Source: Abyssibacter profundi (GTDB taxonomy: Bacteria; Pseudomonadota; Gammaproteobacteria; Nevskiales; OUC007). Taken from it: 64,000 nucleotides of DNA. Both the position numbers and the translations under genes were made by a program. Below are positions 1 to 64,000 of the stretch, piece by piece. The stretch spans positions 1 through 64,000 of the forward strand of contig NZ_QEQK01000008.1 of NCBI RefSeq assembly GCF_003151135.1, in the 5' to 3' direction. Within the stretch, counting starts at the first letter, position 1; each line of letters starts with the position of its first letter. Below the pieces are notes generated by a model, which did no database searches, was not told where the DNA came from, and was given only the letters and a program-made list of their open reading frames with translations.

Positions 1-109
1 CGACTGGTTCAACAACCGCCGCATCATGGAATCGATCGGCAATGTCCCGCCGATCGAGCGCGAAGCGGCTTACTATTCACAGATTGAGGGTCAGGCGATG
101 GCCGCCTGA
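1..109 (+). CDS. IS3-family transposase OrfB, C-terminal end (partial)
   Basis: Only the last 35 codons are inside the window, read in frame from position 2 to the TGA at 107-109. The fragment opens with DWFNNRR and continues through a GNVPPIE motif to a YY pair, the usual C-terminal end of the DDE integrase (OrfB) of IS3-family elements. The IS right end follows 11 bp after the stop codon, which supports the assignment. The rest of the element lies to the left of the window, so whether it is intact cannot be judged. Confidence 0.85.
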   Translation, partial: DWFNNRRIMESIGNVPPIEREAAYYSQIEGQAMAA

Positions 110-120
110 CTCAAACCTAT

Positions 121-148
121 GAGCCTCCGGGATTCCCGGGGCGGTTCA
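121..148 (+). repeat. IS3-family right terminal inverted repeat
   Basis: The stretch ends in GGGGCGGTTCA. Read in reverse it begins TGAACCGCCCCGGG, the terminal inverted repeat typical of many IS3-family elements. It lies just downstream of the transposase stop codon, where a right end is expected. The matching left repeat and any target duplication are outside the window. Confidence 0.75.
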
Positions 149-281
149 TGGGACTGGTTTCTGAAGGTCGGCAATCAGCCCAAAGCGGCCGTTCTACCCG
201 CTACTAATTTCGTCCGTGCTAACTGGGCCGTACCCAATGGCACAGATCAGACAGAGATTTGATCGCAACTGGTGGGCTGTG

Positions 282-1694
282 TCATCCCGCGCAACACGAC
301 AATTGCGATACATCACGCTGAAACGTCTGCGCGCACAGCTTGATGGCCTCGGCGTACACGAGATAAGGAAACAACATCCCGGCGAGCTGTTCCACGGTCA
401 GCCGCTGGCTGATCGCCAAGGCCGCGATCTGAATGATCTCGCCCGCCTCCGGTGCCAGTATCTGCGCCCCGATCAGCACGCGGGATTCAGCGTCGATCAC
501 CAGCTTGATGAAACCGCGCTCATCAAAGTTGGCCAGTGCCCGTGGCACCTGATCCATTTCAAGCCTGCGGGAATCCACCTCAAGGCCTTGCTGCTCGGCC
601 TGGGTTTCGCTCAAACCCACCGTGGCCACCTGCGGGTCGGTGAAGATCACCGCCGGCATCGCCGACAGATCGAGTGTGGATGCAATGCCGTGCATGGCGT
701 CTGCCGCGCGCGTGCCGCCGGCGGCTGCCACATAGACGAACTGCGGCAGCGTGGTGCAATCACCCGTGGCGTAGATGTCCGGTGCTGAAGTTCGCAGGCG
801 TTCATCGACCAGAATCGCGCCGGTGCGGTCGCTTTCCACTCCGGCCGCGCCCAGGCGCAATACTTCTGTGTTGGGCCGCCGCCCCGTTGCGATCAGTAAA
901 CGCTCCGCGACCAAGGCCTCATCACCGACATTGACGGTAAACAATGCGCCGTCATGCGCAATCGAAGATGCCGTGGTATCCAGGCACACGTCGATGCCTT
1001 CGCCGCGCAAGTACGCACATAATCCGTCGCCCAGCGCCGGGTCTTCGGAGGACAACAAGCGGCTGCGTACCAGCATGGTCACCTGGCTGCCCAGGCGGGC
1101 AAACGCCTGGGCCTGCTCGACAGCGACCACGGAGCCACCAATCACGATCAGTCGCGGTGGGCACTCGCCGCTGCGCATGGCCTGCGTCGAGGTCCAGAAC
1201 GGCGTGCCCGGCAGGCCCTTGATGCTCGGAATGGCCGGGGACGCGCCACTGGCAATCAGAATCCGGTCAGGCGCAATGTGTTGATCACCGTGGTCCGTTC
1301 GCACAGTGAGCGATTTTGGTCCATCAAACCAGGCTTCTCCGCGAAGCAAGGTGATGGCGTCTTGCTCATCGATGATGCGCTGGTACTTGCTCTGACGCAG
1401 TTCGGCCACGCGTCGCTCGCGTTGCTGCATCAATCGCAGCGGGTCAATGTCGGCCTCGGCCGTGTTCAGTCCCTCGAACGGCACGTGGCGTCTGTCGTGC
1501 GCAAGCTGCGCAGTGCGAATCATGATCTTGGACGGTACGCAGCCCACGTTGACGCAGGTGCCGCCGATGACTTCACCGCGTTCGACCATCGTCACCCGTG
1601 CACCCAGTTCGGCAGCACGGATGGCACACGCAAAGGCGCCTGAGCCGCTACCAATGATGGCGATGTGCAGTGTTTCTGATGTCGCGTCAGTCAT
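282..1694 (-). CDS. merA: Mercury(II) reductase, short form without N-terminal HMA domain
   Basis: This cytoplasmic flavoenzyme reduces Hg(II) to volatile Hg(0) with NADPH. It has an N-terminal FAD-binding GSGSGA motif near residue 15. The redox-active disulfide motif GGTCVNVGCVPSK has Cys47 and Cys52. The protein ends in LSCCAG, with the vicinal Cys467-Cys468 pair that hands mercury to the active site and separates MerA from lipoamide dehydrogenase. At 470 residues it lacks the MerP-like N-terminal domain found in Tn501-type MerA. Its start overlaps the merP stop by 4 bp, so it is the last gene of a merTPA operon. Confidence 0.95.
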   Translation of the reverse strand: MTDATSETLHIAIIGSGSGAFACAIRAAELGARVTMVERGEVIGGTCVNVGCVPSKIMIRTAQLAHDRRHVPFEGLNTAEADIDPLRLMQQRERRVAELRQSKYQRIIDEQDAITLLRGEAWFDGPKSLTVRTDHGDQHIAPDRILIASGASPAIPSIKGLPGTPFWTSTQAMRSGECPPRLIVIGGSVVAVEQAQAFARLGSQVTMLVRSRLLSSEDPALGDGLCAYLRGEGIDVCLDTTASSIAHDGALFTVNVGDEALVAERLLIATGRRPNTEVLRLGAAGVESDRTGAILVDERLRTSAPDIYATGDCTTLPQFVYVAAAGGTRAADAMHGIASTLDLSAMPAVIFTDPQVATVGLSETQAEQQGLEVDSRRLEMDQVPRALANFDERGFIKLVIDAESRVLIGAQILAPEAGEIIQIAALAISQRLTVEQLAGMLFPYLVYAEAIKLCAQTFQRDVSQLSCCAG

Positions 1695-1984
1695 TGATCA
1701 TCTTCCACAGGTGTTGCGGGATAGCCGTTCGCCGCGCTTGCAGCGGCGATGGCCTGCGGATCGGTGAGCGCATCGTCATACGTCACGATGGCTTGGCGCT
1801 GCCTGTAAGACACCTCCACGTCCTGCACGCCCTCGACGCTATTCATGGACTGTTTGACGATGTATCGACAGCCCGCACAGGTCATCTTGTCGATGTCGAA
1901 GGTGGCGACAGCCTCTGCTGCATTCGCTCCAAACGGCAGCAAGGCGGCAAGCAGAAATACGCCTATAGCAATTGTTCTGGTCAT
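1691..1984 (-). CDS. merP: Periplasmic mercuric-ion binding protein
   Basis: MerP binds Hg(II) in the periplasm and passes it to MerT. The 97-residue precursor has a signal peptide of about 22 residues ending in GANAAEA. A single heavy-metal-associated domain follows, with the metal site MTCAGC near residues 34-39. Its length and the ATGA overlap with merA match a classical merTPA operon. The gap to merT is 28 bp. Copper chaperones share the fold, but the location between merT and merA settles the call. Confidence 0.93.
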   Translation of the reverse strand: MTRTIAIGVFLLAALLPFGANAAEAVATFDIDKMTCAGCRYIVKQSMNSVEGVQDVEVSYRQRQAIVTYDDALTDPQAIAAASAANGYPATPVEDDQ

Positions 1985-2012
1985 GATCGTGATCTCCGAG
2001 TCGTGACTGCCT

Positions 2013-2372
2013 TCATGCGTCCAGCAGCGGTGCCAGCCATGGGAATGCCAGCGCCAGCAGTGTCAATGCGGTTGCGATCATCAAGATGGATTTGAGCAGC
2101 CATCCGGGCTGACGCTCGGCGCAGTCCTCGGACGCACAGACCTTGGGTGCCCGGAACCAGACCTGGTAGTGACCCAGCGCCAGCAAAATCAGTGTCACAC
2201 CGAGGAAATACGGCTGGTATGGCGCCAGCACGCTCAACTGCCCCAGCCATGCACCGCCCAGCCCCAGGCTAAAGAACAACAGCGGCAGAATGCAGCAGCT
2301 AGACGCGGCGATTGCGCCGACCAATCCGCCTGTCGTAAGCCATGTAGATTTTCGGTGTGTGGGAGCTTGCAT
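2013..2372 (-). CDS. merT: Mercuric transport protein, inner membrane
   Basis: MerT carries Hg(II) from MerP across the inner membrane to MerA. The start at 2372 gives 119 residues, close to the usual 116, beginning MQAPTHRKS. An upstream in-frame ATG at 2441 would place the start upstream of the MerR operator, so it was rejected. The first membrane helix holds the essential vicinal cysteines in SSCCILP (Cys26 and Cys27). The cytoplasmic loop holds a second pair, CASEDC (Cys79 and Cys84). Three membrane segments are visible. It is the first gene of the operon controlled by the divergent merR. Confidence 0.93.
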   Translation of the reverse strand: MQAPTHRKSTWLTTGGLVGAIAASSCCILPLLFFSLGLGGAWLGQLSVLAPYQPYFLGVTLILLALGHYQVWFRAPKVCASEDCAERQPGWLLKSILMIATALTLLALAFPWLAPLLDA

Positions 2373-2400
2373 CGCAGTCTTGCTGGGGAACCTGCGGGCT

Positions 2401-2431
2401 ACGATGCAGTCTGTAACCGTTACAAGGTCAA
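2401..2431 (-). promoter_or_regulatory. merTPA promoter with MerR operator
   Basis: On the minus strand a -35 element TTGACC (2431-2426) and a weak -10 CATCGT (2406-2401) are separated by 19 bp. This is the over-long spacer typical of MerR-activated promoters. The spacer contains the perfect dyad GTAACCGTTAC (2413-2423). It lies between divergent merT and merR, as in known mer operons. Confidence 0.75.
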
Positions 2432-2454
2432 GCCCTCGCAATCAAGCAACCACG

Positions 2455-2865
2455 ATGTCAGCAACCACCTCGATCACCATAGGAGACGCCGCCCGGCGCA
2501 GCGGCATCTCTCCAGAGTCCATTCGGCATTACGAGCGAATCGGCCTGCTACCCAGTCCCGTGCGTGGTGACAATGGCTATCGCTACTTCTCCCAGGAAAC
2601 GCTTGACCGGCTGGCGACTATCCGGGCCTGGCGAGACATCGGCATGTCGCTGGACGAGATTCGCGAGCTGAGCGCCGCCACTGAAGGCGAAGAGATGCGG
2701 TGCGAGACCGTGCAGCGCCAGTTGCTGGCACATGCCGATGAGGTCCGCAGCAGGATTCAGTCGCTAAAGGCGCTGGAGTCCCGGCTCAGACGCTTGGCGT
2801 CGGAGTGCGATCCGAGCCGCGACGAGTGCCCGGTTGTTCGTCAGATGGGTCGCTCTTCACTGTAA
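2455..2865 (+). CDS. merR: MerR mercury-responsive transcriptional regulator
   Basis: A 136-residue MerR-family regulator: an N-terminal winged helix-turn-helix (ITIGDAARRSGISPESIRHYERIGL), a dimerisation coiled coil and a C-terminal metal site. Three cysteines are placed roughly as in MerR: MRCETV before the long helix, then C-x6-C in the C-terminal loop. MerR of Tn501 uses one Cys from the first region and two from the loop. The ATG at 2455 was chosen because it begins the conserved domain and leaves the operator upstream. It is divergent from merT. The spacing of the last two cysteines is shorter than in Tn501 MerR, so metal preference is inferred mainly from the neighbours. Confidence 0.88.
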   Translation: MSATTSITIGDAARRSGISPESIRHYERIGLLPSPVRGDNGYRYFSQETLDRLATIRAWRDIGMSLDEIRELSAATEGEEMRCETVQRQLLAHADEVRSRIQSLKALESRLRRLASECDPSRDECPVVRQMGRSSL

Positions 2866-2981
2866 CCCCTCTGAGGGAGCGGCTGGACCGTCAAGTGCTG
2901 GAGCTGTGGAAGTCGATTGCGCCTGGCGCGCTGCGGATTGCAGAACAACGTATTCGCTCCTGATCCGATGACTCCGCCCTC

Positions 2982-3012
2982 TTGACCCTGTAGCACGCTA
3001 AAGACTTAGCAT
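2982..3012 (+). promoter_or_regulatory. MerR-type promoter upstream of the glutaredoxin-MauE gene
   Basis: A -35 TTGACC (2982-2987) and a -10 TAGCAT (3007-3012) are separated by exactly 19 bp. The spacer holds the near-perfect dyad CTGTAGC-AC-GCTAAAG (2988-3003), with one mismatch. This is the layout of a MerR-family-activated promoter. The gene it would drive starts about 90 bp downstream at 3104. Confidence 0.65.
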
Positions 3013-3103
3013 GCTGCAACTGCTCCGCCGTTGGCCGAGTAATTCATTCAAGTTTGTGAATGCCAACAGCGTTTAATCGATTTATTGCGAGGGTGTCATC
3101 TGC

Positions 3104-3874
3104 GTGTCGACAACATCAAACAAACAAGCCAGCCTCTTCCGAATGGTCATGCCGGACCATCTATGTCCTTACGGGCTTAAATCGAAATGGCTACTGGAAC
3201 GACAGGGCTATTCAGTTCAGGACAACCACCTTGAGACTCGTAAACAGACAGAGGCGTTCAAGGACAAGCATGGAGTGGAGACCACCCCACAAACCTTCAT
3301 AGACGGCGAACGCGTTGGTGGCTACGACGATCTGCGGGCTCGATTCACTGGATTCGAAAAAGACAGCGACGACAAGTCATATACGCCGGTCCTGATGATC
3401 TTCGCTGTGAGTGCACTTTCCGCGATCGCAGTCGCCTGGTTTGCCGAATCGCAACTGTTTTCCTTGCGAACGGTGGAGCTTTTTGCGGCGTTTGCAATGA
3501 CCGGCTTGGCGCTGCAAAAGCTTCAGGATGTCGAGAGTTTCTCGACGATGTTCCTGAACTACGATCTCCTGGCGCAACGCCGAGTCGGCTATGGATATTT
3601 CTACCCCTACGCCGAGGCCGCTGCCGGGCTACTGATGATAGCGGGAGGCCTGGCAGGATTGATCGCAGCGCCTGTTGCACTATTTATTGGCACAATCGGC
3701 GCTAGCTCTGTAGTCAAAGCGGTGTATATCGACAAGCGTGAATTGAAGTGCGCCTGCGTTGGTGGCAATTCGAATGTGCCGCTTGGGTTTGTGTCGTTGA
3801 CGGAGAACCTGGTCATGATCGTGATGGGCCTGTGGATGCCGATCAAGTTTGGGCTCAGCGCCGGCTGGTTTTGA
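3104..3874 (+). CDS. Glutaredoxin-like / MauE-type membrane fusion protein
   Basis: Residues 14-85 form a glutaredoxin-like domain with CPYG, the cis-proline motif TTPQTF and GGYDDL. The second active-site cysteine is missing (CPYGLKS), so it would be monothiol. Residues 93-250 form about four membrane helices resembling MauE/DoxX-type redox-associated membrane proteins, with a conserved LKCACVGG loop. The GTG at 3104 has GAGG 10 bp upstream; an ATG at 3143 is the alternative. A MerR-type promoter precedes it and an NTF2-like gene follows. A role in thiol handling during metal stress is an inference; its substrate is unknown. Confidence 0.75.
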   Translation: MSTTSNKQASLFRMVMPDHLCPYGLKSKWLLERQGYSVQDNHLETRKQTEAFKDKHGVETTPQTFIDGERVGGYDDLRARFTGFEKDSDDKSYTPVLMIFAVSALSAIAVAWFAESQLFSLRTVELFAAFAMTGLALQKLQDVESFSTMFLNYDLLAQRRVGYGYFYPYAEAAAGLLMIAGGLAGLIAAPVALFIGTIGASSVVKAVYIDKRELKCACVGGNSNVPLGFVSLTENLVMIVMGLWMPIKFGLSAGWF

Positions 3875-3907
3875 CCATGGACGCGAAAACGATGATGGAG
3901 AGTTAAT

Positions 3908-4402
3908 GTGATCAAGCAAACAACGGCCGTTGCGCTGGCACTCGTGGCAGCAGCCTTCGCATCTGCACCGGCTTCAGCCGATGACCGTCAGTCATTGGTT
4001 CAAATCATCAATGCCATTGAGGCTGGATGGGAATCGGGAGATGGCACCCCATTCCTGAACCATTTTCTCGATTTCCCCGGCGCGCGTTACATCGAGTCGG
4101 GTGGCCAGAACGAAGGACTCGATGATCTGGTGACGCACCACGTGGAGCCGGAAAAGGACGCGCTGGAGTACCTGAAGCTCGATATCAGCAAGATCGAAAC
4201 ACACATTGAGGGAGACTTCGCCTGGGCGATCACCGACGTACGTGTGCAGGCCAAAATTCGAGATGGCGGGCGCGAGATTGACAGGACGGGCTACGGCACT
4301 TGGTTGTTCCGGCGCCTGGACGGCCAATGGAAAGTGATTCACACCCACTCGTCGTCGCGCGCACCGCGTAAGTCAAACCCTGATCACACCCACAAGCACT
4401 GA
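3908..4402 (+). CDS. Exported SnoaL/DUF4440-like (NTF2-fold) protein
   Basis: A 164-residue protein with a clear signal peptide (cleavage after ASAPASA). The mature part has the shape of an NTF2-like SnoaL/DUF4440 domain, ending in the typical strand [13 protein letters not shown] and a His-rich tail DHTHKH. The start is GTG at 3908. It overlaps the next gene by one base (TGATG), so the two are probably translated together. The C-terminal domain of the cytochrome c fusion at 9169-10299 is clearly related (shared ESGG and H-x-HxSS patterns). Its ligand is unknown; the setting suggests periplasmic metal handling. Confidence 0.72.
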
Positions 4403-5112
4403 TGCTCTGGCGTCGCCGTGTCCGCCAAGTCCATCGATGGCTCGGCCTGCTGATCGCAATCCAATTGACGCTGTGGGTGGCCGGCGGATTCACCATGGCG
4501 TTTCTCGACCTCGATGCCGTGCGCGGGGCACATCGAGTTGCGAATGCAGCGACAGTAGACCTGCGCGCCGCGGGTCCCGTCAGCCCCCCTGGCGACCTCT
4601 TGGCGGGATTTGGCAAGACCGTTACCGACTTGCGACTGACCCACTGGCTGGGTCAGCCTGTTTATCGGGTTGAAACCAGCAATGATTCGTACCTGATAGA
4701 TGCACGTACCGGCGCCCGGTTGGATCCAATCGAATCCACGCAAGCCTTAGCTGTCGCGCAAGCAGACTACGCCGGCGATGCATCAGGTGCGGTGGTGCGC
4801 TTGGTGGACACCCCGCACTACGAGACACGTGGGCGTGAGCTGCCCCTGTGGCAGATCGCAGTCAACGATGATCTAGGGACACGAATTTATGTGTCGCCGC
4901 AAACCGGTGAAGTGGTAGCCCGCCGCAACAATTTATGGCGCATCTTCGACTTTGTCTGGATGTTGCACATCATGGACTATGACGACCGCGACGACTTCAA
5001 TCATCCACTACTGCTGATCACAGCCGGCACAGCGCTGCTGTTCGTGATTAGCGGACTGTGGATGCTGGTCTTCGCATTTCGCCGAAAATCACGGGGCTCT
5101 CGAACGGCGTGA
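4402..5112 (+). CDS. PepSY domain membrane protein
   Basis: A 236-residue inner-membrane protein with one helix near residues 12-33, a periplasmic PepSY-like region of about 150 residues (pattern YLIDARTGARLDP, then IYVSPQTGEVVARRN) and a final helix near residues 195-222. The stretch NNLWRIFDFVWMLHIMDY is typical of PepSY-associated proteins. Its start overlaps the stop of the NTF2-like gene (TGATG). Such small PepSY proteins often accompany metal or redox genes. The function is not established. Confidence 0.75.
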   Translation: MLWRRRVRQVHRWLGLLIAIQLTLWVAGGFTMAFLDLDAVRGAHRVANAATVDLRAAGPVSPPGDLLAGFGKTVTDLRLTHWLGQPVYRVETSNDSYLIDARTGARLDPIESTQALAVAQADYAGDASGAVVRLVDTPHYETRGRELPLWQIAVNDDLGTRIYVSPQTGEVVARRNNLWRIFDFVWMLHIMDYDDRDDFNHPLLLITAGTALLFVISGLWMLVFAFRRKSRGSRTA

Positions 5113-5194
5113 GCGCTTTGTCGTTTCGCTCGTTGGCTTGTCGCGGCAACGGAGCCAGCCCTTGTGATCGCTGTGGCAGCGCAAGTTCTACCGC

Positions 5195-5225
5195 TTGACC
5201 CTGGACCAAACTACAAGGTCATACT
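5195..5225 (+). promoter_or_regulatory. MerR-type promoter of the copper operon
   Basis: A -35 TTGACC (5195-5200) and a -10 CATACT (5220-5225) are separated by 19 bp. Imperfect inverted repeats ACCCTG and CAAGGT flank the spacer, as in CueR-type promoters. The first codon of the copper operon is at 5232, only a few bases past the -10, so the transcript would be almost leaderless or the next ATG would be used. Confidence 0.6.
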
Positions 5226-5231
5226 GGGCCT

Positions 5232-5618
5232 ATGCGCAACTGGATCATTGTCATTTTGACGGTAAGCTTTGTGCTTGGGCCGATAGCCCAAGCCGCAGCT
5301 GCATGTTGCGCACAGCACGCTGGCGGTCACTCTGCTGAGATGGAGATTGCACCCGACAATCACACCGCTGAGCACTGTGGATCGCATGCCGGAGATGAAA
5401 TGGTCTCCGGAAGCGAAGCCGGAAAGTTATTCGGCGTCCACTTGGATGGCACCCCGTGCAGCAACATGTCGTCGTGCACCACCGGAGTGATGGCGACTGC
5501 GGTTGGCGACATTGCCGCCGTTCCAGTGCAAATCATCGCATTCGCCAAGATTCCGGCTGTGATCGGGAAGCCCCTCGACCGTGCCGATGAACTGACTCAC
5601 CCACCCAGTATCACCTGA
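5232..5618 (+). CDS. Small exported Cys/His-rich protein of the copper operon
   Basis: 128 residues with a signal peptide ending near AQAAA, followed at once by a vicinal cysteine pair in ACCAQH and a His-rich stretch (GGHSAEMEIAPDNHTAEHCGSH). A second cysteine group follows in TPCSNMSSC. These are plausible periplasmic Cu(I) ligands, but I do not recognise a named family. It sits between a MerR-type promoter and copA, so copper binding or sensing is the likeliest role. This is an inference from position and composition. Confidence 0.65.
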   Translation: MRNWIIVILTVSFVLGPIAQAAAACCAQHAGGHSAEMEIAPDNHTAEHCGSHAGDEMVSGSEAGKLFGVHLDGTPCSNMSSCTTGVMATAVGDIAAVPVQIIAFAKIPAVIGKPLDRADELTHPPSIT

Positions 5619-5624
5619 CGAAAC

Positions 5625-5644
5625 ACACGCCTCGCGAGGCGTGT
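5625..5644 (+). repeat. Perfect 20-bp palindrome between the first gene of the copper operon and copA
   Basis: ACACGCCTCG is followed directly by its exact reverse complement. In RNA it would form a GC-rich hairpin with a very tight loop. It starts 7 bp after the upstream stop codon and lies about 90 bp before copA. There is no T run, so it is more likely an RNA-processing or stability element, or a protein site, than a strong terminator. Confidence 0.6.
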
Positions 5645-5734
5645 AGAGACCGCTCGCGCTGACGTTTGGCGCAGCGGCTCCAAGCCCGACCGCTTTTCGG
5701 TCCGGGAATTGGTTATCAGTCAGGAGATACACGC

Positions 5735-7687
5735 ATGAGTCAACCCAACACCCCGGCGACGTTGTTGCAACGTCGTGAATTTCTACAAGGCGCATTAGGT
5801 GCTGGCGGCCTGCTCGCACTCAACAGCCTGCTGCCCGCCTACGCCGCAACGCAATTCGCCCCAGGGCTTGGCACGGTTACACCCCCCAACCGTCGTCATG
5901 CCGCCGACACCCTCATGGACATCGCAATTCGCGAACAACGGCTCGAGCTGGCCGGGCAGCGACCCAAGGCGATGACCCTGAACAACTCAATTCCGGGTCC
6001 CGTGGTCGAACTTTACGAGGGGCAACGGGCGTCACTGCGGGTCACCAACCATCTTGCCGAAGACAGCTCGATCCACTGGCACGGCATCTTGCTGCCGTTC
6101 GAGATGGACGGCGTTCCCGGCGTGACATTCCCCGGCATCAAACCGGGCGACACTTTCAATGCCGAATTCGATGTTCGTCAATACGGCACATATTGGTACC
6201 ACAGCCACTCGGGCCTGCAGGAGCAGTTAGGCCTTTACGGACCCATGGTCGTCCACCCGGCCGAACCAGAACCCTGGGCCTATGACCGGGACTACGTGGT
6301 GATGTTGTCGGACTGGACATTCGAAGATCCGCATCGGGTTCTGGCGAACCTGAAGGGCATGGCCGATTACTACAACTTTCAGCAACGCACCAGCGAAGAC
6401 TTTATTCGTGACGCACGCAAGGCGGGCACAGGCGCCGCCCTCGCAGACCGTGCGGCCTGGGGTGGTATGCGCATGATGGCAACAGATATCGCCGACATCA
6501 CCGGCGAGACCTACACCTACCTGATGAACGGGCTGCACCCGGCCGGTAACTGGACGGGTTTATTCCGCCCTGGCGAACGCGTCCGCTTGCGCTTTATCAA
6601 TGGCTCGGCAATGAGCTATTTCAATGTCCGAATCCCGGGGCTGCCCATGACGGTTATCCAGGCTGACGGACAAAACATTCAGCCCGTTGAGACCGACGAG
6701 TTCCAGATCGGCGTCGCCGAAACCTTCGATGTCATCGTCCAACCGCAAGAGGATGCCGCTTACACGGTGATGGCCGAGTCCATGGATCGCAGCGGTTATA
6801 CACGCGGCACGCTGGCACCGCGCTTGGGCATGGAGGCAGCAGTGCCGCCGCTTAGAGAGCGACCCATGCGCACCATGGTCGATATGGGCATGGATATGTC
6901 CATGGGAGGCGGCCACGGCGGCATGAAGGGAATGCAGCACGGTGACATGCCCAAGATGAAAGGCATGGACCACCAGGGCATGTCCGGCATGCAGGGCAAA
7001 GACACAGCATCGGGGTCAGCTCATGCATCCATGGATCACAGCATGGATCCTTCTGCCGGCATGAAGACTGCGCCTGCCATTTCCGGCTTTGCGACGCTGG
7101 CGGCATCAATTCCCAATGGCCGGGATCAGCCGATCGAAAGCCGGATGGAGCGGGCTGGTCCAGTCGTCGCGCGACATGGCCCGGACACACATGGACCCGG
7201 CAACATCAGCGTGGCGACGGTCCAGCGCAACCGGCTGGGTGAGCCCGGTACCGGCTTGGAGGATGTCGATCATCGCGTGCTGACCTACGCCGACCTGCGA
7301 AACATTCAGCCCAACGCCGATACCCGGCCGGTCGATCGCGAGATCGAACTGCATCTCACCGGCAACATGGAACGTTACATGTGGTCTTTCGACGGCGACC
7401 GATTTCATGAAGTCGAAAGCACCGTTCGCTTCAACTACGGCGAGCGGCTACGTCTGATTCTCGTCAACGACACCATGATGGAGCACCCAATACACCTGCA
7501 CGGGATGTTTATGGAGCTGGAGAACGGCCATGACGGGCGGCTGCCCCTCAAACACACACTGAGCGTCAAGGCGTCGGAGCGAGCCTCTTTGCTAATTACG
7601 GCGAACGAGCGCGGGCGTTGGGCCTTTCACTGCCATCTGCTGTACCACATGAAGATGGGCATGTTTCGCGTCGTGGAGGTGGTCTGA
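5735..7687 (+). CDS. copA: Periplasmic multicopper oxidase, CopA family
   Basis: CopA oxidises Cu(I) and binds copper in the periplasm. The start at 5735 follows a CAGGAG ribosome site. It gives 650 residues with a twin-arginine signal (QRREFLQG), as expected for a pre-folded copper enzyme. Copper-site motifs are present in order: HWHG, HSH, HPIHLHG near residue 586 and HCHLLYHMKMGM near residues 632-640. Residues 382-445 are Met/His-rich (repeated MxxM and GMKGM), the Cu(I)-binding insert of CopA/PcoA proteins. The stop overlaps the copB start by one base. Confidence 0.95.
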   Translation: MSQPNTPATLLQRREFLQGALGAGGLLALNSLLPAYAATQFAPGLGTVTPPNRRHAADTLMDIAIREQRLELAGQRPKAMTLNNSIPGPVVELYEGQRASLRVTNHLAEDSSIHWHGILLPFEMDGVPGVTFPGIKPGDTFNAEFDVRQYGTYWYHSHSGLQEQLGLYGPMVVHPAEPEPWAYDRDYVVMLSDWTFEDPHRVLANLKGMADYYNFQQRTSEDFIRDARKAGTGAALADRAAWGGMRMMATDIADITGETYTYLMNGLHPAGNWTGLFRPGERVRLRFINGSAMSYFNVRIPGLPMTVIQADGQNIQPVETDEFQIGVAETFDVIVQPQEDAAYTVMAESMDRSGYTRGTLAPRLGMEAAVPPLRERPMRTMVDMGMDMSMGGGHGGMKGMQHGDMPKMKGMDHQGMSGMQGKDTASGSAHASMDHSMDPSAGMKTAPAISGFATLAASIPNGRDQPIESRMERAGPVVARHGPDTHGPGNISVATVQRNRLGEPGTGLEDVDHRVLTYADLRNIQPNADTRPVDREIELHLTGNMERYMWSFDGDRFHEVESTVRFNYGERLRLILVNDTMMEHPIHLHGMFMELENGHDGRLPLKHTLSVKASERASLLITANERGRWAFHCHLLYHMKMGMFRVVEVV

Positions 7688-8442
7688 TGCGTTACCTAAT
7701 TACACTGCTTACCTGCCTGGCAGCCATCTCTGCAATCCCCGCGCACGCATCGGATGACGGCGTGAATCCGAGAACTGGTGCCCCGGCGTCCTGGCCTGAG
7801 CCTGTCAAGCGATCGCGTTTCTCCCAGTTTCTGATCGATCGACTGGAGGCCGGCTTCGCGGACGCTGAAGACACCAACGTTTGGGATGCCCAGGGCTGGT
7901 ACGGCGGCGATGTGCACAAGGGCTGGCTCAAGACCGAAGGCGAAGGCGCGCAGGGCGAGCCATTGGAGTCAGCTGAACTGCAACTTGGCTACGGCAGAAT
8001 GATCGGCCGGTTCTGGGATCTGCAAGTCGGTGTGCGACACGACTTTCGGCCAGACCCGGACCGGACGTTTCTCGCATTTGGTGTGCAGGGCCTGGCACCG
8101 TACTTTTTCGAAGTCGATGCCGCCAGCTTCATCAGTGATGACGGTGATGTGTCGCTGCGCATTGAAGCTGAGTACGAACTGCTGATCACGCAGCGCGTCA
8201 TCCTGCAGCCTCGCTTCGAGTTGAACGCCGCCGTGCAGTCTGTTCCAGAGGCCGGCGTGGGTGGCGGCGTCAATACGACGGAGACTGGCCTGCGTCTGCG
8301 CTATGAGATCAGCCGCAAGTTTGCGCCGTACATCGGCTTCGAGTGGACGCAACGCTATGGCGAAACTGCAGACTTTGCGCGTGAAGAACGAGCGCCGACC
8401 TCCGTGAATGCGCTGGTCGTAGGAGTACGGGCGTGGTTTTGA
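7687..8442 (+). CDS. copB: Outer-membrane copper resistance protein, CopB family
   Basis: 251 residues with a signal peptide of about 20 residues ending in PAHA. The CopB signature NVWDAQGWYGGD followed by KGWLKTEGEG is present, and alternating strands with a C-terminal aromatic residue (VRAWF) fit an outer-membrane barrel. It lacks the long Met/His-rich N-terminal segment of Pseudomonas syringae CopB, so it is a short version. The TGATG overlap with copA marks a single translational unit. CopB proteins sequester or channel copper at the outer membrane; the exact mechanism is not settled. Confidence 0.92.
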   Translation: MRYLITLLTCLAAISAIPAHASDDGVNPRTGAPASWPEPVKRSRFSQFLIDRLEAGFADAEDTNVWDAQGWYGGDVHKGWLKTEGEGAQGEPLESAELQLGYGRMIGRFWDLQVGVRHDFRPDPDRTFLAFGVQGLAPYFFEVDAASFISDDGDVSLRIEAEYELLITQRVILQPRFELNAAVQSVPEAGVGGGVNTTETGLRLRYEISRKFAPYIGFEWTQRYGETADFAREERAPTSVNALVVGVRAWF

Positions 8443-8774
8443 GCCGCGCCCTACCCCACGCCGTGTTGGCGTGTTTTGTTCTTGTGACTGGTCCGGCAAT
8501 CGCTCACCGGCCGGCGACCCCACTCCAACCCATGCATGGCGGGCTGGTTGAGCAGGTTGGACAAACGCGGGTGGAGCTCGTGCTGCAAGACGGGCTCGTA
8601 CACGTCTACGCCAGAGACCTTCGGGATAATCCGGTGCAACTACCGAGCGCTCAGCTCAAGGCCTGGACAGCCTCGGGCATGCAAGCGGTGCCGCTAAGGA
8701 TCAGTTACGACACGCTGTCGGATCCGTTGACCCAGCCCTCGATAGCCAGCGCTACTTGGTCGAAATCCAGCTGA
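8433..8774 (+). CDS. Small exported protein of the copper operon, probably frameshifted near its 3' end
   Basis: 113 residues from a GTG that overlaps the copB stop by 10 bp. It has a signal peptide ending in AIA, then HRPATP and MHGGLVEQVG, typical of small periplasmic proteins seen beside copper or cobalt-zinc efflux genes. The last 10 to 12 residues look wrong. In the -1 frame from about 8735 the sequence reads LDSQRYLVEIQLSLGQVHRL and runs to a TAA at 8825-8827, which fits the expected C-terminal strands. Either a real frameshift or a sequencing error is likely. Function unknown. Confidence 0.55.
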   Translation: MVLSRALPHAVLACFVLVTGPAIAHRPATPLQPMHGGLVEQVGQTRVELVLQDGLVHVYARDLRDNPVQLPSAQLKAWTASGMQAVPLRISYDTLSDPLTQPSIASATWSKSS

Positions 8775-8867
8775 GTTTGGGGCAAGTCCACCGTCTCATT
8801 TTCACCAACCAGCAGAGTGACAACTAATGTCGCGCACAACTCATTACTTCCTATCCAGGTACTCAAC

Positions 8868-9167
8868 ATGACCAAAATGTTTCTGACTTGCGTAGCCCTC
8901 TTGGTCGCCAGCTCGGCAAATCCAGTATTTGCTGCAGGCCAACACGGCGGGGCGCACGACGCACATCGCGCTCAATCGGCGAAGGCTTCGGCACCCAGCC
9001 GCGAGGATTGCATGCAACACCGGCAGATGGACATGGGCGCCATGAACCACCAGCAACACGCCGACCACATGGCGATGATGGCGGCCTGCGAGTCTTCGCA
9101 TCCGGAGTCTGCCGATAAGGGGAAGCGCCAAGCCGACGGACATGATCACAACCATGGGGGGCACTGA
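8868..9167 (+). CDS. Small exported His/Met-rich protein
   Basis: 99 residues starting at the ATG at 8868, which begins a good signal peptide (MTKMFLTCVALLVASSA). An upstream GTG at 8817 was rejected because it would place about 17 residues before the signal. The mature part is rich in His and Met (HGGAHDAHR, MQHRQMDMGAMNHQQH, MAMM) and ends in GHDHNHGGH. These are plausible copper ligands. It lies 1 bp before the next gene, inside the copper operon. I do not recognise a named family. Confidence 0.7.
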   Translation: MTKMFLTCVALLVASSANPVFAAGQHGGAHDAHRAQSAKASAPSREDCMQHRQMDMGAMNHQQHADHMAMMAACESSHPESADKGKRQADGHDHNHGGH

Positions 9168-9168
9168 C

Positions 9169-10299
9169 ATGAAAAGGTTTGTACTGGGTGCTGTAACTGC
9201 AATCATCGGCGTGGGCGTCATCGCGCTTGCGGTGCCCTTGACCGGCCTGTACAACGTCGCCGCTACTGAGCGTGATGTCGGCCCGGTTGCCTGGTTGCTG
9301 CACACGACGTATCACCAATCCGTGCAACGCCGCGCCCGCGACGTGGATGTTCCAGCGGACTACGCGTCCGATGCTTCGGTGCTCATTGGTGCCCGAAACT
9401 TCGATGCCATGTGCAGCACTTGCCACACCCCGCCCGGCTTGGGTGACACACCGGTAGCCACTGGGCTGAATCCCCAGCCGCCCGCCCTGCTGGACATTGC
9501 GGATCACAGCACGCCCGCAGAGCAGTTCTGGGTGATCGACAACGGCGTGCGCATGACCGGCATGCCGGCATTCGGCCCGACCCATGAATCTTCAGAGCTT
9601 TGGGGGTTGGTCGGATTCCTGCAAGCTATGAAAGGCGCGGACGCGAACACATACCGTTCGCTGGTGACGAGAGCAGGCAAAGTCTTGGATGCCGACGACG
9701 GGCATGACCACCGACATGGTCCGGGTGACGACAGCTCAGATGATGGTTCGGCAGCCGATGCGCCTGCGACCGATGGCGATGGCGATCACCCGCACAGCGA
9801 CACAGACGACGGGCATGCGCATGATCATGGGTCGCCTCCGCCCACCCGCGAAACGCCGAAGGACGACCATTCCGACCATGATCACTCGCATGCTGAACCG
9901 ACGAAGCCACTCGCAAGGAATGACGCCGAAGCACTGGCAAACGAGTTCTACGACGCATTGGCAGATGGCGATGAGGTTGCCGTGCGCAGGGTGCTCGCAG
10001 ACCAGGTTCTGATCTTTGAATCGGGCGGCGTTGAGAGTTCAATGGACGAGTACGCCGGTCATCACATGCCCAGTGACATGGCATTTTTGCAACAAGCCAA
10101 GCGAGAGCCGCTATCTCGAAGTTCCGATATTCAAGATGACCGTGCGTGGGTGGCAACTCGATCCAGATTGACCGCGCAGCTGGGTGATCGGGCCATCGAT
10201 GTGATCAGCACCGAGACGCTCGTTATGCATCGGGATGCCGAGCAGTGGCGCATAGCGCACGTGCATTGGTCATCTGGAAAAGCCAATGGTGAACACTGA
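9169..10299 (+). CDS. Membrane-anchored cytochrome c fused to an NTF2-like (DUF4440) domain
   Basis: 376 residues in three parts. A membrane anchor or signal (about 5-25) is followed by a class I cytochrome c domain with the haem motif CSTCH (82-86) and a likely Met ligand in GMPAFG (131-136). Residues 178-245 are an Asp/His-rich linker with repeated DH and HDH. Residues 250-372 form a SnoaL/DUF4440-like domain related to the protein at 3908-4402. The start at 9169 is 1 bp after the previous stop. It would place a haem and a metal-binding linker in the periplasm. Electron transfer in copper handling is an inference. Confidence 0.75.
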   Translation: MKRFVLGAVTAIIGVGVIALAVPLTGLYNVAATERDVGPVAWLLHTTYHQSVQRRARDVDVPADYASDASVLIGARNFDAMCSTCHTPPGLGDTPVATGLNPQPPALLDIADHSTPAEQFWVIDNGVRMTGMPAFGPTHESSELWGLVGFLQAMKGADANTYRSLVTRAGKVLDADDGHDHRHGPGDDSSDDGSAADAPATDGDGDHPHSDTDDGHAHDHGSPPPTRETPKDDHSDHDHSHAEPTKPLARNDAEALANEFYDALADGDEVAVRRVLADQVLIFESGGVESSMDEYAGHHMPSDMAFLQQAKREPLSRSSDIQDDRAWVATRSRLTAQLGDRAIDVISTETLVMHRDAEQWRIAHVHWSSGKANGEH

Positions 10300-10455
10300 T
10301 GGACGGCTTGCAGATTGGACAAGCTGCATCCGAAACCGGAATCCCGGTCGAGACCATTCAATACTACGAGCGCGTCGGCCTTGTACCTCCGCACCGGAAA
10401 GGCTCGGGAAACTACCGACTGTTCGATGACGAAGTAATCAACCGGCTCGTTTTGT
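10299..10455 (+). pseudogene. Truncated MerR-family regulator (DNA-binding part only)
   Basis: The first 50 or so codons encode a normal MerR-type winged helix (LQIGQAASETGIPVETIQYYERVGL, then GNYRLFDDEVINRL). After about position 10455 the frame no longer resembles the family and runs into sequence antisense to the neighbouring cation transporter. The coiled coil and metal-binding loop are gone. It starts on the last base of the upstream stop codon (TGATG), so it was once the last gene of the copper operon and may have been its CueR-like regulator. Confidence 0.75.
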
Positions 10456-11323
10456 ACGTAATGCATTCGAGTTCTGGCTGCAAGGTCGGGTGGTTAATGC
10501 CGTACTCTGCCTGCAATCGCATGGCCGCAGCCTCCAACGCAGGCTGCCAATATTCCAATGCCTGCATCTCCACATGTGCGGACAACGCTCGGCTGTGCGA
10601 CGACACCTCCCAGACATGCAGGTGATGCACGCCTGAAATCGATGGATGACTGTCTCGAATCGCGCACTTGATTTCGTCCAGATCCAATCCCGGTGGCACG
10701 CCGGCCATCACGACGCGAAGCGTCTCGATAAGCAGCTTGGTGGATGACACAAGAATCAAGACACAGATTAGTAGAGACAGAATCGGATCGATTGGCATCC
10801 ACCCCGTGGCCAGCACCACGATTCCAGAGCCCACTGCCGCAACCGAACCCAGAAGATCGCCCATCACGTGCAACATTGCCCCGCGAGTATTCAACGTCTG
10901 CTCGCCTCGCGACAGCAGCCAGGCAACACCGATGTTCACCAGTAAGCCAAACGTACCCACCAGCAATACCGTGCCGCCCTCAACCTCCGGGGTGTCGATC
11001 AAGCGCTGGATTGCCGCATAGATGATGACCGTCACGATGGCGTACATGAAAATGACGTTGAACAGCGCGCCCAATACCTCGGTGCGCTGCCAGCCGTAAC
11101 TCAGCCGTGCTGTCGGTGGCCGCCTGGCTGCCCAGGCCGCGAGCGCGCCGACCGCCAACGACAGGCTGTCCGTCAGCATGTGGCCGGCATCGCCAATCAG
11201 CGCCAGCGAATTGGCCAGCCAACCGGTGACCGCCTCGACGGCCGCGAAGCCGGTGGTGATGACTAGCGCCAGCAGCAAGGTCCTGGTGCTGGAGGTATGC
11301 GCATGGTCGTGATCGGCGCTCAT
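10412..11323 (-). CDS. czcD: CDF-family cation efflux protein (CzcD/ZitB type)
   Basis: 303 residues with a His-rich N-terminus (HDHAHTS), six membrane helices and the CDF metal-site motifs DAGHMLTD in helix 2 and HVMGDLLGS in helix 5. A cytoplasmic ferredoxin-like domain with HLHVWE follows. It exports Zn(II), Cd(II) or Co(II) by proton exchange. The last 18 or so residues, after TLQPEL, are atypical and are translated from the strand opposite the truncated merR-type gene. So the 3' end is probably a recombination junction. It is the last gene of the leftward efflux operon, 45 bp after the YnfA-like gene. Confidence 0.88.
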   Translation of the reverse strand: MSADHDHAHTSSTRTLLLALVITTGFAAVEAVTGWLANSLALIGDAGHMLTDSLSLAVGALAAWAARRPPTARLSYGWQRTEVLGALFNVIFMYAIVTVIIYAAIQRLIDTPEVEGGTVLLVGTFGLLVNIGVAWLLSRGEQTLNTRGAMLHVMGDLLGSVAAVGSGIVVLATGWMPIDPILSLLICVLILVSSTKLLIETLRVVMAGVPPGLDLDEIKCAIRDSHPSISGVHHLHVWEVSSHSRALSAHVEMQALEYWQPALEAAAMRLQAEYGINHPTLQPELECITYKTSRLITSSSNSR

Positions 11324-11368
11324 GTCAGGTGTCTCGAGTCGGCTGCGACAGTTGAGACAGTCACTCGG

Positions 11369-11706
11369 TCATGCATTTCGTGCTCCAAGCATGATGACAA
11401 CCATGCCGGTAAGGCAAAGCCCGACGCCAAGCAAATCGCTATACGTCGGGCGCACTGCATCCACCAGCCACAACCAAGCCAGAGCGACGCTGACATAGAC
11501 ACCACCGTAGGCCGCATATACACGCCCGGCAGCCTCCGGGTGCAGGCTGAGCAGCCACACGAAAAGCGCCAGACTGGCAGCAGCCGGCAACAGCAACCAC
11601 GCGCTGCCGTCGCGCCGCAGCCACAAGTACGGCAAGTAGCAGCCGACGATTTCGGCGAGCGCCGTGGCGACGAACAGGCCGAACAACTTAGCGCTTTCCG
11701 CCAGCA

Positions 11707-11710
<4 letters not shown>
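11369..11710 (-). CDS. YnfA/UPF0060-type small membrane protein
   Basis: 113 residues with four membrane helices and the family pattern [16 protein letters not shown] near the N-terminus, then [14 protein letters not shown] and [12 protein letters not shown]. These are hallmarks of the UPF0060 (YnfA) family, related to small multidrug resistance transporters. Homologues are often found with metal-efflux operons, but the substrate is not established. The start overlaps the upstream cation-transporter stop by 4 bp. Confidence 0.88.
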
Positions 11711-15509
<3,799 letters not shown>

Positions 15510-16481
15510 TCAGTGGTCGTGTTCGGCGCTGGATTTCTCCAACTCGGCCTTCAGCAGATAGCTGTTGGCCGTCACGTACACCACACCGGGTTTCAAACCG
15601 CCCAGCACCTCCGTTGCTCGGCCGTCGCTGCGGCCCAGCGTGAGTGGGTGCACTTCAAAGTCATCCGCTTCTCGAACGAACACGGATGGGCGGCCTTCGA
15701 TGTCCTGTAATGCCCGGTTCTCGACGACGAGCGCGGCATCGGTCACAGCTGTGACGATCTCCGCGCGGATGGTCGATTCCGGCGTCCACTTGCCATCGGG
15801 GTTTGGCAACACCACGCGCGCGTGGCGCGCAGGCCCGAGCATCGCATCGGGAGTGATCCAATCGATGACGCCTTCGGTTTGCACGCCGTCGCCAAGCAGC
15901 AAAACCGTTTGGCCTGCGCGCACTTTTTCGGCCTGAGACGGAAAGATGGCGAGCTGTGCCCAGACTTGTGAATAGTCCGCGATCCGCAACAGGTTGCGGT
16001 CGGCAGTCACCTCACCGGCTGTTGCCATGCGCTCGACGATCACGCCGCTGACGGGTGCCCGCAGGGTGTAGCGCTGCAGGCTGTCATCGGCCTCAACCGT
16101 GGCCAAGGCATCACCACGTGTCACGCGCTGCCCCACATCGGGATCGAGCCGGATGATCTGGCCCGAAAACCGTGCCCGGACGACCGCCATGCGTGATGGG
16201 ATGGGTTCGATGCGACCGTAAACCTGCAGCGTTTCGCGCAGCATGCCGGGTTGTGCGACAGCCGTTTCCAAGCCTGCCAATGCAATTTTCTCATCGGTTA
16301 GCTGGACGACATCGGCACCGCCGTGGTCATTCGATTGGCCATTGTGCGTATCGGGTTCGCTGTGTTCGGCATGATCGTCCATTTCTTGAGCGGCGAGCGC
16401 AGTCGGCGCAAGAATTGCGGTGAACAGCGATAGGCTCACGGCCAGCATCGTCGCGGCAAAAGTGTTTCGTTCAGTGGTCAT
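15510..16481 (-). CDS. czcB: RND periplasmic adaptor, CzcB type
   Basis: 323 residues with a signal peptide of about 31 residues and then a His/Asp-rich stretch (DDHAEHSEPDTHNGQ) that may bind metal. A lipoyl-type hairpin domain (VRARFSGQIIRLDPDVGQ and LRAPVSGVIVERMATAGE) and a beta-barrel region follow, with a final SSAEHDH. This is the membrane fusion protein linking the CzcA pump to the CzcC channel. It overlaps czcC by 11 bp and precedes czcA by 9 bp. Confidence 0.9.
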   Translation of the reverse strand: MTTERNTFAATMLAVSLSLFTAILAPTALAAQEMDDHAEHSEPDTHNGQSNDHGGADVVQLTDEKIALAGLETAVAQPGMLRETLQVYGRIEPIPSRMAVVRARFSGQIIRLDPDVGQRVTRGDALATVEADDSLQRYTLRAPVSGVIVERMATAGEVTADRNLLRIADYSQVWAQLAIFPSQAEKVRAGQTVLLLGDGVQTEGVIDWITPDAMLGPARHARVVLPNPDGKWTPESTIRAEIVTAVTDAALVVENRALQDIEGRPSVFVREADDFEVHPLTLGRSDGRATEVLGGLKPGVVYVTANSYLLKAELEKSSAEHDH

Positions 16482-17772
16482 GGTCAGATTCCTTGTGTTC
16501 AGAGTCGCCGTCGGCAGCAGTTAGCGCCGCGCCGGACAGGCGCTCCAGTTCAATTCGGTTGAGATGGGCACGGCGTGCAGCGTTGACGAGCGCCAGTCGC
16601 GCATCAATCAGCTCTTGCCTGGCGGCAATCAGCTCCAGGTAGCTGTAGCGCCCGGCCCGGTAGGCCTCACGTGTGTCTCCCAGGGCAGACTCCAGCCTGG
16701 GGATGACTGCATCCCGCAACATGGCGAAGGCTTCAATGGCGTGGGTCCGGTGTTGCCACGCTTCAAACAGCGTCGCGCGTGCGGCAATAACGGCGGCCTG
16801 TGAATCAAACCGCGCTGCCTCGCGTCGCGCCGTCGCCGCGGCAATGTCGCCCTGCGCGCGGCGGCCGGAGAACAAGGGAATGCTCACCCCGGCAACCAGG
16901 CCCGTGCTATCGCTGCCCTCCAGACGGCGCACGCCAGCCCGCCAGCGAATGTCGCCACGCGCGTTTGACTGGGCCAGGCGCAAGCTGGCCGTTTGGATTC
17001 GCTCGTGGCTGGCCAGTTGCTGAAGGTCCGGGTTGCGGTTCAGAGCGTCGACCAGCGGCTCGAAGGCCCCTGCGTTGCCAGGATGAAACAGCGCATCGTC
17101 ATCAACCAACTCGAAGCCGGGCTGCTCAGCACCCCACAGCGCGGCCAACTTGGTCCGCAGCGTCGGCAGCTGGTGCTCGATATGGCCCACCTCCAGGCTG
17201 GCGCGGGCCGTGGCGGCCTTGGCGCGGTCCAGTTCCGCTTGTGGAGCGCGTGCACGGCTGACCCGCCGGCCCACGGTCTCTTCAGCTTGGCGCGCAAGAT
17301 CCTCCGCTTGGCGGGCGACCTCAAGCTCCTGCTGCAGCGCAGCCAGTTCTACAAACAACCGGGCAGCTTTGGCCTGCACATCCAGCAACTGCGTGCGTCG
17401 CTGCGCAACGGACAACCCTTCCCGTGCATCAACGATGGCTGTGCGGAAGGCAGGACGATCACCCAGCTCGATGACGCTGGAAAGAGCCAGCGTTAACTCA
17501 ACGCCGTCGATGCCCTGTGCTTCATTGGTCCCGCCAAACTCATCCGCTTCGGCATTGAGCGCCAACGGCGGTGAAAGCGACGCTGAAGCTCGCTCCCCGG
17601 CCAAGGCCTTCAAACGCGGCGCATAGGCCGCCAGGGACGGGTTGTTGTCGGTGACCCGTTGAATCGTCTCGCCCAAGGTCAGGGCGTCAGCGGTTTGCGG
17701 TTGTGCATGGCCCGCTGCAAGCCAAGTGAACCCGATGGCGAAAAGCGCCATCCGGCAAAAATAACCAGACAT
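16471..17772 (-). CDS. czcC: Outer-membrane efflux channel, CzcC type (TolC superfamily)
   Basis: 433 residues starting at the ATG at 17772, which is preceded by GGAG at a good distance; an in-frame start at 17808 lacks this support. A signal peptide ending in GHAQ is followed by long alpha-helical coiled coils and two repeated outer-membrane efflux domains (DVQAKAARLFVELAALQQELE and YSYLELIAARQELIDARL). The C-terminus is His-rich (DSEHKESDHDH). It provides the trimeric exit duct for the CzcCBA pump. Confidence 0.88.
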   Translation of the reverse strand: MSGYFCRMALFAIGFTWLAAGHAQPQTADALTLGETIQRVTDNNPSLAAYAPRLKALAGERASASLSPPLALNAEADEFGGTNEAQGIDGVELTLALSSVIELGDRPAFRTAIVDAREGLSVAQRRTQLLDVQAKAARLFVELAALQQELEVARQAEDLARQAEETVGRRVSRARAPQAELDRAKAATARASLEVGHIEHQLPTLRTKLAALWGAEQPGFELVDDDALFHPGNAGAFEPLVDALNRNPDLQQLASHERIQTASLRLAQSNARGDIRWRAGVRRLEGSDSTGLVAGVSIPLFSGRRAQGDIAAATARREAARFDSQAAVIAARATLFEAWQHRTHAIEAFAMLRDAVIPRLESALGDTREAYRAGRYSYLELIAARQELIDARLALVNAARRAHLNRIELERLSGAALTAADGDSEHKESDHDH

Positions 17773-17839
17773 GGTGACTCCAGAAATCGTTGCGCCGAAC
17801 AGGCGCATGGCGGTGCCGCATTGGCACCGGAGGCGATAT

Positions 17840-18217
17840 CTAGAGAACTAGGGGCGGTGCTCGCGCTGGGGGGCTGAGACCGACACGGCGGTGCGGCACC
17901 GGCGCGGTGCGCTGCGTTACGAGCAATATGCGCGGCGCGATAAACAAGCCCAGCAATACAGCTGCAACAACGGCGAGCAAATCGCTTTCATCCAGGTCGA
18001 GCAGCTTGACCAGGATGCCGTCAGCCGCATCAACCTTGGTGTCTATACAGGTTTCGTCCGCACACGCTTCACTAACGTGAGCAATCGCGTCTGCATGCGC
18101 TTCCTTCAGGCAATCGAGGTCACCGTCCGAGCACGCATGGGCATGCGCGCCCAGGATGCGGCTGGCCAGCACGAGGATGACCAGGAACCAGACCAATTTG
18201 TGAGAATTGATATGCAA
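17840..18217 (-). CDS. Small Cys-containing membrane protein, first gene of the efflux operon
   Basis: 125 residues with a signal or first helix (LVWFLVILVLASRILG), a segment with four cysteines (HACSDGDLDC, EACADETC), a second helix near residues 78-97 and a basic, proline-rich tail. It lies 67 bp upstream of czcC behind a sigma-70-like promoter. Small proteins of this kind precede czcC in some czc loci. I do not recognise a specific family and assign no function. Confidence 0.65.
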   Translation of the reverse strand: MHINSHKLVWFLVILVLASRILGAHAHACSDGDLDCLKEAHADAIAHVSEACADETCIDTKVDAADGILVKLLDLDESDLLAVVAAVLLGLFIAPRILLVTQRTAPVPHRRVGLSPPARAPPLVL

Positions 18218-18255
18218 GTGACGAGAACGTAGCTGAGGAGGACTGCTTGAAGTCT

Positions 18256-18284
18256 ATTATCTGATAAGTCGGAAACTCAGACAA
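18256..18284 (-). promoter_or_regulatory. Sigma-70-like promoter of the czc-type efflux operon
   Basis: On the minus strand TTGTCT (18284-18279) and GATAAT (18261-18256) are separated by 17 bp. This fits a standard housekeeping promoter, not the MerR type. It lies about 40 bp upstream of the first gene of the leftward operon. No czcRS-like two-component system is present in the window. Confidence 0.6.
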
Positions 18285-18596
18285 TCACTTGGCGAACAAA
18301 GTGCCTCAGCATTGATTTTTTTCTCACACGGGGCGACGGGATGCGATGGAGGGGGTACTACGCCCCCTGGAGAACCCCGAAACGACCGGTGTCCGGTTTA
18401 TCAGTAAACGGGTTCGGTCCCGGTCAGACGGACGGCTTGGCAAGAGAAAAAACTGACCTGCGAATGACGGCTGTTGGCACAACGCGGCCAGTTCGACGAG
18501 ATGCAATCGGCCAAATAAGTGCCCCAGCGGTCATGCGATGCGCAAATGTCCGGCCCCGTCCCTTTGATGATGTACATGCACACCACGTATATCACC
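18285..18596. other. Intergenic stretch with no supported gene
   Basis: About 310 bp between the efflux-operon promoter and the PrtN-like gene. Short open frames exist on both strands, but none has a ribosome site or recognisable protein. The GC-rich repeat GGGGG-tactacg-CCCCC at about 18352-18368 could form a small hairpin. I see no attachment-site duplicate here. Confidence 0.5.
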
Positions 18597-18860
18597 ATGA
18601 ACCGTTCTACTGCAGAAATCCTGGTCCAAAGATTCGGCAGCCCCATCGTTGAACTCACCGCGATTTGCGGCGATTTTTTCGGGATGGAAGAAGGTCAGGC
18701 CCGACGCAAGGCCGCGACTAATCAACTACCCGTTCCGACATTTCGGACGGGATCGCAAAAGTCACCTTGGTTCGTCCACATCGAAGATCTCGCACAACTC
18801 ATCGACGAGCAACGCGCTCAAGCCAAACGCCACCACATCGGGATGGCCTATGCCGCCTGA
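18597..18860 (+). CDS. PrtN/pyocin-activator-like small regulator
   Basis: 87 residues from the ATG at 18597. The pattern CGDFFGMEEGQARRKAATN, LPVPTFR, SQKSPWFVHIEDLAQLIDE matches the pyocin activator (PrtN) family, small DNA-binding proteins that often sit beside integrases. Upstream in-frame ATGs at 18567, 18570 and 18576 are possible; no clear ribosome site decides. It faces the integrase and overlaps its 3' end by 13 bp. It may act as an activator or a directionality factor for the island; this is an inference. Confidence 0.75.
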   Translation: MNRSTAEILVQRFGSPIVELTAICGDFFGMEEGQARRKAATNQLPVPTFRTGSQKSPWFVHIEDLAQLIDEQRAQAKRHHIGMAYAA

Positions 18861-19909
18861 TACGGCCGGGTTGGAACATCCTTCGCTTTCAAATGTGTAT
18901 AGCTGCGAAGGATGTTCCAATCCAGGTGGAGCGTAAACGCTGCCACCTCGTGGATCGCATACCCGCGCTCGAACAACCTCGATGTAGCCTCGTGACGGAG
19001 ATCGTGGAAGCGGAGATCCTGAATTCCGAGTATTCGGCAAGCGCGGGTGAACCGTGCTCCAACGGACTTGGGGTTGTACGGGAAGATCAGTTCACTGGTT
19101 CGCGGCTGGCGTTTGATGATCTCGAGCGCCTCGGGCGTGAGCTTGCTTTCAAGGTCATTCCCTTTCTTGGTGCGAGGGTGCTTCACGTCCCGCACTACAA
19201 TCACAAGATCCTTCTCAATCAAGTCGTCCCACCGAAGCCGGGTGATCTCGGCTTGTCGGCGTGAGGACGCGAGCGCAAATTTGACGCACTCCTGCATGGG
19301 GATCATGGCGTTCTGATCAGACTGCGCGAAGTACTTGTCGAGCCGGCTCAATTCATCCTTTGTCGGGCGACGCGTACGTCGCCGTGAACGACGGACGAGT
19401 TTCTGGTCGCGGCTGAACTGCAGAGCGTCTTCAAACACAGTCATATCGAACGGTAAGTCCCACGCGACATTCATCGGCGAGAACGCGGCTTTCAGCCAAG
19501 TGATGTCGTTCATGACAGTTGATGGCCCTGTACCAGCCTGTCGCCTTGTCCGCACATGGTCGATCAACACCTGACTCGTCAGGTCCTGGACTTTGACGCG
19601 CCCGATATCGTGCTTGGCGAGGAACCGCAGATGCTCACGTTTTGAGCGAGCCCATCCACTGAGCTGTTCGTACTCGGCACGATAGCGGTGTATGACGTCG
19701 CCAACGGTGATGTCTTTTAGCGCCAGCTTTCGAGTACTGCCCTCCCCTTTGATCTCGGTCTCGCGCTTACGCGACCAGTTCTCGGCCATGGCACGACGCG
19801 GAAACGTGCGGGACTCAGACGCGATAATCTTGCCCTCTCGCTTGACACGTATGAGGGCCCGATATGACATCGTCCCGTTCGCATTCTTCCACTTAGTTAT
19901 GGTCGCCAT
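18848..19909 (-). CDS. int: Tyrosine recombinase (dusA-type island integrase)
   Basis: 353 residues starting at 19909, with GGAGGAAG just upstream; a farther ATG at 19933 was rejected. It has an N-terminal arm/SAM-like domain and a C-terminal catalytic domain. Catalytic residues visible are Arg in SSRRQAEITRLRWDD, Lys in VKHPRTKKG, HDLRH (His302, Arg305), His328 and the nucleophile Tyr337 in LRSYTHL. It cuts and rejoins the island at its attachment site. It lies next to dusA, which suggests insertion into dusA. The 3' end contains a 16-bp inverted repeat. Confidence 0.92.
   Translation of the reverse strand: MATITKWKNANGTMSYRALIRVKREGKIIASESRTFPRRAMAENWSRKRETEIKGEGSTRKLALKDITVGDVIHRYRAEYEQLSGWARSKREHLRFLAKHDIGRVKVQDLTSQVLIDHVRTRRQAGTGPSTVMNDITWLKAAFSPMNVAWDLPFDMTVFEDALQFSRDQKLVRRSRRRTRRPTKDELSRLDKYFAQSDQNAMIPMQECVKFALASSRRQAEITRLRWDDLIEKDLVIVVRDVKHPRTKKGNDLESKLTPEALEIIKRQPRTSELIFPYNPKSVGARFTRACRILGIQDLRFHDLRHEATSRLFERGYAIHEVAAFTLHLDWNILRSYTHLKAKDVPTRPYQAA
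18869..18923. repeat. Long inverted repeat inside the integrase 3' end
   Basis: Arms at about 18869-18886 and 18905-18923 match perfectly over 16 bp (TTGGAACATCCTTCGC and its reverse complement), with an 18-nt loop. The loop (18887-18904) contains the codon of the catalytic Tyr337 (18899-18901). It lies between the convergent PrtN-like gene and the integrase, so it could act as a terminator-like hairpin. There is no T run. Confidence 0.8.
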
Positions 19910-19925
19910 TCTTCCTCCAATTCCG

Positions 19926-19963
19926 GTGCACAACGCTCACTCGTTGTGCACTTTTTTGTGCAC
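19926..19963. promoter_or_regulatory. Triple GTGCAC palindrome upstream of the integrase
   Basis: A perfect 10-bp inverted repeat (GTGCACAACG at 19926-19935 and its complement at 19942-19951, loop CTCACT) is followed by TTTTTT and a third GTGCAC (19958-19963). On the plus strand it has the form of an intrinsic terminator, shielding dusA from island transcription. On the minus strand it lies in the integrase leader, where it could be an operator. A TATAAT at 19973-19978 on the plus strand may be the -10 of a promoter reading into dusA. Confidence 0.65.
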
Positions 19964-20040
19964 CACCGTCTCTATAATACCTCTAAATGCACAAAAACGC
20001 GTGTCCCATGGAGGACAAGAAACCACGATAAGCAACTGTT

Positions 20041-21060
<1,020 letters not shown>

Positions 21061-21070
21061 GCGGCGGCCG

Positions 21071-21496
21071 CTAAGAACGACGCGTCTGCTGACGCGCGGC
21101 TTCCATACCGCGCATTAATTCCAGGATTTGCCTAAGCGTTTGTTGAGGATCGCCCTCGGATCGTGCCGTCACCCAGCCCGCACCTGCCGCCACGCCAACC
21201 GCCAGCCAGGGCTGATCTGCCGTCCAGCGTTCGAGCAAGTCGATCATTTCCTGCGGCATATCGGGCGGCGACCCTGCATCAACCTGACGTCGGCGCGCCC
21301 GATAGCGCCGCAGCACGACGGCGCCGACGTAGATGAGCAAGGCCACGGCCGCAACGCCCGAGGCGGACGCCCAGGCCGGCCACCAGTTCCGCAGTAGCCA
21401 GAAGATGGCGAGGCTGATCCATACACTCATCAGCCCCCACAGCAGCAATGAGAACGCGCCCCAGCGCGTCGCGCGCCGGGCGCGCTCGATCAGCAT
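21071..21496 (-). CDS. Small membrane protein next to a DUF883 protein
   Basis: 141 residues with two adjacent helices (residues 10-34 and 40-60), then a basic stretch and a soluble C-terminal part with a possible further hydrophobic segment (WLAVGVAAGAGWV). It is downstream of the DUF883 gene with a 6-bp gap, which resembles the yqjD-yqjE-type membrane gene pairs of enterobacteria. I do not assign it to a named family with certainty. Its function is unknown. Confidence 0.65.
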   Translation of the reverse strand: MLIERARRATRWGAFSLLLWGLMSVWISLAIFWLLRNWWPAWASASGVAAVALLIYVGAVVLRRYRARRRQVDAGSPPDMPQEMIDLLERWTADQPWLAVGVAAGAGWVTARSEGDPQQTLRQILELMRGMEAARQQTRRS

Positions 21497-21502
21497 GGGC
21501 AG

Positions 21503-21775
21503 CTACCGTCCCGCCAGTCGGCCGATGAGAAAGCCGACCCCAAAGGCAATGCCAACGCTTTGCAGCGGGTGTTCGGCGATCTTGGCCTCGGCCTGCTGCT
21601 CGGCCGCAAGCAGCTGATCCTTGCCCTGATCCACACCCTGCCGCACGCGAGCCCGCGCATCGGCTGCTCGGCCCTTGGCCGTTGCCTGCAGGGACTCGGT
21701 CAGGGTCTTGACGTCTTCACGCAGCTGACTGAGGTCGTCCTTTACGGCTTTGAGTTCGGCATCTGAGCTCGCCAT
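21503..21775 (-). CDS. DUF883 (ElaB/YqjD-type) membrane-anchored protein
   Basis: 90 residues. The N-terminal two thirds is a charged helix (LKAVKDDLSQLREDVKTLTESL), then EHPLQSVGIAFGVGFLIGRL as a glycine-rich C-terminal membrane anchor. This is the standard layout of ElaB/YqjD proteins, which tether ribosomes to the inner membrane in stationary-phase Escherichia coli. Whether this one does so is not shown. It is the first gene of a pair. Confidence 0.85.
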   Translation of the reverse strand: MASSDAELKAVKDDLSQLREDVKTLTESLQATAKGRAADARARVRQGVDQGKDQLLAAEQQAEAKIAEHPLQSVGIAFGVGFLIGRLAGR

Positions 21776-21919
21776 GATTCATCCTCCTTGTCTTCATGTT
21801 CCCCCGCCCCTTAGCAGACAAGCGACGTGGAACGATGTTCCTTGGCTGGCTTGTTCGGCATTCCAGCGCGCCCCGCATTATCATGCCCGCGGAACCAATT
21901 CGCAGAGACTCAAGCGCTC

Positions 21920-22498
21920 ATGCTCAACCGACTGACATTCCTGACTGGACTCGTACTCATGACAACATCCGCAGCCGCCACCGCAGACATGGTCAAGGTC
22001 GACATGCAGACCTCGGCCGGCAAGATTGTGCTGGCATTGGACGCCGACAAAGCGCCCACGACGGTGGCCAATTTCGTTGAATACGCCAACGACGGCTTCT
22101 ACGACGGCACGGTTTTCCACCGCGTGATCGAGGGCTTCATGATTCAAGGTGGCGGGCACACCGAATCGCTGGCCAAAAAGGAGACCCGCGACCCCATCCA
22201 GAATGAAGCCAATAACGGCCTGTCCAACGTGCGCGGCTCCATTGCCATGGCGCGGACCAACGACCCGCACTCGGCCACAGCCCAGTTCTTCATCAACCAC
22301 GGCGACAACGGACGTCTGGATTTCCGCAGTGAGACGTCTTACGGCTACGGTTATACGGTGTTCGGGAAGGTGATCGAGGGGATGGACGTCGTCGATAAGA
22401 TCGCCGAGATGCCAACCGGCGCCCAGGGCCCGTTCCGTTCGGACGTGCCGCAGCCGCTGGTGGTCATCGAGTCCGTGCGCATCATCGATTCCGAGTGA
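21920..22498 (+). CDS. ppiA: Exported peptidyl-prolyl cis-trans isomerase (cyclophilin)
   Basis: 192 residues from the ATG at 21920, which starts a signal peptide ([22 protein letters not shown]). Cyclophilin motifs are clear: [34 protein letters not shown] with the catalytic-site residues, and [15 protein letters not shown]. The protein would catalyse proline isomerisation in the periplasm. Its last four bases are shared with the lpxH GTG start. Confidence 0.9.
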
Positions 22499-23238
22499 TC
22501 CATCTGCTATCTGACCTCCACCTGGCGCCGGGAGACGGACTGACCCGGCGCTTTGTGGAGTACATGGCCGGTGCCGGACGCGACGCATCGGTCATATTCA
22601 TCCTGGGAGACCTGTTCAACGTGTGGTTAGGCGACGACCTCTCCATGCCTGAACACGGGGCGGCCATCGATGCCATTTCCGGTGCCGTGGATGCCGGCGT
22701 GCAGGTGCATGTGATGCACGGCAACCGGGACTTTCTGCTCGGTCCAATTTTCGAATCGGCAACCGGAGCGACGCTGATCTCTGACCCCTGGGTCGGCGAG
22801 TTAGCCGGCATCGTCACCCTGCTGACGCATGGGGATCGCTACTGCACCCAGGATCGCAGCTACCAGGCATTTCGCTCCGTGGTCCGAAGCCGCGCCGTGC
22901 AACGGGGTTTCTACGGCATGCCCCAGCGCTGGCGGGTCGGGCTAGCCAACCGGCTCCGCCAAGGCAGCCGGCAGGCCACACCCGGCAAGCCGCTGCAAAT
23001 CACCGATCTCGATAGCCGCGCGCTGTACCAGGCCGTTCGTGATGCACAGGCCTCGCGCGTTATCCATGGGCACTCCCATCGCCCGGCCGTCCATCGTGTC
23101 GGCAAAGGGAAACAGATGATCGAGCGCCACGTACTGGAAGACTGGCGCACCGACACCGGCGGCCGGGTCATGACCATTGACCGCGAAGGCCGCACGGGCA
23201 GTCTGCGCGTGCCGCCGCCGGAGAACATCGCGGCCTGA
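22495..23238 (+). CDS. lpxH: UDP-2,3-diacylglucosamine diphosphatase
   Basis: 247 residues. LpxH hydrolyses UDP-2,3-diacylglucosamine to lipid X and UMP in lipid A synthesis. Metal-binding motifs of the calcineurin-like phosphoesterases are in order: [25 protein letters not shown] and HGHSHRP. The GTG start at 22495 overlaps the cyclophilin stop (GTGA). Expected length is about 240 residues. Confidence 0.93.
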
Positions 23239-23372
23239 CCGGGCGCGCCGCCACCGTCAGAAAGTGCTTACAAATGGCAGGTCATCACGGCCAATGCTTG
23301 GCCCGGCTGCGTCATTCATCATGCATTGAATGAAGGCGTCATCGAGGCGCCCGGCATGAAGAGGAGACCACC

Positions 23373-25271
23373 GTGATCAGCCTGCACCGTCCCGCTCTCG
23401 CCCTGCGCCTGCTCGCACTTAGCCTGCCCGTGGCTGTCACCGCCTGTAGTGGAGGCGGCGATGACGCCCCGGCGAACACCGCGCCCCCTGCGATGGCAGC
23501 GGACTGGTTCGATTACAGCCCGACGCCTGCCTACGACGGAACAACCCGCCTGCCCGCCGAATACATCACCATGAGTGATGGTACGAAGCTGTCGGCACAG
23601 GTCATGCTGCCCACCGATGCCGACGGCAACGCCATTGAGGGGCCACTGCCGGTCATCCTGACGCAGACGGGCTACAACAAGAGCGCCAGTGGCTACGTGG
23701 AAGGCTTTGCGTTCAACAGCTTCCTGGTCGAACACGGATACGCCCATGTCACGGTGGATGTTCGCGGTACAGGGACCTCCCAGGGCACCTGGGAGATCTT
23801 CAGCGAACGTGAGCAACTGGACTACCAGGAGGTGATGGACTGGATCACCCGCCAACCCTGGAGCAATGGGCGTGTCGGCACCTGGGGGCCCTCCTTCATG
23901 GCCATCACCCAGATTTACACCGCCGCCTGGCAGCATCCTGCCCACCAGGCCATGTTCGCCATCGTGCCCATGGCCGATGCCTACCGAGACATCGTCTTCA
24001 CCGGTGGCCAGGTGAACGTCGGCTTTATTCCGCTGTGGATTGGTCTGGTCACCGGGCTCGGACTCATCCCCGCCCACCCCTCACCCGAGGCCCTCTCGAC
24101 GCTGGTCGAGCACGTGCTAGGCACACTGAGCTATGACATCCCGGTGATACTGCAGGCCACGCTGGGTGTGAATGGACAGAACTACGACGGGCCATTCTGG
24201 CGCACACGCTCGCCCATTGAGGTCGCGGATCAGGTGCGGGTGCCCACGATCATCATCGGTGGCCTGCGGGACATCTTCCAGCGCGGCGAGCCCATGCTGT
24301 ACGAAGCCATCAAGCCCCATGCAACCACCAAACTCGTCATCGGCCCCTGGTCGCATCTGGACGCTTCCTCGGGGGCGGGCCTGCCAGCCGATGGCGTGCC
24401 CGACCTCAACCACATGGCCCTGCTTTGGTTCGACCGCTATCTCAAGAACATCGATAACCAGGCCGAGACCGTCCCCGCCGTCACGCAGTACGTCTGGAAC
24501 GAGGACCGCTATGTCCGGTCCGCGGATTGGCCTCACCCGCAGGCCACCGCAGAACGCTGGTTCCTCCGCGGCAACGGCTCGCTGAGCGCGGACCCACCCG
24601 CGACGGATGAACCCGCCCGACATACCGTGCAGATTCCGGTCCAGAACCTCTGCTCGGCCAGCTCGGCCCAGTGGACAGCCGGCGTGTTGGAGCTGATTCC
24701 GCTGCCCTGCTTTCAAGGCCAGAACAGCATCAATGAGCTGCCGTTACTGGGCGCGGTGACTTACACCACAGCACCGATGGACGCCGACTACTACATCAAT
24801 GGGCCGATTCAGGCCGATCTGTGGCTGGCCTCGGAGCTGGGCTCGGATGGCAGCGTCGCCGTGCGGGTCACCAGCGTCTCACCCGAGGGCCAATCGTTCG
24901 AACTCACGAACGGACTGCAGACCTTCTCCTCGCGGGCGCTAGACCCTGAGCGATCGCGCAGGCTCGACGGCGAGTCCATCCAGCCCTGGCATCCCTACAC
25001 CGCAGAGTCGATCGAGCCGGTCGAACCGGGCGAGTCGACGCTGGTGTCCGTCGAAATATTCCCCAGCAGCTTCGTCATTCCGGCCGGCCACCGACTACGT
25101 GTGGCCATTGCCAGCAGTGATTTTCCGCATGGCCTGCCGCCCATCACAGATCTGCTGGATCAGGTGCTGGGCATCATGCGGATCGACAGTACGGCCGCAC
25201 GCCCGTCGTCACTTGTCCTGCCGGTCGTCCCGGTCGACGCACTCGGCCGCGACGACGACAGCACGGGCTAG
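23373..25271 (+). CDS. CocE/NonD-type alpha/beta hydrolase, lipoprotein
   Basis: 632 residues. The GTG start at 23373 is preceded by GAGGAGA. The signal ends in a lipobox (AVTAC at residues 21-25), so the protein is probably lipid-anchored. An X-Pro dipeptidyl-peptidase/CocE-like hydrolase domain has its nucleophile in TWGPSF (Ser174), Asp in GGLRDIF (Asp300) and His in GPWSHLD (His328). A C-terminal jelly-roll domain (about 420-620) is typical of the family. The substrate (ester or peptide) cannot be told from sequence. It stands alone between lpxH and the siderophore locus. Confidence 0.85.
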   Translation: MISLHRPALALRLLALSLPVAVTACSGGGDDAPANTAPPAMAADWFDYSPTPAYDGTTRLPAEYITMSDGTKLSAQVMLPTDADGNAIEGPLPVILTQTGYNKSASGYVEGFAFNSFLVEHGYAHVTVDVRGTGTSQGTWEIFSEREQLDYQEVMDWITRQPWSNGRVGTWGPSFMAITQIYTAAWQHPAHQAMFAIVPMADAYRDIVFTGGQVNVGFIPLWIGLVTGLGLIPAHPSPEALSTLVEHVLGTLSYDIPVILQATLGVNGQNYDGPFWRTRSPIEVADQVRVPTIIIGGLRDIFQRGEPMLYEAIKPHATTKLVIGPWSHLDASSGAGLPADGVPDLNHMALLWFDRYLKNIDNQAETVPAVTQYVWNEDRYVRSADWPHPQATAERWFLRGNGSLSADPPATDEPARHTVQIPVQNLCSASSAQWTAGVLELIPLPCFQGQNSINELPLLGAVTYTTAPMDADYYINGPIQADLWLASELGSDGSVAVRVTSVSPEGQSFELTNGLQTFSSRALDPERSRRLDGESIQPWHPYTAESIEPVEPGESTLVSVEIFPSSFVIPAGHRLRVAIASSDFPHGLPPITDLLDQVLGIMRIDSTAARPSSLVLPVVPVDALGRDDDSTG

Positions 25272-25353
25272 CTGACCGCGGAAAATCGCGGAGTCCGATA
25301 CTCAGCCAGACGTGGGACGCAAGCCCCTTAGAACCGGCGCGTGAAGGGTTGTT

Positions 25354-25372
25354 ATTGATAATCGTTCGCATT
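25354..25372 (+). promoter_or_regulatory. Fur box upstream of the siderophore receptor
   Basis: The 19 bases ATTGATAATCGTTCGCATT closely match the Fur-binding consensus seen before many TonB receptor genes (GATAAT plus the inverted GCATT half). The site lies about 38 bp upstream of the receptor start. It predicts repression when iron is sufficient. Confidence 0.8.
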
Positions 25373-25409
25373 ATTTTTCGCTTCCCTTTTCTACCGCCTG
25401 GCGACCTGC

Positions 25410-27599
25410 ATGTCTCGACTCCTCCCAGTTCGTTTTCTCACCTTGAGCTGCCTGCTGACGATGGGGGCGACCGCCCTTGCCCAGCCCGATGCCGCCACCT
25501 CGGCAGACACCGCTGAGCGGAATGCGGGCGCCGAACAAAACGATGCGGCACCCCAGGACCTGGGCGAGATGACTGTGCACGGGGGCATGACGCGATACTC
25601 GGCCCTGAAGTCGGACACGCCCATTATGGAGACGGCCCGCTCTGTCTCGGTCGAAACCGCAGAGCAGTTGCAGGCCAAGGGCGCGTTGGATCTGGGAGAC
25701 GCTTACACCTATTCAGCCGGTGTGATCGGCGACACCTACGGGTTTGCCACCCGAGGCGACTGGTTGAAGGTGCGCGGGCTCAACGTGCCGGAGTATCGGG
25801 ACAGCCTGCAGGCTCTCTTCGGCAACTACAACAACGTTCGCCCCCATATCTACACGCTGGAACAGGTCGAAATCCTGAAAGGCCCGGCCTCGGTGCTGTA
25901 TGGCCAAGGCTCCCCCGGCGGCCTGGTCAACATCGTGAGCAAGCAGCCCCGCGCCGACCAGCGCAATGAACTATTCGTTCAGTACGGCAGCTTCAATCAT
26001 CTGCAGCTCGGAACCGATGTGGGCGGCGCACTCAACGACGATGCCAGCCTGCTGTACCGGGTCGTGGCCGTTGGCCGCGATGCCGACACCATGGTCGACC
26101 ACGTGAACAACGATACGGTCGTGCTGGCGCCGTCGATCACATGGCGTCCGGGCCTACGCACCGAAATCACGCTGCTGGGCAACTACCAGGACACCCGCAG
26201 CAAGGCGGGTGCCCAGTTCCTACCCATTGCCGGGACGCTAACACCGGCGCCTAACGGACAGTTCATCGAGCACAGCACCTTTCTGGGCGAACCGGAGTTT
26301 GACCGCTATAACACTGAATCCCAGTCCGTCACCCTGCTGGCCAACCACATGATCAACGCGGTGTGGTCGCTCGACGTGACCGCACGCTGGACGCGTGGCG
26401 AGGCAGACTACCGCCAAGCCTGGCCGGCATTCATCGGCGGCAGTCGCTACGTATTCAATGACGACGGCAGCCTGTACGAGAACGGCACCGTGCCACGCAC
26501 GTTCTACATCAGCGATGCCATGTCCGAGCAAACGGCCATCGATACCCGGTTGCATGCCGATTTTTTTGACGGCGTGCTCGACCACGAGGTCATGTTCGGC
26601 GTGCAATACCAGGATGTCACCACCGACAACGACAGCGCCTACGCCTTTGCCCTGGGATACGACTTCGCCACCGGTGGGCCGGACGATACGCTGGGCGATA
26701 CCTACTGGATCAACGTATTTAACCCCGTGTACGGCAACGTCCCGGGGGATGACATTCTCGACATGTTCTACAACGACGCCCCCGAAGCGCGAACCCGTGA
26801 CCTGGGTGTCTACGTGAACGATCAGGTGTCCGTGGGCCGTTGGCGGCTAACCGCCGGATTGCGCTACGACGAGGTCACCACCGATGACGGCAGCACCGAG
26901 CAGGATGATGATGCGTTGAGCTATAGCATCGGTGCGCTGTATCGCTTCGATAACGGCTTGGCGCCCTATGCCAGCTATGCCGAATCGTTCGAGCCGGTCG
27001 TCGGCACCGACAGCCTCACCGGCGAGGCACTGCGCCCGCAGGAAGGTCGGCAGTACGAGGTGGGTCTGAAATACGAACCCGCCAGCGGCCGCTCACAAAT
27101 CACCCTCGCCGCCTTCGATATCGAACAGTCCAACCTGTCCAACCCCAATGGCCTGCCCAATGCGGGTTCCCAACAGGAGGGCGTGGCGGAGTTTCGCGGC
27201 CTGGAACTCGAATCCCTGCTTGACCTGGGCCTGATCAGCCTGGAAGCCAACGCCAGCCGACTGCTGAGCGAAGACCCCAACGGCCGGCGCTATGCCTCGG
27301 TGCCGGAAAATCAGGCCTCTGCCTGGTTGGCCGTCAAACCGCTTACGCAATGGGGGGGACTGCGTGCAGGTCTGGGCATGCGCTACGTCGGCGAGAGCTG
27401 GGACGGCGCAGATGGGCTGCGTACGCCGTCCTACACCCTGGCCGATGCCATGGTCGGCTACCCGCTGGGCCCCTGGGATTTCAGCATCAACGTGCGCAAT
27501 CTCACCGACAAGAACTATGTGGCCACCTGCCTGGCGCGGGGCGATTGTTTCGTCGGTGATCGACGCACCGTCGTGGGTACGCTGCGACGCAGTTTCTAA
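25410..27599 (+). CDS. TonB-dependent siderophore receptor
   Basis: 729 residues. A signal peptide ending in ALAQ is followed by an N-terminal plug domain (DLGDAYTYSAGV, VRGLNVPEYRD, LEQVEILKGPASVLYGQGSPGG, the classic plug signature) and a 22-strand barrel ending in the terminal RRSF. The motif set fits the ferrichrome/ferrioxamine-type receptor family (FhuA/FoxA-like). Substrate assignment is not possible. A Fur box precedes it, and a PepSY reductase-type gene follows, as in foxA-foxB loci of Pseudomonas. Confidence 0.93.
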   Translation: MSRLLPVRFLTLSCLLTMGATALAQPDAATSADTAERNAGAEQNDAAPQDLGEMTVHGGMTRYSALKSDTPIMETARSVSVETAEQLQAKGALDLGDAYTYSAGVIGDTYGFATRGDWLKVRGLNVPEYRDSLQALFGNYNNVRPHIYTLEQVEILKGPASVLYGQGSPGGLVNIVSKQPRADQRNELFVQYGSFNHLQLGTDVGGALNDDASLLYRVVAVGRDADTMVDHVNNDTVVLAPSITWRPGLRTEITLLGNYQDTRSKAGAQFLPIAGTLTPAPNGQFIEHSTFLGEPEFDRYNTESQSVTLLANHMINAVWSLDVTARWTRGEADYRQAWPAFIGGSRYVFNDDGSLYENGTVPRTFYISDAMSEQTAIDTRLHADFFDGVLDHEVMFGVQYQDVTTDNDSAYAFALGYDFATGGPDDTLGDTYWINVFNPVYGNVPGDDILDMFYNDAPEARTRDLGVYVNDQVSVGRWRLTAGLRYDEVTTDDGSTEQDDDALSYSIGALYRFDNGLAPYASYAESFEPVVGTDSLTGEALRPQEGRQYEVGLKYEPASGRSQITLAAFDIEQSNLSNPNGLPNAGSQQEGVAEFRGLELESLLDLGLISLEANASRLLSEDPNGRRYASVPENQASAWLAVKPLTQWGGLRAGLGMRYVGESWDGADGLRTPSYTLADAMVGYPLGPWDFSINVRNLTDKNYVATCLARGDCFVGDRRTVVGTLRRSF

Positions 27600-27659
27600 G
27601 CGCGTACGCATCCACTCCAGCCGCCCCGTGACCGCCACACACAACGCATGGACAGACGC

Positions 27660-27797
27660 ATGGTCATGAGCCATCCACGACGCATCACACCGTATGGCCT
27701 ACCGCCGGGCGCTCAGTGGCGGGAACAAACCGCCCGCCCTACCAATCCGCAGGCAGGATGGGATGCGTGGCCAGACCGGCGAGTGCGCGGATGCTAA
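27660..27797 (+). CDS. Possible 45-residue ORF between the receptor and the membrane protein
   Basis: A short frame from ATG 27660 to TAA 27797 that overlaps the start of the next gene (ATGCTAA), as if translationally coupled. The product is polar and Arg/Pro-rich with no membrane segment. Its third codon positions are only about 61% GC, lower than the neighbouring genes. I recognise no family. It may be a leader peptide or a chance frame. Confidence 0.25.
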   Translation: MVMSHPRRITPYGLPPGAQWREQTARPTNPQAGWDAWPDRRVRGC

Positions 27798-28411
27798 GCG
27801 CGCTCGCCTGCACCACAACCTTGCTCGGTGTCGCGGCTTTGTGGGGCGCCTGGATGGCCGGGCGTCGCCAACCGGTGGTCGCGTGGTCCAGGCCGGCACT
27901 GCGCGGCTTTGGCTGGGGGCTGCTCGTGGCTTCCGTCGGCCTGTGGATGCAAGCCGCTGGGCCGGACCGCGGGCTGGCCATTGCTGGCCTTGGACTGAGC
28001 TTGGCCGGACTGCTATTCCTGGTGCAGGCGGCGCGTAGCGAAGCACGGTCCCGGAATCGTCCCGCCAGGCGGCGTCGAACGACAACATGGACTGCCGGGC
28101 CGCGCCCACCCGGACCGGGTGGCGGACTGCGCACAGGGCTTCGCCGTCTATGGGTCGTCGTGCTGGCAGGCCCGGTGGCTGTTGCGGCCGCTGTGCTGTT
28201 GGCCATGCTGCTCTACGCACTGGCGCTGGCCGCCGGCCTGCAGGCGGCCAATGGCCTTGCCATCGGGCTCATCGCCACCCCGCTGCTTTGGTCCCTGCTC
28301 ATGCCCGTCGCGACAGCGGGCCTGGCACTGCGCACGCGTAGCGCCATCCTGCTGGGCAGCGTGGCCGCCGGTGCGCTGGCCTATCCCTTGTTACCAATGT
28401 GGGTGTCCTGA
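27791..28411 (+). CDS. DUF3325/DUF3649-like membrane protein of the siderophore locus
   Basis: 206 residues from ATG 27791. The N-terminal half has helices and a spacing like DUF3325 (WSRPALRGFGWGLLVASVGL), and the C-terminal half resembles DUF3649 (LLWSLLMPVATAGLALRTRSAILL). In many Pseudomonas-type siderophore loci these are two separate small genes beside a PepSY protein. Here they appear fused through a basic linker (RRRRTTTW). It overlaps the PepSY gene by TGATG. The family assignment is tentative and the function unknown. Confidence 0.6.
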   Translation: MLSALACTTTLLGVAALWGAWMAGRRQPVVAWSRPALRGFGWGLLVASVGLWMQAAGPDRGLAIAGLGLSLAGLLFLVQAARSEARSRNRPARRRRTTTWTAGPRPPGPGGGLRTGLRRLWVVVLAGPVAVAAAVLLAMLLYALALAAGLQAANGLAIGLIATPLLWSLLMPVATAGLALRTRSAILLGSVAAGALAYPLLPMWVS

Positions 28412-29910
28412 TGCTTGGCTCTTCGGCCTGGGTTGCTTCTCTGTTGCAGGCGCATCGCGCGGTGGCGCTGGCCGCTAGCGGTCTGCTCTATCTGCTGTGC
28501 CTGAGCGGCACGCTCATGGTGTTTCATGATGAATTCGCGCGCTGGGAGCAGCCGCAAATCAGCGAATTCGAACAGGTCACGCCTGCCGCAGTCGCGACTG
28601 CAACCGCTGCCGGGCTCGCCCGTGTTGATGAGACCCCACACCACTTCTTCATCGGACTGCCGGTGTCCGGCATGCCGCGCATGACCGTCACGGCGGATGC
28701 ACAGAACTGGTATGCCAATGCCGATGGCCAGCTGCTCGGGCCCGTGCATGCGCCCTGGCGCGACTGGCTGGAAACCCTGCATTACTACCTCACCCTGCCC
28801 GGCGTGCTGGGCCTGACCCTGGTCGGCAGCCTGGGCGTCATGATGATAGCGCTGGTGGGCTCAGGCCTGCTGGCCCTGCCTCGACTGTTCCGGGACGCCT
28901 TCCGACTGCGACTGCGCCGCTCTTCGCAACTGGCCTGGACCGATTTGCACAACCGGGTCGGCGTCTGGGCATCACCCATGTTTTTCGCCATCGCGCTAAC
29001 CGGTGCCGCCATCGGGCTGGCCAGCGCCGTGTCCCAGGCCATGGCCCCCACTTTTAGCGAGGGAGACACCGGGGCCTTCTTCGCACCGATTTTCGGTTCC
29101 GACATGGAGGGCAGCGAAGCGCCTGCTCCTTTGGCGCCGGCTGACCGAGCATTGACTCGGTTTCACGCAGAGTATCCCGATTTAATTCCCTGGTACGTCA
29201 GCTACCACGAGCCGGCCACCGAGGGGCAAAGCGCCGAGATTCTGGCCAAGCACCCGCGACGGCTGATCTACGGCGACAACTACGCCTTTGACGACGCGGG
29301 CCAGCTGCAAGAACCCTTGGGTCTGTCGAACGGTCCCCTCGGCCAACAGCTCATCGCCGCGTTTTATCCGCTGCATTTCGGCTCTTACGGCGGTCTGGTC
29401 ATCAAGGCGGCTTATGCCCTGCTCGGCCTGCTGGCCTGCGTGGTCATTCACAGCGGTCTGCGCATCTGGCTGTTCAAGCGCGCACAGCGGGGACGGCCCT
29501 CCCCACGGCTTGCCGCTGCATGGAATGCGATTGTCTGGGGCGGACTGGCGGCGCTGGCGGTGCTGTTGCTGGTCACCCGAAGTGGGCTGCTCGGTGGTCA
29601 GTCGCTCATCCCGCTGTTCTGGGGGTTACTCGTGGCCGTGCTGGTGCTGAGTCAATGGCAACCTGGGCTGGATTTGAGACGCGGGCTTTGCAATGCAACC
29701 GCCCTGCTCATCGGATTCACGCTGGCCTGGGATGTCGCCACCCACGGGCTCTTGCATCGATTGACCGTGGTCCACGGGGTGCGTGGTGGCCTGGGCCTGC
29801 TACTGCTGCTCTGTCTGGTACTGGGCTGGCGGCGGCCAGGCCGGCGGCTCAGCGATGGCCAGCAGGACGGACCGGTTCAGCCCGCTGTTAGCAGTGCATC
29901 CAGTTCTTGA
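28411..29910 (+). CDS. PepSY-domain membrane protein, putative siderophore-iron reductase
   Basis: 499 residues from the ATG at 28411 (TGATG overlap with the previous gene). It has an N-terminal helix (ASGLLYLLCLSGTLMVF), a large periplasmic region, paired helices with conserved histidines (LHNRVGVWASPMFFAIALTG), and further helices towards the end. This matches PepSY-TM proteins such as FoxB/PiuB, which are thought to reduce or release siderophore iron. Its place in a Fur-box locus with a TonB receptor supports this. The 3' end overlaps the convergent DUF455 gene by 34 bp. Confidence 0.82.
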   Translation: MLGSSAWVASLLQAHRAVALAASGLLYLLCLSGTLMVFHDEFARWEQPQISEFEQVTPAAVATATAAGLARVDETPHHFFIGLPVSGMPRMTVTADAQNWYANADGQLLGPVHAPWRDWLETLHYYLTLPGVLGLTLVGSLGVMMIALVGSGLLALPRLFRDAFRLRLRRSSQLAWTDLHNRVGVWASPMFFAIALTGAAIGLASAVSQAMAPTFSEGDTGAFFAPIFGSDMEGSEAPAPLAPADRALTRFHAEYPDLIPWYVSYHEPATEGQSAEILAKHPRRLIYGDNYAFDDAGQLQEPLGLSNGPLGQQLIAAFYPLHFGSYGGLVIKAAYALLGLLACVVIHSGLRIWLFKRAQRGRPSPRLAAAWNAIVWGGLAALAVLLLVTRSGLLGGQSLIPLFWGLLVAVLVLSQWQPGLDLRRGLCNATALLIGFTLAWDVATHGLLHRLTVVHGVRGGLGLLLLLCLVLGWRRPGRRLSDGQQDGPVQPAVSSASSS

Positions 29911-30647
29911 TCGCTAAATCCGGCCCGTAACCGGGCCGGTCGGTTCATCGGCCCACGGGCAACCACCACGCCATGACGGGCGAGCAGGGCCTGAAACGTC
30001 GGGACCGGGTCGAGCTGGCGCAGGCGGCAAAGATAGGCAAACCAGCGGGAGCCGATCTCCACATGCCGTTCCTCTTCGGCCAGGATCACCCGGAGATGGG
30101 CCACGGTGTCGGTGTCACCGGCATCGAGCAGCCGTTCGATCATGCCCGGTGTCACATCCAACCCCCGCGCTTCAAGCACCCGAGGCACCAGGGCCATGCG
30201 CTCCAATGGGTCGGCGGCTGTCTTCTCCGCCATCTCCCACAAGCCGTTATGCGCCGGCAGGTCGCCATAGGCCGCACCCAGTTCCTCTAGCCGGCCGGCC
30301 AGCATACGGAAATGCCGTGCTTCATCGCGGGCCACACTGAGCCAGTCCTGGTAATACGCGGAGGGCAGCCCATCGAAGCGCAGCACGGCATCCAGCGCCA
30401 GATTAATAGCATTGAATTCGATATGGGCCACGGCATGGACCAGGGCGGCCCGCCCAGCCTGAGAACCGAGTTTGCGCTTGCGCACCTTGGCCGGGTGAAT
30501 CAGTTCGGGACGATCTGGCCGACCGGGTTGCCCAGGCATGGACTGTTGCAGCGGCGCCGCCTGATGGTCGTCCAGCGCCAGCACCTGTTCGCACTTACGG
30601 GCCGGGTCCGACTCTAAATACGCCGCCAGTACGGGCGCAGCGCACAT
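29877..30647 (-). CDS. DUF455 ferritin-like protein
   Basis: 256 residues. The central region has ferritin-like iron-ligand patterns: HAVAHIEFNAINLALD, then ARDEARHFRMLAGRLEELG, and later EEERHVEIGSRWF. These Glu and His pairs fit a di-iron four-helix bundle. DUF455 proteins have no settled function. The gene lies 1 bp from the metZ stop on the same strand, so it may be cotranscribed with metZ. Confidence 0.88.
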   Translation of the reverse strand: MCAAPVLAAYLESDPARKCEQVLALDDHQAAPLQQSMPGQPGRPDRPELIHPAKVRKRKLGSQAGRAALVHAVAHIEFNAINLALDAVLRFDGLPSAYYQDWLSVARDEARHFRMLAGRLEELGAAYGDLPAHNGLWEMAEKTAADPLERMALVPRVLEARGLDVTPGMIERLLDAGDTDTVAHLRVILAEEERHVEIGSRWFAYLCRLRQLDPVPTFQALLARHGVVVARGPMNRPARLRAGFSDQELDALLTAG

Positions 30648-30648
30648 G

Positions 30649-31845
30649 TCAAAGCCCGCGCTGGAGATCGGCGATCAAATCCCCGGCATCTTCCAGGCCA
30701 ATGGACAGACGCACCAGCCCGTCCTGGATCCCCGCTGCGGCGCGCAGCTCGGGCCCGATGCGGTAATGCGTGGTGGTGGGCGGGTGCGTGATCGTACTGC
30801 GCACGTCACCCAGATTCGCGGTAATGGAAAACAAGCGCGTGGCGTTGATCAGATTGAAGGCTGCTGCCTGCCCGCCCTTGAGATCAAAGGCCACAATGGC
30901 GCCGTGGCCCGACTGCTGGCGGCAGGCCAATGCATGTTGGGGATGCGTCGACAGGCCGGTGTAGTACACACGGTCGACAGCCGGCTGCTCCGCCAGCCAC
31001 CCGGCGACCTGCTCGGCACGCTGGCAATGAGCCCGCATGCGCACGTCCAGCGTCTCCAATCCCTTGAGAAAGACCCAGGCGTTGAAAGGACTCATGCAGG
31101 GGCCGGCTGTGCGAATAATCCCGAACACATCTTCGCCGACCAGTTTGGAATCCCCCACCACCGCGCCCCCCACGGCACGGCCCTGCCCGTCCAGGAACTT
31201 GGTGGCCGAATGCAGGACCACATGCGCCCCCAGAGCCAGAGGTTGTTGCAGCGCCGGCGTGCAGAAACAGTTGTCGACCGCCAGCAGCACACCGACATCA
31301 CGGGCGATCTGCGCCAAAGCGGCAATATCCGCCAATTCGCACAGTGGATTCGTCGGGCTCTCAACCATGAACAGACGCGTATTCGGCTGCACGGCCTGGC
31401 GCCAAGCGTCCGTGTCCGACGGCGCCACGTAGGTGATCGCGATATCGAAACGACTGATGATGTTGTTGAGCAAGCCGGTGGTCGATCCGAACAGCCCCTT
31501 GGCCGCGACCAGGTGGTCCCCGGCTCGCAGCGTCGCCAGCAACAGACTGAGAATGGCGCTCATGCCGGAGGCGGTCGCCACCGCCTGGTCCCCGCCTTCC
31601 ATGGCCGCCAGCTTGCGCTCGAAGCCCTGGACCGTCGGATTGGTGAACCGGGAATAGATCAGCCCGGGTTCTTCACCGGAGAACCGCTTGGCCGCCGCTT
31701 CTGCCGACTCGAAAACAAAGCTCGAAGTCGCATGAATGGCCGCGGAGTGCTCGCCGAATTCCGACCGCATTTCGCCCGCGCGCACACCCAAGGTCGCCGT
31801 GCCCCAGTTCGGATCAATGTCCTGCGGTCGATCGGGTTTGCTCAT
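30649..31845 (-). CDS. metZ: O-succinylhomoserine sulfhydrylase
   Basis: 398 residues. MetZ makes homocysteine from O-succinylhomoserine and sulfide, using PLP. It belongs to the Cys/Met metabolism family: YSRFTNPTVQGFERKLAAMEGG near residue 65, and the PLP lysine in HSATKFLDGQGR near residue 212. The order cvpA-purF-metZ is the same as in Pseudomonas and supports metZ over metB. The gap to purF is 62 bp. Confidence 0.92.
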   Translation of the reverse strand: MSKPDRPQDIDPNWGTATLGVRAGEMRSEFGEHSAAIHATSSFVFESAEAAAKRFSGEEPGLIYSRFTNPTVQGFERKLAAMEGGDQAVATASGMSAILSLLLATLRAGDHLVAAKGLFGSTTGLLNNIISRFDIAITYVAPSDTDAWRQAVQPNTRLFMVESPTNPLCELADIAALAQIARDVGVLLAVDNCFCTPALQQPLALGAHVVLHSATKFLDGQGRAVGGAVVGDSKLVGEDVFGIIRTAGPCMSPFNAWVFLKGLETLDVRMRAHCQRAEQVAGWLAEQPAVDRVYYTGLSTHPQHALACRQQSGHGAIVAFDLKGGQAAAFNLINATRLFSITANLGDVRSTITHPPTTTHYRIGPELRAAAGIQDGLVRLSIGLEDAGDLIADLQRGL

Positions 31846-31907
31846 GGTCTGGCCTTGCTGTCGACAGGGCGCGCAGCATGCCGCAGCGGCGCCCCGGCGT
31901 CACCGCC

Positions 31908-33419
31908 TCAGGCAGTGTTGTGGATCTCGATCACCGGTTGTCCGGCACGGCGCTTGGAATCCTTGGCAGCGTCGCTGCGGAACAGTTCCAGCTGGTTCAG
32001 GTATTCGGCGTCGACATCCTGGGTCGGATAACGGCCGTCGAACACCGAGGTGTCAAAGTCCTTGAGATTGGTATTCCCCGCACGCACCGCTTCGATGAGG
32101 TCGTCAAGGTCCTGGTAGATCAGCCGGTCGGCGCCCAGCAGGCGTTCCAGTTCCTCATGCGTGCGGCCATGCGCCACCAGTTCACTGGCCGCGGGCATGT
32201 CGATGCCATACACATTGGGATAGCGAACTGGCGGTGCGGCGGAGGCAAAGTACACCTTGGCAGCGCCGGCATCGCGCGCCATCTGGATGATCTCTCGCGA
32301 CGTCGTTCCCCGAACAATGGAGTCATCGACCAGCAAGACGTTCTTGCCCCGGAACTCCAGATCGATCGGGTTGAGTTTCTGCCGCACGGATTTCCGACGC
32401 TGGGCCTGACCGGGCATGATGAACGTCCGGCCGATGTACCGATTCTTGATGAAGCCCTCGCGGTACGGCACGTCGAGATCATTGGCCAGCTGCACGGCGG
32501 AGGTTCGGCTGGTATCCGGAATAGGCACGACGACATCGATGTCGTGATCCCCCCACTCCCGGCGAATCTTCTCGGCGAGCGTGGCCCCCATACGCAGCCG
32601 GGCCTTGTAGACATACACGTCGTCGATGACCGAATCCGGGCGCGCCAGGTAGACGTACTCGAAGATGCAGGTCGCGTACTGCGCCTCCGGGGCGCAGCGT
32701 CGGGTGGACAGCAGCCCGTCGGTGGAGATGAACACCGCCTCGCCCGGCGCGATATCGCCGATCAGTTCATAGCCAAGGCTGTCCAGGGCGACGCTTTCCG
32801 ACGCGATGATGTAATCCGTGCCCTCGGGCGTCTCGCGCTTGCCGTAAACCACGGGGCGAATACCGTGCGGATCGCGAAAGCCAACCATGCCGACGCCGCT
32901 GATCATCGCGACGGCCGCGTAAGCTCCGCGGCAGCGCTGGTGTACGCGGGAGACCGCCTCGAAGACATCTTCGGCGGTCAGGCGTAGCTTGTCCTGCTCC
33001 ATGAGTTCATGGGCGAACACGTTGAGCAGGATCTCGGAGTCCGAGTCGGTATTGATGTGACGACGATCCTGAATGAACAAATCGCGCTTAAGCACATCGG
33101 CGTTGGTCAGGTTTCCGTTGTGCGCCAGCGCCACACCAAAGGGCGAGTTGACGTAGAACGGTTGCGCCTCTGCACTGGAGTCGCAGCCCGCCGTGGGGTA
33201 GCGCACATGGGCGATGCCCATGGTGCCGATCAACGTCTCCATATGCGCCTGGGAGAACACATCACGAACCAGGCCGTTCTCCTTGCGCAGGAACAGGCGT
33301 CCATCGGCGTCCGTCATGATGCCGGCGGCATCCTGCCCCCGGTGCTGCAGCACAGTCAGGGCGTCATAGAGCTCCTGATTGACCGGCTGGTGAGACACGA
33401 TTCCGACAATTCCGCACAT
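31908..33419 (-). CDS. purF: Amidophosphoribosyltransferase
   Basis: 503 residues. PurF makes 5-phosphoribosylamine from PRPP and glutamine, the first step of purine synthesis. The N-terminal nucleophile Cys2 (MCGIVGIV) belongs to the class II glutamine amidotransferase domain, followed by HRGQDAAGI. The PRPP-binding loop reads [14 protein letters not shown]. The length matches the bacterial family, and cvpA lies 37 bp upstream. Confidence 0.96.
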
Positions 33420-33456
33420 GGTTCTGGGGTCCGTATTCGAGTTCGACTGCGACGGG

Positions 33457-33975
33457 CTACTCGCCGCTCTGAGGTGTGACCGCGCGTTCGATCACGGTTT
33501 GCGACCAGTCTTCGGGGAGCAGTCCCCGAACCCAGTCTGCCAAGGCTTCGAAATGGTGCAGGAACGCGGATGCCTGCCACCAGGGGTCTTGCTGGACCGG
33601 CGTAAAGATCTGCGCCGCCATGACCAGCACAGTGACGATGATCAGACCGCGGCCAATGCCGAATATCACGCCGACCATGCGATCCGTTCCGGCGAAATAG
33701 GTTTTGCGGACGAGATCGGTGAGCAAATGTGTGGCGACGGCACCGATTATGAGTACCAGCAGGAACAACAAAACGTAGCTCAGCCCCAGACGCGCCGAGG
33801 GCGCCGAGAGGTAGGGTTCGAACAAGGTGGCCACCGGGCTGGCAAAGCGCATGGACACCCAGAACGCGACCACCCAGGTTGTGAGCGAACAGGCTTCCTT
33901 GATAAAGCCACGAAACAGGCTGATCAGCGCCGACACGCCGACGATCGCCAAGATGAGATAGTCGACCCAGACCAC
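33457..33975 (-). CDS. cvpA: CvpA family membrane protein
   Basis: 172 residues with four membrane helices and the family start [20 protein letters not shown]. CvpA supports colicin V export in Escherichia coli and is linked to envelope stress and purine loci. It is upstream of purF, as is usual. The start is GTG at 33975, with GAGG close by. A helical C-terminal tail follows the membrane part. Confidence 0.9.
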
Positions 33976-34195
33976 CTCAGTCCGCCCCCGGGTTGGTGAC
34001 AGCGCAACGCATCGATGTCATGCCGCGCTCCAGCGGTCCCGCGACTGAACGAGGCAGCGATCTGAATCTTCGGGGCACATGTCCGGTCTCGAATGAGCGG
34101 GTCGCAGGACGGAGGGTCCGGGGCCGATAAGGCGTCATATTCTAGCAATAATTCAGGCGAGGCCGAACGCCCGGTCGCCCCTGCCAGCCGCGCCT

Positions 34196-35092
34196 TTATC
34201 GGGGGGCGATGACCTGCCCGGATTCGCCCACCTGTGCCTTCAGCCGACGTTGCGCGGCCCGAGCCTGGGCTTCCGATGCATACGGCCCGACCTGCACGCG
34301 GGTGTAGCGACGATTGGCCACCGTCACGGTCTCCGTGCTGGGTGCATACCCGGCATCACGCAGGCGCTGGACCATCCGTTGCGCATTGTCCGCATCGCCA
34401 AAGGATGCAATGCGCAGCATCCAGCCGTTGCTGGCGACACGCGGCTTGGGCGGTGGGGGGCTGGTCGGCTTGGTCGCAGGCCGTGGAGCCGGTCTGGCTG
34501 CAGCAGGCGGTGTCTCGGCCTTTTGCGCCGCAGCCGGGGGTTCGGACGGCCTGGACTGCGAAACCGCTGTCCCGGCAATTCGTGCATACAGGTCGTTAGC
34601 GGCTGGCGCCGGCTGCGTGGCGGCTGGTCGATCAGGCGCCGGGGCCGGTTCGCGCTTGGGCGGCGCAGACGCCACCGGTTCGGCTGGCGCCGGGTTGGAC
34701 GCTGGGGCCGCTGCCGTGGGTGCGGACCCTGCGCCCCTGTCCGGCGAAGTCTCGGGCCGAGCTCGCTGAGTCGGGGTGGCGCCGTCACCTTTTGACGCGC
34801 CCCCGGACTGCGTGGGGCCGGATGCATCCGGGTCGGCGTCCGCCCGGCTTGATTGGGGGACCGGCTGGGGTTGGCCGGACGTCGCCGCCGCTGTTTCGCG
34901 GGTCTCACTGCCGTCCTGACGCGCCCGCAGGCTGGGCGGGCGTTCGGGTTCGGGACGAATCACGATGACGCCGTCGGCCGGCGCCTCACGCTGCTTCGGA
35001 CCGCCCAGCAGACTGCCCAGCACGATCATGGCCACGCCGACCAGCACGGCTGCGCCGACCAATCGGGCTTTAAGGGCTTCATTCATGGACAT
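34196..35092 (-). CDS. SPOR-domain cell division protein (DedD-like)
   Basis: 298 residues: a short cytoplasmic N-terminus, one membrane helix (residues 10-29), a long Pro/Ala-rich periplasmic linker and a C-terminal SPOR domain (about 220-298; GWMLRIASFGDADNAQRMVQRL and YTRVQVGPYASEAQA). SPOR domains bind denuded peptidoglycan at the division septum. The location between folC and cvpA is where DedD-type proteins occur. It overlaps folC by 14 bp. Confidence 0.88.
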   Translation of the reverse strand: MSMNEALKARLVGAAVLVGVAMIVLGSLLGGPKQREAPADGVIVIRPEPERPPSLRARQDGSETRETAAATSGQPQPVPQSSRADADPDASGPTQSGGASKGDGATPTQRARPETSPDRGAGSAPTAAAPASNPAPAEPVASAPPKREPAPAPDRPAATQPAPAANDLYARIAGTAVSQSRPSEPPAAAQKAETPPAAARPAPRPATKPTSPPPPKPRVASNGWMLRIASFGDADNAQRMVQRLRDAGYAPSTETVTVANRRYTRVQVGPYASEAQARAAQRRLKAQVGESGQVIAPR

Positions 35093-36350
35093 GGCGCAGT
35101 GCGGATTCCACAGTCAAAAACGATCCAAAGCATACGACACGCCCGATGGGCCCGGCCGCATCCCGGGCAGCGTCTAGCGCTGCGCCAACCGAGGGATAAC
35201 AGCCCCCTTTCACACCGGCCCGCTCCTTCAGGACGGTGGCCTCTTGGCCTCGGGGGCCGGCAGTGGCGGCAAACCGCCAAACCACGGGCTGACGGGCTGG
35301 CCAGTGCTCCATAAACGCCTGGACCACGGCTGCGGGATCCTTGTCAGCCAGCATCCCGAGCACACACTGCAAGGGCCCGTCGGCCGCAGGCAGGGCCGCC
35401 AGCGACTGCGCGAGATGACCTGCCGCCTGCGCATTGTGGGCGGTATCGACCAGCGTTTCCGGAGAGGCCGCAATGGTTTGCATCCGGCCCTGGATTCGGG
35501 CATTCGCCAGGCCGCTACGCAGCGCCGCCAAACTCGGGACACAGCCGGCAAAGCACAGCGCTGCCACGGCCGCTGCGGCATTGCGCCGTGTCGAGACGCC
35601 TGCCAGACCGGGCTGTGGCAAGCCCGCCCATTCGCGATCCCCCACCCATAGCGTCCAGGGCGATGTATCGCTCCACCGAGCCCCGCCCTGATCCAGACGC
35701 AGAACCGGCCCATCGTGCGCGGTCAATCGGACATCCAGCGCCGACGGTGGATCAGGTTCGCCGCAGACCACGGGGCGGCCCGGCCGCAGAATTCCGGCTT
35801 TCTCGCGAGCAATGGCATCGCGATCCGGACCCAGCCAGTCCATGTGGTCCAGGCCGATCGACGTGATGACCGACACGTCAGGATCAACCACGTTGACGAC
35901 ATCCAGGCGGCCGCCCAAGCCGATTTCCAGCAACCAGACATCCAGGGGCTGTTGCCGGAAAAGCCATAGCGCGGCAAGGGTGATGAACTCGAAGTACGTT
36001 AGCGGCGTGTCGGCGCGCGCGGCCTCGACGGCCTCCAACCCGGCAACGATAGCGGCATCGGCGGCCTCCAGACCGTTGACCCGGACCCGCTCGTTGAACC
36101 GCAGGATATGCGGTGACGTATAGCAGCCGACGCTCAGACCCTGCGCTCGCAGAATCGACTCAGCCAATGCCACGGTGCTGCCTTTGCCATTGGTCCCGGC
36201 TACGGTAATGACACGCGCTGCGGGGTTTAGCACGCCCAATGCGGCAGCCACCGGCTGCACACGATCCAACCCCAGCTCGATCCGCGTGGGATCCAGCGCG
36301 TTAAGACGCGCGAGCCAGTCGTCCAGCGACGGCCCGTTGTTGGCTGTCAT
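35079..36350 (-). CDS. folC: Bifunctional dihydrofolate synthase/folylpolyglutamate synthase
   Basis: 423 residues. FolC joins glutamate to dihydropteroate and to folates. The P-loop TVAGTNGKGSTVA lies near residue 50, YTSPHILRFNERVRVNG follows, and the Mur-ligase-type motif SIGLDHMDWLG is near residue 168. A C-terminal ligase domain contains VDTAHNAQAAGHL. The 4-bp gap from accD and the 14-bp overlap with the SPOR gene show one operon. Confidence 0.94.
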   Translation of the reverse strand: MTANNGPSLDDWLARLNALDPTRIELGLDRVQPVAAALGVLNPAARVITVAGTNGKGSTVALAESILRAQGLSVGCYTSPHILRFNERVRVNGLEAADAAIVAGLEAVEAARADTPLTYFEFITLAALWLFRQQPLDVWLLEIGLGGRLDVVNVVDPDVSVITSIGLDHMDWLGPDRDAIAREKAGILRPGRPVVCGEPDPPSALDVRLTAHDGPVLRLDQGGARWSDTSPWTLWVGDREWAGLPQPGLAGVSTRRNAAAAVAALCFAGCVPSLAALRSGLANARIQGRMQTIAASPETLVDTAHNAQAAGHLAQSLAALPAADGPLQCVLGMLADKDPAAVVQAFMEHWPARQPVVWRFAATAGPRGQEATVLKERAGVKGGCYPSVGAALDAARDAAGPIGRVVCFGSFLTVESALRHVHE

Positions 36351-36354
36351 CGAG

Positions 36355-37212
36355 TCAGGCGGCTGGCCGCTGCATCAGGATGGAGAGCAGACGATGCAGG
36401 GTGGAGCGCATCTGCCTGCGGTCGATGATCATGTCGATATGCCCGTGTTCCAGCAGGAACTCTGCCCGCTGGAAACCCTCGGGTAGCGTCTGTCGCACGG
36501 TCTGTTCGATGACGCGAGGCCCGGCAAAGCCGATGAGCGCATCCGGCTCGGCCGCATTGATGTCGCCCAGCATGGCCAGACTGGCCGACACGCCGCCCGT
36601 TGTCGGGTGGGTCATCACCGAGATGTACGGCAGCCCACGTTCGGACAGGCGGGCCAACGCAGCACTGGTCTTGGCCATTTGCAACAGCGAGTACAAGGCT
36701 TCCTGCATGCGCGCGCCGCCACTGGCGGTGAAGCAGACCAGCGCACGGTCCTCTGCCAGGCAGGCTTCCACCGCTCGGACGAATTTTTCGCCGACCACGC
36801 TTCCCATGGATCCCGCCATGAAATTGAATTCGAAGGCCGCCACCACCACCGGCACCCCATCAAGGCTGCCCTTCATGACGATGAGCGCGTCTTTTTCCTT
36901 CGAGCTTTTCTGCGCCGCAGAGAGGCGATCACGGTATCGCTTGCTATCTTTGAACTTCAGCGGATCGTTCGCCTCCAGCCCCCCGGCCAGTTCCTCGCGA
37001 CCCTCGGCATCGAGCAGCAAGTCGATCCGGCGGCGTGCCGCAATCGGTCGATGGGCGCCGCACTTCGGACAGACATCCAGACTGCGCTCCAGCTCCGCGC
37101 GATAAAGCGCCGCCTGGCATTTGTCACATTTAACCCAGAGCCCCTCCGGCACGTTGCGCTTGCGCTCCTGGCCCGAGGCCTGGGAGGGCATCAGTTTTTC
37201 CAACCAGCTCAT
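36355..37212 (-). CDS. accD: Acetyl-CoA carboxylase carboxyltransferase subunit beta
   Basis: 285 residues. AccD, with AccA, transfers the carboxyl group from biotin to acetyl-CoA, the first step of fatty-acid synthesis. The N-terminal zinc ribbon has four cysteines (CDKCQAAL and CPKCG). The crotonase-like core includes [23 protein letters not shown] and [17 protein letters not shown]. The start overlaps the trpA stop by 4 bp. Confidence 0.95.
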
Positions 37213-38033
37213 GCAGCATTCCCTGAAGTCTTGACGCCAGCATCCATGGCGGCGCGAATGGGTGCAAGAAACGCGGTCGCGGCATCGACAGCAGATTGTT
37301 CACCGCGATCGACCAATGCCTGTATTAACGCAGATCCGATCACGACGCCATCCGCCGTGCTGGCGATGGTCGCGGCTGTCTCCGCATCACGAATTCCAAA
37401 GCCCACGAGCACCGGGATGCCCGTATGCGCCTGGAGCAAATCCACGCGCGCCGCCACCTCACCGGTGTCCAAGCGACTGGACCCCGTCACACCTTTGAGC
37501 GACACGTAGTACAGATATCCTGCGGCCTCACGCCCGATGGCCACGAGTCGATCTAGCGAGGTGTTGGGCGCGGCGAGGAAGATCGGTGCCAGTCCGGCAG
37601 CACGCAGCGCCGGCGTCACGTCCGGAGCCTCCTCCGGTGTCAGATCGACGATGAGCACGCCGTCCACGCCTGCATCCCGAGCAGACTCGGCAAAGCGTTC
37701 ATAACCCATGGATTCGATGGGATTCAGATAACCCATCAGCACGATGGGCGTTTCGGTGTCGCGCTCACGGAACCGAGCCACCATGTCCAGCACATCGACC
37801 AGCCGCGTGCCTGCGGCCAGTGCACGCTCACAAGCCTGGGCCACGGTGGGGCCATCGGCCATGGGGTCGGAAAACGGAACGCCCAGTTCGATGACATCCG
37901 CGCCGGCAGCGGCCAGGGCATGCAACAGCTCCACCGTGTTCTGGCCGGCCGGGTCACCCGCCGCGACGTAGGGAACCAGCGACTTGCGGCCGGCGTCGCG
38001 GACCGCTGCCAGCCGTTGATCCAAGCGACTCAT
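37209..38033 (-). CDS. trpA: Tryptophan synthase alpha subunit
   Basis: 274 residues. TrpA splits indole-3-glycerol phosphate and passes indole to TrpB. Motifs include [20 protein letters not shown] with the catalytic Glu49 region, [13 protein letters not shown] with the catalytic Asp, and [11 protein letters not shown]. The start overlaps the trpB stop by 4 bp, in line with the tight partnership of the subunits. In Pseudomonas aeruginosa trpBA are elsewhere, so this layout is a lineage trait. Confidence 0.95.
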
Positions 38034-39241
38034 AGGGCGATGCCCTCTCGTTCGGCCACGGTGTTGATGTCCTTGTCGCCACGACCTGACAGGTTCACGA
38101 CGATGCTGGCATCCGGACCCAGCTGTTGGGCCAGCGTGCGGGTGTAGGCGATGGCATGGGAGGATTCGAGCGCAGGAATAATGCCTTCAACGCGGGTCAG
38201 CGTATGAAAGGCCTGCATGGCCTCATCGTCTGTCGCCGCCACGTATTCCGCGCGGCCGCTGTCCTTAAGCCAGGCGTGCTCGGGGCCCACACCGGGGTAG
38301 TCCAACCCGGCTGAAATGCTGTGGGTGGGCAGGATCTGGCCGTTCTCGTCCTGCATCAGGTAGGTGCGATTGCCATGCAGAACGCCGGAGCGTCCGGCCG
38401 ACAACGGCGCCGAATGACGGCCGGTTTCGACGCCATCGCCCGCCGCCTCCACGCCGATTAGCCGCACCGGGTCGTCGATGAACGGATGGAAAATCCCGAT
38501 GGCATTCGATCCGCCACCCACACAGGCCACCACGGCATCCGGCAGCTGACCGGTCTGCTCCAGCATCTGGGCACGCGCCTCGCGGCCGATGACCGACTGG
38601 AAGTCGCGTACCATGGTCGGGTACGGATGCGGACCGGCCACCGTGCCAATGATGTAGAAGGTATCGTCCACGTTGGCCACCCAGTCCCGCAGCGCCTCGT
38701 TCATGGCGTCTTTGAGCGTTTTGGAACCCGACGTGACCGGCACCACCTCGGCGCCCAAAAGTCGCATGCGATACACATTGGGCGACTGTCGCGCGATGTC
38801 CTCCTCGCCCATGTAGACCACACACTGCAGGCCCAGACGCGCAGCCACCGTGGCCGTCGCCACACCATGCTGACCGGCGCCGGTCTCGGCGATGATGCGC
38901 GTCTTGCCCATCCGGCTGGCCAGCATGGCCTGCCCGACGGTGTTGTTCACTTTGTGGGCGCCCGTGTGATTGAGGTCTTCGCGCTTGAGAAACACGCGGG
39001 CACCGCCGAATTCGCGCGTCAGCCGTTCGGCAAAATACAACGGCGTGGGCCGCCCGACGTAGTTGGCCAGATCGGCATCCAACTCGGCCCGGAACGCCGG
39101 GTCGGTCTTGAGCCGATCATAGGACGCGATCAAGGCATTCAGCGGCTCGATCAGGGTTTCGGACACAAAGGAGCCGCCGTAAGGACCGAAATGGCCCGGC
39201 GCGGAATCCGTTGGTCGACTAGTGATTGGATTGGTCGGCAC
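38030..39241 (-). CDS. trpB: Tryptophan synthase beta subunit
   Basis: 403 residues. TrpB condenses indole and serine with PLP. The PLP lysine lies in [11 protein letters not shown], and [13 protein letters not shown] binds the cofactor phosphate. The N-terminus [15 protein letters not shown] is typical. It overlaps trpF by 23 bp at its 5' end and trpA by 4 bp at its 3' end. Confidence 0.96.
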
Positions 39242-39848
39242 GTTGAACTGCTCTCACAAAAGCTTGCATGCGGTCGATTGATTTGATGCCCGGAGCCGAT
39301 TCCACGCCACTGCTGACATCGACCGCATAGGGTCGCGCGGTGGCGATCGCCGACTCGACATTGTCGGCGTGGAGTCCGCCGGCCAGCATCACTGGGCGCT
39401 GGCGTGTCCAGTCGGCCACGCGGTTCCAGTCGAATGTCTGCCCTGTTCCGCCCGCCTGCCCGGGGGCGTGACTATCGGTCAGTATGAGGGCGTTTGGAAA
39501 CGCCTGTACGGCGGTTTCCGCCTCCCCACCCAGGCCCAGCGCCTTGATATACGGCAGGCCGAACCGCGCACAATCTGCGGCCGATTCAGAGCCGTGGAAC
39601 TGTAGCATGTCGGGGCGCACGGTCTGGACGATTGCCTGAACAGTGTCATAGGGCTGATCCATGACCAAGGCCACGCAATGGCAAAGCCCGGGTATCCGCT
39701 GACGCAGTGCCGCCGCGGTGGCCAGATCCACCCGGCGCGGACTGCCTGGGGCAAAGACCAGGCCGATGGCATCGACGCCCAGCCGTACCGCCGCCTCGAT
39801 ATCGGCCGGGCGCGTCAGTCCACAGAACTTGATTCGAGTGCGTTGCAT
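39219..39848 (-). CDS. trpF: Phosphoribosylanthranilate isomerase
   Basis: 209 residues. TrpF converts N-phosphoribosylanthranilate to the CdRP intermediate. The TIM-barrel enzyme has its catalytic Cys in [11 protein letters not shown] near the N-terminus and the phosphate-binding [16 protein letters not shown] near the end. Overlaps with truA (34 bp) and trpB (23 bp) show dense packing; the order truA-trpF-trpB is conserved in pseudomonads. Confidence 0.94.
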
Positions 39849-40633
39849 GCTGTTCCGAACAAAGCCGCGTCACCATCGGCGGCGGGGAAATGATAAGGCG
39901 GCGGATACAGGGCCTCGACGAAATAAAGCCCGCCTGCAGGGCCTGTCACGCCGGCTGCGCTGCGATTGCGGGCCGACAGGATGTCGGCCATCGACGCCTT
40001 GTCACGCTTGCCTTGACCGATTTCCATCAGTGTACCGGCGATGTTGCGCACCATGTGGTGAACAAACGCATTCGCCTGAATGTCGATGATCACAAACGCA
40101 CCGTGGCGTCGCACGCGCAACGACTCGATGCGCCGCCACGGGGTTCTGGACTGGCATTCGGCCGCACGGAACGAGCTGAAGTCATGCTCGCCCAACAGCG
40201 CCTGGCCTGCCTGATGCATGACCCCGGCATCCAGGGGGTAGGTCCACCAGGCGGCCCGGTTCAGCCACAACGCCGAGCGTGACCGGGCGTTGTGGATGAC
40301 GTAGCGATAGCGACGTCCGATGGCCGTGTAGCGCGCATGAAAGGACTCGTCGACCGCCTGAACCCAGCGGACGGCCACATCATCCGGCATGCGTGTATTG
40401 GCACCCAGCATCCAGCTATGCGGCGGGCGTTGGACCGGCGAATCGAAATGCACCACCTGCCCCAGCCCATGGACCCCGGCATCCGTGCGCCCCGCACACA
40501 CCACCTCAATCGGCGCCGCAGCAACGCTGGACAGACCGGCCTCGATCTCGGCCTGAACGCCCCGTGCATGCTTCTGCGCCTGCCAGCCCGCATAGCGCGT
40601 CCCGATGTACTCGATGCCTGCGGCGAAACGCAT
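39815..40633 (-). CDS. truA: tRNA pseudouridine(38-40) synthase
   Basis: 272 residues from the ATG at 40633, which overlaps the upstream stop (TGATG). TruA isomerises uridines 38-40 in the tRNA anticodon arm. The catalytic Asp51 lies in CAGRTDAGVHG, and FVHHMVRNIAGTLMEIGQG is the C-terminal signature. A longer frame from 40687 adds 18 unsupported residues and was rejected. Confidence 0.94.
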   Translation of the reverse strand: MRFAAGIEYIGTRYAGWQAQKHARGVQAEIEAGLSSVAAAPIEVVCAGRTDAGVHGLGQVVHFDSPVQRPPHSWMLGANTRMPDDVAVRWVQAVDESFHARYTAIGRRYRYVIHNARSRSALWLNRAAWWTYPLDAGVMHQAGQALLGEHDFSSFRAAECQSRTPWRRIESLRVRRHGAFVIIDIQANAFVHHMVRNIAGTLMEIGQGKRDKASMADILSARNRSAAGVTGPAGGLYFVEALYPPPYHFPAADGDAALFGTACNALESSSVD

Positions 40634-41310
40634 CAGAACCAGACCAGTGCGAGCAGGATTGCACCGAGCAGCGCGGGCAGCAGCCATTCATGGGCGCGCG
40701 GCGTCACCAACTCGATCCAGCGACGCTCCACCGGCGGCGATGCGGATTCGATTTCTTGGACCAGCCCACCCGCGGCCTCGATCCAGCCGCGACTGGCCTG
40801 CTCCCGCAAGGCGGTGACGCGGGCCTGTAGCTCAGCGACCTGTTGCAACGTCAAGGCCAGGCGGACGGCAAACCGTTCGGTGCGTACACCGAGCCTGGAC
40901 AGCGGTGTCGCCAACCAGACCACACCGCCGGCCAGATCATCGGCTGGCAGCGGACGAACCAACCAATGCACGGCCAGCAACAACATCGCCAGCACAAGCG
41001 CTCGGTGCGCCCCCTCGCTCAGCCCCTGCCAGCTCGGACGATCCCAGCCCGCGATCAACGGCTCGCCGGGTGTAAAACCCAGATACAAAACCGCCAAGGC
41101 GATGAATAACCACTTGAGTTGCCGCAACGCGGCCAGCCAGTTCAGCACCGCCCGGCCACCGCACTCCAGTGCGAACAGCGACGCAATCGCGGCCGACAGC
41201 GCCAACAAGACGGCGGGCTCGGCCAGCAGGTAGCCCACGGCCAGCAACAAGAGCGTCACCAGCCGAACCGGCGCACTGACCCAGCTGTGGTGATGAGATG
41301 CGGCATTCAT
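40633..41310 (-). CDS. CbiQ/EcfT-like membrane protein
   Basis: 225 residues from the ATG at 41310; a longer frame from 41376 adds residues without membrane character. Four or five helices are visible, with a cytoplasmic part (ELQARVTALREQASRGWIE) that resembles the coupling region of energy-coupling-factor T components (CbiQ/EcfT). No ATPase or S-component gene lies nearby, so a transport role is unproven. It lies between fimV and truA and overlaps truA by one base pair set (TGATG). Confidence 0.6.
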   Translation of the reverse strand: MNAASHHHSWVSAPVRLVTLLLLAVGYLLAEPAVLLALSAAIASLFALECGGRAVLNWLAALRQLKWLFIALAVLYLGFTPGEPLIAGWDRPSWQGLSEGAHRALVLAMLLLAVHWLVRPLPADDLAGGVVWLATPLSRLGVRTERFAVRLALTLQQVAELQARVTALREQASRGWIEAAGGLVQEIESASPPVERRWIELVTPRAHEWLLPALLGAILLALVWF

Positions 41311-41422
41311 AGGATGCAAGCGTACGCGGCCGGCGACAGTCAGACCGGGGAACCGGAACGGCGTCACGCCCGGCACCTCAATCCGGCAGGCCGGCAGGCC
41401 GGCCCAGCCGTGCGCGGTGTCC

Positions 41423-44400
41423 TCAGCCCTGACCGGCTAACTGGGCCTTGAGTTCGGTCGCCTCGGCCTTTTGCTCCTCACTGCCACCGGCGAGTACATC
41501 ATCGAGCAGGCTTGTGGCCATCTCGGCATCGCCCATGTCGACATAGGCCCGCGCGAGATCCAGCTTGCTGCCCAAATCCTCAGCCTGGCCGTCGCCCGAG
41601 GCGGATTCCTCATCGAAAAGGCCATCCAGGTCCAGCGAGTCCTCACTGGCGTCGGCAGCCTCGTCAACGGGCTCGGGAGTGTCGGACACCCCGAAGTCAA
41701 ACTCGCTCAGGTCCAGCTCCCCCTCTCCGGCCTCGACGGACTCCAGCGCGGCCACATCGGTCTCGGAATCACCCGTGTCCAGGTCGAACTCGGACAGGTC
41801 CACCGCGAGTTCATCCTGTGCGTCATCCGTCGGCGTGGAGGGCGTTTCGGCAGGCTGTGGATCAGCACCCTGCACCTCTTCCGGCTCGGCCGCAAAGTCA
41901 TCCAGATCGGCGAGCAAAGCCTCGGCGTCGTCCGGCGCCGAATCCTCCGCAGCGTCCTCACCAGTTGGCGACGACGCCTCGTCATCAGACTGGAATGGCT
42001 CAGCGGCCGCCTCCGTTGCCTTGTCTTCAGCCGGCTCGCTGGTGGGCACTCCAAAGTCACCGAAGTCGAACTCAGCCGGATCGTCCGCCTCGGCCTCCAG
42101 TTCGGCCAAGTCGGTGTCACCGATTAGATCGTCCAGGGCAGCAGGCGTTTCGGTGGACGAGTCCCCGACCGCATCATCCTCGTCTATAGCCTGTGCATCG
42201 CTGGCGACCACCTCTTCGGCATCGGTGTCGGCATCGGTGTCGGCATCGGTGTCGGTGTCGGTGTCGGTGTCGGACGCTTCCGCTACCGGCTCTCCAATCT
42301 CAAAGTCACCCAGCTCATCAAGCATGGCATCGGCGTCACCATCGGCCAGCAACGGCTCCTCGGAGGTCATGGTGTCGATGTCGAATGCCAGCGCATCGGT
42401 CGATTCCGTCGACGGCTCGGCGTCCTGCTCTTCGGTCTCGGCGGCGGCGCTCAGGTTGTCAGCCGCTCCTACCGATTCGGCCGGTGGAACAACGGCATCA
42501 TCATCCGTCGCATCCAGCGTGAACTCGAGCGAATGCTCGTCATCGCCAGGCATCGCGGCCGACGTCTCGGTCACCTCCTCAGCTGCATCCGACTCGGCCG
42601 CTGGGGTCGCCGGCTCAAGATCAAACTCCAGCGACATGTCGTCATCGCTGTCGTCTGCGGACACCTCCGATGCGGGCTGTTCGGTCGGATCATCAAACGC
42701 GCCCAGATCGAAATCGGTAGCCGGGTCTGGCGCTGCAGAGGGCTCGGAATCGAAGTCCAGATCGAGACCATCGCCCAGGTCCGCAGCGTCACTGCTCTGG
42801 AACAGGGGCTCATCAGGCGCGATTTGCTGCCCCATGATGACGATGCGGTTCCATTCAGCCGGCGCCGACTCGGCCAGTTCCGGCTGCACACGGCGCGCCA
42901 ACTCGACGAACTCGCTCGGCTGACTGGCCGCAAAATACACCTCGGCCAGCTTGGACTTGATGTCGGCCCGTCCCGGGTCGGATTCCATGGCCTGCTGCAG
43001 CAGCAACGCGGCCTCGTCATACAAGCCATAGGCCAGATGGAAGTCAGCTTCAGCGACGGGGTCGTCACCGCTGACATCAATCATGATGGTTTCGGAATGG
43101 AACTGCTGCGTCGACTCGCTGGCAGGCGTTTCTACCGGCCCGCCGGTGTCAGTCGCTGTCTCCGCACCGGCGTCGAAGACCGTTGTCGCCTCCAGACCGA
43201 GCGCTTCCGGATCCGGCTCCATCCCCTCGGCTAGCTCGGCGGCCGTCTCGTTGGCATCGAGGCTGGTCGTGGCGTCCAGAGTCGCAGGCTGCTCATCCGC
43301 TGCCACCGGCTCTTCAGACACCGTGGTGTCGCCGGGATCGGCAGGCGCCTCGGTCGCCGCCTCCTTCGCGCTGGGCCAGGTCGGCGTCGCGACCGTCTGC
43401 GTCTGACGGCGCTTCCAGATCATGTAGCCAACCCCACCGCCAGCCACCAAGGCCAACAGCAGAATAAGCCACGGGAAGCCACCGTCGTCATCCACTGGCG
43501 CCTGCGCTGGTGCAGCGGGCCGACTGACGGGCGCAGCCTCGCCCTCACCGTTGGGCGCTTCGGCGTCTTCCGCCGCATCGTCAGATGGTGGCGATGTGCT
43601 GTCGACGGTCGCCTCCGACGAGGTCTCCTGGCCAAGAATTGGCTGCTGGGGCTCCGGGCGGCCCGGCACCGGCTGACCGGCCTGTTGGGCGCGGAGCCGC
43701 TCCAATGCGGTCATCGGACGCTGCGGGGCCGACTCGTCAGCAGGCGCCTCCTCCGGCTCGGCAGACAGGTCCGCCTCTGCGCTGGATGTCGGCTCGGCAT
43801 CAGTGGCTTCGACAGGCGCCGGCTCGTCAACCTCAGACGCAGCGGCGGGCGGCTCATCGGTCGGCGCCACGGACTGCTCGATAGGCGGCTCGACCGGCTC
43901 CGCAGCCGCCGTCTCGGCGGCGGGCTGGGCGGGTTCGGGCTCGGTCACCACCGGTGGCTCGGCCCGCGGCGCGGGTGGGCGCGGCCGCTCGACCGCCGTG
44001 CGTGCACGACTTCGGTACGACTGACGCTGCCGCGCGATCTCTTCCTTGGCCTCCAGGGCATCCAGGCTCGCCACGTCGGCAGCGCTGGGCACATGCAGCA
44101 TGGCGCCAGACCGGAGCGTATTGATATTGCCGTCAAAGGCTTCTGGGTTGGCCAGGAAAATCGCCAACTGCATCTGACTCATGGTCAGCGCAGGGTCGGG
44201 CCGTAATCGGAAGGCGATGCTCCAAAGCGTTTCCTTGGACTGCACCGGGCCGTAGCGACGCACGGTTTCTGCCGGCGTCGTCCGCCGGGGTGCAATCAAC
44301 TCGGGCTCAGGCGGCGCCGCTGGCGTGGCCGGCGCCGGCTTCGTACTATCGACCCAACCGACGCCTTCGTTGAACGCCGGATCGGTTGCCGGTGCGGGCG

Positions 44401-44914
44401 TAGAGCCGGACTGGCTGCTGCGCGCCGTGGCCCGGCTCGGCGCCGTGGGTGTCACATCGCTTGGCGAGACGGTCGGGCCCGAGGCATCCGATGCAGCCGT
44501 GTCAGCCTGAGCCACCGGCTCGAACGCCACGGCGGGCGGGTCCAGCAAGATGGTGTAGTTGCGGAGCAGCCGACCGCTGCCCCAGCTGAACTCGAGCAGC
44601 AGATCGAGGAAGGGTTCGCGTGCCGGGCGCTGGCCGCGTATCCGTACGAATGGTGGCGTGGCCTGGACCACCTCAAAATCGAGATCGGCCACATAGCCGG
44701 TGAGTTCCAAACCGGCCGTCTCGTAGGCGGCGACCGAGGCCGGACTGACCACCAAGGTGCTCAGCTCCTCGGGAGACACCGCCACCAGCGGAACGCGCGC
44801 GTCCAGGGGCTCGTTGAGCATGGTCCGCACTTCGATCTCGCCGATGGCAAGCGCATCCGCGCGGTAGATAATGCTGGCACTCGCAAGCGCGAGAATAACT
44901 GCGGCGAAACGCAT
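41423..44914 (-). CDS. fimV: FimV/HubP-type polar hub protein
   Basis: 1163 residues. FimV organises the cell pole and type IV pilus function in Pseudomonas. It has an N-terminal signal, a conserved periplasmic domain (about 20-130), a LysM peptidoglycan-binding domain (about 215-290; SKETLWSIAFRLRPD), one membrane helix near residue 481, a very acidic cytoplasmic region with TPR-like helices (about 605-680), and the conserved C-terminal domain (KLDLARAYVDMGD). An acidic hexanucleotide-repeat tract encodes TDTDTDTDADTD. The place next to asd and truA matches pseudomonads. Confidence 0.93.
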   Translation of the reverse strand: MRFAAVILALASASIIYRADALAIGEIEVRTMLNEPLDARVPLVAVSPEELSTLVVSPASVAAYETAGLELTGYVADLDFEVVQATPPFVRIRGQRPAREPFLDLLLEFSWGSGRLLRNYTILLDPPAVAFEPVAQADTAASDASGPTVSPSDVTPTAPSRATARSSQSGSTPAPATDPAFNEGVGWVDSTKPAPATPAAPPEPELIAPRRTTPAETVRRYGPVQSKETLWSIAFRLRPDPALTMSQMQLAIFLANPEAFDGNINTLRSGAMLHVPSAADVASLDALEAKEEIARQRQSYRSRARTAVERPRPPAPRAEPPVVTEPEPAQPAAETAAAEPVEPPIEQSVAPTDEPPAAASEVDEPAPVEATDAEPTSSAEADLSAEPEEAPADESAPQRPMTALERLRAQQAGQPVPGRPEPQQPILGQETSSEATVDSTSPPSDDAAEDAEAPNGEGEAAPVSRPAAPAQAPVDDDGGFPWLILLLALVAGGGVGYMIWKRRQTQTVATPTWPSAKEAATEAPADPGDTTVSEEPVAADEQPATLDATTSLDANETAAELAEGMEPDPEALGLEATTVFDAGAETATDTGGPVETPASESTQQFHSETIMIDVSGDDPVAEADFHLAYGLYDEAALLLQQAMESDPGRADIKSKLAEVYFAASQPSEFVELARRVQPELAESAPAEWNRIVIMGQQIAPDEPLFQSSDAADLGDGLDLDFDSEPSAAPDPATDFDLGAFDDPTEQPASEVSADDSDDDMSLEFDLEPATPAAESDAAEEVTETSAAMPGDDEHSLEFTLDATDDDAVVPPAESVGAADNLSAAAETEEQDAEPSTESTDALAFDIDTMTSEEPLLADGDADAMLDELGDFEIGEPVAEASDTDTDTDTDADTDADTDAEEVVASDAQAIDEDDAVGDSSTETPAALDDLIGDTDLAELEAEADDPAEFDFGDFGVPTSEPAEDKATEAAAEPFQSDDEASSPTGEDAAEDSAPDDAEALLADLDDFAAEPEEVQGADPQPAETPSTPTDDAQDELAVDLSEFDLDTGDSETDVAALESVEAGEGELDLSEFDFGVSDTPEPVDEAADASEDSLDLDGLFDEESASGDGQAEDLGSKLDLARAYVDMGDAEMATSLLDDVLAGGSEEQKAEATELKAQLAGQG
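42216..42273 (-). repeat. Tandem 6-bp repeats inside fimV
   Basis: About nine copies of TCGGTG/TCGGCA run head to tail on the plus strand. On the fimV strand they encode alternating Thr-Asp and Ala-Asp pairs. Because the unit is 6 bp, changes in copy number would lengthen or shorten the acidic tract without breaking the frame. Confidence 0.85.
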
Positions 44915-45020
44915 GATCCTGTCGACTCTCCCCTGGCCTTGCCGCCGTCGGTCGACGTACCCCCGGCTTAAACCATGTGCGTATCGGGCACACTGCGCGA
45001 GCCTGTTACCCGGAGCTCGC

Positions 45021-45050
45021 GTGAACTTGATCGACCTCGATCAAGTTCAC
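45021..45050. repeat. Perfect 13-bp inverted repeat between asd and fimV
   Basis: GTGAACTTGATCG (45021-45033) and its exact reverse complement (45038-45050) flank the 4-nt loop ACCT. The hairpin lies about 40 bp past the asd stop and about 107 bp before the fimV start, both read leftwards. It lacks a T run on either strand. It may end asd transcripts, or be an operator in front of fimV. Confidence 0.75.
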
Positions 45051-45088
45051 AGATTCCTTTCAGTGTTTCCTTAAGTCGCTGTTATACC

Positions 45089-46114
45089 TTACAAACCTCG
45101 CGCAACCAAGGTTTCGGCAATCTGAATGCTGTTCAGCGCGGCGCCCTTGCGGACATTGTCCGAGACGATCCACAGGTTCAGGCCGGTGGGATGCGAAATA
45201 TCCTCCCGGATACGGCCGACGTAAACCGCATCATTGTTCACCCCTTCGGTCACCGCCGTGGGGTAGCCACCATCCGCGTGCTCATCGAGGACGACAACAC
45301 CGGGGGCCCGGGCCAACAACTCACGTGCATCCAGCGCGGACAGCGGTTCACGCAGCTCCAGATGCACGGCCTCTGAGTGCCCGTAGAACACCGGAATGCG
45401 CACGGCCGTCGGATTCACCCGGATGTCCGCACGCCCCATGATCTTCTGGGTTTCCCACACCATCTTCATCTCTTCCTTGGTGTAGCCGTTGTCTTGAAAG
45501 ACATCGATATGCGGCAGCGCATTGAACGCAATCTGCTTGGGATAGGCGCTGGGCGGCTGAATGTCCTGACCGTTGAGCAGACGCACGGTCTGCTGTGCCA
45601 GCTCCTCGATACCGGGCTTCCCGGTCCCGGACACCGCCTGATAAGTCGCCACATTGATCCGCTCGATGTGGGCCGCGTCATCCAGCGGCTTGAGCGCGAC
45701 GACCATCTGGATAGTCGAGCAGTTCGGGTTGGCGATGATGTTGCGCAACTCGAATCCATCCAGCGCGTCCGGATTCACCTCGGGCACGACCAGCGGAATG
45801 TCGTCGTCATAGCGAAACTGCGAGGTATTGTCGATAACTACGCAGCCTGCAGCGGCCGCCTTCGGGGCATATTCGGCTGAGACCGATGCCCCCGCGGAAA
45901 ACAGCCCGATCTGGACCTTGGAAAAATCGAAATCTGCAAGATTCTCGACCTTGAGCTGACGGTTACCAAAGGCCACCCGACCGCCTGCCGAGCGTTCGCT
46001 GGCCAGTGCGTACACCTCACCCACCGGGAATTTGCGTTCGGCCAGGATAGAGAGCATGGCTTCGCCGACCGCTCCGGTTGCGCCCACGACGGCGACATCA
46101 AATGTCTTGCTCAT
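45089..46114 (-). CDS. asd: Aspartate-semialdehyde dehydrogenase
   Basis: 341 residues. Asd reduces aspartyl phosphate to the semialdehyde, feeding Lys, Thr, Met and diaminopimelate synthesis. It has an N-terminal NADP motif (VVGATGAVGEAML), the active-site Cys in IANPNCSTIQMV near residue 132, and the substrate-binding IRVNPTAVRIPVFYGHSE region. It follows leuB by 25 bp; leuB-asd linkage is common in gammaproteobacteria such as pseudomonads. Confidence 0.95.
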   Translation of the reverse strand: MSKTFDVAVVGATGAVGEAMLSILAERKFPVGEVYALASERSAGGRVAFGNRQLKVENLADFDFSKVQIGLFSAGASVSAEYAPKAAAAGCVVIDNTSQFRYDDDIPLVVPEVNPDALDGFELRNIIANPNCSTIQMVVALKPLDDAAHIERINVATYQAVSGTGKPGIEELAQQTVRLLNGQDIQPPSAYPKQIAFNALPHIDVFQDNGYTKEEMKMVWETQKIMGRADIRVNPTAVRIPVFYGHSEAVHLELREPLSALDARELLARAPGVVVLDEHADGGYPTAVTEGVNNDAVYVGRIREDISHPTGLNLWIVSDNVRKGAALNSIQIAETLVARGL

Positions 46115-46139
46115 AGTGCTTGTCCGTTTTCGTCTGAAT

Positions 46140-47213
46140 TCAATGAGAGGCCGACTCGAGCGCGCGGATCACCGCATCGCCCATGGCCTGGGTTCCCACG
46201 GGCGTGCTGCCGGCACTTTGCAGGTCGGCCGTGCGCAGACCATCGGCCAGCACCCGCGCCACGGCACGCTCTACGGCATCGGCCATCACCGTCTCACCTA
46301 GGCTGTACCGCAGCAGCATCGCCAACGACAAAATGGTCGCCAGCGGGTTCGCCTTGTCCTGCCCGGCAATATCCGGAGCCGAGCCATGAACCGGCTCATA
46401 CAATCCGCGGCTCTGCTCGTTCAACGATGCCGAGGGCAACATGCCGATGGAACCGGTGAGCATGGCGGCAATGTCCGACAACACGTCGCCGAACAGATTG
46501 CCGGTGACAATGACATCAAACTGCTTGGGTGCCCGGACCAGCTGCATGGCCGCGTTGTCGACATACATATGCGACAAGGTCACATCCGGATAATCCGCTG
46601 CCACCGCCGTGACGGTCTGGCGCCAGAACTCCGAGACTTCCAGCACGTTCGCCTTGTCCACGGAACAGACCCGCCGATCGCGCAGACGTGCGATTTCGAA
46701 TGCACGGCGGGCGATCCGCTCGATCTCGCTGCGGCTGTACACCATGGTGTTAAAGGCCCGATCTGCGCCCTGCTCCCGAGGTTGTCCGAAGTAAATACCG
46801 CCGGTGAGTTCGCGCACGATCATGATGTCGAGCCCGGCGACCAGCTCCGGCCGTAGGCTCGAGGCCTCCGCCAGCTCCGGCACCAGTGAGGCCGGTCGCA
46901 GGTTCGCAAACAGATCGAGCCCGGCACGAATCCGCAGGAGGCCTCGCTCGGGTCGCTTGTCGCGCTCAATGGCATCCCATTGCGGCCCGCCGACCGCTCC
47001 AAACAATACGGCATCCGACGCCTGGGCCAGGGCCAGGGTTTGTTCGGGCAGCGGATCACCTTCTGCCTCGTAGGCCGCACCACCAATGAGTGCAGTTTCC
47101 AACTCCACCGACAGCCCGTGCGTGCGGCCGAGCGTCTGGATGACCCGTTCCGCCTGGCTGACGATCTCGGGGCCGATCCCGTCTCCGGGCAGCAAGAGCA
47201 GCTTATGTGTCAT
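46140..47213 (-). CDS. leuB: 3-isopropylmalate dehydrogenase
   Basis: 357 residues. LeuB oxidises and decarboxylates 3-isopropylmalate in leucine synthesis. It has the start [13 protein letters not shown], the substrate-binding [12 protein letters not shown] with a conserved Arg, the catalytic Lys-Asp region ([14 protein letters not shown], then [14 protein letters not shown]) and the NAD loop [15 protein letters not shown]. It overlaps leuD by 3 bp. Confidence 0.96.
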
Positions 47214-47857
47214 GCAGATTCTCCAGCATAAAGCCAGGGTGCCGCCGCACGCTGACGCGATTCAAAAGCCCGGATGGCATCGGCGTATTGCAGTGTCTTG
47301 CCGATCTCGTCCAACCCTTGCATCAGCGCGTCACGCCGGAACCCGTCAATCTCGAAACCCCAGACGCGACCGTCGGGATGGCGAACTTCACAGGCCTGCA
47401 AATCGACCGTCAGGTCCAGGGGCGCAGCCTGCGCGTCCTGCATCAGCACCTCGACCGCATCCGCTTCCAGCACCAGGGGCAGGACGCCGTTCTTAAAGCA
47501 GTTGCTAAAGAAAATATCGGCGTAACTCTCGGCGATGACGACACGGAACCCATAGTCGGCCAACGCCCACACGGCATGCTCCCGTGAAGAACCGCAGCCG
47601 AAGTTTCGACGCGCCAGCAAGATGCTGGCACCTCGCTGATCGGGTTGATTCAAAACAAAGGCCGGATTCTCCGTGCGATCTTCCGGCCGGGAATCCAGCG
47701 TTCCGGCGTCCTTAAAGCGCCATTCATCGAACAGAAAAGCACCAAAGCCCGTGCGCTTAATCGATTTCAGGTACTGCTTGGGAATAATGGCGTCCGTGTC
47801 CACATTCGACCGGTCCAGCGGCGCCACACGTCCGGTGTGAGTAATCAACGGTTCCAT
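47210..47857 (-). CDS. leuD: 3-isopropylmalate dehydratase small subunit
   Basis: 215 residues from the ATG at 47857, preceded by GGAGT; a frame reaching 48031 runs inside leuC and was rejected. LeuD completes the LeuCD isomerase that interconverts 2- and 3-isopropylmalate. Signatures are [14 protein letters not shown] near the N-terminus and [15 protein letters not shown], the small-subunit substrate loop. The gap from leuC is 4 bp. Confidence 0.95.
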
Positions 47858-47861
47858 GACA

Positions 47862-49274
47862 TCAGACTCCTTGTTCCAGCGTGCGGACGTCGACAAAGTG
47901 CCCGTGAACAGCGGCGGCTGCCGCCATGGCCGGACTGCACAGATGGGTACGCCCGCCCTGCCCCTGCCGGCCTTCGAAATTGCGATTGGACGTGGACGCA
48001 CAGCGTTCGCCGGCTTCCAGCCGGTCGGCATTCATGGCCAGACACATGGAGCAGCCGGGTTCACGCCACTCGAATCCGGCGTCGATAAAGATGCGATCCA
48101 AACCCTCGGCCTCGGCCTGCTGCTTGACCAGTCCGGAGCCGGGCACGACCAATGCCTGCTTAATGCCTGGCGCGACTCGCCGCCCCCGGGCCACGGCGGC
48201 AGCAGCGCGTAAATCCTCGATCCGCGAATTGGTGCAGGAGCCGATGAATACCCGATCCATCGGAATCTCCGTCAGCGCTTGTCCGGGCTGCAAATCCATG
48301 TATTCCAGTGCCCGGGCATAGCCGTCGCGCTTGTCACCTGAGGCCACGGCCGGGTCCGGCACCGCAGAGGAGACCGGCGCGACCATCTCGGGAGAGGTGC
48401 CCCAACTGACCTGGGGCACGATGTCCGCGCCCTGCAGCGTCACCTCCCGATCGAACCGCGCATCCGAATCCGAGACGAGCTCGCGCCAGGCCGCTTCGGC
48501 CTGCTCGAAGCTCGCCCCCTGCGGAGCGTAGGGACGCCCGCGCACGTAATCGATGGTCTTGTCGTCGACCGCAACCATGCCGGCCCGGGCACCGGCCTCA
48601 ATGGCCATGTTGCAGACCGTCATGCGGCCTTCCATCGACAGATCACGGATGGCCTGGCCGGCGAACTCGATGACCGAACCTGTCCCGCCCGCCGTGCCGA
48701 TCTCACCGATAATGGCCAGCACGATGTCCTTTGCGGTAACTCCAGGCCCCACCGGGCCCTCGACCGTGACACGCATGCTGCGGGATTTGGAGAGCACCAG
48801 ACATTGAGTTGCCAGCGCATGCTCGACCTCGGACGTGCCGATGCCGAAGGCCAGCGCGCCGAACGCGCCGTGGGTCGCGGTATGTGAGTCGCCACAGACC
48901 ACCGTCATTCCCGGCAGCGTGGCTCCCTGCTCCGGCCCGATGACGTGAACAATGCCCTGACGCACATCATCCATGTCGAACAGGGTGATGCCGGTTGCCT
49001 GGGTATTATTCCGCAGCGCCTCTACCTGGACTCTGGAAATCGGGTCACTAATCCCGGCAGAACGCGCTGTCGTGGGGACATTGTGATCCGGCACGGCCAG
49101 GTTTGCCCGGGTCCGCCAGGGCGTACGCCCGGCAAGACGCAGACCTTCGAACGCCTGGGGCGATGTCACTTCATGGACCAGGTGCCGGTCGATATAGATC
49201 AGCGCCGTTCCATCGCCATTGTCACGCACGACGTGCGCGTTCCACAGCTTGTCGTAAAGCGTTTGTCCGGCCAT
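47862..49274 (-). CDS. leuC: 3-isopropylmalate dehydratase large subunit
   Basis: 470 residues. LeuC carries the [4Fe-4S] cluster of the isopropylmalate isomerase. The three cluster cysteines are in the aconitase patterns [26 protein letters not shown] and GCSMCLAMN near the C-terminus. It is the first gene of the leuCDB operon, divergent from the LysR gene. Confidence 0.96.
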
Positions 49275-49356
49275 TGGCTTGCCTCGCTCGTTCAGAGGGC
49301 CGCGACTCTAGCGGCCGCTGCGGCCATTCTTCAAACGAATTATATTTTTCTTACAC

Positions 49357-49371
49357 ATTCCATTCTGGAAT
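49357..49371. promoter_or_regulatory. LysR-type operator between leuC and the LysR gene
   Basis: The perfect dyad ATTCC-N5-GGAAT (T-N11-A class) ends 4 bp before the LysR ATG, so binding there should autoregulate the LysR gene. On the minus strand a TATAAT (49344-49339) next to it may be the leuC -10, with the dyad at its -35 region. Confidence 0.6.
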
Positions 49372-49375
49372 ACTC

Positions 49376-50254
49376 ATGGACAGAACGCAGCTACAAGCCT
49401 TCGTCAGTATTGTGGAGCAGGGCTCGATCTCGGCTGCAGCCGGGCATTTGCACCTCACCCAGTCGGCCGTCTCGAAACGTCTACAAACCCTCGAATCCCA
49501 ATTGGGCGACGGACTGCTTGATCGCATCGGCCGGGGCGTCCAGCTCACGGACGCCGGTCAGCGCCTGCTCCCAATCGCCCGACGGATACTGGCGGACATG
49601 GAACTGGCCCGACAGGCCGTTCAGCACAGCCCCGGCCAGGTTCGCGGCGCATTGAATTTGGCAACCAGCCATCACCTCGGTCTCTATCGATTGCCGGATG
49701 TACTCAGCCGGTTCAGCCGTCAGTACCCCGCCGTGGACCTGAACCTGGAGTTCATGGATTCCGAGGAAGGCTGCGCGGCCGTGGAATCAGGCCGGCTGGA
49801 ACTGGCGGTGGTCACCCTGCCCCGCACGCCGTCTTCGCGGTTGATCACCCATCGGATCTGGGACGACCCGCTGGCGCTTTGCGCAGCACCGGATCACCCC
49901 CTGCAACAGCAGCCGGCGATCGACGTTGAACAACTCGCCCGGCATCCCGCGATACTTCCGGATCGCCGCACGTTCACACACCGCCTGATCGCCGAGGCCT
50001 TGGCGGCTGTGGGTGCCGAGCCCGAGGTCCGCATGTCCACCAACTACCTGGAGACCATCAAGATGCTGGTCTCCATCGGCCTGGGTTGGTCGGCCCTGCC
50101 CCGGACCATGCTGGACGAGCGAGTGGTTGCGCTGCCCCTCGACCTGGGGATTCACCGCCAGCTTGGCAGCGTCGTCCATCGAGGTCGCACCCTCTCTGCA
50201 CCTGCCCGGGCCTTCCTGGCCTTGCTGACTCAGGGCGGGTCACAGGAGCGGTAG
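49376..50254 (+). CDS. LysR-family transcriptional regulator divergent from leuCDB
   Basis: 292 residues from the ATG at 49376; a longer frame upstream overlaps leuC and lacks sense. The N-terminal helix-turn-helix (LQAFVSIVEQGSISAAAGHLHLTQSAVSKRLQTLE) is typical, and a periplasmic-binding-like effector domain fills residues 90-290. The divergent layout and a dyad at its own start suggest control of the leucine operon. The effector is unknown; 2-isopropylmalate would be a natural guess. Confidence 0.88.
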   Translation: MDRTQLQAFVSIVEQGSISAAAGHLHLTQSAVSKRLQTLESQLGDGLLDRIGRGVQLTDAGQRLLPIARRILADMELARQAVQHSPGQVRGALNLATSHHLGLYRLPDVLSRFSRQYPAVDLNLEFMDSEEGCAAVESGRLELAVVTLPRTPSSRLITHRIWDDPLALCAAPDHPLQQQPAIDVEQLARHPAILPDRRTFTHRLIAEALAAVGAEPEVRMSTNYLETIKMLVSIGLGWSALPRTMLDERVVALPLDLGIHRQLGSVVHRGRTLSAPARAFLALLTQGGSQER

Positions 50255-50322
50255 AACGCAAGCCCTCAACTTCCCTGGCTTGGCGCCGATAGACACGAGT
50301 GGCCGCCAAACCGTAACCCATC

Positions 50323-51339
50323 ATGAAAGTGCTTCTTGTCGACGATTCACGCTCAGCCCGACGGCTGATCGCCCATTACCTCTCGGAAATGGGCCACGAG
50401 GCCGTCGAGGCCGACAGCGGCGATGCCGCCCTGCCCTTGTATGCCGACCTCGAACCTGACCTCGTGTTAACCGATGTCGACATGCCTGGCATGAATGGCT
50501 ATGCCCTGGCGCGGCAGCTGCGTCTAAGCGACCCGCCGGACACCTGGATTCCGATTATTTTTCTCAGCAGCCGGATTCGCGACGAGGATGTGAGCCAGGG
50601 CGTTGATGCAGGCGGTGACGATTACCTGGCCAAGCCGATCTCGCCGGTTGTACTCAATGCCAAGCTGCGGGCCATGTCCCGGATCACCGACATGCGGCGT
50701 CGCCTCATGGAGACCAGTCAGGCCTTGCAGGCGGCCAATCGCAATCTGCTACGGATGTCGTCCATGGACGGTCTGACCAACATCGCCAACCGGCGGGCCT
50801 TTGACGCCCGGCTGCGCGAACGGTGGCAGACCTGCCGCGAAGCCGGAGAGCCGCTGTCGCTGATTCTCGGCGATATTGATTACTTCAAGCGCTATAACGA
50901 CAGCTATGGTCACGCCGAAGGCGATGACTGCCTGCGAGATGTCGCGGCAGCCCTGGCTGCTGCGACGGAATCTGCAGACATCACGGCCCGTTTCGGGGGC
51001 GAAGAATTTGCCATTCTCGTCAACGGCCCGGCCACGACGGCCTCGACCCTTGCCGAGGCCGCGCTGACAGCCGTCCGCAAGCTCAATCGCCCGCATGCGC
51101 AGTCGCAGGTCACGGACCACGTCACCATGAGTCTGGGTGTCGCAGGTTGCGTGCCCAGCCGTGAACTGCGTCCCATCGATCTCATTCAGGCGGCCGACGA
51201 GGCGCTTTATGCCGCCAAAGGCGCCGGCCGCAATCAATCCATTACGCGTCCGGATTTTTCGTCACCGAGTGGCCAGACCCCGGCGCCCGATCGCCTGCAC
51301 AACTCTCGTCCTGAATCGCGGGTCTACGCTTCGCTCTGA
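50323..51339 (+). CDS. Response regulator with GGDEF domain (diguanylate cyclase)
   Basis: 338 residues. An N-terminal receiver domain (1-120) has the acidic pair DD at 7-8, the phosphoryl-acceptor Asp51 in LTDVDMPG and Lys in AKPIS. The GGDEF domain (about 150-310) carries the active-site motif RFGGEEF, so c-di-GMP synthesis is expected after phosphorylation. At the position of the inhibitory RxxD site the sequence reads ESAD, so product inhibition may be absent. No histidine kinase gene is adjacent. Confidence 0.92.
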   Translation: MKVLLVDDSRSARRLIAHYLSEMGHEAVEADSGDAALPLYADLEPDLVLTDVDMPGMNGYALARQLRLSDPPDTWIPIIFLSSRIRDEDVSQGVDAGGDDYLAKPISPVVLNAKLRAMSRITDMRRRLMETSQALQAANRNLLRMSSMDGLTNIANRRAFDARLRERWQTCREAGEPLSLILGDIDYFKRYNDSYGHAEGDDCLRDVAAALAAATESADITARFGGEEFAILVNGPATTASTLAEAALTAVRKLNRPHAQSQVTDHVTMSLGVAGCVPSRELRPIDLIQAADEALYAAKGAGRNQSITRPDFSSPSGQTPAPDRLHNSRPESRVYASL

Positions 51340-51417
51340 ATCCGCGCCAACGGGCTCATGCCGGTTGGCCACCTCGGGTGCTGGGCGTGTTCCATACCGG
51401 CCTCAGTCTGAGCCGTG

Positions 51418-52635
51418 CTATCGACTGTCGACCCCGGACCGGGCCAGCGCCGGCCCGCGCAGGCTGAGCCACGCCACGACAAACCCCGTGCCCGCTGCAG
51501 CGGCAGCGAATAGGAACAATGCCTCGGATGGCGCGTAGTCCCAGAGCACCCCACCCAGCAGACTCCCGATCGCCCCGCCTAGACCGAGGGAGATTGCGCT
51601 GTACAACGCCTGCCCACGCCCTTGCTGGCGCCCTAGGAACAACCGATTAATCAGAAACACGCCGACAGCGTGGTACAGCCCGAACGAGGCCATGTGCAGG
51701 CACTGGATCAACACCAGCATGGCCAGCGATTCGGCGAACAGCGCCAGTAAGGTCCAGCGCAGCGTGGCCATGCCCAGCGCGGCCAGCATCAGCCGCCTTG
51801 GCCCAATCCGGCGCAACCAGCGCGGGGCCAGCAGGAATGTCAGGATTTCCGCGACGACACCCAGCGCCCACAGCCAACCGATCAGGCTTTCGCCATGGCC
51901 ATGGCTGCGGACGTACAACGAGTAGAAGCCGTAGTACGGGCCGTGGCTTAGCTGCATGAATGCGCAGGTGAGCAACAAGCCGGCCACAACAGGCTGGCGC
52001 AGGGTTTGCCCGATCGGCCCCGGGTCATGCGTCGTCTGTGCCGGCGGCTCCCGCACCAGCGTCGCGACCAAGGCCAGCAGCGCCATGGCCACAGCCACGG
52101 CGTATGGCAACACCTGGACCCCGACCTGTTCGATCCAGGCCCCCAGGCCCACCGAGGCGAGGATGAACCCCACCGATCCCCAGACCCGGATCTGTCCGTA
52201 ACGATCCGCCCGCTCCCGCAGGTGATTAAAGGTAATCGCTTCGAACTGAGGCAATGCCGCATTCCAGAAGAAGGCGAACAGGATCACCACCGCGAGCAGT
52301 GGCCAGAACCCGTCGAACAGCGGCACGGCTGCAAAACTCAAACCCGCCAGTAGTGCTGCGAGTCGGATGATGGGCAATCGCCGGCCCAGATGATCGGCGA
52401 GTTGCCCCCATAGATACGGCGCGATGATCTTCAGGCCAAGCATCGCCCCGACCAGCGCACCGATCTGCGAAGCCGAGAAGCCGGCCGCATCCAGGTAGAC
52501 GCTCCAGAACGGCAGAATCAGGCCAAGCGTCGAAAAATACAGCGCGTAGAACGCCGACAGGCGTCCGTATGGGAGCGAGCGAGGCAAGCGGCTGCTAGCG
52601 CTGCGCCGGGATACGCGGGCTCGGCGGCGTGACAT
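51418..52635 (-). CDS. MFS transporter of the 3-phenylpropionate/nucleoside (MFS_1-like) family
   Basis: 405 residues with 12 helices. The opening [23 protein letters not shown] and the second motif [15 protein letters not shown] fit the HcaT/PPP-type branch of the major facilitator superfamily. The substrate is unknown. The ATG at 52635 overlaps the aroC 3' end by 41 bp; a TTG at 52587 lies 8 bp after the aroC stop and begins close to the conserved domain, so it may be the true start. Confidence 0.8.
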
Positions 52636-53692
52636 CGGCGTTTTGGGCGCGATGCCGCATCCAATGGTCCATGAGCACCAAGGCCATCATCGCCTCGACA
52701 ATGGGGACCGCCCGGATACCGACACAGGGGTCATGCCGACCTGTCGTCCGCATTTCGGTGGACTCGCCCGAGCGGGTAATCGTCTCACCGGGAATGATGA
52801 TGCTGGAAGTGGGCTTGAATGCGACGCGTAGCACCAGGTCCTGGCCGGTGCTGATGCCACCGGCCACCCCACCGGAGTGATTCGAACCAAACCCGTCAGG
52901 GCTCAGCACATCCCGGTGCTCGCTGCCACGCTGGGAAGCAGCCGCGAAACCATCACCGACCTCGACACCCTTGACCGCATTAATGCCCATCATCGCCTTC
53001 GCGAGATCCGCGTCCAGGCGATCGAAAACCGGCTCGCCCAGGCCAGGCAGCATCCCGGTGGCCTCGACCTGCAGCACCGCCCCGACCGAATCACCATCTC
53101 TGCGAAGCTGGATGAGATCCGCCTCCAGCGCATCGACCTGGTTTGGAGCCGCACAAAAAAATGGGTTCTGGTCAACGGCGGACCAATCCTCGATGGGTAG
53201 CGACCTTGTGCCGATGGCGGTGACACAGGCCCGCACCACGATGCCCAATTGCTCGCGCAGATAGGCACGTGCCACCGCACCGGCGGCCACACGCACCGCC
53301 GTCTCGCGCGCGCTGGAGCGCCCACCCCCCCGATAGTCGCGGAAGCCGTATTTCTGGTCGTAGGCATAGTCCGCATGATTCGGGCGGTACACCGACTTGA
53401 TCTTGTCGTAGTCCCGGGAACGCTGATCCTGATTACGGATCAGCAGCCCGATTGGCGTACCGGTGGTCCGGCCCTCGAAAACGCCGGACAGGATTTCCAC
53501 GGTATCCGGCTCCTTGCGCTGCGTGACATGGCGCGAGGTCCCGGGGCGGCGGCGGTCGAGTTCGCGCTGCAGCATCGCCTCGTCGATGGCCAAGCCCGGA
53601 GGGCAGCCATCGATCACACCTCCGATCGCCGGCCCGTGGGACTCGCCGAAGGAAGTGACAGAGAACAGGTGTCCGAAGGTGTTTCCAGCCAT
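52595..53692 (-). CDS. aroC: Chorismate synthase
   Basis: 365 residues from the ATG at 53692; the longer frame from 53767 was rejected because the family begins [20 protein letters not shown]. AroC forms chorismate from EPSP with reduced FMN, the end of the shikimate pathway. Signatures are [47 protein letters not shown] and [16 protein letters not shown]. It is 120 bp from prmB, on the same strand. Confidence 0.96.
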
Positions 53693-53812
53693 GAGCGCGC
53701 GCTTTTCTGGGCGGTGACAGGCCACCGCGGGAGGCAGAAGTCTAGGGAAACCACCCGGCAATTGCATGAAGCGACGACGCTGAGCAGGTCGCTGCTCCGC
53801 TGCAAAGGGCCG

Positions 53813-54718
53813 TCAGCCCTTCGGCAAGCCCTCGGCGGGGACGTAGAACACTCCCTCCCCCCCCTGCTCCAGTTCCACCCAGGTGAAGGAAACCCGGGGA
53901 AATGCCGCTTCCAGCTCCGGCCACCAGGCGCCCACCTCGCCGATCAGGGCACCGCGTTCGGTCAGGAATTGCCTTGCCTGGGCCACGATTTGCGCTGGAT
54001 GAAACAGTCCGTCGTCTCCGGACTCCAGGCCCATGCGCGGCTCGTGCCCGAATTCGGCCGGCAGCACCTCTACCTCCTCACGCGGGACATACGGAGGGTT
54101 GGTGAGAATCAGGTCGAATGGCTCGGCATCGAGGGCCGCAAACAAATCCGACTCCACCAGCGAGCAGCGCGCTTCCAGGCCGTAGAGTTCCACGTTGTCA
54201 GCGGCGACCGACAAGGCATCCGGGGACAGATCCGCCAGCACCAGCTCGGCGTCAGGAAACGCCAGCGCAGCTGCGATTCCGATACAGCCCGAACCACAGC
54301 AAAGATCCAGAATCCGGCGAGGTGCATCGGGCAGCCAGGGCCGGAACTGCGCCTGGATCAACTCGCCCAGCGGAGACCGTGGAATCAGGACACGCTCATC
54401 CACCGCGAACGGCAGACCGGCGAACCAGGCTTCGCCGGTGATGTACGCCGTCGGTCTCGCATCGACGATGCGCTCGTGCAGAGCGTCGTAAATCATCTGG
54501 CGCTCGGCGCGCAGCACATGCGCGTCCAGCCAGTGATCATCGCTGGTCTGCGGCAACCCCAGCAGATGACGGATCAGAAACGCGCACTCATCCAGCGGAG
54601 TGGAAAAGCCGTGGCCGCTGCACCGATGTGCGCGATGCAACTCGCTGGCACCCCAGCGAATCCAGTCTCGCCCGGTCGTCAGGGCATCAATCACGGAATC
54701 TGTCGCCGTGTCTGTCAT
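53813..54718 (-). CDS. prmB: Ribosomal protein L3 N5-glutamine methyltransferase
   Basis: 301 residues from the ATG at 54718. PrmB methylates a glutamine of ribosomal protein L3. The SAM-binding LDLCCGSGCIGIA and the catalytic NPPYVP motif are present, together with an N-terminal helical domain (WIRWGASELHRAHRC) that separates PrmB from PrmC. The PrmB-aroC neighbourhood is common in gammaproteobacteria. It is divergent from the SCO gene, 46 bp away. Confidence 0.93.
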   Translation of the reverse strand: MTDTATDSVIDALTTGRDWIRWGASELHRAHRCSGHGFSTPLDECAFLIRHLLGLPQTSDDHWLDAHVLRAERQMIYDALHERIVDARPTAYITGEAWFAGLPFAVDERVLIPRSPLGELIQAQFRPWLPDAPRRILDLCCGSGCIGIAAALAFPDAELVLADLSPDALSVAADNVELYGLEARCSLVESDLFAALDAEPFDLILTNPPYVPREEVEVLPAEFGHEPRMGLESGDDGLFHPAQIVAQARQFLTERGALIGEVGAWWPELEAAFPRVSFTWVELEQGGEGVFYVPAEGLPKG

Positions 54719-54764
54719 AATTTTGTGTACCGGCTCCCCGCCCAAATAAGAAGTTCGTTCCAGG

Positions 54765-55361
54765 ATGTCCAAGCGTCTGCTGCTGCTCGTTGTTGTTGCC
54801 CCCGCATTACTGGGGCTGATGATTGCCATGATCGTTCGTGCACCGACACCGGTGCAATCCATCACCCTACTCGATCAACCACGCGCCCTGCCTTCGGCAC
54901 AGTTACTCACGGGCGAAGGCCAGACGGTGATCGCCAACGCGCCCGGCGACCAGTGGCGCCTGCTGTTCTTCGGGTTCACGCACTGCCCGGACATCTGCCC
55001 GACCACGCTGGAGCGTCTGGCGCGTGTGCGCGGAGGCTCCAAGACACTTGAAGACGATTTGCGTCTGGAGTTCGTAACCGTCGACCCGGAGCGCGACACC
55101 CCGCAGGCCATGCATCAGTACGCCACGTACTTCGATCCGTCGATTCGGTCGCTAACCGGCGAGGCCGAAGCCATCCGCAGGTTCGCCGAGGGCGCCGGCA
55201 TCGCATTTCTGAAGGTCCCTCTGGACGAGGGTGGTTACACGATGGACCACTCCGCCGCCCTGGTGCTGGTCAATCCGCAAGGCCGGATCGCAGGCTACAT
55301 CCTGCCACCTTGGGATGTGGACACCTTGCGGCAGGACCTGGAAACGGTGGTTTCTTCGTGA
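54765..55361 (+). CDS. SCO1/SenC-type copper chaperone
   Basis: 198 residues: an N-terminal membrane anchor (LLLLVVVAPALLGLMIAMI) and a periplasmic thioredoxin-like domain with the copper motif CPDICP and a C-terminal His in YTMDHSAALVLV. SCO proteins deliver copper to cytochrome oxidase or reduce its cysteines. The gene is on the chromosomal side, unrelated in position to the island copper genes. Its stop overlaps the psd GTG start. Confidence 0.92.
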   Translation: MSKRLLLLVVVAPALLGLMIAMIVRAPTPVQSITLLDQPRALPSAQLLTGEGQTVIANAPGDQWRLLFFGFTHCPDICPTTLERLARVRGGSKTLEDDLRLEFVTVDPERDTPQAMHQYATYFDPSIRSLTGEAEAIRRFAEGAGIAFLKVPLDEGGYTMDHSAALVLVNPQGRIAGYILPPWDVDTLRQDLETVVSS

Positions 55362-56242
55362 GTTCGACCCGTCCGAGCCTGACCGCCAAACAACGCGCAT
55401 TTGTCTGGCTACAGCGCGTTCTGCCAACGTTGTGGCTTTCGCAGCTGGCGCATTTGGTCACGCGTAGCCAGCGCCCCTGGCTCAAGCGCCGGCTCATCAC
55501 CCGCTTCATGACCCATTTTGGCATCTCGCTGGAGGAGGCGCGGCTACGAGACGCCGATGCCTATGTCAGCTTCAACCATTTTTTCACCCGCGCCTTGCTC
55601 GCCAATGCGCGGCCGTTGGATACAGCCGCCGATGCCCTGGTCAGCCCCGTGGATGGCACGGTCAGCGAAGCCGGGCCGATTGAGGAAGGCCGGCTCATCC
55701 AGGCCAAGGGCATCCGCTATTCGGCGGCTGATCTGCTGGGCGTTGATACCGTTGGTCTGGGCACGTTTCTCGGTGGCGAATTCGCCACCCTTTATCTGTC
55801 CCCCAGCGATTATCATCGGATTCATATGCCTATGGACGGCAGACTGGTGGCCATGCACTTCGAGCCAGGACGGCTCTTCAGCGTTAATCCGACGACCGTC
55901 GCGGGCATCCCGGGCGTGTTTAACCGCAACGAGCGTCTCGCCCTGCTTTTCGATACCGCGGTCGGTCCGCTGGCCCTGGTGCTGGTGGGGGCCATCTTCG
56001 TGGGGTCCATCGAAACCCGATGGACCGGGGTTGTCACCCCGCCCCATGGCCAGCGGGCCTGGAAGAAAACCATGGAAACACCGCTGCCCGTCTCAAAAGG
56101 TGAAGAAATCGGTCGATTTAACATGGGATCGACTGTCATCCTCTTATCCGGAGCCGGCGCCGTCGAATGGATCGACTCGCTGGTCGCCGGCACTTCGGTC
56201 CGTATGGGACAACGCGTAGGCACGTTAGGAGGCCTGCAATGA
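55358..56242 (+). CDS. psd: Phosphatidylserine decarboxylase proenzyme
   Basis: 294 residues from the GTG at 55358, which overlaps the SCO stop (GTGA). Psd makes phosphatidylethanolamine. Self-cleavage at FNMGSTVILL yields the pyruvoyl group on the Ser. The catalytic Asp/His region SPVDGTVSEAG and YHRIHMPMDG fits the type I family. It overlaps the DUF6502 gene by 4 bp. Confidence 0.95.
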   Translation: MSSTRPSLTAKQRAFVWLQRVLPTLWLSQLAHLVTRSQRPWLKRRLITRFMTHFGISLEEARLRDADAYVSFNHFFTRALLANARPLDTAADALVSPVDGTVSEAGPIEEGRLIQAKGIRYSAADLLGVDTVGLGTFLGGEFATLYLSPSDYHRIHMPMDGRLVAMHFEPGRLFSVNPTTVAGIPGVFNRNERLALLFDTAVGPLALVLVGAIFVGSIETRWTGVVTPPHGQRAWKKTMETPLPVSKGEEIGRFNMGSTVILLSGAGAVEWIDSLVAGTSVRMGQRVGTLGGLQ

Positions 56243-57105
56243 ATCTGGCAAGAAAGGAGTCGCTGGGCTACGCTGCCCAGACAATGGACATGGATGCTCA
56301 CAGCCAACTGGACCGGGCCTTACGGCGATTATTGCGACCGCTTGTTCGCATCATGCTGCGCCAGGGTATTTCGTTCGGGGAATTTTCCGAGATTGCCAAG
56401 CGCACCTATATGGAGATCGCTTGGGACGAATTCACGCCCGACGATGCCCGCCCCTCGGATTCCCGCGTCGCGATCATGACGGGGCTGACCCGCAAGGAAG
56501 TCAAACGATTGCGTGAAACCCGGGCGCAGGCCACCGAGGTCTCGACCAACCACATGAACCGGGCCACCCGGGTGCTGTCAGGTTGGTTCCGCGACCCGGA
56601 TTTCTGCGACGAACGCGGCCAGCCGCGCATTCTCAACATGACCGATGACGGCCCGCAGTTCCCTGCGCTGGTGCGTCGTTACTCCGGCGACATGCCGCCG
56701 CGCGCCATGCTCGAAGAGCTGCGTCGGGTCAAAGCGGTGACCGTGGACGAGGACGGCATCCATGTGCTGTCTCGCAGCTTCGTACCGGCCGGTGGCGACC
56801 CTGACAGCCTGCGGATGTTCGGGCTGGCCATGAGCGACCTGGGCAACACCATCGAGCACAACCTCGACGAGGGGCCGGATGGCGATTTGCTGTTTCAGCG
56901 CTATGTTTCGAATGCACGGCTCAATCCGCGCATGGTGCCGCTGTTCAAACGCCTGCTGGCCGACCGCGGCATGCAACTGCTGGAGTCGCTGGATGATTGG
57001 CTCTCCAGCGAGGAGCAGGATGACGATGCGTCCACCACGCCAGCCCACGTCGGCGTAGGCATCTACTTTTTTGACCGGTCGGATGAGCCGCCGGCGGACC
57101 GATAA
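56239..57105 (+). CDS. DUF6502 family protein
   Basis: 288 residues from the ATG at 56239, with TAGGAGG just upstream. It has no signal or membrane segment. The N-terminal RRLLRPLVRIMLRQGISFGEFSEIAKRTYMEIA is a helix-turn-helix-like segment; LTRKEVKRL follows. Its last bases lie 3 bp before the DUF5666 gene. DUF6502 and DUF5666 genes are found side by side in several gammaproteobacteria. The function of neither is known. Confidence 0.8.
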   Translation: MNLARKESLGYAAQTMDMDAHSQLDRALRRLLRPLVRIMLRQGISFGEFSEIAKRTYMEIAWDEFTPDDARPSDSRVAIMTGLTRKEVKRLRETRAQATEVSTNHMNRATRVLSGWFRDPDFCDERGQPRILNMTDDGPQFPALVRRYSGDMPPRAMLEELRRVKAVTVDEDGIHVLSRSFVPAGGDPDSLRMFGLAMSDLGNTIEHNLDEGPDGDLLFQRYVSNARLNPRMVPLFKRLLADRGMQLLESLDDWLSSEEQDDDASTTPAHVGVGIYFFDRSDEPPADR

Positions 57106-57108
57106 ACC

Positions 57109-58536
57109 ATGAACGACCGACGCTTTTATCGCCTAGTCCCTGCATTGGCCGCCACCTGCCTGACGGTGGCCTGTGGATCGGTGCTGCAATTGGCCGGCAT
57201 CGAAGGAACTGGCGACTCCACGGGTTCGGCGTCTGGCTATGGCAGCCTGTTCGTCAACGGCCGGGCCTTCGCGACTGATACGACCCAGTTCACGCTCAAT
57301 GGCGAGACCGTCACCGAGGCGGACATTCGCATCGGCATGCAGACGCGTGTCGAAGGTGATCTGTTGGCCCCGCGTGCGGATCGCGTGACCGCTGCGCGCA
57401 GCCTGCTGGCACCGATTGACGGCATCTCCCGTGTGGGTGCGGTCAAGGCTGCCACGCTGTCGATCCTGGGTCAGAACGTGCAGGTTGACGAGATGACCCG
57501 TCTCGTCGGCACCAGCCTTGATGCGCTGCATTCCGACATGCTGGTCGACGTGCACGCCCTCGTGTCCGACGGCGGCGGCCTGCTCGCGACCTACCTGACG
57601 GTGGCCGACGACGCGTACGTACCCGCAAGCCAGGAACTACTCGTGACGGGGTACATCGACACCCTGTCAGCCACTGAACTGACGATGGGCTCGCTGACGG
57701 TTGATCTGACCGCCACGGCGGACACCGACACGCTCGCCGTCGGCGACCGCGTGCGGGTTCAAGGGCACCAGCCATCACGCGGTGGCAACCTCATCGCGAC
57801 GACCATCGCCCGGGATACGCTGGACCCCGCGCCCGGCAGCTATGCCGATCGCGCGGTGCTGGTTGATGGTGTCGACGGAAACACCCTCATCGCGGGCGCC
57901 ACGACCATCGCACTCGGTGGTGCACAGCGCCTGGATCGCAGCGGCGCAACCATCGAACCGGGTACGCATGTGATCGCCCGTGGTCCTGTCGATGCGTCCG
58001 GGCTGCTCACCGCGGTGGATGTCGAAGTCCTGCCAGCGCCGGATGTGGTGCTACGCGGACAAGCCGCGGTGCAGAATGGCGAGATACGTGTCCTGGATCA
58101 GGCTGTGGCCACGCGCGCGGTCACGCAGTTGCTGGAGTCACGTGCCGGCGCAGCTCGCCAGTTTGCCGCCACCGACATCCGGGCGGGTGACGCCCTCACG
58201 ATTGTCGGCTATCGGGATACCTCCGGTGATTTGGTGGCCACGCGTATCGAACGGCAGGATGCACTCGCCCTGGCCTCCGCATACGGTGAGCTCAGCGAGC
58301 TGGTCACGGGTGATGAGTCCACCCGCATGCGCGTCGGCGGCGTGCAGGTGGTGACGGACAGCGAGACGGTCTACGAGTCTGTGGCGGGAACCGAGATCCC
58401 GAAAGCCGTCTTCGAGGCCACCGCAACAGCGGGACTGACCACGCAGGCCTGGGGTGTCGAGGATCAAGCGGTCGGCGTCCTCCGTGCGGATCGCATCCGG
58501 CTGCTGAACTCCGAAGAAGACATCGCCGGCCGGTAG
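57109..58536 (+). CDS. DUF5666-type lipoprotein
   Basis: 475 residues with a lipoprotein signal (lipobox TVAC at residues 19-22), then a chain of small beta-rich repeats of about 60-70 residues (GSLFVNGRAF..., DIRIGMQTRVEGDL, GDRVRVQGH, GDALTIVGYRD) typical of DUF5666. It is probably an envelope-anchored protein of unknown role. The 3-bp spacing from the DUF6502 gene suggests cotranscription and a shared function. Confidence 0.82.
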   Translation: MNDRRFYRLVPALAATCLTVACGSVLQLAGIEGTGDSTGSASGYGSLFVNGRAFATDTTQFTLNGETVTEADIRIGMQTRVEGDLLAPRADRVTAARSLLAPIDGISRVGAVKAATLSILGQNVQVDEMTRLVGTSLDALHSDMLVDVHALVSDGGGLLATYLTVADDAYVPASQELLVTGYIDTLSATELTMGSLTVDLTATADTDTLAVGDRVRVQGHQPSRGGNLIATTIARDTLDPAPGSYADRAVLVDGVDGNTLIAGATTIALGGAQRLDRSGATIEPGTHVIARGPVDASGLLTAVDVEVLPAPDVVLRGQAAVQNGEIRVLDQAVATRAVTQLLESRAGAARQFAATDIRAGDALTIVGYRDTSGDLVATRIERQDALALASAYGELSELVTGDESTRMRVGGVQVVTDSETVYESVAGTEIPKAVFEATATAGLTTQAWGVEDQAVGVLRADRIRLLNSEEDIAGR

Positions 58537-58549
58537 CGCCGGCGCAGGA

Positions 58550-58587
58550 GCGACCTAGCCTGCCACCCCATTGGCCGGTTAGGTCGC
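58550..58587. terminator. Hairpin between convergent DUF5666 and epmA genes
   Basis: Arms GCGACCTAGCC (58550-58560) and GGTTAGGTCGC (58577-58587) pair over 11 bp with one G-U and a 16-nt loop. The hairpin sits between convergent genes, where a bidirectional terminator is expected, and overlaps the epmA stop codon. No clear T run follows on the plus strand. Confidence 0.5.
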
Positions 58588-59541
58588 CTCGCTGCTCGCA
58601 AATGGCACGACGGCCTGAATCGAATCAGCGCCCGCCGCCAGCATCAAGAGCCTGTCGACCCCTAGCGCCACGCCAGAACAGGCTGGCAAGCCCTGTTCCA
58701 GCGCTTGCTGCCAATCGGTATCCAGCGGGATCGGTGCGGCGCCGCGCGCCCGTCGCTCGGCATGGTCCCGACTTGCACGTTGCCGCCAGGCCGACGCATC
58801 GGTGAGTTCTTCTCCGCCATTCGCGAGTTCCACACCCTTCCAGTACACCTCGAAGCGCAATGCGCGTTCCGGGTGCTCGGGGTCCAGGCGAGCAAACGAC
58901 GCGTCGTCGGCAAGAAATCCGGTGACAAACTGAGGCCCGTCACGCCCCAGCATCGGCTGCACACAATGAGAGAACAACAGGTCACGCAGACCGCCGGCAT
59001 CCAGGGCACCCGTCAGCTCGGCTGAGAATCCAAGCTGTCCGGCCCGCTCGCGCAGGACGGCCGGCGTGCTATCGGCCGGCACGCCGGTCTGTTGCTCGAA
59101 GCAGCGTCCCCAATCGCAATGGGCAGTGGCTGACTCCAGCGCAGGCGCCGCCAGGCGGAGCACGGCGAGGACCTCGTCCATGAGCGCCTGCATCCCCCAC
59201 CCTGGCCGGTACCACTCCAGCATCAGAAACTCCGGCTGGTGCCAGTGCCCGACCTCCCCGGCGCGATAAGCATGCCCGAGCTGATAGATCGGCCGCCCAT
59301 GTTCGGCCACCAGGCACTTGAGCAAGGCCTCTGGGGATGACTGCAGATAGGCTGGCTGCTCCCCCATCCGCTGCACCGGAGTCTCCGGTATATGCGGGTC
59401 CGAGGCGCAGGTGCGCCGGAGCATTGGCGTGTCGACTTCGAGCACGCCGGCCGCGGAAAAGTAAGCGCGAATGGCTTCCATCAGCCGTCCGCGCCGCTCC
59501 AGCATGGCCCAATCCAGCCCGGAGCCTGCCGCTCCGGCCAC
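58579..59541 (-). CDS. epmA: Elongation factor P (R)-beta-lysine ligase
   Basis: 320 residues. EpmA attaches (R)-beta-lysine to a lysine of EF-P. It is a class II lysyl-tRNA synthetase paralogue without the anticodon-binding domain: VLEVDTPMLRRT, the motif 2 region YRAGEVGHWHQPEFLMLEWYR and motif 3 GVALGVDRLLML. The efp gene is 4 bp away on the same strand and epmB follows on the other, so the whole pathway is in one place. Confidence 0.94.
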   Translation of the reverse strand: MAGAAGSGLDWAMLERRGRLMEAIRAYFSAAGVLEVDTPMLRRTCASDPHIPETPVQRMGEQPAYLQSSPEALLKCLVAEHGRPIYQLGHAYRAGEVGHWHQPEFLMLEWYRPGWGMQALMDEVLAVLRLAAPALESATAHCDWGRCFEQQTGVPADSTPAVLRERAGQLGFSAELTGALDAGGLRDLLFSHCVQPMLGRDGPQFVTGFLADDASFARLDPEHPERALRFEVYWKGVELANGGEELTDASAWRQRASRDHAERRARGAAPIPLDTDWQQALEQGLPACSGVALGVDRLLMLAAGADSIQAVVPFASSEAT

Positions 59542-59545
59542 AGGC

Positions 59546-60115
59546 CTACTCCTTCACGCGCGAGACGTACTCGGCCGTGCGGGTGTCCACCTTCAGCAGT
59601 TCGCCTTCTTCGACGAACAGGGGCACGCGGACGACGGCGCCAGTTTCCAGCGTTGCGGGCTTGCCACCGCCACTGGAGGTATCACCCCGGACGCCAGGGT
59701 CGGTCTCGGTAACCTTAAGCTCGACGAAGTTCGGCGGTTCGACAGAGATTGGCGCGCCGTTCCACAACATGAGCTTGCAGACGTCCTGCTCCTTGAGCCA
59801 CTGCTTGGACTCACCCACGGCGACTTCATCGGCGGAATACTGTTCGAAGGAATTCGGCTCCATGAAATGCCAGAATTCGCCATCGTAGTAGAGGTACTGG
59901 AGTTCCAGTTCCATGACGTCGGCCCCTTCCACCGAGTCACCGGACTTGAAGGTCTTCTCGACCACGCGTCCGTTCTTGAGGTTGCGTACGCGCACCCGGT
60001 TGAAGGCCTGCCCTTTGCCCGGCTTGACGAATTCGTTCTCGACAATCGTGTAGGGGTCTCCATCGAGCAAAATCTTCAGGCCGCTCTTGAATTGGTTGGT
60101 GGCGTAGGTCGTCAT
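59546..60115 (-). CDS. efp: Elongation factor P
   Basis: 189 residues from the ATG at 60115; a longer frame to 60208 was rejected. EF-P rescues ribosomes stalled at polyproline. The modified lysine is Lys34 in VKPGKGQAF. Three beta-barrel domains are of the usual length. It is divergent from epmB (62 bp between starts) and precedes epmA by 4 bp. Confidence 0.96.
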
Positions 60116-60177
60116 ATGGTCTCGCTCGCGCGGCGCAGGGTCGCCCCGCGCCCGTAGAAATGAAAGGACGTTAGAAA

Positions 60178-61194
60178 GTGCGCATGATACAGCCTGTCCC
60201 AGAGGCAACCGAAACCCGCGGCAGTTATCGGGACCCGCTCGCGCTGTTGGCCGACTGCGACCTGCAGGTCTCCGACCTGCCGTATCCGGTCGATACCGCG
60301 CCGGAATTCCCCTTTCTGGTGCCGCGTTCGTTGGCAGCGCGTATCCGATCCGGCGACCCCAACGACCCGGTTTTACGCCAAGTCTTGTCCAGTCTGGAGG
60401 AGCGCGACCCCGACCCGCTGGCCTCCCGAGACCCCGTCGGTGAGACCCAATTCACCATCGATGGTGGGCTGATCCGCAAGTATCCAGGCCGGGCTCTGCT
60501 GGTCACCACCGGCGCCTGCGCGGTTCACTGCCGGTATTGCTTTCGGCGACATACCGACTACGCAGAGGTCGGCATGGGGCATCAAATCGACCAGGCAGTC
60601 GACGCCATTCGTTCGGACCCAAGCCTGCACGAAATCATTCTGTCGGGAGGCGATCCGCTCTCTCTGTCAGCGCAACGATTGACCAAGCTCATCGCCGCGC
60701 TGGAAGCCATCGACCACGTGCAGACGCTGCGATTGCACTCACGAACCCTGGTGGTCGACCCAGGACGTGTGGCCAACCACTTGGTGGAACGACTGGCGAC
60801 GTCACGCCTGCGCGTTGTGCTGGTCACCCACGTCAATCATCCCAATGAACTGGGACCAGAGGCTTCGGAACGCCTGCACGCCCTGGCCAGAGCCGGTGTC
60901 ACCCTGCTCAACCAGGCCGTGCTGCTCCAGGCGGTCAACGACGATGTCACAACCCTGGCGGCGCTATCCGAAGCCCTCTTTGCGAACAGGGTGTTACCCT
61001 ATTATTTGCATGCGCTGGACCCCGTCGCCGGCGCCTCCCATTTTCGTGTTCCGGACAGCCGGGCTCTGCCACTGATGCAAGCATTGCGAGATCGATTGCC
61101 GGGTTACCTGGTCCCCCGCTACGTCCGCGAGGTCCCGGGTGATGCGTCGAAGCGGCCGGTGACGTCGGACGTACCACCCACGGCGCAGGCATGA
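60178..61194 (+). CDS. epmB: EF-P (R)-beta-lysine-generating lysine 2,3-aminomutase
   Basis: 338 residues. EpmB is a radical-SAM, PLP-dependent enzyme that makes (R)-beta-lysine, the substrate of EpmA. The cluster motif [12 protein letters not shown] is near residues 112-123, and the PLP/substrate region [10 protein letters not shown] follows. GTG at 60178 and ATG at 60184 are both possible starts. It overlaps the next gene by 4 bp. Confidence 0.93.
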
Positions 61195-63242
61195 CACGCA
61201 GCTCTCATAAGCATCAGCTCATCGTTGCGTCCCGTACCGAGAATCTGGCGAACACGATCCAGAGCGAGTTGCGTAATACCGGGATTCATACCCAGGTCCA
61301 CTGGCCCAGCGCCAGTGACGAATTCGGTGCCATGCTCGAAAGCCTGGAGCCGGAACTCGTGCTCTGCGAAGAGCGCCTCAAGGACCCGGCGGTCGAGGAC
61401 GTCATTCGCGCCGTTCGGGACTTTGATCCCGACCTGCCGGTACTGGTGATGGGCGACCATGTCACCTTGATGCGCACCGTCGGGGCGCTGGATCTGGGTG
61501 CGCGCGACTTCGTTTCGTCGCTGGATATGCGCCATCTGACACTGATCGCACGTCGGGAGCTGGAATGCTATGCGGACCGCCGGCGGATGCACGCTTTGTT
61601 CAAGCGCAGTCAGGAGCTGGAAGCCCGCGCCCGCGCCCTGCTCAAGGAAACCGGGGACGCCGTCCTACACGCCAACGAGGGCGTGATCACCGAGGTGAAT
61701 CCAGCGTTTCTCGGGATTCTGGGCCGGACCACCGGTGACGACGCGCTCATCGGTCAGACCCTGCTGGATATCGCGGCGCTAGACGACCAGTCCACGCTCA
61801 AGACCGTACTCAAGCGTGCTCGGAAAAAACCCGGCGTTGAGATCGAGGCGGAAGTTCGCCTCATGGGCAAGGATGGCGTGACACCGCCCATCCAGCTGGG
61901 CGTGTCAGCCAAAACGGTCGATGGCGAACTCATCACCGAATGCATGATTCACCAGGGCGCGCTGGAACGTGCATTTACACCGGGCAGCCGCCCCGATTTG
62001 TTCAAGCGCCTGTCAGCATTAACCCCACCTACCGATGGCAGCACCCAGGCCATGGTCCTGGTCCTGGTCGACCAGTTCGACGGCCTGGAGGAACGGATTG
62101 GCTATCTGGATTCCGATCAGGTGCTGCAACGGCTTTATGACATGCTGGCCCCGGTCCAGGCACCTGGCGACCGTGTGTTCCGGTTTTCGATGTCGGAGCT
62201 GATTCTGCTGATTCGCCGCGATTCACCCGAGGCTACGCGCGACTTTGCCGACCGACTGCTGGACGTGGTCACCTCCGCGACGTTTACAACCGCGGAGCAC
62301 GAAACCTCGATTACCGCGACCATCGTGTCATTCCCGCTCACAGGGGATGAACGGCCGCAAAGCCTCATCCGGGATATGCGAAGAAATGCCGCCCAGGTTT
62401 CGCGCCGCGGCGGCAACGTGAGCGTGTTCATGGGCCCAACGGCCGAGGCCACGGAACGCAAGCGCGTCGCCGACCAGCAAGCGCAGCGCATTCGCGAGGC
62501 ATTGGCTGGTGACGGACTGCGGCTGGTCTTCCAACCAATTGCCAGCCTGGAAGGCGAACCTGGACGCCTGCTGGACACCCATCTGCGCATGCTAACCGGC
62601 GACGGTAGCGAACTCATGGCGATGGACTTCCTGCCGGTTGCCATCGAGTACGGCCTGATGCCGCAGATCGATGAGTGGGTGATGCAGGCCGCGGTCAGGC
62701 AGCTCGCCGAATCGGACGAATCCGGCGGCGACGACCCCACGCTGTTCATCCGGATGTCCAATCAGACGCTGGCCAACCCCGATGCCATGCTCAAGGTCTG
62801 GCAGGACGCCGTGGAGACCCAGCGCATCCGGCCGGCGCAGCTGGTGTTTGAGATCGGAGAAGGACAGATTCACGACCACCGATCCAAGTTTGCCGCCCTG
62901 CGGCAGAAAATCATCGACGGCCAGGGCCGCCTGGCCATCGATCGATTCGGCAACCGACACGCCTCGATTGGATTGCTCAGCACGGTCGAGCCGGAGTTCA
63001 TCAAGTTGGACCCGGCATTCACCCGTTCGCTGGAATCATCAGACGACAGCGCACGCCGCCAGTTCGCCGAGATTATCGAAACCGCGCAGAGCAAGGGCAT
63101 CCGGACCATCGCAGAGCATGTCGAAGACGCCAATGCGATGGCTCAGCTCTGGCAGTTGGGCATCAATTACGTTCAGGGCAATCACGTACAGTCGTCAATG
63201 ACGGCTGACGAGCCGCTCGCCGACAGTATCGCCCTGGTCTAG
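61191..63242 (+). CDS. FimX-like degenerate REC-PAS-GGDEF-EAL protein
   Basis: 683 residues, about the length of FimX (691). The N-terminal receiver-like domain lacks the phosphoryl-acceptor Asp. A PAS domain (about 145-260; GDAVLHANEGVITEVNPAFL) follows. The GGDEF-like domain has SMSEL in place of GGDEF. The EAL-like domain has DTH in place of EAL, FEIGEGQ and IDRFGNRHASI, so it cannot act as a phosphodiesterase but could bind c-di-GMP as FimX does. A role in type IV pilus assembly is an inference. The start overlaps epmB by 4 bp. Confidence 0.85.
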   Translation: MTRSSHKHQLIVASRTENLANTIQSELRNTGIHTQVHWPSASDEFGAMLESLEPELVLCEERLKDPAVEDVIRAVRDFDPDLPVLVMGDHVTLMRTVGALDLGARDFVSSLDMRHLTLIARRELECYADRRRMHALFKRSQELEARARALLKETGDAVLHANEGVITEVNPAFLGILGRTTGDDALIGQTLLDIAALDDQSTLKTVLKRARKKPGVEIEAEVRLMGKDGVTPPIQLGVSAKTVDGELITECMIHQGALERAFTPGSRPDLFKRLSALTPPTDGSTQAMVLVLVDQFDGLEERIGYLDSDQVLQRLYDMLAPVQAPGDRVFRFSMSELILLIRRDSPEATRDFADRLLDVVTSATFTTAEHETSITATIVSFPLTGDERPQSLIRDMRRNAAQVSRRGGNVSVFMGPTAEATERKRVADQQAQRIREALAGDGLRLVFQPIASLEGEPGRLLDTHLRMLTGDGSELMAMDFLPVAIEYGLMPQIDEWVMQAAVRQLAESDESGGDDPTLFIRMSNQTLANPDAMLKVWQDAVETQRIRPAQLVFEIGEGQIHDHRSKFAALRQKIIDGQGRLAIDRFGNRHASIGLLSTVEPEFIKLDPAFTRSLESSDDSARRQFAEIIETAQSKGIRTIAEHVEDANAMAQLWQLGINYVQGNHVQSSMTADEPLADSIALV

Positions 63243-63518
63243 GCACGTTGGACACCCACCCGTGGCCGTGCAAACGCGGCCCGGGTGCGAGCAGACAGGC
63301 CGCGCCATTCGAGATGCGCGCCAGGTGACTCGGCATGCCCCCTGTCAGACGCAATCCTCAGGCAAGGCGCCGGTTTCACGTCCAGCCTGCATCCGCTCTC
63401 GCCGTCTGGAATTCACAAAGTGCCGCCCACCGGGGCAGCGCGACGTCGTCAGCGCTATACAAGCCGACCCGCCCCGGTTCACCGATGGCGGGTCGCTGTG
63501 GACAGCCGGGCTTGCCGG

Positions 63519-64000
63519 CTAGCGGTCTGCGGCTTCCAAGGCTCGGATGCGCTCGCCCAGCGGCGGGTGGGTCATGAAGAGATGGCGCAAGCCCTGACCC
63601 ACGCCCCCGGCGATACCGAATGCGCTGAACTGCTCAGGCAGCGGCTCGGGTTGTCCGCCCTGCAGGCGGCGCAGCGCGGCGATCATCTTCCGCCGGCCAG
63701 CCAGATGAGCCCCTGCGGCATCCGCCCGGAATTCACGCTGGCGGGAGAACCAGCAGACGACGATCGAGGCCAACACGCCGAACAGGATCTCGAAGACGAT
63801 CCATGAGATGAAATACCCCGGACCGCGGCCATCCTGGTTACGGAAGATGACACGGTCTACGAAGAACGCCGCCAGCCGGGCAAGAAAGATCACAAAGGTG
63901 TTCACCACGCCCTGAATCAGCGTGAGCGTCACCATGTCACCATTGGCGATGTGGCCGATCTCGTGACCGAGTACCGCCTCGACCTCATCGGCCGACATCG
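63519..64000 (-). CDS. htpX: HtpX-type membrane metalloprotease (partial)
   Basis: The visible part is the C-terminal 160 or so residues; the gene continues past the right edge of the window. It holds the zinc motif [10 protein letters not shown], two membrane segments ([17 protein letters not shown] and [15 protein letters not shown]), the later metal-ligand region [14 protein letters not shown], and ends in [16 protein letters not shown]. HtpX degrades misfolded membrane proteins. The 276 bp before it (63243-63518) show no supported gene. Confidence 0.92.

Follow-up and report, generated by a model that had tools for sequence, protein, structure and literature searches.

A CopM-type cytochrome c fused to an NTF2-like domain in a copper-resistance operon of Abyssibacter profundi

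In Abyssibacter profundi, a gene behind copA and copB reads, in a single frame, as a cytochrome c, a stretch rich in Asp and His, and an NTF2-like domain. Is this frame real, and what could such a protein do in copper handling? A sequence-only reading had proposed the three parts, placed the gene at the end of a copA operon, suggested a tie between electron transfer and copper binding, and knew of no characterised protein with this order. The window in which the gene lies is the whole stretch of DNA analysed here, 64,000 nucleotides long. The features recognized are listed in Table 1.

Table 1 Features recognized around the fused gene.
Feature	Positions	Strand	Residues and evidence
Second, distant NTF2-like protein, HTHKH tail	3908–4402	+	Pfam, alignment
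copA, multicopper oxidase	5735–7687	+	TIGR01480, 794.7 bits
copB, outer-membrane copper resistance protein	7681–8442	+	Pfam CopB, E 2e-87
Small gene, probable operon member	8433–8774	+	ORF; no Pfam/NCBIfam match
Small His/Met-rich secreted protein, probable operon member	8817–9167	+	ORF; no Pfam/NCBIfam match
Fused protein: cytochrome c (CopM-type), His/Asp-rich stretch, NTF2-like domain	9169–10299	+	376 aa; ORF, Pfam, AlphaFold2 model and fold match, relatives
N-terminal membrane helix / signal anchor	9169–9246	+	Residues ~2–25; AlphaFold2 helix 2–25, hydrophobic sequence
Haem-c domain	9379–9672	+	Residues ~71–168; Pfam and conservation
Asp/His-rich disordered stretch	9679–9918	+	Residues 171–250; composition, pLDDT <50
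NTF2-like (SnoaL_3/DUF4440) domain	9919–10296	+	Residues 251–376; Pfam, PDB 3bb9, conservation
MerR-type regulator, truncated by deletion at ~10463/10464	10299–10625	+	N-terminal MerR match only; comparison with L034/L035

Domains of the fused protein

The start codon of the fused gene is an ATG one base past the stop of the preceding gene. An alternative in-frame ATG further upstream, at 9142, would overlap that gene. Close to the N-terminal helix, G26 and A32 were near-invariant across the family alignment. In the AlphaFold2 model, pLDDT was >90 across most of the cytochrome and NTF2 domains.

The haem-attachment motif CSTCH was found at residues 82–86, where the sequence-only reading had located it, and Pfam Cytochrome_CBB3 (PF13442) matched residues 73–151 above its curated cut-off (E 8.5e-12). 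The haem ligands C82, C85 and H86 and the axial M132 were invariant in 70 of 70 aligned sequences. With both the CxxCH motif and the axial Met present, the protein qualifies as a c-type cytochrome. The genome of A. profundi encodes CcmF, a haem-c maturation protein, which would permit covalent attachment of the haem.

Of the 83 residues at 171–253, 12 were His and 21 were Asp. The best 80-residue share of Asp plus His was 41%, the highest among the long open frames of the window, the runner-up having 29%. The AlphaFold2 model gave pLDDT <50 at residues 177–242. The Asp/His richness described earlier thus held, and the view of this stretch as a special linker did not. Most of some 40 unfused cytochromes compared carried a low-complexity C-terminal tail, usually with 12–39% His; the tail ranged from a few to 111 residues in length, and in a few cytochromes had little or no His. 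His-rich tails were present in both fused and unfused cytochromes. Judged from these alignments, the Asp/His-rich stretch is the counterpart of the His-rich tail of the unfused cytochromes. That it was the fusion's own invention was rejected, because a tail of this kind is present in most of the unfused cytochromes.

Past residue 250, Pfam SnoaL_3 (residues 254–368, E 2.8e-8) and DUF4440 (residues 255–362, E 4.4e-8) both matched above their curated cut-offs, in agreement with the DUF4440-like domain proposed before. In a fold search, the AlphaFold2 model of the C-terminal domain matched PDB 3bb9 with an rmsd of 0.9–1.0 Å, a TM (target) of 0.94 and a Z of 21.0; the match list was filled by NTF2 chains, and the result bears on the NTF2 half and hardly on the cytochrome half. 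The profile matches and the cone-shaped NTF2 fold together place the domain in the NTF2 superfamily, and the sequence-only reading thus survives the test it had named, a profile search for an NTF2-like fold past residue 250.

PDB 3bb9 is the structure of Sfri_1973 from Shewanella frigidimarina, which was 39% identical to the NTF2 half (rmsd ~1 Å) and shared with it the signature ExGG...EYAxHHMxxDM...HVHWS. Unlike the fused protein, the solved chain has 148 aa and no cytochrome part. It is titled “putative ketosteroid isomerase”, a title given by fold only, and we found no assay or functional study for this protein.

In the aligned NTF2 parts, E284 and W360 were invariant, and position 303 was always D or E. 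H299 was kept in 53 of 55 parts, H364 in 49 and H366 in 50. A possible candidate site in the domain consists of E284, H299, D303 and H366, and this set of acids and His could be either a metal site or an acid-base site. The NTF2 part of the Rhodanobacteraceae-type fusion (L012, L014 and L038) had no H364/H366 pair; a metal site in the NTF2 domain would therefore not be universal. The second NTF2-like protein of the window was encoded in the same island, next to the gene for a PepSY membrane protein (4402–5112); although only 25% identical, it retained the E, HH and HxH positions.

Recurrence and origin of the fusion

The same fused frame was found in the three nearest genomes (G001, G002 and G003; MAG contigs L033–L035), with 94–100% identity. 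Of 85 genomes of the order, 45 had the NTF2 domain and 21 had it fused to the cytochrome. Beyond the order, the fusion was present in G424, from a different family, and on a plasmid of Rhodanobacter denitrificans (WP_015447597.1). Because relatives share the fused frame, the fusion is real and not an assembly join, a danger that had been raised with the original proposal. A joining of two genes by misassembly or frameshift might be suspected from the Xanthomonas plasmids, in which both parts are separate adjacent genes, but in view of these independent relatives it is hardly conceivable, and we regard it as refuted.

In the Xanthomonas plasmids, the NTF2 protein has its own signal-like N-terminus. 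Together with the alignments, the separate, adjacent cytochrome and NTF2 genes suggest that the fusion arose when the tail of copM was joined to the next gene, whose signal peptide would have been dropped. In the cytochrome tree, the labels “fused” and “separate” changed at least seven times, four changes being forced by well-supported branches. The NTF2 tree had five changes, only one of them forced by supported branches. A single fused clade was thus not supported by the cytochrome tree. More than one event of fusion or splitting is probable, and the trees would fit several gains and one gain with several losses alike.

The copper operon and its relatives

The fused gene comes after copA, copB and two small genes, and hence stands in a copper operon. 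In the window it ends this operon, as had been stated; in L034 and L035 it does not, the next genes being merR and the DUF411 gene. L034 had a full merR and a DUF411 gene 3′ of the fusion, and L035 also had the DUF411 gene. Compared to L035, ~1.7 kb were missing at the junction 10463/10464, comprising the C-terminal half of merR and the DUF411 gene. The deletion was common to the window and L033 and absent from L034 and L035, and this comparison indicates that the ~1.7 kb were lost in the lineage of the window. A second set of copA, copB, small gene and cytochrome was found elsewhere in the genome; its cytochrome had 193 aa, with a short His tail at the end and no NTF2 part.

We sampled 37 cytochrome loci, mostly of 14 kb and hand-picked from the better matches, so that the fractions given here should not be taken as an unbiased rate. 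Within ~7 kb, one or more copper genes were found in 33 of the 37 loci, a multicopper oxidase in 29, copB in 20 and DUF411 in 19. To this extent, the neighbourhoods bear out the proposed tie of the haem-c domain and its His-rich tail to copper. No recognised copper gene was found in the stretches around four CopM-like, cytochrome-only loci (L092, L099, L100 and L105), and the cytochrome family may therefore not be copper-only.

In several families the gene order was copA-copB-[cytochrome+NTF2] or copA-copB-cytochrome-NTF2, usually followed by DUF411. The loci had two kinds of oxidase, CopA and a shorter one of ~480–650 residues with Cu-oxidase_3/_2 domains, which in another set of loci was encoded directly upstream of the fused gene. 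The short oxidase gene was upstream of the cytochrome-NTF2 fusion in L096, L083 and L088, and in L038 (7642–9690) the oxidase was fused to a DUF4396 domain; in these four loci it replaces or accompanies CopA beside the cytochrome-NTF2 gene.

Stand-alone NTF2 relatives came after copC-copD or accompanied DUF411. The same NTF2 family was also fused to a DUF2231 membrane domain in L113 (1450–2517, minus strand), near a CusA-type gene, and in L114 (1504–2580, minus strand), near a PepSY gene. From the settings of these stand-alone and DUF2231-fused relatives, the NTF2 family has a place of its own in copper loci.

A cytochrome c gene after copA and copB is likewise known as copM from the copLABMGCDF and copLABMGF operons of Xanthomonas and Stenotrophomonas. 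The CopM of cyanobacteria is an unrelated metallochaperone, not the same as that of Xanthomonas. The plasmid-borne CopM of X. euvesicatoria had the same domain, with 38% identity, and likewise a His-rich C-terminal tail. In Xanthomonas, CopM stops at the end of this tail and the NTF2 protein has a gene of its own right behind it, whereas the protein described here is not a separate CopM-type polypeptide, the NTF2 domain being in the same frame. The order on the Xanthomonas copper plasmid was copL-copA-copB-cytochrome-NTF2-DUF411-four-helix protein-copC-copD-copF. The R. denitrificans protein has the same fusion, with 371 aa, encoded directly after copA-copB. It was ~34–37% identical to the window protein over the two domains, had an NTF2 part without H364/H366, and is annotated only as “c-type cytochrome”.

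A literature search of limited coverage, on cytochrome c, NTF2/SnoaL or His-rich, and copper, gave no characterised fused protein. In this respect the sequence-only reading stands; the two halves of the protein, though, are familiar as adjacent genes of copLABMGCDF-type operons, and the fusion recurs. The gene shares its setting with CopM and its type of NTF2 domain with 3bb9, but unlike either it yields a single chain. It is therefore a variant of operon parts already known and not a new kind.

Possible roles in copper handling

The membership of the fused protein in a periplasmic copper-resistance system is well supported. We consider it probable, with some reserve, that copM and the gene behind it in this type of copAB operon, which codes for a periplasmic NTF2-like protein, were fused to give a tethered, auxiliary haem-c/copper-binding protein, exchanging electrons with copper alongside the multicopper oxidase. 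The N-terminal helix would anchor the protein at the inner membrane on its periplasmic side, and the disordered His/Asp-rich stretch would bind copper ions. Regarding the electron flow and the NTF2 domain, we infer that the haem would move electrons between the copper bound on the stretch and its partners, which would be CopA, the multicopper oxidase, or else the respiratory chain. Probably as a dimer, and with its conserved E/H/D/H cluster, the NTF2 domain would hold a metal itself or dock a partner. Our guess for the direction is Cu(I) oxidation, the electron being passed to haem c. A bolder version would make the protein a self-contained periplasmic copper redox device, in which electrons from Cu(I) reach haem c directly, and from there the respiratory chain, by way of the copper-loaded flexible arm and an NTF2 domain that binds metal. 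This we find quite improbable; if true, it would provide a way of detoxification alongside CopA, the oxidase that uses oxygen.

Electrons might also flow the other way, with the haem serving as the arm of a copper reductase. On the His-rich stretch, Cu(II) would be reduced to Cu(I) by electrons drawn from the respiratory chain, and the Cu(I) would then be cleared by CopG (DUF411), a P-type ATPase or a Cus-type pump. The closest constant partner, however, is a multicopper oxidase, acting in the oxidising direction, and the copA-copB core is usually taken to serve Cu(I) oxidation and sequestration. We regard a reducing role as unlikely. It is very doubtful, too, that the cytochrome is a plain electron carrier whose task under copper stress is to protect respiration or to bypass it, with the His-rich stretch as a copper sponge only and the NTF2 domain as a dimerisation module only. 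Such a carrier would agree with the Pfam placement among cytochromes similar to cbb3 subunit III, with the widely varying length and composition of the tail, and with the homologues that lack nearby copper genes. Against it stand the strong linkage to copper operons and the repeated fusion with NTF2 proteins of a family that occurs in copper loci by itself as well.

For the auxiliary haem-c/copper-binding protein that we favour, a contribution to copper tolerance would follow by likeness to the separate Xanthomonas copM. PMC10924375, citing Behlau et al. 2011, attributes a cytochrome c domain to the latter and reports it to be needed for full copper resistance; we found no other functional statement. 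The fusion of two neighbouring genes is evidence that their products act together. It links the copM cytochrome, itself little studied, with an NTF2 family absent from the cop-operon accounts examined, and suggests that periplasmic copper handling includes a redox module, one that could be purified as a single chain.
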